Source of the DNA: a virus
Reading direction: 5' to 3' (one strand)
IMG/VR virus record: IMGVR_UViG_3300046170_000118
Coordinates: 1-34,806 of that record
DNA length: 34,806 bases
Shown here: piece after piece, positions 1 to 34,806 of the stretch
How the letters are laid out: every line of letters begins with the position of its first letter
Numbering within the stretch: the first letter of the stretch is position 1
Made by a program: the position numbers and the translations under genes
Notes under the pieces: generated by a model
What the model was told of the DNA's origin: nothing
Databases searched by the model: none
Seen by the model: only the letters and a program-made list of their open reading frames with translations

Positions 1-123
1 TTGTGACCGTCAATCTGGCGCTCTTTGTTAAAGTCCAAAATGCTTCTGAATATCTTGGCTACGCTTTACAACAACCTTGTCGTCTTCTGTGTGCCACTCA
101 GTGTTTAGAATAGTGTCAGACAT
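1..123 (-). CDS. Small conserved phage protein, N-terminal part (continues at 34806-34644)
   Basis: Starts at the ATG at 123, which overlaps the end of the upstream gene (ATGTCTGA), and reads MSDTILNTEWHTEDDK... towards base 1. The raw frame stops early at a CTTTAA. Removing one T from the TTTT run near base 46 restores the reading ...QKHLDFNKERQIDGH. That reading leaves base 1 in the same frame as the ORF ending at 34644, so the two pieces form one 94-aa protein across the junction. From memory it resembles a small protein encoded just after the capsid gene in marine podoviruses (pattern D-x-N-K-x-x-Q ... SIP-x-V-V-x-E-x-W); the function is unknown. The gene lies between the head genes and the lysis cassette. 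Confidence 0.7.
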
Positions 124-384
124 TCTTCTTTGGCCTTCCGCGTTTCTTAGGTGCTTTCCCGCCTTCCCACGCTTCGTTTACGTCTGGCGTAGAAGGGTCA
201 TCAGCTTTTAGCTTTCCCCTTGGCATCACGCGCTCGTTTTGGCGCTGCCTTTTTAATTTCTTCACCGAACCCGTTAGCAACAAGGATATTCAGCTTCCTC
301 TGCCGTGACCTCGTAAGTCTGGCCCTTTTCAGCTTTCTTACCGCCTACCCAAGTTCTGTCTGTTGTAATCTTAATTTTTTTCAT
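116..384 (-). CDS. Small basic head-associated protein, two frameshifts
   Basis: First gene after the capsid terminator hairpin. The ATG at 384 has a good ribosome site (GAGGTGG). Segment 1 begins MKKIKITTDRTWVGGKK and runs to ...VTAEEAE. One base later segment 2 reads ILVANGFGEEIKKAAPKRAR. After removing one A from an AAAA run, segment 3 reads KADDPSTPDVNEAWEGGKAP and ends KKRGRPKKNV. The repaired length is 88 aa. The C-terminal GRPKK is an AT-hook-like basic tail, often seen on small proteins downstream of phage capsid genes. The exact role (head completion or DNA contact) is not known. The gene overlaps the start of the next one. Confidence 0.65.
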
Positions 385-404
385 ACTGCCACCTCTAGGA
401 GAAA

Positions 405-420
405 GGGGGCCGTAGCCCCC
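405..420 (-). terminator. UNCG-loop hairpin after the capsid gene
   Basis: On the minus strand the sequence is GGGGGC-TACG-GCCCCC followed by TTTCTCC: a perfect 6-bp GC stem with a C(UACG)G loop, one of the very stable UNCG tetraloops. It lies directly between the capsid stop (427) and the next ribosome site (about 390). The T run is short, so it may be a partial terminator or an mRNA-stabilising 3' hairpin, comparable in position to the terminator after T7 gene 10. The same 16-mer occurs at 29993-30008 in sense with the early genes. Confidence 0.6.
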
Positions 421-426
421 AATCTA

Positions 427-1395
427 TTATGATGTTGTACAGTCTGCTACGAAACCGTGTGCTTTCTGTGAAGTGACCTGTAGGCCATACTCCGCAGAGA
501 TCAAACGGCGCTCTGACAAACCAGTTTTTGCAAGAGGCTCTTGCTTCGCTGTTTGCAAGAATGCAACCGCTGCATAGTTTGGATCAAGCACGAATACAGT
601 CACGCGCACTGAATGTGACGCGCTGGAACAATTTGAAGCTCACCAAAATCAGAGATGTAAGACGTCAATCGCAGCATTTAGCTTGCTATCTTCTGCTTCT
701 TTGTAACGTGTCGCGTTACCTGTGAAACCTGAGATAGTCTGCTTGTTGAACGATCCACATAGAACAACTGAAGGTTCTGCACCTTCATCCCAGCATGACG
801 CGATAACGTCTTTTAGGATGTCTTCTGTGATTGCACGTTGTGTACCATCTGTTGCTGCTGCGTCAGGATAACCTGCTTCACCAGAACCTGATGTTGTACC
901 CGCAGAACCGCCTGTGCCGAATGCAGTGTTTGTTGTCAAAAATGCACCTAGACCCGCAGTTTGACGCGCTGTGCCTGATGCACCCGCTGACGCAGCTACG
1001 TTGTCCAACAACATCTTTTCCATGTCGCGCTTCATTTCACTCAACTTATAGGCGACTTGCTTGGCTACTGTTTGAGCATCTGCAACACCGTTAACTGCTT
1101 GGTTTGTTGAGGAAACCTCTACAACCTTAGCGCTAATCTGTGTGTAGTTACCCTTACGAACCGCGTTTGTTGGTGCAGTGTTAGCAATGCCAACGTCACC
1201 CTCAATCTGACGGTTTGCGCCAGCCGCTGCAAGGTCTACTTCACTCCACTCAAAGTAAGTGTTGTCTACGTTGCGTGTGCCGATTGTTGACATGAAAATA
1301 GTTTCAGTCGGGCTGATTGAGGATAATGCAGGTGCTAAATCCTCTCTTATTGTGCTTACATCGTAAGTCTCGTTTGTGTTTGCTGTAACAGCCAT
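427..1395 (-). CDS. Major capsid protein (SU10/DUF5309-like), two compensating indels
   Basis: Builds the icosahedral head, presumably in the HK97 fold. The reading MAVTANTNETYDVSTIRED ... EWSEVDL ... SGFTGNATRYKE matches my memory of the DUF5309/SU10-type capsid family, and it follows scaffold and portal as expected. The raw frame stops at 649 after NAAIDV. Dropping one T near 660 gives YISDFGELQIVPARHIQ, the expected continuation. One missing base near 610 returns to the original frame, ending VTVFVLDPNYAAVAF ... VADCTTS. The full length would be 322 aa. The start has an AAAGGA ribosome site nine bases upstream. A gene this essential is unlikely to be truly broken. Confidence 0.9.
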
Positions 1396-1418
1396 TGTCT
1401 TATTCCTTTAGACAAAAG

Positions 1419-2401
1419 TTAAGAGGTGAGCCAGTTAGCAATATCATCAATGCTTCCTGACCGCTTCATAGCCTGTGATGCTTTCTTAGCCTTTGATGCC
1501 TTACCAGCCGTTGCCGCTCGTCTTGCTGCTGGTTTCACTACTGGACGCGCACCCTCTGCCTTTTTCTGGGCATTGGACTTGTTAGCCTGTAGTTCCCGCC
1601 ATTTTAGTGCATCATTCAAGATCATAACTTCCTCTGCTGTACGCACTGTGCTGATTTGCTCATCTGTCAAATCGTAGTGCTTTTTAGCTTTAGAAGACAT
1701 CTCCTGTACGAACACTGTGCGCTTCTCAGGGTCAGCAAATTCAGGCATCCATTCAGACAAGCGCTGGGCCTGCTGTTCTAAATACTGATTATGCTGCTGT
1801 TCCTCATAAGCGCGTTGCTGCTGCGTAACGTAGGAAACTTGCTGTTCCCACTGTTGACGCTGTTCTACGGCGCGGCGATATTCTTCTGCTTGTAGCTGAA
1901 AACCAAGAGGGTCACTGTCTTTCAGTTCCTCAGACGGATATTCAGGCACAACAGGAATAGCGCCCTGCTGGGCTTGGTTAATCAAATGCTGTAGCATCTG
2001 GCGTTCTTGGGCGACTTGCTGAGTAAACTGATCTAAATTCTTCTTAGTTTCAGCGTTCTCTGCCATGCCCTTTTGGATGTACTTTTGCCCTGAGTAACCA
2101 CGAGTAAGCTCATCTAGGTCTACCTGACGCTCCTCACCATCAACTTGACAGTGAAATATGTCGGCTCCTCTTGAACTGAGGGTTCCTCAACCTCAACATC
2201 CTCATCATATGTCTCTGTGTCGTCATATGATACGTCATCATCCTGATCTTGTGCTTCAATCTCTACCGTTTCAGGCTGGGTGTCCCCAGTTACCTCAACA
2301 GCTTCATCTGATGCATCATCAGAATTATTAGGCGTTTCTAAAATCAAGTTTTCGGTAACCGCCTCTAAATCGTTACCGTTGATTGGGTTAGTCGTTTCCA
2401 C
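1419..2401 (-). CDS. Capsid scaffolding protein, one frameshift
   Basis: Assists procapsid assembly and is then lost. Two ORFs form one gene. The N-terminal part (from METTNPINGNDLE) is very acidic with runs of D and E, and ends YFTVK. Adding one base at about 2150 continues VDGEERQVDLDELTRGYSG, the conserved start of many phage scaffold proteins, then runs into MAENAETKKNLDQF. The middle is Gln- and Glu-rich and likely coiled coil. The C-terminus is Lys/Ala-rich and ends DDIANWLTS; a basic C-terminal end is typical for coat-binding scaffolds. Repaired length is 327 aa. It sits between portal and capsid, and its start overlaps the preceding small gene. Confidence 0.85.
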
Positions 2402-2636
2402 GGTGCTTTCCCTTCCGTTGTACTAGCGCCAAGGCATCTACATCTGCCTGTAGTTGACGCTCTATTGCTGTTAATGCCCTCAAGATGGCGTGAGCATCCT
2501 CACGTTTCTCCACCTCTGGGGCGCTGCTATCTGCGAAAGTCCTCATTTGGGTGTCCCGCAAATCCTTTATGGTTTCCATGAACCATTCATTCTCTAACAG
2601 TGATTTTGAGCGTTTAGCTCTTTGCTCAATATCCAC
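2388..2636 (-). CDS. Small hypothetical protein between portal and scaffold
   Basis: An 82-aa charged, mostly helical protein (MDIEQRAKRSKSLLENEW...), with a likely GTG start at 2636. The start overlaps the repaired portal stop (GTGGATATTGA) and the end overlaps the scaffold start, so translation is coupled on both sides. I do not recognise the family. Position suggests a role in head assembly, but nothing in the sequence proves it. Confidence 0.7.
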   Translation of the reverse strand: MDIEQRAKRSKSLLENEWFMETIKDLRDTQMRTFADSSAPEVEKREDAHAILRALTAIERQLQADVDALALVQRKGKHRGND

Positions 2637-4738
2637 CTTGCATTCCCATCATCTGCGCGTTGTGTTCGCGTACCGCGTCTTGCTCTGCTTTCACGCCTGG
2701 CAACATCAACCGCTGTTCCGTACTTGCCAAGTATCTCAGCAACCTTGACCGCCAAGTCTTGAACCATGTCATCACGCGCCAAGTCGTCATCCATGCCCAG
2801 CTTGTGCATCTTGTACTGATAATCCATCTGCGCCTTGGTCATGTCTACCTGCGCCCGTGTCTGCGCTTTCATGGCCTCTGTCTGCATAAATGCCGCATTC
2901 GGGTCAGGCTGTTGCGCTGCCATAGCTTGCTGCTGCTGCGCCATCTGCTGTTGCTGCATCATCATCTGCTGTTCAATCTCTGGGGTCATTGGCATGAAGT
3001 AGCGATCCGCATTTCGCAACCCACCAAGGGCCAACAGGTCAGCTAACGTATTCCGTATCTGCGTCAGACTGACTACACCATTCATTGGGCCATACTGGGC
3101 ATACACCTGCTGCTGTATCTGTAAGGCTTGCTGTAGGGCCGCTGCACGCTCGTTTTCGCGTCCAGTGCCTATACCAACGTTGACAATCAAATCCATGTCT
3201 GTGTCCCACGCTCTGGGGTCTACAGGCACAAATGAACCGTTGAGGCGCATGATTTCTTCATTTTCGGTATTCTTAACCATCAAATCCAACATCAAGCGGA
3301 ACAACTGGCGCATTCCACCCTCTGCAAAGTTACGCGCAATCACCTCTGCTTGGCCTGTCTGACCTTCCATAGATGCTGCAACCGCTGTTGCTGTAGAAGA
3401 CTTTAGGACATCTGGATCAAGACCCTGCGCCATCTTAGAAACGCCTGTCTTGTTATCTACCAACTGGTCAAAGTATTGCAGTGCTGGAAGTGTCTGACCC
3501 GCTGTGAACGGTACTGCCATTTCCATGACGCTGTTAGGCGCTTTCACCCGCACAATGCGCCCGATCTCGTTGTTCAACAAATCATCCACGGCAACCTGAC
3601 CATCAACAATCTGCAATGCTGGGTTATTAGTCAACGCCACGTTATCAAGAACACCGCGCAGCATCGCTGTAGCTGCGTCCTGATCGTCCATCACCAAATC
3701 AACCAATGATGAACCAAAGAAAGCGTGTGGCTCTGGATCACACTCAAAAATCGCGTATGGCGCACAATCTGCTTCGTAGAAGTTTAACAGCTTAAACGTA
3801 GAACCAGCACACAAGAACTGGTACAAACGCGGTACACCTGTACCCTCTATGTCCAATTCCATGTAGGCATTTGTGACTGTGATTTTCTTAGAAGCGGCAG
3901 TGATGTTCTCATCCTCACCCTCATCTACTGCATAACCACGGCGCTCAAATTCAGCTTCGTCATCCACAACGCTGTATTCAGTGCTATCTAGGCCAGCCAA
4001 ATCGTCTGGGCTAAATCCCATCGCAATCAAGTCAGACACGCGCATTTCTGTGCTGTGACCGCAGATGTAGTAATTATCTATGCTACGCGCATTGCGGTCT
4101 ACAAAGAAATCCTCTGGGGGAACGCTCTCAATGCAGATGTCACCGTGAGGAATAGACCGTGCAATCTTTACGTCATGCTCTGGTACTTCAATCTCCATAC
4201 CCATCTGATCCATTGAAATGCTCATGCGCATCTCATGTTCAAGAACCTCTACGTCATCGTCTTCAATGATAACCGCAAATTCTTCATCAGTCAGATTGGT
4301 GAAGGTATGGATTTCTGTTTCCATTTCCTCATTGAAATAAACGTATGCAATGCCAGCTTTCTTCACCATCGCATCTTGGAATACATCGTTTAGTACGCGG
4401 TATCCGTCATGCTGCTGAAACTTATATGAGACATAGCTAGTCGCTTGCTCTGCAATCGCAACATCTTCTGGGCCGCGCGGCACAAACTCTACAGGCTTTT
4501 CGCTAGTGAGGAATATACGCTGGATGCTTGGCTTTAGACCGCGCACAACTTCACGGCATTTTGTCGCTACAACTCTGCTGCGACCTTCCTCGTACCCAAT
4601 GTCTACCTCACCATCAAAGTAGCGCTGGCACTTAATCCGTTGTGGTGCGATCTCGCTGTCTATAAAGTCCGTAGCGTCTTGGATTGCTTTGGAAACTATG
4701 CTCTCAATCTGTGTTTGATCTAGTGGTTCAAGTCTCAT
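2626..4738 (-). CDS. Portal protein (P22-like), probable frameshift near the C-terminus
   Basis: Forms the dodecameric DNA gate at the head vertex. About 700 aa is the P22-like portal size. Recognisable features are the N-terminal RYFDGEVDIGYEEGRSRVV region, the VPPEDFFVDRNARS segment near residue 210, the PHAFFGSSLVDLVMDDQDA helix, and a C-terminal Gln-rich barrel (MMMQQQQMAQQQQAMAAQQ). The ATG overlaps the upstream stop. As read, the ORF runs to 2594 with an Arg-rich tail (ARRESRARRG). Removing one base near 2712 gives VKAEQDAVREHNAQMMGMQG and a stop at 2626, which looks more natural and couples with the next gene. That repair is an inference. Confidence 0.9.
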
Positions 4739-6654
4739 CGCGTGAATGCTCCTAATGCAGATTGTGCGGCTGGCTCTAACGGTGGGCCAAATACATCAGA
4801 TGTTGGCCCTGCTGCCTCTCTAGCACCAAACGTAGCACCAGTTTTAGTAACAAATGGCGTAATTCTGCTAATGAATTGCTGTGCTTGTGCTATTGCACGA
4901 TCATCAGTAATTGCACGAAGAACAAGATCAGGATTTTCTGAAACTAATATCTCAGCGATTTTCTGACGCTCTGCATCTGTCAAATCTCTGCTGAAGCTAT
5001 CTACAAACTTGCGAGATATAGACAAAATAGAGTTCACATCGCCACCATACGCCGCCATGCTTTCCGCTACAGAAACGCCAGCGTTTTGCGCTTTCGCCGC
5101 CATCTGCGTTTCAGCAGTTTGTGTGTTTCGTAGAACTACCTGCGACACATCCTCACCTTCTACGGCAATATCCAGTTTGCGTAAAATTTGAGCTTGGTCT
5201 TGCGGATCAGGCACAAGAGCGCGTAGCATCATTCCCTCTGCTTTACCTTCTTCAAGCAAATTACGCAGTGTGCTGCGCTCTGTTCCTTTTGTGAATTTAC
5301 CTTGCAAAGCAGCTAAGAAACCAGCACGGAAACTTGCAAGTGTCTCAGGATTTCTCGTCCACTTATCTTCTAGCTCAACCATCACCTCATTTACGTCACC
5401 TGTTAGCGCTTTCCGACCAGCAGTAAACGCGTCACGATTAGAACGTACCGCTGCCGCTTGCGCTCTTGTGGACATCAAGTCTGGAACGGAAACATCCAAC
5501 GCAGAGCGCACTTCTTGCTCTACACCTTTTGTTGCCTCGCCTAGTTCAAAGTCAATATCTTTGCCCTCTTTCTGCGCTCTCTCGTTTATTACACGCCTAA
5601 TTCGTTCTGCTTCTGACACAGATGGTTTTCTCGCAAAAATAACTTCGCCATCTTCGTTAATGCGATATAAACCCTTAACGCGATTACGCCGCGCTATCTT
5701 TAACAAAGTATCGCCAGCTTCTGGCACACTCTCCAAAGCATTATTCAACGCTAGGAATACATCATTATCTACGACCTGCTCTTTGAATGGAGCATAAGCA
5801 GCTTTCTCTGCTTCTCGCGTTGCTTTCTCGCTAGTCGCCCGACGACGAGCCGCAGATACTGTCGGATCGCCACCAACATCATCTAAATATTTTGCAATTT
5901 CTGCCTGCGCAGCGCTGCGTAACCTACGAGGTCTTTGCTCCAACGCTGTTTGAATTGTTGCCGCTGCTGGGCCACCCTGACCACGCAAAGCCTTAACAGA
6001 TGCTGCAATAGTACGGTTCTCTGCTAAAATTTTACCGTCAACAATATCTTGAAAAATTTGTTCTGGTGTCTTGCCAGTTTGCTCCACAAGGCGCTGTATT
6101 TCATTTTCTACGACTGATGCACCTTTGCGACCTGTTGTGCGTCTTGCTGCATCTACGAGAGCCTCTACACCTTGAATGCCATACTGTGCAACTTTGCCGC
6201 CCACAACACTACCGCCTGCGCCAAATGCTGCACCAGATGGTACACGCGCTGCGCGTTCTGCCGCGCCACCTTCACCAGTGCCAAAAGCGTAAACAGCACC
6301 TTCTGCTGCACCACGAGCCGCTAAACGCCCCAGTGTTGGAACCGCAGCACCACCACCTGTAAACAACATCGGAGCAACCGCACCACCTAGTTCATAGGCC
6401 ATTGCTTCTGTAGGACGCGCTTCTTGGTATGCTTTAATGCCACTACGGATTTGATCCAGCGCTTCTTCATAAGTCTCGCCTGTCGCAAGCGCCCTTGCTC
6501 TTGCTTCTATCTCATCTGCAAAGCCTAACGTCAGACCCTGCATTGCCGTCCGAGTTCTTTGCGTAGGAACTAAAGATTGCTCCCGTAAGCGTTCTTCCTC
6601 TTTCGCTAACGTGCGGTCTAAGATTTTGCGTTGCGCTTCCGTCAAATCAGCCAT
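4735..6654 (-). CDS. Large internal virion (DNA ejection) protein
   Basis: A 639-aa protein directly upstream of portal and downstream of the transglycosylase gene, where P22-like and T7-like phages encode ejection proteins. It starts MADLTEAQRKILDRTLAKEE. Residues about 90-170 are Ala/Gly-rich (GGAVAPMLFTGGGAAVPTLG and so on) and could form amphipathic or membrane-inserting helices. The rest is highly charged, Arg/Glu-rich helix. No enzymatic motif is visible. It probably leaves the capsid with the DNA and helps span the host envelope. Function is inferred from context and composition. Confidence 0.75.
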   Translation of the reverse strand: MADLTEAQRKILDRTLAKEEERLREQSLVPTQRTRTAMQGLTLGFADEIEARARALATGETYEEALDQIRSGIKAYQEARPTEAMAYELGGAVAPMLFTGGGAAVPTLGRLAARGAAEGAVYAFGTGEGGAAERAARVPSGAAFGAGGSVVGGKVAQYGIQGVEALVDAARRTTGRKGASVVENEIQRLVEQTGKTPEQIFQDIVDGKILAENRTIAASVKALRGQGGPAAATIQTALEQRPRRLRSAAQAEIAKYLDDVGGDPTVSAARRRATSEKATREAEKAAYAPFKEQVVDNDVFLALNNALESVPEAGDTLLKIARRNRVKGLYRINEDGEVIFARKPSVSEAERIRRVINERAQKEGKDIDFELGEATKGVEQEVRSALDVSVPDLMSTRAQAAAVRSNRDAFTAGRKALTGDVNEVMVELEDKWTRNPETLASFRAGFLAALQGKFTKGTERSTLRNLLEEGKAEGMMLRALVPDPQDQAQILRKLDIAVEGEDVSQVVLRNTQTAETQMAAKAQNAGVSVAESMAAYGGDVNSILSISRKFVDSFSRDLTDAERQKIAEILVSENPDLVLRAITDDRAIAQAQQFISRITPFVTKTGATFGAREAAGPTSDVFGPPLEPAAQSALGAFTR

Positions 6655-6655
6655 C

Positions 6656-7981
6656 TTAGCCTCCTAGAAATTCTTTACGTTCTTCTTCCGACATCACATT
6701 CTGCCAGTGGTTTTTCCAATCTGCATCAGTCGGGAACCGTTCTGGCATTGGATTTGGCGGCACTTGTAAGATAGTGGGCTTTTCAGGAACTGTACCTTTA
6801 AAGCTAAAGTCTGGAATAACCAACTGAGGATCAAGACCAGCTTGCCTTGCAAATTCTGTGTATTGATTGGCAATGGATTGGTATTGCTCTTGTGCGCCAC
6901 CGTACAAGCGACCCGCACGATCTACAAAGTCAGCACGTTGCGCTTCAGTCAAGCGAGTACCTTCTACAACTTGGTTGTATAGGCTTCTTACACGCTCATC
7001 AATTCCACCCGCATTTTGCGCTGTTGCAAACTCACCTTCACGCACAACAGACCCGGGATCAAGCACCTTCATAAAGTTAAAGATCAAAGCCAAATCACCC
7101 GCTGGTGATGGATTATCCGCTGATCGTACAACGCGCGAATAAGCAAAGCTCACATCTGCGAAATCTTTAACGGGAGCTAGTCCTGTAAACTCTTTACGCG
7201 CATCCACAACCATCTTGTTCATGTCAGACTTAGAAATGCCACCCTTCATCATTTCTTGCATGTACATAGACATCGCAGTTCTCGCGTCATACGCTCCACT
7301 CTCTAAACCCTGCAAAACCATCGCTGCAAGCTGATCGCCGTTGGCAGCACGTTGCTTCAAAGTTTCTACAGTAGTGTTTCTTGACTGCTGCGCTAAGTTA
7401 CGCGCTCCCATTGCCTCAAACCGTTCACCCATTCTCTGTGACTGTGGTAGCAATGGATCAAGCGCCCGACCTAGACGCTGCATGCCTGTCATCCCAGTTG
7501 CAGGGTCTGGTTTGCGCAGAATATCTAAGGCTCCTAATAGGCCAGTGCGTTGCGGTGCATTTGGGTTCATAGACATGTTTGTGTTCCTCATCGCGCTTAA
7601 AGGCTGCCCATCCATACTGCCAAGAATAGATTGAATGTAACCTTGCGTTTCCTTGAATGGTGGAATGCCGCCGTATTTTTCTACGTTACCCGCACCCGCA
7701 TTGTATGCAGCAAGCGCCAATGGCATTTGACCAAATCTGTCTAGTTGCTGACGTAAATACTTTGCACCACCAAAGATGTTCTCACGCGGGTCTTCACGAT
7801 TTACGCCTAGCTCTGCTGCCGTATCAGGCATTAGCTGCGCAGGCCCATAAGCACCCTTTGACGAAAGAGCATCAATCTTAAACCCACTTTCTTGATTTAT
7901 CAGGCGCAGAAAAACATCAGCAGGCAGACCATATTGTGCTGCCGCTTCTCTTGCTATTTGTTCAATTTCTGCGCGTGTCAT
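6656..7981 (-). CDS. Virion lytic transglycosylase (SLT domain) / ejection protein
   Basis: The N-terminal 125 residues form a soluble lytic transglycosylase domain: catalytic Glu31 in INQESGF, then GAYGPAQLMPDTAAELGV, the ENIFGGAKYLRQQL segment and LALAAYNAGAGNV with the typical AYNAG motif. It cleaves peptidoglycan during DNA entry. Residues 130-441 show no known domain and carry Met/Gln-rich helices, suggesting a virion-associated ejection protein with an enzymatic head, as in T7 gp16. It starts immediately after the upstream stop (TAAATG) and lies within the ejection gene set. Confidence 0.9.
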   Translation of the reverse strand: MTRAEIEQIAREAAAQYGLPADVFLRLINQESGFKIDALSSKGAYGPAQLMPDTAAELGVNREDPRENIFGGAKYLRQQLDRFGQMPLALAAYNAGAGNVEKYGGIPPFKETQGYIQSILGSMDGQPLSAMRNTNMSMNPNAPQRTGLLGALDILRKPDPATGMTGMQRLGRALDPLLPQSQRMGERFEAMGARNLAQQSRNTTVETLKQRAANGDQLAAMVLQGLESGAYDARTAMSMYMQEMMKGGISKSDMNKMVVDARKEFTGLAPVKDFADVSFAYSRVVRSADNPSPAGDLALIFNFMKVLDPGSVVREGEFATAQNAGGIDERVRSLYNQVVEGTRLTEAQRADFVDRAGRLYGGAQEQYQSIANQYTEFARQAGLDPQLVIPDFSFKGTVPEKPTILQVPPNPMPERFPTDADWKNHWQNVMSEEERKEFLGG

Positions 7982-9412
7982 TTAGAACATTGCCGCCGTT
8001 TGTAGATAGTTCAAAAATCCTGGCCTGAAGCTCTCAGTCTGACCTGATGGAACGCCTGCGCCTGTTAGTGCGCCTAGAAGCGTATTCAAGCCACCTGTGG
8101 GTGCGCCTGTGTACTGACCAAAGTTTTGTTGCCCAGCGCCAATCAAATTCTGCATGATGTTTCGCTGCATGCCGCCTTGACGCATTTGCTGATCTTGAAT
8201 TGATTGACCGTAACCAAACGATTGCTGACCTAGACCTGCAAGCTGTGATGCTGCGCCTGTTCGTGTGCCAACGTCTGCACGTTGTGCGCCTGCGACCTGA
8301 CCCGCTGCACCTAACCCAAGCTGCTCTGATTGTGCTGCTGTACCCGCAAGTTGACTTGCTGCCGACATACGCGCTTGTTGCGCTGCTAGTGCTTGCTGTG
8401 CCAAAGCGTTTGCGCTTGCTCTGCGTTCACCCGCTGCCGCCAAGTCTGCACCAGATAGCGCCTGCGTACCTGCCAAGTTAAGCTGCGCACCAGATAGACC
8501 TGCTGCTTGGTTTAGCTGTTGTGCAGTCATGCCTGTTTGCGCACCAAACTGACGCGCTACATTCTCTGCTGCAACATTCCGTGCTGTAGATGCTGATTGC
8601 TGTCCTACATCAAACTGACCCGCGCCCAACTGTGTCTGGAAGCCTTGTTGACGCATACGCGCTGCCGCATCTGCCATCTGCTGGGTGTAACCCTTCATTG
8701 CTTCTGCTTCTGCAATGCCATGACGCGATCCACCAAAGGCTTTTGCCGCTTGCGCTTGCGCTGCTAAGTTCTGCTGACCCATCTGCGCTTGTGATCCTAT
8801 GTCACGCAATGTTTGCTGCACAACTTGGCTTTCATATGGGTTTTGATAACCCTGCATTGCGCTTGCAGCAGTTTGTGGTGTTGCTTCTTGCGCTGCACCG
8901 TAGCGTGTTGCCGCTACTTGTTGAGGATTGTAGCCCATCGCACGTTGGAAGCCTTGCTGCGCTAGTGGATTAACTTCGTAGCTAGTACCGCGTGAGAGTG
9001 CGCCCATCGCTGCCGATGGAGCTTGATACTGCGTACCCGCTGTCATTGTACCTGTTGCCGCTGAGGGTGGCTGATATGCCATACCCGCTGCCATACGGCC
9101 CATTGCAGTAGGTGATGTCTGATATTGCGTTGCAGCACCCGTTGTTGCTAACGCTTGCTGCTGCGCCCCTGCCGCTTGTTGGTAAGGGTTCTGTGTTGAT
9201 GGGCCCAAAGGCCGCGCAATGTTCATTGTCCCTTGCGTCATACTTGCCCGTGGGTCAGTGCGCTGACCAAAGTTAGGAATTGGAGAACCAAAACCACCTT
9301 GGCGACCGCCTTGACCGCCAATGTTGCGAACCGCATCACCTACTGGTGTGCTTCCACCTTGTCCCGCTAAACCGCCGCTTGGAAGTCTTTGTCCACCTGC
9401 TGATGCACCCAT
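7982..9412 (-). CDS. Ala/Gln-rich internal virion protein
   Basis: A 476-aa, low-complexity protein very rich in Ala, Gln and Gly. Residues about 85-150 carry imperfect 16-17-residue repeats (AYQPPSAATGTMTAGT, QYQAPSAAMGALSRGT). The middle part is helical (IGSQAQMGQQNLAAQAQAAK). The start follows a GGAGAAAAG ribosome site. It sits between the small Gly-rich protein and the transglycosylase, so it is likely part of the ejected protein set. No enzymatic motif. Similar Ala/Gln-rich proteins are common in this position in marine podoviruses (recollection). Confidence 0.75.
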   Translation of the reverse strand: MGASAGGQRLPSGGLAGQGGSTPVGDAVRNIGGQGGRQGGFGSPIPNFGQRTDPRASMTQGTMNIARPLGPSTQNPYQQAAGAQQQALATTGAATQYQTSPTAMGRMAAGMAYQPPSAATGTMTAGTQYQAPSAAMGALSRGTSYEVNPLAQQGFQRAMGYNPQQVAATRYGAAQEATPQTAASAMQGYQNPYESQVVQQTLRDIGSQAQMGQQNLAAQAQAAKAFGGSRHGIAEAEAMKGYTQQMADAAARMRQQGFQTQLGAGQFDVGQQSASTARNVAAENVARQFGAQTGMTAQQLNQAAGLSGAQLNLAGTQALSGADLAAAGERRASANALAQQALAAQQARMSAASQLAGTAAQSEQLGLGAAGQVAGAQRADVGTRTGAASQLAGLGQQSFGYGQSIQDQQMRQGGMQRNIMQNLIGAGQQNFGQYTGAPTGGLNTLLGALTGAGVPSGQTESFRPGFLNYLQTAAMF

Positions 9413-9422
9413 GTCTTTTCTC

Positions 9423-9872
9423 CTATTTACCGCCGCCGCCGCCCTGTAGCTCTAACTCTACAGGTTGATTTTGCGGTACGCGTGATCCAACTTGACCAGT
9501 TACAGGATCAATTCCAAAACTTTCACGATACTCGGCTTGTTCTGGGCGCTCTGCCTGAAACTGGCTAATCATTCCCTCAACCATTGGACGCGCTGAATAT
9601 CCTTGAATGCCACCTTCATATGTCTGCGCTTGCGGCAGATATTGCTGACCGCCTGTGGTTGGCATACCAAATGCGCCTGCCATCATGTCTGTGCCTTGCA
9701 TAGAAGCCTGCTCCATTGGAGACAGTGCCGCTACTTGTGGCCCATACAAAGGTGTATAAGTATCTTGCAAAGGCGCAATGTCTGTTCCCATGCCGATACC
9801 CTGCTGCATTGCTGTTTCAGCAAACTTAGGAACATATGGCTTTGTTGTTGTGCTACCGCCGCCGCCTGCCAT
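9423..9872 (-). CDS. Gly-rich small virion protein
   Basis: A 149-aa protein starting MAGGGGSTTTKPYVPKFAET and ending with a Gly-rich tail (ELELQGGGGGK). Rich in Gln, Pro, Met and Gly; no enzymatic motif. The start overlaps the preceding stop as TAATG. It lies in the ejection/head block ahead of the Ala/Gln-rich protein, so a minor virion role is likely. I do not recognise a named family. Confidence 0.7.
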   Translation of the reverse strand: MAGGGGSTTTKPYVPKFAETAMQQGIGMGTDIAPLQDTYTPLYGPQVAALSPMEQASMQGTDMMAGAFGMPTTGGQQYLPQAQTYEGGIQGYSARPMVEGMISQFQAERPEQAEYRESFGIDPVTGQVGSRVPQNQPVELELQGGGGGK

Positions 9873-10276
9873 TATTCTGTCTCCTTAACAAAATGGGAAT
9901 GTGCTAACTTCCATCCCATTGGTTCTAACACTTTTTTCCATCCTACACGACCTGTGAGGCTACCGCCAGTGCATCCTTGCTCTACCGCCCAAGCGTTCAT
10001 AGCGTCATGCATGTCTTTTAACTGATCCAATTCACCACCCGCTAGGAAAATGTTGAAAACCTTCTTTCTAGGGTATACCACAATTTCCGTTACCATGCAC
10101 CCCCTTGGCGCAGGCCAGAATTGCATCTTACTTTCTGCAATACCTTGCACAATATCCTCAAACTGATGTGTACCATTGCAATATTCTAATGCATCCTCAA
10201 TATATGGCCTGCAACGCGCTAAGTCATCACTTAACACATATTCCCCTACAACCATCTTTTGAGACATGTCATTCAT
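9872..10276 (-). CDS. GNAT-fold-like internal virion protein
   Basis: A 134-aa protein. The core WPAPRGCMVTEIVVYPRKK, FNIFLAGGELDQLKDMHDAM, then AWAVEQGCTGGSLTGRVGWK and LEPMGWK follows the strand-helix order of an acetyltransferase-like fold. It recalls small proteins such as T7 gp13 that lie beside ejection genes; their catalytic activity is doubtful. The start overlaps the preceding stop (ATGA). It most likely has a virion assembly role; the fold assignment is from pattern memory only. Confidence 0.65.
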   Translation of the reverse strand: MNDMSQKMVVGEYVLSDDLARCRPYIEDALEYCNGTHQFEDIVQGIAESKMQFWPAPRGCMVTEIVVYPRKKVFNIFLAGGELDQLKDMHDAMNAWAVEQGCTGGSLTGRVGWKKVLEPMGWKLAHSHFVKETE

Positions 10277-10932
10277 CCATGCATCCTCGTAATATGCAGC
10301 GTAGTTGCTGGTGCCGCTGGGCTGAATGCAGTTGCCGCAGACGCATCCAAGAAGCCTGATGTGCTATCCACCGCCCACATGACTTGCAGTTCATCGCCAG
10401 CCGCCACGTCAAACTTTGCAGAACGCGAAACAACGACTGTCGCATCATTTTGGTGCAGCGAGTAAACAATGGTGTTGTTTGGTGCATCTGTACCATTCAG
10501 GCGAGGCCAGAAATAAAACTTAACTGTGCTGGATGATGTTGACGAAATCTGCGCTGAGAACATCAATAGATACTCGCCAGCCTCGCTAAACACGATCTTG
10601 CTTGGATCAGTTCCATCCCGATCTATGCCAACATTGCCAGTAGGCGCATCGTACGTTATTGCGTACGCCGTGTTGATTGCAGCCGCTGTCAAATCCGTTG
10701 TTCGGTAAAACGAGGCGTGACCATCTTCAAGAACGATCTGCACAAACGCGCCGTCCTTGGATACAACTGGATACTTATTTTCACGATCCCACAGAATAAC
10801 GCCATCTTCTGCCGCGCTGTCGTAATCGCGTCTGTGCGTAAGAAAAGAGCGTGTCCTCATAAGCCACGCACTAAACTTCTCTGCCCATACCTTAAAATCT
10901 GGGCCTACTGGGGGCGCACCATAGAAACTCAT
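10273..10932 (-). CDS. Structural protein with a C1q/TNF-like jelly-roll domain
   Basis: A 219-aa protein. Residues 1-85 form an N-terminal attachment part (MSFYGAPPVGPDFKVWAEKF). Residues about 95-215 look like a C1q-type trimeric beta-sandwich: AITYDAPTGNVGID, then IVFSEAGEYLLMFSAQISST, VKFYFWPRLNG and ATTLHITRMHG. In phages such domains decorate heads or tip tail fibres and bind sugars or protein. The ATG overlaps the stop of the upstream gene (ATGA). Whether it is a decoration or tail protein is open. Confidence 0.75.
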   Translation of the reverse strand: MSFYGAPPVGPDFKVWAEKFSAWLMRTRSFLTHRRDYDSAAEDGVILWDRENKYPVVSKDGAFVQIVLEDGHASFYRTTDLTAAAINTAYAITYDAPTGNVGIDRDGTDPSKIVFSEAGEYLLMFSAQISSTSSSTVKFYFWPRLNGTDAPNNTIVYSLHQNDATVVVSRSAKFDVAAGDELQVMWAVDSTSGFLDASAATAFSPAAPATTLHITRMHG

Positions 10933-12439
10933 CGTTTACTACCCTGCCGCGCATCAAGACGCATGACACCCACACGCCAATCCGCTGCCTCTGCACCCTC
11001 AACGCGCATTCTGACCTGACGACCTTGGAAGCGCACAGATGTTGGGTTTGCAGTATTGAACGGCCCCTTTTCTGTCTCCGTTGCATTCGGGTAGTTACGC
11101 ACCTTAAACTTCAAGTCTACATCGCCCTGCGTCTTTTCATCAGGTATGACGTTTGTCACTTTCATCAGACGCTCACCAGTGCCAATCGCAATCGGGCCTG
11201 TCTCTGCGTATGGTGTTGCATCATCGTAATCAAAGCCAACTTCATGTTCATACACAACACCATCTGATTTTACTAAGAACGGCAGACGGAATACGCCGCG
11301 ATCTACACCCGCAGTGCGATCCATGTCGCCAGTTGTCCAGATGTTTTCAACGTAATCATATGCAACGTACTTGTCGCATTCATCGCTATCTTGTGACTGA
11401 TATACCCACCAGACTTCATTCCACTGGCTGTTGACCATCGCCTGCACCTTAGATGCTTGGTCATAGTTGATGTTGCTAAACACCAAATCAGCGACTTCAC
11501 ACGGTATTTCACGCACTTGACCGCCAGAATACAGGAAGAAGCCACGACGACCCATCCAGATCACGCCGACATCAACAGATGCATATGCACCCGCTGCAAT
11601 CAATCCACACGCCGTACCGACACGCTCAAAACCGTATACAAACGGTGGGCCTTGGTATGTCATTGTATGCGCATCTTGGTCTGTAAGGATCAGTGACTGA
11701 CCGCGTGTGCGTACACCCGCTAGGATCGTGCCGTTGGTTTGCAGTTCAATGTCACCAGCTTGGTTTGTCGCTGCCGCTGTCCATGTGTTGTAATCTTCCT
11801 GATCTGACCATGCCACACGCTTAGAAGATGACTGAGAAACGCTGTAATCCGCTGCAAGAGCCACCAAGAAGCGTTCCTCTGTTACGAATGCCGCTGTGCA
11901 GCCCGTAGGCGCGTTTGTGACCGCCGTAAGATCGTTAGACGTATTCAAGTCCCATGAGTAGATAACGCCATCGTCAGACGAACATGCGATTAGCTCCTCG
12001 CCCCAGTTGTCTAGCGACCATGTAGTTGCGCGTAGAATAGAACCTAAGTCTGGACGCGCTACGCCCCAGCCGAACAAGCCCCAGCCGCCTGCGCCAAAGC
12101 CAGTGTTGACTGTTGCATCTACGCGGCCTGTTGTAAGTGCGCTAGGCGTAATGTCTGCCGTGACAGAGCTTTCTAGCATAGCTGTCACAGTGTCGTGCGA
12201 TCCGAAACGCAGCGAAACGCTCACCGTCATTATCTACCCAACAGTGAACGCCGCGAACAACACCGCCTGCATCTACTGAGGCTATTGTCAGACTGTGCGC
12301 GTGGCCTCCAACCGCCAATCGGACGCAAGGCATCCTCATGCCAGCGCACTAGGTTTACGTCACGCCAGCGACCCTGAGATTGATACTCTGTGCCGTTTGC
12401 GTACTGCCCCTTGGGGATGTTTAGCGGGACTAAAGGCAT
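10929..12439 (-). CDS. Tail/packaged-DNA stabilisation-type protein, two frameshifts
   Basis: About 502 aa once repaired. Segment 1 starts at the ATG at 12439 (AAGGA ribosome site): MPLVPLNIPKGQYANGTEYQ ... RPIGGWR. Segment 2, one base shifted near 12320, reads SLTIASVDAGGVVRGVHCW and DNDGERFAAF. Segment 3, shifted near 12230, reads GSHDTVTAMLE and runs to the end. The body has Trp-rich beta repeats (GGWGLFGWGVARPDLGS, WSLDNWGEELIACS, VGVIWMGRRGFFLYSGGQVR), fitting a beta-propeller tail-hub or stopper like those of P22-type and marine podoviruses. Naming it a P22 gp10-like protein would be an inference from position and fold. Confidence 0.75.
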
Positions 12440-12448
12440 GGCGCGTCC

Positions 12449-12910
12449 TTATGGTTTAGTGGGCCAATCGTCGTCGTTCAGGTGAGGCCAGTTTGCGTGG
12501 CTCGTGATGTCACGCAGTGCTTGGCGATATGTTGTCATTTCCGCAGACATTGTAACGTCAGACAGAGCGTAAAAGTCTGTTTGCTGTAAATACTCGTTGC
12601 GCAAGGCTCTATTTGCAGCAGCAACACCATCAGTGTACTCTTGGACTTCATCAGCAGTTTTATTCACAGCACTATATATTATCGTCCACTGGCCCTCTAC
12701 CAACACGGGCTGAGATGCCTGCACTATTTTTTCTGTTTTTATATCAACACTGGGAACGTCAGAATGAGATACCGCAAAAATATTCCATTCTTCAAGCATT
12801 TGCTCGGTAATGTTCTTCGGAAAAGATGTGTTTGGGTTTTCCGATTTTAATTGCGATATTGCGTAAGGATAGATTTCCACCTCTCCATTTTGTACTTTAA
12901 CATACTGCAT
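12449..12910 (-). CDS. Tail fibre assembly chaperone
   Basis: A 153-aa protein. I chose the ATG at 12910 because an AAAGGAG ribosome site precedes it; the upstream ATG lacks one. The C-terminal 60 residues (RNEYLQQTDFYALSDVTMSA, then YRQALRDITSHANWPHLNDD) match the pattern of phage tail-assembly chaperones that fold the distal fibre. It lies directly after the beta-propeller protein gene, the usual partner arrangement. The two probably move as one host-recognition cassette. Confidence 0.8.
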   Translation of the reverse strand: MQYVKVQNGEVEIYPYAISQLKSENPNTSFPKNITEQMLEEWNIFAVSHSDVPSVDIKTEKIVQASQPVLVEGQWTIIYSAVNKTADEVQEYTDGVAAANRALRNEYLQQTDFYALSDVTMSAEMTTYRQALRDITSHANWPHLNDDDWPTKP

Positions 12911-12929
12911 CAGTAACTCCTTTCTAAAG

Positions 12930-14417
12930 TTACACCAAAGGTTCATTTATAAATGAAGAAGTAATCGTCGGCGTTGTTGCGGTTAATACGCTGCTGTAAC
13001 TCAGCGTAGTGCTATTTATTGAGTAATTAATTGAAATGTTTGAGCCTGTGTTTGATGTAAGGCTAAAATTGCTTGTAGCCCCAATAATTAAAGGTGTTCC
13101 AGCCATGCCCGTTGGAGAAAAAGTGCCAGTAATTGATCCATCTGAGGGATATTTAATAAACCCTACACTCTTGTTACCAAATTGGCTGTGATATGTTATT
13201 CTTAGGTCATCATCAGCGTCAATGGTCAGACCAGCATAGTCAAGTGGTGTATGGGCAGAAGTCGTTGAAAAGTTAAAATATCTTTCCCATTCTACCGTAT
13301 AATTAGAGGCGTTGCTCGTGTTTATCTTAACAATGTAATATCCGTTTGTTTGAGACGCGCTAATCCCGCCTCTTGCAACAACATAGACATATCCACTGCT
13401 GTCTACAGCTATTTTCCTTTGACGATTGCTAAATGATGGATAGCCAGGATTAGAGACGCTATTAGTAAGGTAAAATGTTGAACCGAAATTACCTGCCGTA
13501 TCGTACTTTCTCAACGACAGAGCATAACGCCCCTGACTATTTAGAGCGTTATCGGTAATAGCATACAGGTAAACATTATTACTGCTGTCGGCAGCGCAGG
13601 TGGGGTTTCGCACAACACCTGATGAGTTATTTCCATACGACCCATCATAAGCAACAGTTCCTGTGCTAGGGTTAATAGCGGAAAAACCCCCAGCATCCCA
13701 AAAACCGCTTCTTTCAGTAGTAGATAAAAGCAGAATATTTCCATTAGGGCTTGTTGTTGCCCCGCGAACTTTTGTATTCCGCGCATAGCTCAAATAGCTT
13801 GGCCCATAATTTGGGTTATTCCACGTTTGACGCTGCAAAATAGTGCCGCTGCTATTTCTTTTAATTAAAATGTTTTGCTCACCACCTGACGCCCAGTTAA
13901 AAATTGTAAAAACATTTCCGCTTCCATCAACTGAAACGGAAGGGTCTTGCAAATTAGAATTGCCTTCTACATCTTCCCACTGCAAAGCAAGAGAAGAATT
14001 GAATTTCTGCGTAAGTGGCAATTCTACACCAGCAGTCAAATTCTTGGCTTTTTTAACGGCGTATAAGTTGTCGCTGCTGTCAATAGTTAAATCCGTGTAA
14101 GCATCGTTGCTTGTAGAACTGCTGCTGCCATACTGCTCCGCATGGTAATCCGCAACGTCTCCGTTTGGGTCTATTTTATAAATTATAGCCGTGGTGTTGT
14201 AGGTGCTGCCAGTGTAGGGCCTCCTAAACTGAAATGCCCCATAAATATTTCCCGAACTATCAATCGGATTGTTATAACAATAATTATAAGCACCTTCTGT
14301 ATACGAAAAACTGCTTGTGGTATTTGTTATGTCACCTTGATCCCACTCAGCAAAAGACCACCAATAACCTCCACCTGAAGATGCAGGAGATAGCATTACT
14401 TTTTTCCATGACGACAT
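12930..14417 (-). CDS. Seven-bladed beta-propeller tail protein, likely receptor binding
   Basis: 495 aa from the ATG at 14417, which overlaps the preceding stop (TAATG). Seven copies of a D-S-S-G-N-x-Y type motif occur at about residues 52 (IDSSGNIYG), 112 (IDSSDNLYA), 163 (VDGSGNVF), 222 (SPNGNILL), 276 (ADSSNNVYL), 338 (VDSSGYVYV) and 399 (IDADDDLRI). The spacing is 50-62 residues, the signature of SBBP-type beta-propeller repeats. The C-terminal 80 residues are Thr/Ser-rich, Ig-like. The gene is visibly more A/T-rich than its neighbours and is followed by a fibre chaperone, suggesting a swapped receptor-binding module. Function is inferred. Confidence 0.75.
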   Translation of the reverse strand: MSSWKKVMLSPASSGGGYWWSFAEWDQGDITNTTSSFSYTEGAYNYCYNNPIDSSGNIYGAFQFRRPYTGSTYNTTAIIYKIDPNGDVADYHAEQYGSSSSTSNDAYTDLTIDSSDNLYAVKKAKNLTAGVELPLTQKFNSSLALQWEDVEGNSNLQDPSVSVDGSGNVFTIFNWASGGEQNILIKRNSSGTILQRQTWNNPNYGPSYLSYARNTKVRGATTSPNGNILLLSTTERSGFWDAGGFSAINPSTGTVAYDGSYGNNSSGVVRNPTCAADSSNNVYLYAITDNALNSQGRYALSLRKYDTAGNFGSTFYLTNSVSNPGYPSFSNRQRKIAVDSSGYVYVVARGGISASQTNGYYIVKINTSNASNYTVEWERYFNFSTTSAHTPLDYAGLTIDADDDLRITYHSQFGNKSVGFIKYPSDGSITGTFSPTGMAGTPLIIGATSNFSLTSNTGSNISINYSINSTTLSYSSVLTATTPTITSSFINEPLV

Positions 14418-15307
14418 TATGCAGAACTCCCAATCCAAACACCATACAGCGTTGTGCTTATTTTAAATAAAACCACTGTGTCAGCAGCCGTAAGCGTAGG
14501 CGCATTGTCACCTGTGCGAGATACCCAAGTAATCGTAGGCCATGTGATTGTGTATGATGACGCGCTTGTGAGGTGCAGCGACATGCTTTCACCTGCTGAC
14601 AGGCTATCTGTAAATGTTGTATTCGCGCTGATTGTCTTTGTTTGTACCGTGCCGTTATTTGGATCAAGCGCAGTTCCTGTTAGGTCATAGACTGTCTCAA
14701 CAACTGCATTAGAAAACTTAACATCGCCATTTGCATCCGCAGTGACCGCCTTGCTTGCCTGTGAGGTGCCAAGCGTGGTGATGTCCAAGTAATTAAGCTC
14801 TGTTGATGTCGCTGTAACGCCGTCCAGAATGTTAAGCTCTGCTGCTGTAGCTGTAATGCCAAGAGTAGTCAGAGTTGTTTCGTCAATGATCGCCTTGACC
14901 GCTGCCGCAGCACCCGCGCCATCGCAGTAAATCACACCTGTCGCGCCGTTGGAGATTGAAACGTTAGCACCTGTGCCTTGCGTAAATATAACGTCATATC
15001 CGCTGTTATTGTCTACAAGGTAAAACTTAGAAGCATCATTCGGGCTTACAGTGATCGTGCAATCCTCTGTGGCACCATCTAACACCAAGACGCGGTACTG
15101 ACCGTCATCTAGGCTGTCACCCGTTGTCCCGTCTGTTGTGCTAAGTGTATGCGATGCACCAGAGCTAGACAGATCAATCGTACCAACGCCGCTTGTCGCG
15201 CGATCTACGATGTCAAAGTTGCGATTGGTGATCTGGCCCCATGTGTCCGTCTTTTCACCGTCTGCGATCTTTTCTATCGCTATGTTGGTTGTCCAAGTGC
15301 TTGCCAT
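14417..15307 (-). CDS. Tail fibre protein
   Basis: 296 aa, starting MASTWTTNIAIEKIADGEKT with an AAAGGA ribosome site. The N-terminal 50 residues (GEKTDTWGQITNRNFDIVDR) form a common fibre attachment motif. A Gly/Ser/Thr-rich beta region follows. The segment TATAAELNILDGVTATSTEL is a well-known phage fibre repeat. The C-terminal domain (ISANTTFTDSL ... YTITWPTITWVSRTGDNAP ... TLYGVWIG) is shared with the fibre encoded next to it. A structural adhesion role is very likely. Confidence 0.85.
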   Translation of the reverse strand: MASTWTTNIAIEKIADGEKTDTWGQITNRNFDIVDRATSGVGTIDLSSSGASHTLSTTDGTTGDSLDDGQYRVLVLDGATEDCTITVSPNDASKFYLVDNNSGYDVIFTQGTGANVSISNGATGVIYCDGAGAAAAVKAIIDETTLTTLGITATAAELNILDGVTATSTELNYLDITTLGTSQASKAVTADANGDVKFSNAVVETVYDLTGTALDPNNGTVQTKTISANTTFTDSLSAGESMSLHLTSASSYTITWPTITWVSRTGDNAPTLTAADTVVLFKISTTLYGVWIGSSA

Positions 15308-15342
15308 GTCAAATTCCTTTGCTTATCGGCATCTTACCGCTT

Positions 15343-17051
15343 TTATGCCGCTGCGTCTATGGATTGAACGCCATACCATGTTGTGCCGCCATTGCGTGTC
15401 CAGAAAACGTAAATGTCAGTTTCACCACTTGCAGGTGCATCAGGTGCAGTACCACCCGCCCAGTCTACAGAGGAAGGCCATGTGACTGTTGAGCCGTTGC
15501 CTGTTAGTTGTAGGACGAAGCCTTGGCTGTAACCACTGGCTGCACCACTAAATGTAAACGTGGTATTGCCTGACATTGTAAGACTAAATGCTCCACCGTT
15601 GTCTACGTTACATGTTGGGCTTGTGCCTGATAGTGCATCGTAATCTTCTGCTAGTGAACCATCATGTAACAACACGCCTCCGTTGTTTATCTCCATCTTC
15701 TCAGAGTTATTGATGAGAAATTCTGTACGGCTGTCACGAATGTGTCTAATAGCCCAGTTTCCATCACTATCTAAGAAGCCGATTTGGTTAGAGCTATCTG
15801 CATAAACTGAACCTCTATAAGCAGCACTGTTAGTCTCAAAACGGAGTTGGATACTATTGTCAGTATCGTACAACGTCATTTGACCACTACCTTCCGACAT
15901 CAAGTGCACGCCAGTAGCTTCGTTATAAAGACCTTCGCCAGAGTTGTAGTTACGGAACCAGTTATCTGCGTAGAACTCAGTAGCACGAACATTCTTGCCA
16001 GAGCTTGTCCATGTGTAGCCATCAAGGTTGTCAGCATCTAGTCCAGAGCCAGAACCGTCATTACCTGCGTGCCATACTCTGTGATAAGTGCTGCCCATTG
16101 ACCAACCGCCAACAGCAAAATCATTGATGTCACCTTTTAAGCCAAAGTATGCCGCATAGTCACCACTGACATGGAATGACATAAACGCATCTGCGCCAGA
16201 AGTATCTTGTTTAACTTCTAATGCTGCCTGAAACGCTGTTGCTGTCTCAAGTACATCAGCTGAACGAAACTTTAAAGCATTAGAACCTGTTGCCGTCCAT
16301 TCATAGTCAACACCTTTTTGTATTTTATTGTCTAAAGTAGACTGTAAGTTATCAATGTTTGAGATAACGTGGTTGTGGCTATCATCTGCAACCGTGACTG
16401 ACAGTGTAGCATTGCCAAGGTTTGTAAATGTAGCAGAACCTGATGCATCGCCTGAAAGTGTCAGTGTTGGATCAGCAGTAGCAGTTGTAGCAATAGACAC
16501 GTTACCCAAGTTGGTCATCGTGCCAGAACCAGTAACTGCACCTGTTAAAGTGATTGTTGGATCGGATGTAGCTGTTGTTGAAATGCTTACGTTGCCAGAA
16601 CCGTCAAAGTTGACGTTACCAGTGACCGCACCCGTCAACGCAATATTACGCGCAGTTGCCAAAGTGCTTGCCGTGCTTGCTGCAATACCCAGCGCATCAA
16701 TGTCTGCTTTTGTCTGATCCGCTGTCGCACCGCTTTCAATGCCATCCAGCTTTGTGCCATCCGCAGCAACGTCACGACCATCCACAGTGCCAGACACGGT
16801 AATGTTGCCAGTAACGCCAAGAGATGTGTTTGCGGTCAGTACAGTAAATGTACCAGTGTTTGCTGTAGCGCCACCGATTACAACATTGTCCAGCGTACCA
16901 GAGTTGATATCAATACCAGTGACAGGAACCGTGCCATCAAGAACATCGTCAATGATGTCCATGCTGTCATTCAGGTAGCCGCCCCAGACATCTTCGTCAT
17001 CAGCAACTGTAGGGCTTTTTTCAGGTTATATGTCGTTGTATAAGCAACCAT
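15343..17051 (-). CDS. Tail fibre protein, frameshift near the N-terminus
   Basis: About 569 aa from the ATG at 17051. The first frame reads MVAYTTTYNLKK and then fails at AAAAAAGCCC. In the next frame it continues PTVADDEDVWGGYLNDSMDI, a common fibre N-terminus, and stays open to the end. Residues about 130-230 contain three roughly 32-residue repeats (ITLTGAVTGSGTMTNLGNVS, LTLSGDASGSATFTNLGNAT). The C-terminal domain (SGNTTFTFSGAASGYSQGF ... VTWPSSVDWAGGTAPDAPA ... TTWYGVQSID) resembles that of the neighbouring fibre. It is a trimeric adhesion protein of the tail. Confidence 0.85.
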
Positions 17052-17061
17052 TTCTCAATCC

Positions 17062-17692
17062 TTATGCCGCTCTCGTTGGCAACTCTGTCCAAGTTACGCT
17101 GTCATCAGCTAGTGGTGTCCAAGTATCTGTCGGATCAACTATTAGCTCCCACTTCTCACGCGCAGATGCCTGCAAACAGTGCAGCCACAGAAACGTTAGA
17201 ACCAGTGCTAAGAACACGATTTGCTGTCGCAGTGACCGTTGCCTGCTACGTCAATCGCGCTTGCACCCGCAGCCGTGAAGTTCGCAGATGCGACTAATAG
17301 ACGCTGCCGCAGATACCGCTGAAGAAGCCTCACGCACACGCTCTGTAATATCAGCTACAGTAAGTGCTGGGCTAACCTGAGCGCTAGATTGTGCAACGCG
17401 GATCGCGCCACCTGTAACCGTAAGCGATGGAGTGACTACCGCAGAACCCGCCTGCATTGATAGCACCAATCGGCACCATCTCTGCCAGTACGCTAATCGG
17501 TACGCTTCGCTCTGCTACACGCTCAAACGCTACTGTGGTTGTGCTTGCTGCTGTAAGTGCCGCCGCACCTTTAATCGTGACCTGACCAACAGCAGTGGTT
17601 GTACTTGACGCAGAAATAGAGGCAGACGCATCAATGTAGTTGCCATCTACCCCGTAAAACCATGTACTGTATAAACCCTGACCGTAGGCCAT
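17062..17692 (-). CDS. Ala/Ser-rich tail-associated protein, at least four frameshifts
   Basis: About 210 aa when repaired. Pieces in order: MAYGQGLYSTWFYGVDGNYI ... LAEMVPIGAI; then AGSAVVTPSLTVTGGAIRVA ... SAAASIS; then ASANFTAAGASAIDVAG; then TVTATANRVLSTGSNVSVAA; then SAREKWELIVDPTDTWTPLA and DDSVTWTELPTRAA. The breaks are near 17460, 17295, 17240 and 17165. The ending (D-T-W-T-P ... D-S-V-T-W-T-E) is typical of small tail proteins placed before fibres in marine phages. The role is unknown. Four breaks within 300 bases point to poor local consensus. Confidence 0.6.
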
Positions 17693-17702
17693 GCGTTAGC
17701 CC

Positions 17703-18084
17703 CTAGTTGAGCGTGATGTCTAAGTCACCGCTTGGAATGCGGAATACGTCACCTGTTTCAATCGTCTTGGATGATGTCAGTGCCGCCCAAGCCATCAAGT
17801 TGCCAGCAGATGATGCATCGTAAATGCCAACGTGTGTGACTGTTCCGTAGTTCGCCGTAGCTGTCGGGAACTCAATCGCAGCATTGTTAGACGTTGTATC
17901 GCCTGACGTTGTAAACGCGATTGTCTGACGCGCGTATGCACCGCCTGATACTTCTGTGCCGCCGCCGCTATCTGATGGTGCAGCCGTGAACAGCGCAACA
18001 TACAGCGTTGATGGTGCCTGTGTATGCAGTGCCAGCAAAAACGTGGTCTAGCACCTTTGTTTCCAAGTAGTCTGAGAAACTCAT
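17703..18084 (-). CDS. Small tail protein (tail-fibre-connector type), one frameshift
   Basis: The ATG at 18084 has a clear AGGAG ribosome site: MSFSDYLETKVLDHVFAGTA then YT. One extra G in ACAGGCACC breaks the frame. Repaired, it continues APSTLYVALFTAAPSDSGGG, TEVSGGAYARQ and ... ETGDVFRIPSGDLDITLN, 126 aa in all. The ALFT-x-x-P-S-D-x-GGGTEVSGG-x-YARQ pattern is a widespread small phage tail family. Its position between adaptor and fibres supports a tail role. Confidence 0.75.
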
Positions 18085-18133
18085 GTTGATCTCCTAGATA
18101 TATCTGATCTCGTTATACACTATTTTAGAGCGT

Positions 18134-18754
18134 TTAGTAAGTGTTGACCTGTATTCTCATGCCGCTACTTGATTGGCTTGTTTTCAGGCTTACACGATTG
18201 ATGTCTGCAACTGCTTTTGCATAGAGGCTTGACCATATGGCAACGCGCTCATCCTCACCCAGATATGGTGCAGCTTGCATCAATGATCCGTACAAGTATG
18301 CGTCTGGCGCATCCCCCAATAACCAGTTGGTTGTTTGACTTGCTGATAGCTTGGGAATGTCTTGGTAGTAGATCAGTTCCATTGTGTATGTCTGATCTGG
18401 CGTTGGGAATAGCTCAAATGTCTCGCCAATGTGTGCATAGAACTGTGGGCGACCTTGCGTGTTTTGGTTGCTTTCGCGCCGCGTCATCATGTCGTTGAGC
18501 GTTGTCATCTCCAGCTTAAACGTGTCACCCGTTGTGATGCTGAAACGTACTGTCTCCAACCAATCAGCAGGGACTGCGCTGTACTGGCTATCCAATGCGC
18601 CTGATGACCGTTCAATCATCTTATAGTGGCGTATCTCACGTTCCATTTGCTTTTCTGCAATGGTGATGAAATCAGGTATGACTGACGTTAGATCATCCCG
18701 ATCTAGCCAATTTGCTATTGCTGTTTTTAGCTCTGAGTATGTTGTTATAGCCAT
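18134..18754 (-). CDS. Head-tail adaptor protein
   Basis: A 206-aa, mainly helical protein starting MAITTYSELKTAIANWLDRD. The helix with FITIAEKQMEREIRHYKMIE, the VPADWLETVRFSI strand, and the ELIYYQDIPKLSAS ... NWLLGDAPDAYLYGSLMQAA region form the pattern of adaptor proteins (gp6/gp4-like) in SU10 and marine podoviruses. It would bind below the portal ring. No frameshift seen. The neighbours are tail proteins downstream and a putative ejection protein upstream. Confidence 0.8.
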   Translation of the reverse strand: MAITTYSELKTAIANWLDRDDLTSVIPDFITIAEKQMEREIRHYKMIERSSGALDSQYSAVPADWLETVRFSITTGDTFKLEMTTLNDMMTRRESNQNTQGRPQFYAHIGETFELFPTPDQTYTMELIYYQDIPKLSASQTTNWLLGDAPDAYLYGSLMQAAPYLGEDERVAIWSSLYAKAVADINRVSLKTSQSSSGMRIQVNTY

Positions 18755-21103
18755 TTAAAACCCCATCGTAAGTAATCCCAGATTTTTACGTTGCTCTGGG
18801 GTTAGTTGCCTTAATTCTGCCGCCGCACCTCGTACGCCGCTGGGCTGAGATGATCCACCACCAGATCGTACTGACCCTGTATTTCCGCTTCCGATATTTG
18901 ATCCACTGACTTGCGCTCCAGCAACCGCGCCAGAGCTTGGTTGAGATGTGCCGCCTGCCGCTGCGACAAAGTCTGTAGTTTCTGTTGTCCTAAAGCCTGT
19001 GAAATCTTCGTTGAAAACTTTCTGGCTTGCGTTTGCTCTATCTGCATCTGTTCCACTCCACTTCATTAAAACGACATCAGGGAAACCTTCACTTTCATCC
19101 CAACCTTCTGAGCGCCATTGACGCAGAAGATCGTTGTATGCAGCTTCCCCGCGTTCCTCTATATAAAACTCTTTGCTAAACGGTATACGTTTTACTTCTT
19201 TAAATCCATAGCCACCATAAACATTCGGCAAGAAACCATCTGGGAACCTCTTACTTGGAACTGCAAATGCGTTTAAAACAGTAGCCCCCTGCTCAATAGC
19301 CTTGCCCATAATTGCTGGTGAAGCCACACCTTTTGCACCCATTTCGTTGCTGATAACCCCTACCAAATCTACCTCATTTTCACCCAACTCTGGAATTGGC
19401 TTTCCATCATTCATCCAAGTGTAGTCTGGGTTTTTGTTCAATCCAAAGTAAACATCTGCGTCACCTAATTGATAAACCTCAAAGTTGCCTTGTTTTGCGC
19501 CTTGAGTAACATCTTTTGCTGTGTATGGCTCTAATGAGGGCAGAGATGGGTTTCTTTGCAATGCTCTTTCATAATCTACTGGTGCAATACCGCCTTTTAC
19601 CTTTGGCGTTGACGATGTTCGCCATCCCCCTACTAGGGCTTGCTCTATCAATTGAGCCTGTTTTGGCTGCTCAATGTTATAGTATTGTAAGGCTTCAAAA
19701 ATGTTCCGCGCACCTTCTGGCGTTATTTCCTCTGTCGGCAGCGCACGACCAAATGAATAAGCCATCCTTGCTTCATCAACATTACCTGACTTATTAATCA
19801 TTGTTGGACGCGCAGAATATTCTGCCTCAAAACTTGGGAAAAGCAATCCACGCGAAACAGGGTTTTCAAAACGACCTACTACACGACCACCTAATCCTGT
19901 ATCGTAAGACAAATGCTCTGGCAAACCTTCATCTGCTAAATTTAACAGTCCACGTTTCTTGTCTAATTCTAAAAGCAGAAGGGTATCGCCTAAATTACTA
20001 CCTGCAAACTCTGGCTGTATTGTTGCATCTAAAACCCTTTGAAAATTAGGAACGCCATAGTTATGCATTCTAGGTGCTTGCATTTGCTTTGCAATTGCCG
20101 CCCTTTGATCAAAGGTTAAACCTCTCATGTATTCATCAAAATTCGGATGCCCAAATCCAATAAAATTTTGTAAAGGCTTTAGGTCTGGGTCTTTTGTTGA
20201 AGCTCCAAACTCTCTTATTGTTTGATTGATTGCGCCTAGTGTATCTGGGTCAATTCTGCCATTTTCTATGTATGCCTCTAAAGTTCCTAAATAAGCATCG
20301 TTTACAGATGCGTTAGATTGATGAGCTTTTGGAGCCATCGCAGTGACCGCGACAAAGTCACTATCTTTTCCTAATTTAGTAGCACCTTTAGATTGGCTAT
20401 CTACAAGCCAAGCAATTTCTGCGTCCGAATATTGTTGCTGCAACGGAAACAAAGGCCCACCCTGTAATGGCGTTCTACGCGTTGTACCTGCCGCATCAAT
20501 ACCTTCATAAAATTCACCCGCCCTAGTCAAATCTGCTGGTGTTGGGCTAATCTTTGCGCCGACTAAATCTCTAGGATCAATAACTTCTACATCTGCATAG
20601 GAAGTAACTTCACCTGCAGGCGTATCCTTTACTGACTTGGCACCAACAGACTGCGGCGTACCGCCTCTCTGAAACGCCTCTAGCACCCCACGCGGATCAC
20701 CCTCTGCTACAGAACGTGCAGCGTAAGTAGCATCCGAAATCAGACCACGCGCATTCTCTGCTGCGTTATCAACAGACATACCAAAGGTTTCAGCTAGACC
20801 CGCTGGCGCTGTAAGATAACCCATGCGTACCAGTGCAGCAGGCGCAAGTGTCATTGCCATCTCAAAGCCCATGTCACGCGCTGCCGTTAGTCTAGCTGCG
20901 TTGGTTTGCTCTGGATCAAAGGCAACTGAGGCATCTTGCATTGCGCTGCCCATTGCGTTGACAGGGTTCATTTCGTTTACAAACTGACCTGCTGGACGCA
21001 AATTAGGCGGCAAGAACCGTTCAAGGTTCAAATCATCAACATAGTTATCCAACATCTTGCGGCGCTCTTGACCGCCCATGCTTAGAAAATCAATGAGGTT
21101 CAT
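18755..21103 (-). CDS. 782-aa putative ejected virion protein with a polyvalent-type GNAT-like domain
   Basis: Residues 1-125 are helical and hydrophobic (MGFEMAMTLAPAALVRMGYL) and could contact membrane. Residues about 180-520 include the ASTKDPDLKPLQNFIGFGHP region and a conserved-looking globular part. Residues about 570-705 (ISNEMGAKGVASPAIMGKAI, FAVPSKRFPDGFLPNVYGGY, GFKEVKRIPFS, SEGFPDVVLMKWSG) match a GNAT-like domain I recall from phage polyvalent proteins. The C-terminal 80 residues are Ser/Gly linker plus a helix ending QLTPEQRKNLGLLTMGF. It is probably injected with DNA and acts in the host cell; activity is unproven. Confidence 0.65.
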   Translation of the reverse strand: MNLIDFLSMGGQERRKMLDNYVDDLNLERFLPPNLRPAGQFVNEMNPVNAMGSAMQDASVAFDPEQTNAARLTAARDMGFEMAMTLAPAALVRMGYLTAPAGLAETFGMSVDNAAENARGLISDATYAARSVAEGDPRGVLEAFQRGGTPQSVGAKSVKDTPAGEVTSYADVEVIDPRDLVGAKISPTPADLTRAGEFYEGIDAAGTTRRTPLQGGPLFPLQQQYSDAEIAWLVDSQSKGATKLGKDSDFVAVTAMAPKAHQSNASVNDAYLGTLEAYIENGRIDPDTLGAINQTIREFGASTKDPDLKPLQNFIGFGHPNFDEYMRGLTFDQRAAIAKQMQAPRMHNYGVPNFQRVLDATIQPEFAGSNLGDTLLLLELDKKRGLLNLADEGLPEHLSYDTGLGGRVVGRFENPVSRGLLFPSFEAEYSARPTMINKSGNVDEARMAYSFGRALPTEEITPEGARNIFEALQYYNIEQPKQAQLIEQALVGGWRTSSTPKVKGGIAPVDYERALQRNPSLPSLEPYTAKDVTQGAKQGNFEVYQLGDADVYFGLNKNPDYTWMNDGKPIPELGENEVDLVGVISNEMGAKGVASPAIMGKAIEQGATVLNAFAVPSKRFPDGFLPNVYGGYGFKEVKRIPFSKEFYIEERGEAAYNDLLRQWRSEGWDESEGFPDVVLMKWSGTDADRANASQKVFNEDFTGFRTTETTDFVAAAGGTSQPSSGAVAGAQVSGSNIGSGNTGSVRSGGGSSQPSGVRGAAAELRQLTPEQRKNLGLLTMGF

Positions 21104-21525
21104 TTGCCACGGTTCCTCAGATAGTCAACTAAACTCATCAGCGCACTTGCTCTGCGTACTGGGTTCATGGTTACGCCTTGCATTGCAGCGCCACCCAGAG
21201 ATTGCATCATTTGCCCATAATCGCCTCTGCCATACGCAATATCTGCATCAAGCAAATCTTCTTGCGCGTTTTCATATGCTGCTGAAGGGCTGTTCATGTA
21301 ACGCATACGCCCCATGCCAACCCCAGCGCGGGGGCCATAAGCTGACATAGTATCACCATAGATCGGACGCGCCGATAAACGTGCGTTTTCTATTTCATCA
21401 ACTGCTCTTTGGATTGTAGCATCGCTATACTTGTAACCCTCTGGGCCATCTTCTCGCAGCGCATAAGCGTTCTCTGCGTCATCTGTTAGCTGAACGTAGT
21501 ATCTGCGTAGCTCTAGCGTATCCAT
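21100..21525 (-). CDS. Small hypothetical virion-block protein
   Basis: 141 aa from the ATG at 21525, chosen because it overlaps the upstream stop (TAATG); a GTG at 21531 is an alternative. It begins MDTLELRRYYVQLTDDAENA and is helical, with a Met/Gly-rich C-terminal half (MMQSLGGAAMQGVTMNPVRR). It overlaps the start of the 782-aa gene by four bases, so the two are translated together. The family is not recognised; it may be a partner of that protein. Confidence 0.65.
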   Translation of the reverse strand: MDTLELRRYYVQLTDDAENAYALREDGPEGYKYSDATIQRAVDEIENARLSARPIYGDTMSAYGPRAGVGMGRMRYMNSPSAAYENAQEDLLDADIAYGRGDYGQMMQSLGGAAMQGVTMNPVRRASALMSLVDYLRNRGK

Positions 21526-21785
21526 TACCACTTAACCTTATTTGCCCAATATGCCGCGCTCATCTTGCCCTTGGAGATGTTCTTAGCATGTCTTGCTTTG
21601 AATGATTTGGCGCGTTTTGTCATTGTCTTGTCGCCTGTCTTACCCTGCTGACCAAAGCGGATCGTCTTTACCTCGTCACCTTCCTTTGCCACAACAACGT
21701 GTGACTTAGTTTTGTGACTAGGTGTACGTTTGGGCTTGTTGTAGCCACTAACGCCTGCTCTGGCTAATCTAGGGTCTTTGGGCAT
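21525..21785 (-). CDS. Conserved small basic phage protein
   Basis: 86 aa, strongly basic: GVSGYNKPKRTPSHKTKSHV, EGDEVKTIRFGQQGKTGDKT, then KSFKARHAKNISKGKMSAAY ending WANKVKW. I recognise this as a compact, highly conserved phage family with the pattern SFKARH-x-KNI-x-KGK-x-SAAYWA-x-KVKW, but no function is established to my knowledge. The basic charge suggests DNA or RNA contact. The next gene starts at its stop. Confidence 0.75.
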   Translation of the reverse strand: MPKDPRLARAGVSGYNKPKRTPSHKTKSHVVVAKEGDEVKTIRFGQQGKTGDKTMTKRAKSFKARHAKNISKGKMSAAYWANKVKW

Positions 21786-22519
21786 CAGTAGCTAATCCCA
21801 TATCCTTGCAAATAAGATGGCAGATATTGCTCTTTCGTCATCTCGTTTACTGGAACACCTTGTGACATAATGTATTCATCCAACGTCATTCCCATAGATG
21901 GCTCACCCGCAGTAGTCTGTATACTTTGCGTTGTAGGCGCTGAAATCGCAGGCGGTGTTGACGATGGTGTTGTGTAGCCTTGAATTGCTGGCATGGACAT
22001 GTCTGGGTATCCGTTGCCTACTGGCTGGTTCATCACAACCTGTTCTTTTTGCGCTTCTGTCATGAAGTTATTAGGACGCAGTTGTGGACGTGGACGTGAT
22101 TGCGTTCCTGTAGGATTTTTGATGTCAACCTCATAAGGCTTACGATCACCAAACTCTTGACCGCTTAAAGCATGCGCCAAGTTAGCCAGCATGCTGTAAC
22201 CGCCAGCACCTTGATACATCCCCCCAGATGCATAACGTCCACCACGGTCAAACATGTCTTCCATATCGCGATAGCCTAGAAGCGTTGGAAGCAAACCGCG
22301 TGATTGCTCACGGTCTAATGTGCTACCGTCTGAGCTACCACCAAAGCCAGATAAAAGACCAGCGCGTTTTGGCTTGCCTTTAAATGCTCTTGATTGACGG
22401 TAAGTTGCTTCCCGCCCCGCGCCTTGCGTGCGACCTAGCGTTTTTGCTGTGCGCTCGTAATAATCTTCATCACGGTCTTTTACCCCCAGACCCATTGATA
22501 TATCGTCAAGAATGCCCAT
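21785..22519 (-). CDS. Hypothetical virion-block protein, Gly/Pro/Gln-rich
   Basis: 244 aa, beginning MGILDDISMGLGVKDRDEDY. The N-terminal 100 residues are Gly/Arg-rich and the C-terminal half is Pro/Thr/Gln-rich (YTTPSSTPPAISAPTTQSIQ), so much of it is probably disordered. It lies between the Cys-rich peptide and the basic protein in a tight operon. Its composition resembles small internal virion proteins; no domain was recognised. Confidence 0.6.
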   Translation of the reverse strand: MGILDDISMGLGVKDRDEDYYERTAKTLGRTQGAGREATYRQSRAFKGKPKRAGLLSGFGGSSDGSTLDREQSRGLLPTLLGYRDMEDMFDRGGRYASGGMYQGAGGYSMLANLAHALSGQEFGDRKPYEVDIKNPTGTQSRPRPQLRPNNFMTEAQKEQVVMNQPVGNGYPDMSMPAIQGYTTPSSTPPAISAPTTQSIQTTAGEPSMGMTLDEYIMSQGVPVNEMTKEQYLPSYLQGYGISY

Positions 22520-22522
22520 AAC

Positions 22523-22627
22523 TTATCCTTTCGCTAAACACTTGCCAGCCATTGCGCACTTGCTTGGCGTTGGGCAATTTGCACAAGTTTTAAACTTTGC
22601 GGATGATCCGTATTTTCCTGTTCTCAT
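22523..22627 (-). CDS. 34-aa Cys-rich peptide (zinc-knuckle-like)
   Basis: Starts at the ATG at 22627, overlapping the upstream stop (ATGA). It reads MRTGKYGSSAKFK then TCANCPTPSKCAMAGKC. Four cysteines at positions 15, 18, 24 and 30 (C-x2-C-x5-C-x5-C) could bind one zinc ion. The surrounding residues are basic. The coupled position between two other genes supports its reality. Similar short peptides occur near the terminase in marine phages, as I recall; function unknown. Confidence 0.6.
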   Translation of the reverse strand: MRTGKYGSSAKFKTCANCPTPSKCAMAGKCLAKG

Positions 22628-22779
22628 TTCTTTTTCTTCTTTGCTGTTTTGGCTGCTGCTTTGAATGCCGCTGCTGTTGGCGCACCTTTAGAGCCAGCCT
22701 TGCGCATCTTCTCGCCTGAACCAGCCTTGATCCGCTTGCGTTTAGCGTGAATGTTGGAATACAAACCTTTTTTGGGCAT
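22624..22779 (-). CDS. 51-aa Lys/Ala-rich basic protein downstream of terminase
   Basis: Starts at the ATG at 22779, about 33 bases after the terminase stop. It reads MPKKGLYSNIHAKRKRIKAG, SGEKMRKAGSKGAPTAAAFK, then an Ala/Lys tail ending KTAKKKKK. The pattern NI-x-AKRKRI-x-AGSGEKMRK-x-GSKGAPTA-x-AF is a familiar small conserved phage family. It is highly basic, so DNA binding during packaging or a head role is plausible but unproven. Confidence 0.75.
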   Translation of the reverse strand: MPKKGLYSNIHAKRKRIKAGSGEKMRKAGSKGAPTAAAFKAAAKTAKKKKK

Positions 22780-22812
22780 GGGCAACTCCTACGTTAGCTG
22801 CACCTTACCACA

Positions 22813-24089
22813 CTAGGCTATGCCGCGCAAATTCCTTCTGATTGGCTCACCCCAATCGCTTTCCCTGCGATAACCTACCGCAAGATATCTAAACGCATCT
22901 GCGCCGTGTGATGTCCAATCGTGTAGCGGTCTGCCCCGCCAAGTCTTCAGCTTTTCATCAAAGTCTCTGCGATACTGCCGTAGAGCTTCTATGCCTCTGG
23001 TGCAGTTATCAGCATCAAACCAGCATTTGGGGATCATGGTACGCGCAGCCTGTATGCCATCCTCTACCGCTAGTTTCGGCGCAATCTCAATGTTCCGTAT
23101 GCCCAGCGCGTCAAGCGTTTCAAGCCTGCTTTTCCCTGTCCCCAGTTCCTTGACTTGGACATCATGCGGCAGAATGTGTTGCTCGTATTGATATTCTTTG
23201 TCCAAGAGAACTTTTGCATAGTGATCTAATCCTACTCCGCTGTTTTCGTAATAGTCTATAATCCTGATTTCTTGGCCTACGAACTGAGCAAACCATATTG
23301 CTGTACTATCGCCTATGCCCAAGTCCCATGCCGTGATGACAGATGCGGCACGATCATACGGCACACGGGTGATGCGCCCATCCTCTGTGGCCTCTTTCAT
23401 TTCTTTTGCGTAAAAAGCCCCTTGGATTGCCGCTTCAAAGCTGCACTCAAATTCTTGCTCGTAGCGGTCATCGCCCATTGTACGTCTTGCTTCATCAAGT
23501 TCCTCTTGATCCAAGATTGACGTAGCTGATGCTTTGAGCATTGCGGTGAACCAGTTAGGATCGTCTTGCGCTTCATGCCATAAGTTCCCAAAACTCATTC
23601 TTGCCCTTCGGAGTGGATATGAATGTGGCTGATCCACGTCTATCGGCCAACGCAGGGCCTGATTACGTTTGACCAAGCAGACGCAGGGAAATCTGCCATT
23701 TCATCTAGTACCACTGCGTCAAAGTACAGACCACGCATTGCGTTGTAGTTATCTGCACCAAACAAGCGGAACCGCGCACCATTCAGGAAGTCTATGCGCA
23801 ATTCACTGTGGTTTACTTTTATCTCTGGAATATCTCTTGTGAACTCCAATGCATAATCCCATGCAACTGCTTTAGCTTGGGAAAGGTATGGAGCAATATA
23901 TGCTACCCGTACATTTGGGCGGTCTATTTCAAAGCAAGAACGGATAAGATCGTTAATGGCTGCTACGGTTTTGCCAAAGCGTCTGTGTGCTACGATGATC
24001 GCAAAGCGTTCTTTTCTGTTATGAAATGCTCTGATCTGATCGCGTGGTTTGTAGTCTATCTCTTGATCTACTTCTACTACTCGCGCCAT
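22813..24089 (-). CDS. terL: Terminase large subunit, two frameshifts
   Basis: ATP-driven packaging motor with a C-terminal nuclease; 424 aa when repaired. Walker A is AHRRFGKT at residues 34-41 and Walker B is FDAVVLDEMAD near 125-133. The raw first frame stops after NVIRPCVGR. Removing one T near 23662 gives ALADRRGSATFISTPKGKNE, with the coupling motif ISTPKG. Removing one G near 23591 gives NLWHEAQDDPNWFTAML and the rest. The nuclease part shows ITAWDLGIGDSTAIWF (first Asp) and DWTSHGADAFRYLAVGY (last Asp). It overlaps the small subunit gene. Confidence 0.92.
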
Positions 24090-24415
24090 TTGAGCCTAAC
24101 CACATGCTGCACTTCACCCTCTATCTCTGCTTTGACCTGCATTGGTAGTACCTTACCCATGAGGGACATAAAGGCTGTAGGGTTTTGTTCTGCTTGGAAC
24201 TGTAGGTATTCAGTCATGCCCTCTTTTTTTGCTGCTTCTATGAAGCGAGGGTCTACGTCTTTTCTACCTGCGTATCTTTCATCTACGATATGCTGACCTG
24301 CACGATGGGCCGCATCAAGTATGGCATCTTTAAGAAGTCTGTTTACTTTATTTGGCTTTCCCTTACGAGAACCGCCTGTAAGCACTCTGCTTGAATGTTC
24401 TTGTTTCGTACTCAT
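24077..24415 (-). CDS. Terminase small subunit (putative)
   Basis: Directly upstream of, and overlapping, the large subunit gene. About 112 aa from the ATG at 24415 (MSTKQEHSSRVLTGGSRKGK); an ATG at 24427 is also possible, and neither has a strong ribosome site. The segment GGSRKGKPNKVNRLLKDAIL, then AAHRAGQHIVDERYAGRKDV and a C-terminal region ending QHVVRLKWRE, fit a DNA-recognition helical protein with a C-terminal part that meets the motor. The assignment rests mainly on position and general pattern. Confidence 0.7.
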   Translation of the reverse strand: MSTKQEHSSRVLTGGSRKGKPNKVNRLLKDAILDAAHRAGQHIVDERYAGRKDVDPRFIEAAKKEGMTEYLQFQAEQNPTAFMSLMGKVLPMQVKAEIEGEVQHVVRLKWRE

Positions 24416-24470
24416 AGTACCGTCCATAGTGGGTGCGTCTATATGTTGTGTATATTAGTGCATTTGTGTG

Positions 24471-24510
24471 AAAAATAAAAGACCCCCTGAACGTGACCGC
24501 GCTCAGAGGG
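24471..24510 (-). terminator. Terminator-like hairpin upstream of the small terminase gene
   Basis: On the minus strand CCCTCTGA pairs with TCAGGGGG (one U-G pair), with a loop of about 12 bases, followed by TCTTTTATTTTT. On the plus strand the same arms contain a C-A mismatch and no T run, so the structure is built for leftward transcripts. It is the second of two such hairpins between the replication genes and the packaging genes. Confidence 0.5.
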
Positions 24511-24530
24511 CCAGTGAGGAGAGCCAGTGT

Positions 24531-24650
24531 ATGGAGCTACACGAAACCAACAGGGAGAAAGAGAGGTTGGCTCTTGCTGAGAAGGTAACACAATTCTATG
24601 CAAAAAAACACCCCCTGCGGAGCGATCACGCGAGGGGGCAGTTTATGTGA
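24531..24650 (+). CDS. Possible 39-aa peptide opposite the late genes
   Basis: A plus-strand ORF with a GAGGAG site nine bases before its ATG: MELHETNREKERLALAEKVT, then QFYAKKHPLRSDHARGQFM. A longer GTG-started form from 24468 exists. It is a charged helical peptide. It overlaps a leftward terminator hairpin and runs against all nearby genes, so it may be chance; no family is recognised. Confidence 0.25.
   Translation: MELHETNREKERLALAEKVTQFYAKKHPLRSDHARGQFM
24601..24638 (-). terminator. Rho-independent terminator after the replication genes
   Basis: On the minus strand CCCCCT pairs with AGGGGG, with an inner GCG/CGC extension and a bulge, followed by TGTTTTTTTG with seven Ts. It lies 20 bases after the stop of the possible replication-loader gene. 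It would end the leftward replication transcript before the packaging genes. Confidence 0.7.
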
Positions 24651-24657
24651 GGCAAAC

Positions 24658-25164
24658 CTATGAGATGATAGGCATCTCAACCCTATCAGGTATGTTGTTA
24701 GCTGACAAGTATTCTAAATACGGCTGTAAGTGTGCCTCTGAGATCAGACCCATCTCTACCATCTTGTCTGCCAGCTTACCGCGTATATACATCTCGCCTA
24801 CTGGTTCGCCTGCGATGATCCGCTTGGCATTTAGCTGTAGCGTGTCTGGCTTCCACGGGCCGCTGCTTACTGTGCGTGTGGATGCAGATGACATAGACTT
24901 AGAAACCGCCGCGCTGATTTCTGCTGATGTAGGCCAAGAGCGAGACTTATGTGCTTCTTTAAGTTTCAGCATTGCGCGATCCATTGTGCCGCGAATGTGA
25001 TCCTCATTTGTATCGGTAGGGAACTTCTGGTTAATCAGGCGACAGATACCCTCTACCTCTGCCTGCGCACGTTTCTCATCTTCTAAATGCTTTGGAATAG
25101 CGTAAGTGCCAAGGATGTTCATAAGCTCATTACGGATTAGCTGCATTCTCATGTCATAGTTCAT
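24658..25164 (-). CDS. Possible replication loader or accessory protein
   Basis: A 168-aa helical protein (MNYDMRMQLIRNELMNILGT). The central LKEAHKSRSWPTSAEISAAV segment recalls the W-x-P-T-x-A-E-x-x-x-A pattern in phage/prophage replication-associated proteins that follow an initiator gene. It sits last in the replication operon, two genes after the HTH initiator, where lambda-like phages place the helicase loader. Its start overlaps the preceding stop. No AAA+ motif is present, so it would be a lambda P type rather than a DnaC type. This is an inference. Confidence 0.5.
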   Translation of the reverse strand: MNYDMRMQLIRNELMNILGTYAIPKHLEDEKRAQAEVEGICRLINQKFPTDTNEDHIRGTMDRAMLKLKEAHKSRSWPTSAEISAAVSKSMSSASTRTVSSGPWKPDTLQLNAKRIIAGEPVGEMYIRGKLADKMVEMGLISEAHLQPYLEYLSANNIPDRVEMPIIS

Positions 25165-25603
25165 AAATCATGTATCCTTCTTTGTCTAAACGATAGCCTT
25201 GCTCTGCCCATTTTTCAGTAGCTATATCATCCGCGATGTAATCCTCTATTTCTTGTATCAAAGTAATCATCGCATGATTTTTCATTTCATGTCTAAAATC
25301 TTCTCTGACCTCTTTATCAGAGTGATCTATGTTATAAAACGTGTCTACTTTTTCCTTTGCCTCTATGATATTAAACCAGCAAATTTCGTCACCTAATCTC
25401 ATACAATCAAGCAAGTGACCTAAACACGCCTCTTTAGTGTGATGTATCATTGCATTGTCATAGAAATCTAGATTGTCGCTGTCCTCTATTTTTGTTGTAT
25501 AAATCAACACCCAATGACCAAAACCTTCATGCGGTGCAATTGATCTCTTTATCGCATATCTCTGCTTTTGTAATTTTCTAAGATTTTCATATTTATCTTT
25601 CAT
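25154..25603 (-). CDS. Hypothetical acidic protein
   Basis: 149 aa from the ATG at 25603, which has a GAGG site nine bases upstream; upstream in-frame starts lie inside the previous gene. It reads MKDKYENLRKLQKQRYAIKR and is rich in Asp, Glu, Tyr and His (DNLDFYDNAMIHHTKEACLG). It lies between the initiator and the putative loader and overlaps the loader start. I do not recognise it. Base composition is more A/T-rich than in its neighbours. Confidence 0.7.
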   Translation of the reverse strand: MKDKYENLRKLQKQRYAIKRSIAPHEGFGHWVLIYTTKIEDSDNLDFYDNAMIHHTKEACLGHLLDCMRLGDEICWFNIIEAKEKVDTFYNIDHSDKEVREDFRHEMKNHAMITLIQEIEDYIADDIATEKWAEQGYRLDKEGYMIYEL

Positions 25604-25607
25604 AGAA

Positions 25608-26261
25608 TTATACCTCATCTGCCCAGCGCTCACCGTTTAGCCAAGTAGCTAAGTGAGGCATGTACTGTTTGTCTTTACCGTCTAGTGTTGAAACGTATGC
25701 TTCCAGTTTAGGCAATAGATCAAAGAAGTCTATCTTCTTGGAAGCTGTTACATATGCTTTTCTAGCCTGACCTTTCCCTACCTTGCGTGGGTACATTTCC
25801 CATAATTGGTCAAAGTAATAATTCACCTCATCATCCTTTGATGATGTATATGGTTCTTTGGATGGTTCTATGGATGGTTTGGGTGAACGTGGTTCAGGGG
25901 TAGGGGTGAATGTCATGCAGGGGTAGGGGTGAACGTTATTCAGGGGTGCATGTTGTTCAGTAGCTTCCCGTGTAGACCCAAGGCTTCCCACAACGTCTAC
26001 ATTGATCGTGTAATCTACCGTGTAGCCTGTTTTGCATTGACGTTGCCCTGCTTCTACTAAAACACCCATCGCAATCATGTCTTTAATGTGGATACGAACA
26101 GCACGATCAGTCATTTCTAAATCAGCAGCCATGTTTTTCTTGCTGACCCAGATACCCGATCCATCGTCACTGGCCTTATCAGCCATATACATTAAAATGG
26201 CTTTCTTTGTCAGAGAACCAATCTTTTTTGTTTGTACTAAATTAGATATTTTGTTACTCAT
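25608..26261 (-). CDS. Replication initiator with N-terminal winged HTH
   Basis: 217 aa. Residues 15-80 form a winged helix-turn-helix (KKAILMYMADKASDDGSGIW, then SKKNMAADLEMTDRAVRIHI). Residues about 100-145 are a Pro-rich linker, and the DNA coding it carries four iterons. Residues 150-217 (FDQLWEMYPRKVGKGQARKA ... MPHLATWLNGERWADE) are the common C-terminal domain of phage and prophage replisome organisers. By analogy with lambda O it would bind the iterons and recruit the loader and host helicase. The start has an AGAGG site. Confidence 0.8.
   Translation of the reverse strand: MSNKISNLVQTKKIGSLTKKAILMYMADKASDDGSGIWVSKKNMAADLEMTDRAVRIHIKDMIAMGVLVEAGQRQCKTGYTVDYTINVDVVGSLGSTREATEQHAPLNNVHPYPCMTFTPTPEPRSPKPSIEPSKEPYTSSKDDEVNYYFDQLWEMYPRKVGKGQARKAYVTASKKIDFFDLLPKLEAYVSTLDGKDKQYMPHLATWLNGERWADEV
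25884..25959. repeat. Four iterons inside the initiator gene: candidate replication origin
   Basis: Four 13-bp imperfect palindromes of the form TGAA-N5-TTCA lie in a row: TGAACGTGGTTCA (25884-25896), TGAATGTCATGCA (25907-25919), TGAACGTTATTCA (25930-25942) and TGCATGTTGTTCA (25947-25959). They are separated by GGGGTAGGGG, GGGGTAGGGG and GGGG, giving steps of 23, 23 and 17 bp. The steps are not multiples of three and the encoded linker is not repeated, so selection acts on the DNA. This parallels the four iterons of the lambda origin inside gene O. Confidence 0.65.
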
Positions 26262-26289
26262 TGTATGAGCCTCTCTTTGTTGGGTTCAT

Positions 26290-26306
26290 TGAAAGAACTC
26301 CTTTCA
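26290..26306. promoter_or_regulatory. Palindrome upstream of the initiator gene
   Basis: TGAAAG-AACTC-CTTTCA, perfect 6-bp arms around 5 bases, lies 29 bases before the initiator start codon. It could be an operator for the HTH protein encoded next door or a mRNA hairpin near the ribosome site. Its outer TGAA/TTCA ends match the iteron half-sites, so binding by the initiator itself is also possible. Confidence 0.4.
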
Positions 26307-26320
26307 CTTGTTATCGGTTG

Positions 26321-26351
26321 AAGACCCGTTGCTCTGTCAGGCGCGGGTCTT
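26321..26351. terminator. Hairpin between the HTH gene and the initiator gene
   Basis: AAGACCCG pairs perfectly with CGGGTCTT around a 15-base loop. On the plus strand it is followed by TTCC; on the minus strand the T run is lacking. As both flanking genes read leftward, it may partly terminate or attenuate transcription from the HTH gene into the initiator gene. Confidence 0.4.
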
Positions 26352-26354
26352 TTC

Positions 26355-26540
26355 CTATTCTACATCCATAAAATAATCAGACAAGACTTTTACCGTATCG
26401 TAGGTGACATTGCCCACGCCATCCCGAACACGGTAGTAAGTATGCCGCGATAAACCTGTTGCTTCACATACCTTAGAGGGTTGACGATCCTTCATCAGCC
26501 GCTGGATATGCTCCAAGTTATACATCATCTTGCTATTCAT
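26355..26540 (-). CDS. Cro/XRE-like HTH regulator
   Basis: 61 aa from the ATG at 26540, chosen for its AAGGAG site six bases upstream. It reads MNSKMMYNLEHIQRLMKDRQ with the helix-turn-helix PSKVCEATGLSRHTYYRVRD, then NVTYDTVKVLSDYF. The HTH spans residues about 20-40, as in Cro-like proteins. It is transcribed away from the early operon from a promoter that overlaps the early promoter, so it probably represses one or both. No CI-like partner is visible. Confidence 0.8.
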   Translation of the reverse strand: MNSKMMYNLEHIQRLMKDRQPSKVCEATGLSRHTYYRVRDGVGNVTYDTVKVLSDYFMDVE

Positions 26541-26567
26541 GCGTTCTCCTTTTTTGCACTCTTGGGG

Positions 26568-26599
26568 TTGTATATAGGCTACACATGATATATATGCAA
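26568..26599. promoter_or_regulatory. Face-to-face overlapping divergent promoters
   Basis: Leftward promoter: TTGCAT (26594-26599), 17-bp spacer, TATATA (26571-26576), for the HTH gene. Rightward promoter: TTGTAT (26568-26573), 17-bp spacer, TATATG (26591-26596), for the early operon. Each -35 box overlaps the other's -10 box, so only one polymerase can bind. The imperfect inverted repeat TGTATATA/TATATGCA across the same site is a candidate operator. Confidence 0.6.
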
Positions 26600-26626
26600 G
26601 AGACAAACAGTAAAATGAGGTAAACA

Positions 26627-26812
26627 ATGCATAAACATCCAACACCTGTCAGCATTAAAGCTGAAATATATAAGGCGCTATGTAAGGCGGCTGCAAAACA
26701 CAGCTTGCTTTCAAGCGATGTAACGATAGCATTGCAGGCTATTGATGAAGGTATCGCGGAAGCAAACAAGAACCACGACGAATTTAGAAAGGCCATGGGA
26801 TATGACCAATAA
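26627..26812 (+). CDS. First early-operon protein, small
   Basis: 61 aa with a GAGG site seven bases before the ATG: MHKHPTPVSIKAEIYKALCK, then AAAKHSLLSSDVTIALQAID. The pattern (VSIKAEIYKALCKAAAKHSLLSSDVTIAL) looks like a ribbon-helix-helix or short helical DNA-binding protein, but I cannot assign a family. As the first gene of the early operon it could be a regulator. It overlaps the next gene start by 11 bases. Confidence 0.65.
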   Translation: MHKHPTPVSIKAEIYKALCKAAAKHSLLSSDVTIALQAIDEGIAEANKNHDEFRKAMGYDQ

Positions 26813-27416
26813 GTTTCAGACAGCAATGGATTTTGTTGCAGACCTCAACAAGTCACATGGGGTCATGCAGCGCGGTGGTAAGCAGTACACAGAGGTAGCA
26901 AAGCGTGTAGAAGCGTTCCGCACTGTGTTTGGCGGTGAATACGGTATTGATACTGACATCATCCACAATGACGGTCAGACAGTAGTGGTAAAAGCTACAG
27001 TCAAAGACAAAGACGGTTTTATTGTTGGATCGGGCTTGGCAGAAGAAATCCGTGGATCGTCGCACATTACAAAGACATCTGCTGTAGAGGTATGTGAGAC
27101 ATCAGCTATTGGACGCGCACTTGCTTCTATGGGTATGCACGGCGGTCAGTATGCATCTGCGAATGAGATGGAAGGTGTAAAGCGTAAAGAGCAAGCGATC
27201 AAAGCATCAGACGCTGCACCAAAGCCATCAATGGAACTAGACCTTGCCGCGCGTGTAGACGCTGCACTGACGTTCTATGAGAACTGCGATGCCAAGCGCT
27301 TTGCTAGTAATGAGAACCGCTATAAAAAACTAATCAACAGCCCTGACCTGTCAGAGCCACAATATGAACAGCTTGTAGAAGCACATGATAAACGTAAAAC
27401 GGAGCTAATGGTATGA
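26802..27416 (+). CDS. Probable phage recombination / ssDNA-annealing associated protein
   Basis: 204 aa from the ATG at 26802 (an upstream in-frame start at 26742 lies inside the previous gene). It begins MTNKFQTAMDFVADLNKSHG. The segment EEIRGSSHITKTSAVEVCET, then SAIGRALASMGMHGGQYASA, is a hallmark of proteins encoded just before phage SSB genes, generally taken as Rad52/Erf-like or SSB-associated recombination factors. The gene overlaps the SSB start (ATGAAAG within its stop). Exact family membership was not tested. Confidence 0.6.
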   Translation: MTNKFQTAMDFVADLNKSHGVMQRGGKQYTEVAKRVEAFRTVFGGEYGIDTDIIHNDGQTVVVKATVKDKDGFIVGSGLAEEIRGSSHITKTSAVEVCETSAIGRALASMGMHGGQYASANEMEGVKRKEQAIKASDAAPKPSMELDLAARVDAALTFYENCDAKRFASNENRYKKLINSPDLSEPQYEQLVEAHDKRKTELMV

Positions 27417-27794
27417 AAGTATGCACTATTATCGGGCGTGTCACCAAAGACAGTCAAATTCAAGAGAACGAGAGAGGGGGATTTCTCAAGTTTTCAGTCG
27501 CAGTTGATGATGGCTATGGAGCAAATAAAGGCACGATCTTCTTTGACGTTGACTATAACCGAACAGGAATTGCCCAGTACGTTACGAAAGGCAAACAAGT
27601 AGGCGTATCAGGTGAGCTAAAGACCCGCGAGTATAACGGTAAAACATACATCAGCATTCGCGCCAATGACGTTAAGCTGATCGGTGGTGGTCAACAGCGT
27701 CAAGAAGTGATGCATACTGAGCATGAGCCACACGCGCATGGCAGAGGGTCAGACGTTTCCTGAAAACCAACTGGACGATGAGATACCTTTCTGA
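27413..27794 (+). CDS. ssb: Single-stranded DNA-binding protein, one frameshift near the C-terminus
   Basis: OB-fold SSB: MKVCTIIGRVTKDSQIQENE, FSVAVDDGY, FFDVDYNRTGIAQYVTKGKQ, VGVSGELKTREYNGKTYISI, RANDVKLIGG. The raw frame ends RGSDVS at 27763. In the next frame, after one extra base between about 27710 and 27760, the protein ends MAEGQTFPENQLDDEIPF. LDDEIPF is the classic acidic SSB tip that recruits partner proteins. The repaired stop overlaps the next start (TGATG), supporting the repair. Repaired length is 126 aa. Role: protects ssDNA in replication and recombination. Confidence 0.9.
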
Positions 27795-28186
27795 TGACCA
27801 AGTTGCAGATGGAACTGAGGAATGGGCGCCTAGTGCCTGTTTCTCAATATGACGCAGAGCGCATGGAAGATTACCCACAGGGTGCATTGTTTAATCTGTC
27901 ACCCACTGGCAAACGATCTAACCCGCATCATAACCTGTATTGGTCTACGCTGCGCAGGGTGGCTAGGGATACAGGCAAATGGCCTACAGAGCATCACTTG
28001 CACGATGAACTCAAGATTGCGTGTGGATATGTGCGGATCAAGCTATCTGCGCTGAACGGTGAACTGGTGAATATACCTGATAGCATTAGCTTTGATAAGA
28101 TGGATCAGCGAGAGTTTAACACGTTCTTTGAATTGGCAATGACCAAGCTGACAGAGGGAATAGGATATGACCCACTGGAAGCCTAG
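27794..28186 (+). CDS. Hypothetical recombination-region protein (NinB-like position)
   Basis: 130 aa. The core LYWSTLRRVARDTGKWPTEH, LHDELKIACGYVRIK ... IPDSISFDKMDQREFNTFFE resembles a common phage/prophage family next to SSB and HNH genes, with a size and order reminiscent of lambda NinB. Function is not established. Translation is coupled to SSB (TGATG) and to the next gene (19-base overlap). Confidence 0.6.
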   Translation: MTKLQMELRNGRLVPVSQYDAERMEDYPQGALFNLSPTGKRSNPHHNLYWSTLRRVARDTGKWPTEHHLHDELKIACGYVRIKLSALNGELVNIPDSISFDKMDQREFNTFFELAMTKLTEGIGYDPLEA

Positions 28187-28613
28187 CGAGGAAATGTTGC
28201 AGCGCGAGTTAGACTTGTGTGCGCGTTTAGGTAAGAAATGGAAATGCACGGTTGAGATGCAGCACAAGTACAGTGTGTTTGACGCTGTAGCTCACAAGAA
28301 AAATAAACCGCAGGCATTCGTAGAATTGCGCATTATCAACTATGCTTACTATGATCTGCCAGACATTATGATAAGTTTGACGAAATGCTTTGATGGTAAA
28401 AACCAAACTGAGATAACGGGATTGCCCAGCCTGTTTGTGGTACACTGGAAGAAAGACGATACCATTGGCTACATAGACATCAATAAGACTTATCACGGTG
28501 AGCCTGATTACAGGGTGTCAAAGAAGGGCATGAACAGATTGAATGATGAGGAAGAAATAGAAGTTTGCCGCCATGTCAGAACATCACAATTCAAAATACT
28601 AACGGATATATGA
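28167..28613 (+). CDS. PD-(D/E)XK-like protein
   Basis: 148 aa. The pattern YSVFDAVAHKKNKPQAFVEL, RIINYAYYDLPDIMISLTKC, then GLPSLFVVHWKKDD fits small phage proteins with a restriction-endonuclease-like fold: an Asp in FDAV and a Glu in FVEL. Where most members have E-x-K, this one has E-L-R, so catalytic activity is uncertain. It lies between the NinB-position gene and an HNH nuclease gene. Confidence 0.55.
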   Translation: MTHWKPSEEMLQRELDLCARLGKKWKCTVEMQHKYSVFDAVAHKKNKPQAFVELRIINYAYYDLPDIMISLTKCFDGKNQTEITGLPSLFVVHWKKDDTIGYIDINKTYHGEPDYRVSKKGMNRLNDEEEIEVCRHVRTSQFKILTDI

Positions 28614-28759
28614 TGAGCAACATTCCACACGCCAGAAAAATACTTGAACAGTTAATGAAGGACTTAGAGGGTTTTGAAACAGACCTGATGCACATTCGCG
28701 CGTCTGTCAAAGCTGCACTGCGTCATATGCACAGAGGCAAGAATGACAAATCTAGCTAA
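28613..28759 (+). CDS. 48-aa helical hypothetical protein
   Basis: Starts at the ATG overlapping the preceding stop (TGATG): MSNIPHARKILEQLMKDLEG, then FETDLMHIRASVKAALRHMH. It forms one or two amphipathic helices. It overlaps the HNH gene start by 17 bases. Family not recognised. Confidence 0.6.
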   Translation: MSNIPHARKILEQLMKDLEGFETDLMHIRASVKAALRHMHRGKNDKSS

Positions 28760-29090
28760 ACGCCCACCTCTTGGCTTAAAGAAAGAAAAACCACTGCGCA
28801 GCAAGAAGATGCTGGATAAGATACGCGAACTGCCTTGTGCGGTATGTCAGGCCCACGGTGAGGTGCAGCTATCACCTACAACAGCGCATCACCCGATCCA
28901 TGACCGCTATGGCGTGTATAAGCGCGGCGATGATTGGGCTATCCCTCTATGCGATGGACACCATCAAGGAAACTTTGATGACAGCAAACAGGCTATTCAC
29001 AAAGACAAACGCGCATGGCGTGAGAAGTACGGCGCCGATTGGTCTTATGCGCCCTATGCACCCTCATCAGTCCAAGACACTGATATGTAA
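28743..29090 (+). CDS. HNH nuclease (Ref/DUF968-like)
   Basis: 115 aa. ELPCAVCQAHGEVQ supplies a CxxC pair, TTAHHPIHDRYGVYKRGDDW carries the central histidines, and AIPLCDGHHQGNFDDSKQAI the C-x2-HH end, followed by KDKRAWREKYGADW. This matches the small zinc-bound HNH proteins related to P1 Ref that act in recombination. It begins MTNLAKRPPLGLKKEKPLRS, a basic DNA-binding end. It converges with rusA, overlapping by 37 bases tail to tail. Confidence 0.8.
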   Translation: MTNLAKRPPLGLKKEKPLRSKKMLDKIRELPCAVCQAHGEVQLSPTTAHHPIHDRYGVYKRGDDWAIPLCDGHHQGNFDDSKQAIHKDKRAWREKYGADWSYAPYAPSSVQDTDM

Positions 29091-29491
29091 AGCACTGGCC
29101 CACGATCAGGATGGCAGTAAGTCTTTTTGACCTTCATGCTGGTCACCTGCTTGTCATCAGCAAAGATAGTGCCTGAGAGGCCATCTAAAGCGATCTTAGC
29201 AATGTTGTCTATGTCTGGCTTGGTCATAGGGCTGATCGCACCATATTCGGCTTCTAGGCGCTTTATCTTAGACCACGACTTTGGAATGTCCATGAAAGCA
29301 ATAACCTCAACCGCCACTGGCCTCAGTGTCTGGTCTATGTTGTGCTTTGCCATCTCTGCCCATGCAGCCGCATGAATACGCCGCTCATACTCCTTGGTTT
29401 TCTGCGGTGTGTATGTGTGGCCTACTTTGGTAAACCGTGGCCTGCCCTTGCCAATCGGTTGCCCTGATACTTCCAGTTCAATTTCGTACAT
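29054..29491 (-). CDS. rusA: RusA-type Holliday junction resolvase
   Basis: 145 aa; cleaves four-way junctions during recombination and before packaging. Features are VSGQPIGKGRPRFTKVGHTY at the start, the catalytic MTKPDIDNIAKIALDGLSGT with conserved Asp and Lys residues, and FADDKQVTSMKVKKTYCHPD with paired Asp. The family length is about 120-150 aa. The start has an AAGGA site. It is the only minus-strand gene in the early rightward block and appears to have its own promoter. Confidence 0.9.
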   Translation of the reverse strand: MYEIELEVSGQPIGKGRPRFTKVGHTYTPQKTKEYERRIHAAAWAEMAKHNIDQTLRPVAVEVIAFMDIPKSWSKIKRLEAEYGAISPMTKPDIDNIAKIALDGLSGTIFADDKQVTSMKVKKTYCHPDRGPVLYISVSWTDEGA

Positions 29492-29522
29492 GCCCGATCC
29501 TTTGTGTAAGAACTGCTGTCAG

Positions 29523-29550
29523 TTATTACCTTTACAGAGGAAATTGTAAA
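29523..29550 (-). promoter_or_regulatory. Probable promoter for rusA
   Basis: On the minus strand TTTACA (29545-29550), 16-bp spacer, TAATAA (29523-29528), 32 bases before the rusA start codon. Good match to a vegetative sigma promoter. Confidence 0.45.
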
Positions 29551-29579
29551 AAAAAATCTATTTTCTCCCTTTTACCCCC

Positions 29580-29608
29580 TTGCAATGTATCACTTAAGAT
29601 ACTATTGT
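29580..29608 (+). promoter_or_regulatory. Possible promoter with a palindrome in its spacer
   Basis: TTGCAA (29580-29585), 17-bp spacer, TATTGT (29603-29608), ahead of the gene at 29651. The spacer holds GTATC-ACTTAA-GATAC (29587-29602), so a repressor bound there would block both boxes. The rest of 29492-29650 holds the rusA promoter, an A9 tract and the ribosome site of the next gene. Confidence 0.35.
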
Positions 29609-29650
29609 ATGTGTATGTTAAACATAAACGCCAACTTGTGGAGGTATCCT

Positions 29651-29986
29651 ATGGCACATTCTCTTTCTTTTCTTCTTTCTTCTGAGGCAGCTACTGCGCG
29701 TATGGCAGAGCGTAAGCCAGCTTTCGTTGTTCATGCAGAAGTCGCGCCATACACAGACGCGCCTCTGACAGAACTAGACGCGGAGAACCGCGATCATGCA
29801 TATGACATTGCACGGACTTGGTTGACTAACGGACGCGCAGTTAGCGCGGGCATCCGCAGAGTTCGTGCTGATGGTACGCTTGGCGAGGCAGACATTCTTG
29901 ATCTGTCTGACTTTGAAGATGAACTTGCTGAGGAAACTCAGTCTAACCTTAACCGCGTCATGTCACAGTACGGCTTGGCATTCTAA
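29651..29986 (+). CDS. Hypothetical protein in its own transcription unit
   Basis: 111 aa. The ATG at 29651 is chosen for the GGAGG site seven bases upstream; the ORF is open further up. It reads MAHSLSFLLSSEAATARMAE then KPAFVVHAEVAPYTDAPLTE, ending with an acidic segment (DILDLSDFEDELAEETQSNL). It looks like a compact soluble protein. It has a possible promoter before it and a strong hairpin after it, so it may be expressed separately and at a high level. Family not recognised. Confidence 0.65.
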   Translation: MAHSLSFLLSSEAATARMAERKPAFVVHAEVAPYTDAPLTELDAENRDHAYDIARTWLTNGRAVSAGIRRVRADGTLGEADILDLSDFEDELAEETQSNLNRVMSQYGLAF

Positions 29987-29992
29987 TCAACA

Positions 29993-30008
29993 GGGGGCTA
30001 CGGCCCCC
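29993..30008 (+). terminator. UNCG-loop hairpin, second copy
   Basis: GGGGGC-TACG-GCCCCC, the identical 16-mer found after the capsid gene (405-420, minus strand), here in sense with the early genes, six bases after the stop at 29986. No T run follows, so a mRNA-stabilising or processing role is as likely as termination. Confidence 0.5.
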
Positions 30009-30027
30009 ACCAACAAGGAGCAAACCA

Positions 30028-30285
30028 ATGAGAAACTACGGAACAAACATTAACATGGAATTGCATGGGATAGAGGTAGAAATCTTTGTGCATTACGATT
30101 ACGCGACAGGCGGCTCTAACTCATACGGATCAGACGAACCAGCTTGGGTGGAAGTAGATTTTGACGAAAGCGACTTATGGCACCCGAAACGCACACGTCA
30201 ACTCATGCCCATAGCGCGTAAGCGTATTTATAAAAACCTACAAGATTACATTGCAGAATGCGTATTGGAGCAACACGATGCTTGA
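30028..30285 (+). CDS. Small hypothetical early protein
   Basis: 85 aa with an AAGGAG site: MRNYGTNINMELHGIEVEIF, then VHYDYATGGSNSYGSDEPAW, VEVDFDESDLW. A beta-rich acidic N-terminal half and a basic helical C-terminal half. The next gene starts inside its last codons. A function cannot be assigned. Confidence 0.65.
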   Translation: MRNYGTNINMELHGIEVEIFVHYDYATGGSNSYGSDEPAWVEVDFDESDLWHPKRTRQLMPIARKRIYKNLQDYIAECVLEQHDA

Positions 30286-30451
30286 TAAAATGCACACCGC
30301 TTATGAAAAGACTTTGGCAAACCTAAAGCAGCAACGCGCAAAAGCGTTCTACGCAAAAGATCGCGAGGGCGTTGATAACCTAGACAAGATGATCGCCAAG
30401 ACAAAAGCAAACATTGATAAACTAGAAAAGCAAATGTGGAGTGAGGAATAA
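30278..30451 (+). CDS. 57-aa coiled-coil-like protein
   Basis: Starts at the ATG at 30278 inside the end of the previous gene. MLDKMHTAYEKTLANLKQQR, then DREGVDNLDKMIAKTKANID with regular heptads. Its stop overlaps the next ATG (ATAATG). Family unknown. Confidence 0.6.
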   Translation: MLDKMHTAYEKTLANLKQQRAKAFYAKDREGVDNLDKMIAKTKANIDKLEKQMWSEE

Positions 30452-30552
30452 TGAATTACGGTAAGTGGACTTGGGAAGATACAATTATAGCAGTGCTATT
30501 TACAGCCGCAGTAGCAACATGGACTTTAGGCACAATTAAAGGATGGTGGTAA
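30451..30552 (+). CDS. 33-aa single-span membrane peptide
   Basis: MNYGKWTWEDTI, then the hydrophobic span IAVLFTAAVATWTLGTI and a short KGWW end. The ATG overlaps the previous stop, and its own stop overlaps the next ATG (TAATG), so it is tightly coupled on both sides. Trp residues flank the span, as is usual at membrane interfaces. Role unknown. Confidence 0.55.
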   Translation: MNYGKWTWEDTIIAVLFTAAVATWTLGTIKGWW

Positions 30553-30731
30553 TGAAACTAAACACAGCCGATGAGCAGATACTAAAATACTTGCGCAGGC
30601 AGGTAGATCGGTTGCAAGATGAGCGATACCGCACAGATGCACGACCAAGCATCAACAATGAAATATTTGCAGCACAACAAGAACTGCGGCGGTTTACATC
30701 AGAATTGAGGAAAAAAGGATACAGCATATAA
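30552..30731 (+). CDS. 59-aa helical hypothetical protein
   Basis: MKLNTADEQILKYLRRQVDR, LQDERYRTDARPSINNEIFA, then a basic end. Heptad-like and strongly charged. Coupled to the previous gene by TAATG and to the next by TAATG. Family not recognised. Confidence 0.55.
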   Translation: MKLNTADEQILKYLRRQVDRLQDERYRTDARPSINNEIFAAQQELRRFTSELRKKGYSI

Positions 30732-31090
30732 TGGTGAATTATTACGATACTTTGACGCGAGTATTGCAACGCAAGCCAACAGAACAGGAACTTGGTGCAA
30801 TGATGCAGATGAAACGCGAACAAGAGGGCTGGAAGAAACCTAACACCCCAACACCCCCTGAGAGGCCACAGAAGCGCCTGAGAGAGCCGAAACAGCCTAC
30901 AGGAGCAAACACCAACGACAGGCAGTATCGGTGGCCCAAGAGAGCGACACAGATAGCTCTACGCATAAACCGCGCCTTGCTGCGCCAGACTACGATAGAG
31001 AACATCGCATTCATTGAGGATGTTACGCAGTCAAGGATTATGCAAGAAATCAGGAAATGGGATTTGCCAAAAGTAGAAATAGAAGAATGA
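30731..31090 (+). CDS. Hypothetical basic protein
   Basis: 119 aa. MVNYYDTLTRVLQRKPTEQE is helical; a Pro/Arg-rich linker (KKPNTPTPPERPQKRLREPK) separates it from a C-terminal helical half (ATQIALRINRALLRQTTIEN) that could bind nucleic acid. Its stop overlaps a possible 29-aa ORF (ATGA). Function unknown. Confidence 0.6.
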   Translation: MVNYYDTLTRVLQRKPTEQELGAMMQMKREQEGWKKPNTPTPPERPQKRLREPKQPTGANTNDRQYRWPKRATQIALRINRALLRQTTIENIAFIEDVTQSRIMQEIRKWDLPKVEIEE

Positions 31091-31176
31091 TCGTGTGGGC
31101 GGCTGCTTGGTGTCGGGATAAGCTAGGGGATTACCAACAAAAACTGGGTAAAAAACCGCCCACCACGACAAGATAA
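31087..31176 (+). CDS. Possible 29-aa peptide
   Basis: An ATGA overlap with the preceding stop starts MIVWAAAWCRDKLGDYQQKL then GKKPPTTTR. The only support is coupling and its filling of an otherwise empty 108-base gap. Confidence 0.3.
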   Translation: MIVWAAAWCRDKLGDYQQKLGKKPPTTTR

Positions 31177-31198
31177 CAAAACAGAAAGTGAGTGCAAG

Positions 31199-32101
31199 AT
31201 GTCTGTTATACAAAGATACGAAAAAGCAATAAATTATTTACGGGAAAATCTAAATGATCCTAGTGAAGTAAAGTGGGACTATACAAACGATACTGATCCA
31301 AGCAGTATCACCCCTTCAGTAAGTTGGGGGCAAATGAATGCTATGATGCTGAGTGACTTAATAAACTGCACACATTGCTTTGAAATACCGCCAGAGATTT
31401 TTGATGTCACTCGTAGCTTTATTGACGAAAACCTTTTAAACAACCCAGACCAAATATTGGATGAGGAGTACCGCCCTCTGTGCGATAAAATGTTTATCAC
31501 TTTTGTCACTCAGCCTATACCCGACAAAATGTTGTCCTTTTATATTAATGAAGTAGACCCTAATTTTTACGAATTTCGCTACGTTCATCCTGAAGGAAAC
31601 ATGACGGACATGGGTCAAGTCCGAATTGGCAGTGCTAATATTTGGTATCCGGCTGGGAAACAAGGTTTATCTAAACAAGATGCGCAAGAAAACCTAGATT
31701 GGGAAAAGCGTATGATGCCGCATGTTTTGACAACAATCGCTGCAATCAAAAACGCAAACTTTATTAAGTTCAAACCAGCAGGCACCCGCCAACAAAGAAA
31801 ATCAATGCAACGCGGTATGGGTAAGGCAGTTGATACTTGGCACCGTGTGACTTGGAATATAGATGAGCCATCTCATGCTAAAGAGCCTCACGACAAGGGA
31901 TACCATAAGATGCCACTGCATTGGAACAGAGGCCACTGGAAACGCGCTAAAGAACATCACCCGAAGTCGCAGCAAAGACCACACGCATTGAACCCAGAAC
32001 ATCGTAATATGTGGTGGACATGGATAGACGGTTACTGGGCAGGCCATCCAGCGTTTGGTTTCAAAAAGCAATACCACGCCCCAAAACTAAAGGTGAGCTA
32101 A
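31199..32101 (+). CDS. Conserved hypothetical phage protein, Trp/His-rich C-terminus
   Basis: 300 aa. The N-terminal 170 residues are an acidic globular region (VSWGQMNAMMLSDLINCTHC, FITFVTQPIPDKMLSFYINE). Residues about 210-300 are rich in Trp, His and Lys (DTWHRVTWNIDEPSH, GYHKMPLHWNRGHWKRAKEH, WWTWIDGYWAGHPAFGFKKQ). I recall this C-terminal motif from other alphaproteobacterial and marine phages, but no function is known to me. It is the largest early gene and may be a takeover factor. Confidence 0.7.
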   Translation: MSVIQRYEKAINYLRENLNDPSEVKWDYTNDTDPSSITPSVSWGQMNAMMLSDLINCTHCFEIPPEIFDVTRSFIDENLLNNPDQILDEEYRPLCDKMFITFVTQPIPDKMLSFYINEVDPNFYEFRYVHPEGNMTDMGQVRIGSANIWYPAGKQGLSKQDAQENLDWEKRMMPHVLTTIAAIKNANFIKFKPAGTRQQRKSMQRGMGKAVDTWHRVTWNIDEPSHAKEPHDKGYHKMPLHWNRGHWKRAKEHHPKSQQRPHALNPEHRNMWWTWIDGYWAGHPAFGFKKQYHAPKLKVS

Positions 32102-32102
32102 G

Positions 32103-32339
32103 ATGGAGTTTTTTGCAGCGTTTTATATAGAATACACTGTGCGTAATATGGATATACAATCGTATATACTGCTGCCCAGTTATGAGGCATGTCAGGTATT
32201 CATCCGCGACAATGAGGACATGGCAGAGTATTTCAAAGCAGATAGCGATGTTGATATGTACTGTATACGCACCAACACCCTATCCAGATCAATAAAGCCT
32301 AAACTTAGGCCATCAATTCAAAATGAGGCCCATCAATAA
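32103..32339 (+). CDS. Last early gene, small hypothetical protein
   Basis: 78 aa: MEFFAAFYIEYTVRNMDIQS, YILLPSYEACQVFIRDNEDM and so on. Starts one base after the previous stop with an AGGTGAG-like site. Its 3' end overlaps the endolysin gene on the other strand by 35 bases. Function unknown. Confidence 0.6.
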   Translation: MEFFAAFYIEYTVRNMDIQSYILLPSYEACQVFIRDNEDMAEYFKADSDVDMYCIRTNTLSRSIKPKLRPSIQNEAHQ

Positions 32340-32775
32340 ATGGTCTGCGCGACTGTGAACGTCTTAGGTCAATGTAGGCGTTCATAGCATCCTCTGCCGT
32401 GCCTGTGTAGGCGCGTATGTCACCCTCAGACCATGCAGCACCCCATTTAATAGATGCACCCGTTTCTTTTGCAGCCGCAGCCATCGCATCGCAGATGTCA
32501 TCATAGACGTTGATTTCCCAACATACATCCCCATCCACATACGCTAAGCAGTCCACGGCATGTGAATATTCATCCGATTGCGGTATATGCTTGCTATTCA
32601 TGGTTTGTGACCGACCAGTGGCAACCAAGCGTTTCTGTTCCTCTACAGTGCGCAGGCCGCATGTAATACCAAAGTCTACCTTAGTCAGTTCAATGGCGCG
32701 TTTGACCGTTGCAACCATATCTGGGTGAACGCCCTCTAATTTGCCCAAGCTGCGATTGGATAATTTAAAACTCAT
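32305..32775 (-). CDS. M15-type peptidase endolysin
   Basis: 156 aa; cuts peptide cross-links of the cell wall at lysis. VDFGITCGLRTVEEQKRLVA, then MNSKHIPQSDEYSHAVDCLA with the zinc ligands of the S-x-H ... A-x-D motif (His63 and Asp75), and the C-terminal DGPHFELMA supplying the last His. A six-residue insertion separates the two halves of the first zinc motif compared with the shortest members. The gene overlaps the holin stop and ends the leftward late transcript. Confidence 0.88.
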   Translation of the reverse strand: MSFKLSNRSLGKLEGVHPDMVATVKRAIELTKVDFGITCGLRTVEEQKRLVATGRSQTMNSKHIPQSDEYSHAVDCLAYVDGDVCWEINVYDDICDAMAAAAKETGASIKWGAAWSEGDIRAYTGTAEDAMNAYIDLRRSQSRRPFIDGPHFELMA

Positions 32776-33164
32776 TTCTTTCCTCCAAAGAATTTAGTTG
32801 CCGAACGTACACCGAACGATGCAGCTACGATTACACCTAAAGTATAACTGTACCAGCTTGGCATTTTTTCTAATGCAGCAAACCCATTCGTCACTGCTTG
32901 ATCTGCCCATTCAAAAGGCAAAAACGCTAGAATAAGTGGGATGCTGAATAGAATAGTTAGCCATTCATCTTTCCAGCTATTCTGTGACCCTTGGGCCATC
33001 AGTTTTTCCCATTCGGCTTCAGACGTAGCTGCGGATTTCATAATGGTAGCTTTGGCCTCTGCCTCTACCAACTTTAAGTTTGCCGCTGCCGCTTGCGCAT
33101 CAGCTTTGCCCTTTAGCCACCCACCAGCTAACTCAGTCAATGGGCCAATCAGTGCTTGTATCAT
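32772..33164 (-). CDS. Holin (GTA_holin_3TM-like)
   Basis: 130 aa. Starts MIQALIGPLTELAGGWLKGK, then an Ala/Glu-rich helix (AAAANLKLVEAEAKATIMKS) and membrane segments near residues 68-85 (WLTILFSIPLILAFLPF) and 103-120 (YSYTLGVIVAASFGVRSA). This is the pattern of the 3TM holins of gene transfer agents and alphaproteobacterial phages. Overlap with the endolysin start (ATGA) supports a lysis role. Confidence 0.8.
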   Translation of the reverse strand: MIQALIGPLTELAGGWLKGKADAQAAAANLKLVEAEAKATIMKSAATSEAEWEKLMAQGSQNSWKDEWLTILFSIPLILAFLPFEWADQAVTNGFAALEKMPSWYSYTLGVIVAASFGVRSATKFFGGKK

Positions 33165-33256
33165 ACCAGAACACTCCCATACAGCGTCATCTCAACGCCT
33201 AGAACAATCTCCAACAGCTTCACAATTACATGCGTTAGTAACTGTTCACCTGACAT
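33161..33256 (-). CDS. 31-aa hydrophobic peptide in the lysis cassette
   Basis: MSGEQLLTHVIVKLLEIVLG, then VEMTLYGSVLV. The ATG lies inside the end of the preceding gene and the stop overlaps the holin start (ATGA), so it fills the gap exactly. One amphipathic or membrane helix. It could modulate the holin; no family recognised. Confidence 0.55.
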   Translation of the reverse strand: MSGEQLLTHVIVKLLEIVLGVEMTLYGSVLV

Positions 33257-33578
33257 CTACATTTTCTTTCCGCGAAACATTGGCTTCCATTGCGTTGAAA
33301 CCAAAGTATGCCGCCACAACACCACTAGCACCAATCACATAAACGCTTGCTATGTCTGTAATTAGTTCTGCCGCGCGATCTAGGCCCACCCAGACTGCGA
33401 GAAAGATTACTAACGGGTAGACAAGCATTCCAGCAGTACACGCCACTGTGAGCCGCCTCTGCGTGTCTCTCTTGGCGTCCTGATCTTCCATGCGCCTGCG
33501 ACGATCTTCCAACATGATCTCGCGCTCATCAGGATCAATCTTTCCGTTTCCGTTTAGATCGTAGTCTTGCTTGTTCAT
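33246..33578 (-). CDS. Membrane protein with an N-terminal EF-hand loop
   Basis: 110 aa. Residues 7-18 form a canonical calcium loop (DLNGNGKIDPDE: Asp7, Asn9, Asn11, Gly12, Ile14, Glu18). A charged helix (REIMLEDRRRRMEDQDAKRD) follows, then membrane spans near 45-65 (VACTAGMLVYPLVIFLAVWV) and 77-95 (VYVIGASGVVAAYFGFNA). Similar EF-hand membrane proteins occur in marine phage lysis regions (recollection). A calcium-sensitive holin-like role is a guess. Confidence 0.75.
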   Translation of the reverse strand: MNKQDYDLNGNGKIDPDEREIMLEDRRRRMEDQDAKRDTQRRLTVACTAGMLVYPLVIFLAVWVGLDRAAELITDIASVYVIGASGVVAAYFGFNAMEANVSRKENVDVR

Positions 33579-33641
33579 TTGCGTACCTTTCCCCTATCTG
33601 GCGGGATCGCGTAATTATAAGCACCTTTCCCCTTTCATCAT
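33575..33641 (-). CDS. Possible 21-aa peptide, frameshifted
   Basis: From the ATG at 33641 the raw frame gives only eight residues. Removing one G from a GGGG run gives MMKGKGAYNYAIPPDRGKVR and one final Lys, with a stop overlapping the next start (ATGA). The basic YNYAIPPDRGKV end looks like real coding sequence. Supported only by the overlap and its composition. Confidence 0.3.
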
Positions 33642-33655
33642 AGAAAAAATACTTA

Positions 33656-33910
33656 TTACCCCTTTTTACCATAACCATTTAATGCCGAACCTGTCAAAAG
33701 TGCGCCAAATGCCAGATGAAACATGCCGCCCCCTTGTAAGGTAAACGGCTGGTGGTGCTGCCATACTTGCTTGAACTTTTCTATGTTGAGATACGCTAGA
33801 TCGTCAATCGGTGGCCTGTTTATCCCAATCCAACTAGGAACAACCACAAAATCAAAGAAACAAATAAAAGCGTAAACATACGCCAGTATCGCTTTCCACT
33901 CATCACGCAT
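33656..33910 (-). CDS. Holin-like small membrane protein
   Basis: 84 aa from the ATG at 33910, which overlaps the upstream stop (TGATG). MRDEWKAILAYVYAFICFFD, then FVVVPSWIGI spans the membrane. A loop region leads to HHQPFTLQGGGMFHLAFGAL and a second span. The QP-x-TL-x-GGG-x-FHL-x-FGA pattern is typical of a phage holin-like family, as I recall. Together with the 3TM protein this gives two holin candidates. Confidence 0.65.
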   Translation of the reverse strand: MRDEWKAILAYVYAFICFFDFVVVPSWIGINRPPIDDLAYLNIEKFKQVWQHHQPFTLQGGGMFHLAFGALLTGSALNGYGKKG

Positions 33911-34377
33911 CACCAACGATCCAGATATACGCCAAGATAATAGATACCAATGACGCAGACAGTCAGCGCAATTATAATCCCAGCAGCAACTTGAAGTTGC
34001 TCAATCAGTTCCGCTTGTTTTTTCTCTGCCGCTTTACGCGCAGCCTGACGTTGCTTACGCGCCTCATTTTGCCACTGTATCCACCTATCCCATTGGCCAG
34101 GTTGGCCATACAAACGGATATAACTTTCCAATTCACGGCGTTTTTCTCTTATGTTTTCAAGGGCTTGAAATTCCTCCCAATCCCCTTCTTCACCGCCAGC
34201 AATCGCCGTTAGTGGACTATTCTTCTTTTTCTGGACAGCTTGCTTGATGTCATCTTCAGCAGTGAGAAACTTACCTACGGCACCAATAAGACCAGCAGTC
34301 TCTTTGCCGTTGCCCAGCGCAGTCTTTATGACGCTGTAAGCCGCGTTTGCGGCGGCAATGCTTTCCAGAATAGCCAT
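33910..34377 (-). CDS. Conserved phage protein with a C-terminal membrane span
   Basis: 155 aa. The N-terminal helix MAILESIAAANAAYSVIKTA, then FQALENIREKRRELESYIRL and YGQPGQWDRWIQWQNEARKQ, a basic coiled coil, and the span VAAGIIIALTVCVIGIYYLG near residues 130-149. The ALE-x-I...E-x-L-x-x-x-I-x-x-x-G-x-P-G-x-W pattern recurs in marine phages; its function is unknown to me. Position suggests lysis or a late virion protein. Confidence 0.7.
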   Translation of the reverse strand: MAILESIAAANAAYSVIKTALGNGKETAGLIGAVGKFLTAEDDIKQAVQKKKNSPLTAIAGGEEGDWEEFQALENIREKRRELESYIRLYGQPGQWDRWIQWQNEARKQRQAARKAAEKKQAELIEQLQVAAGIIIALTVCVIGIYYLGVYLDRW

Positions 34378-34381
34378 CTCA

Positions 34382-34633
34382 TCACTTGTTCTCTATGTAA
34401 TCACGGATATGCTTTAGGTTTTCGTCAATGCGTCCAAGCATAACAGCGTGGTCATTCACACGGTTTTCCAACACCTCTATGTCGTTTGTGTTGCGCATAA
34501 TGTTATTTGTATTCATCTCAATAGTATTTTGCGCATCTGCAATGAGCCAACCCAAAATGAAAGTTTGCGCCACAATGCCAACCAAAAAAGAAATAGGAAT
34601 AGTCTTGGACAAATGCCAATTCTCGTTTGCCAT
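34382..34633 (-). CDS. Membrane-anchored coiled-coil protein, spanin-like layout
   Basis: 83 aa from the ATG at 34633, which has a GAGG site eight bases upstream. MANENWHLSKTIPISFLVGI, then VAQTFILGWLIADAQNTIEM forms one membrane span. Residues 40-83 are a regular coiled coil (TNDIEVLENRVNDHAVMLGR). One N-terminal span plus a coiled coil is the layout of an inner-membrane spanin, but no outer lipoprotein partner was found. Confidence 0.65.
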   Translation of the reverse strand: MANENWHLSKTIPISFLVGIVAQTFILGWLIADAQNTIEMNTNNIMRNTNDIEVLENRVNDHAVMLGRIDENLKHIRDYIENK

Positions 34634-34643
34634 GTGTTGATCC

Positions 34644-34806
34644 TCAATAACCATTTGCAATCAGCTTGCTAAATTCGCCACTCATCAACTTCTTTTTAAC
34701 ATATTCTGCGAACTCTTGCGACCCGATTTTGGCTCCGCATTCCCGCGCCCACATTTCAGCAACCACAAAAGGTATTGAACCAGCCAAGCGCATATCAGAC
34801 TTACGG
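34644..34806 (-). CDS. Small conserved phage protein, C-terminal part (starts at 123)
   Basis: The minus-strand frame enters from the window end as RKSDMRLAGSIPFVVAEMWA, then RECGAKIGSQEFAEYVKKKL and MSGEFSKLIANGY, stopping at 34644. It has no start of its own in the window. The codon AAC is completed by bases 2-1 and 34806. With the part at 1-123 it forms a 94-aa protein. It lies just before the spanin-like gene. Confidence 0.75.
   Translation of the reverse strand, partial: RKSDMRLAGSIPFVVAEMWARECGAKIGSQEFAEYVKKKLMSGEFSKLIANGY

Follow-up and report, generated by a model that had tools for sequence, protein, structure and literature searches.

We propose that the virus record analyzed here very probably carries a phage replication origin on the lambda plan, lying within the gene for its own initiator. 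The record, a 34.8-kb stretch of DNA that we refer to as the window, has an array of palindromic iterons within this gene, and most relatives whose DNA-binding domain is of another type have palindromic arrays of other sequence at the corresponding place. A lambda-style origin inside the initiator gene was the core of the original prediction, and this reading is strengthened both by the arrays found at the same place in relatives and by a scan of lambda, which gives the same geometry. The array is conserved at the DNA level, iterons and DNA-binding domain have been exchanged together, and a second element, made of AACC repeats, lies past the iterons.

The Initiator Gene

The window carries podovirus-like genes, and the portal protein shares 48% identity with that of Octadecabacter Antarctic DB virus 2, a likeness that hints at an alphaproteobacterial host; a genome search for the host returned 17 pattern matches and 0 relatives. 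The replication initiator gene (25608..26261, minus strand) encodes 217 amino acids that comprise an N-terminal winged helix-turn-helix (HTH), a disordered linker, and a helical C-terminal domain. The protein has a full-length profile match (residues 3-216, E 2.3e-29) to phrog_270, annotated as "replication initiation protein." O-like families match its N-terminal part, and a match to the primosomal family phrog_9327 marks its C-terminal domain as replication-type. Pfam HTH_36 matches the DNA-binding domain with E 2e-4, under the curated cut-off, and a PDB fold search with the initiator found only generic winged helices, none with E below 1e-3, the nearest solved folds being transcription regulators.

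AlphaFold modelling with 38 relatives places the winged HTH at residues 17-86 with the recognition helix at 52-65, followed by a low-confidence, Pro/Thr/Ser-rich stretch (residues 94-141) that is predicted to be disordered and by the helical C-terminal domain (residues 143-217). On the minus strand of the window, the part coding for the DNA-binding domain (residues 1-93) spans 25983..26261 and the part coding for the C-terminal domain (residues 142-217) spans 25608..25838. The latter domain, of the type YPRKxGKxxA...TWLNxERW, is nearly unchanged across the exchanges described below.

The Iteron Array and Its Conservation

Iteron 1 (TGAACGTGGTTCA, 25884..25896) and iteron 3 (TGAACGTTATTCA, 25930..25942) are the sole two exact TGAA-N5-TTCA matches in the window, and iteron 2 (TGAATGTCATGCA, 25907..25919) and iteron 4 (TGCATGTTGTTCA, 25947..25959) each have one half-site TGCA. 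The four 13-bp sites originally claimed are thus present, but the TGAA-N5-TTCA form is exact in two of them only. Likewise, the claimed spacer GGGGTAGGGG occurs as spacers 1 and 2 (25897..25906 on the plus strand, again at 25920-25929), whereas spacer 3 is GGGG (25943-25946). The steps of 23, 23, and 17 bp were correctly described and do break the codon frame, the four iterons occupying all three frames, and the predicted disorder of residues 94-141 confirms the assignment of the site to the linker-coding part of an HTH initiator gene. Among periods of 10 to 60 bp, the 23-bp self-similarity at the array is the strongest in the window.

We scanned genes for sets of three palindromes, each having 5-bp arms around a 5-bp centre, and compared the scores with those of dinucleotide shuffles of the gene. 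The window initiator gene scores z 8.7-9.1. With lambda O, the positive control, the scan gives z 5-6 and recovers the annotated iterons CCCTC-AAAAC-GAGGG with their 20/24-bp steps. The scan found no iterons in gp49 of Octadecabacter DB virus 2 or gp15 of Azospirillum Cd, which share the initiator-type C-terminal domain with the window and have a different N-terminal domain.

Comparison with related phages was proposed at the outset as a check, and absence of the repeats from close relatives would have counted against the origin; instead, nearly all close relatives keep the array, and keep it in place. Among 62 relatives in IMG/VR, those with the window-type DNA-binding domain have, at this place, either four iterons (17/23/23) or three (23/23), the three-iteron relatives lacking iteron 4. 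Third codon positions within the arms are 100% identical in the four-iteron set versus 62% elsewhere (p 6e-5), and 89% versus 67% in the three-iteron set (p 0.014). Unlike the arms, the 5-bp centres drift in window-type genes. In the diverged relative L059, the 17/23/23 layout is retained and the sites read (T/C)GCA-N5-TGCA.

Relatives with other N-terminal domains, gathered by a search with the C-terminal domain, mostly have three palindromic iterons in the linker, 22-23 bp apart and again with 5-bp arms and centre. Their half-sites fall into about a dozen types: GCGCA, GTYGC, GTTCG, (A/T)GGAA, TGGCA, CTGCA, TGTAA, ATCCA, ATGTA, GTCTC, and CTACA. Across 18 type representatives and lambda, with half-sites registered by hand, the arms pair at 78% of positions, compared with 37% (maximum 56%) after the right arms are redistributed among types. 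In the palindrome scan, the cassettes of L070/L092, L081/L088, and L100 were not clearly above shuffles, and that of L028 was degenerate. L081, L088, and L100 join a related C-terminal domain to an N-terminal domain of the type AVLYQNxxFWTEKN, and AACC-like KPD repeats remain in them. Additional iteron copies are seen in phage cdtI (L156:901-1785), where a block is duplicated, and in L132 (1563-2231), where the extra copy forms a fourth palindrome, suggesting that arrays may grow by tandem duplication.

A Second Repeat Element Past the Iterons

Three AACC repeats 12 bp apart lie on the coding strand next to the array (25852..25879, minus strand; copies at 25879-25876, 25867-25864, and 25855-25852). 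Nearly all types have this element on the C-terminal side, mostly in two or three copies with 12- to 15-bp steps, and among the 18 type representatives AACC reaches 43.9 per kb directly past the iterons versus 2.3 per kb elsewhere. The repeats are read in codon frames 0, 1, and 2, yielding KPxxEP in some proteins and NNLxxNNL in others. The AACC stretch of the window, at 60% AT, hardly exceeds the gene (57%), which weighs somewhat against the origin reading; values are mostly 63-75% in other types and 68% in lambda.

The element is also found in gammaproteobacterial phages, namely those of Vibrio, Klebsiella, Aeromonas, and E. coli (41.9 versus 4.4 per kb elsewhere), which have related winged helices and different C-terminal domains; a link between AACC and the C-terminal domain was therefore rejected. 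Lambda has no AACC element. A set of phages found through the Vibrio C-terminal domain (L244-L252) has lambda-type N-terminal domains and ACAAAAGA repeats rather than AACC. Taken together, these distributions indicate that AACC goes with the N-terminal family of the initiator. We consider the element a candidate for unwinding or strand recognition. In the open-licence papers searched we found no description of such repeats, and a scan of IMG/VR with mEp460 returned near-identical copies only. The iterons of L244-L252 vary (TACCC-N5-AGGTA, TCACC-N5-GGTGA, TAGCT-N5-AGCTA) and are directly followed by near-constant ACAAAAGA-type repeats, in parallel to the AACC element.

Alternative Explanations for the Repeats

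The repeats could be operator sites through which the initiator controls its own transcription, rather than an origin. Winged-HTH proteins often bind palindromes, and the regulators among the nearest solved folds would fit such a role. Nevertheless, we find this improbable: the sites lie some 300 bp inside the gene rather than at a promoter, the phrog_9327-type C-terminal domain belongs to replication, the geometry and place are those of the proven iterons of lambda, and a second repeat element adjoins the iterons in nearly every type.

Runs of at least four G or C occur at 27.2 per kb in the iteron arrays versus 2.0 per kb elsewhere in the genes, an enrichment that favors G-rich spacers acting as G-quadruplex-like structures. 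The original prediction had envisaged structures formed by G runs on one strand, and this is not supported by the comparison of types. C runs lie on the coding strand in types W, B, C, and F, G runs in A and K, and both in E, I, and J, whereas types G, H, and N have no such runs between iterons. A functional element of this kind is therefore very improbable, and a property of the duplex such as curvature would fit better. Most types have A-rich iteron centres, whose alternation with G/C-rich stretches about half a step away may curve the DNA; the lambda iterons are bent (PMC7466680, PMC5043065).

Finally, the view that the repetition reflects a repeated protein sequence or a low-complexity linker, the DNA having no role, can be dismissed, as was argued from the start, for although the linker is predicted to be disordered and is rich in Pro/Thr/Ser, the 23/23/17-bp steps shift the frame, third codon positions are held fixed in the arms while the centres drift, and the palindromic pairing extends across types.

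Exchange of a Domain-Iteron Cassette

The start region, the DNA-binding domain, the iterons, and most of the AACC element form a swappable cassette (25850..26296) whose edges in blastn comparisons lie, depending on the relative, at 25849-25855 and 26291-26321. Seven relatives (L048, L050, L051, L053, L054, L060, and L063) have zero blastn similarity to the window within the cassette, and their flanks are mostly 88-97% identical to it (80% upstream of L051 and 83% downstream of L050). Phages whose DNA-binding domain differs still share 95-100% identity in the C-terminal domain. Thus, near-isogenic phages have exchanged only about 450 bp, and each new domain comes with new palindromic iterons. 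At least five alternative cassettes occupy this one locus besides that of the window; since they sit between near-identical flanks, the iterons track the DNA-binding domain rather than the C-terminal domain. Such co-exchange is what cognate recognition would predict. Because the recognition domain and its sites are contiguous, a single recombination of about 450 bp would swap both and keep them matched.

We compared half-sites with protein segments across 14 types. Half-site distance is correlated with distance in residues 49-62 (Mantel r 0.36, p 0.002), whereas segments outside the recognition helix show no such correlation. When only one of the three related GTYGC types is kept, r drops to 0.19 (p 0.12), so that co-variation of half-sites with the recognition helix, and hence a recognition code, is only suggestive.

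Next to genes for SSB and NinB, the window encodes a 224-aa protein (26742-27416) of phrog_11717, a family of unknown function. It has a TSAIGRALASMG motif that we take to recall ERF/Rad52-type annealing proteins, and profile searches gave no hit to such proteins; a recombinase of this kind could mediate the exchange of cassettes. In L063 (3958-4549), a frameshift appears to affect both the C-terminal domain of the initiator and the 168-aa gene after it, owing to either assembly error or decay.

A Model for Initiation

We model the mechanism on the precedent of lambda, whose O protein binds inverted-repeat iterons as dimers (PMC5043065). A dimer of winged-helix domains would sit on each palindromic iteron, the two 5-bp arms being one helical turn apart, and three to four such dimers spaced 22-23 bp apart would wrap or bend the array into an O-some. 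The strain would pass into the neighboring stretch of AACC repeats, towards the C-terminal domain, and open it. The conserved C-terminal domain, probably together with the small protein encoded downstream, would then recruit the host replicative helicase.

A more far-reaching hypothesis, which we regard as possible though rather doubtful, is that the origin is an exchangeable specificity cassette on a common chassis, with exchange driven by escape from origin-directed interference or from competition. The C-terminal domain and downstream genes would be the chassis, accepting recognition helices and iterons in many matched combinations. The constant AACC element, which goes with the winged-helix family and not with the C-terminal domain, would be recognized in sequence during strand opening, much like the DnaA-trio, an element of bacterial origins.

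Comparison with Known Origins

Although the lambda origin is textbook material, to our knowledge few iteron specificities have been resolved for origins of its type. The single marine group studied here adds about a dozen matched domain-iteron pairs. As several of these are in near-isogenic phages, specificity is testable by simple exchange, and the conserved AACC element could test whether O-type initiators read the sequence of the opened strand.

The closest known systems are the origin in gene O of lambda and the O origins of Stx phages (PMC7466680). The lambda origin comprises four iterons, each an inverted repeat with arms and centre of 5 bp, at intervals of 20-24 bp. As in lambda, the window iterons lie mid-gene between the DNA-binding and C-terminal domains, and lambda has its AT-rich side towards the C-terminal half; the 17-bp step of the window departs from the lambda-type spacing. 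Unlike lambda, the window has a phrog_270 initiator with another C-terminal domain, and AACC repeats where lambda has the ACAAAAGA type. The window initiator matches phrog_270 and not phrog_277, the lambda O family. It has no direct sequence match to lambda O (hhalign probability 1%), the two being linked only indirectly through the shared O-like families phrog_391, 678, 345, and 9773. The origin would work like that of lambda, with an initiator that by sequence lies outside the lambda O family. Related winged helices, palindromic iterons 21-24 bp apart, and AACC past the iterons are found with the O-like initiators of mEp460, Klebsiella RAH1, Vibrio 219E41, and Aeromonas AsXd-1, which differ from the window in their C-terminal domains and half-sites.

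Lambda, P22, and L have different iterons, and the gene 18 origins of P22 and L have different initiators with their own intragenic repeats, exchanged as a region (PMC8022706). Between P22 and L the entire replication region is different, whereas in the phages studied here a single cassette differs between near-identical flanks. In PLE satellites, the DNA-binding domain of RepA and the iterons are exchanged jointly and the C-terminal part stays; cognate specificity has been shown experimentally, and the proposed driver is an origin-cutting nuclease (PMC8263062). By analogy, a similar pressure on the phages studied here is possible. PLE initiators are of the RepA_N type, and their origin lies in a noncoding region, unlike the intragenic array of the window. 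The iteron plasmid class, with direct repeats outside the rep gene bound by Rep monomers, is ruled out because the window repeats are palindromic and inside the gene.

Downstream Genes and GC Skew

A conserved gene for a 168-aa protein (24658..25164, minus strand) lies one or two genes downstream of nearly all the initiators found. This protein, in the role of lambda P, is a weak candidate for a helicase loader: it has a confident helical structural model, and a fold search placed lambda P at rank 14 (E 0.84), with no significant sequence match between the two (hhalign probability 5%). We recognized no helicase gene among the window genes examined. GC skew, an earlier suggestion for locating the origin, changes sign near 26.5 kb, at a point where the genes also reverse their orientation, and reaches its cumulative minimum elsewhere; it is thus confounded by gene orientation and uninformative. 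Between the initiator and the 168-aa gene, the window has a variable 159-aa gene (25154-25633), which is absent in most near-isogenic relatives and occurs in only eight related loci at about 51% identity.
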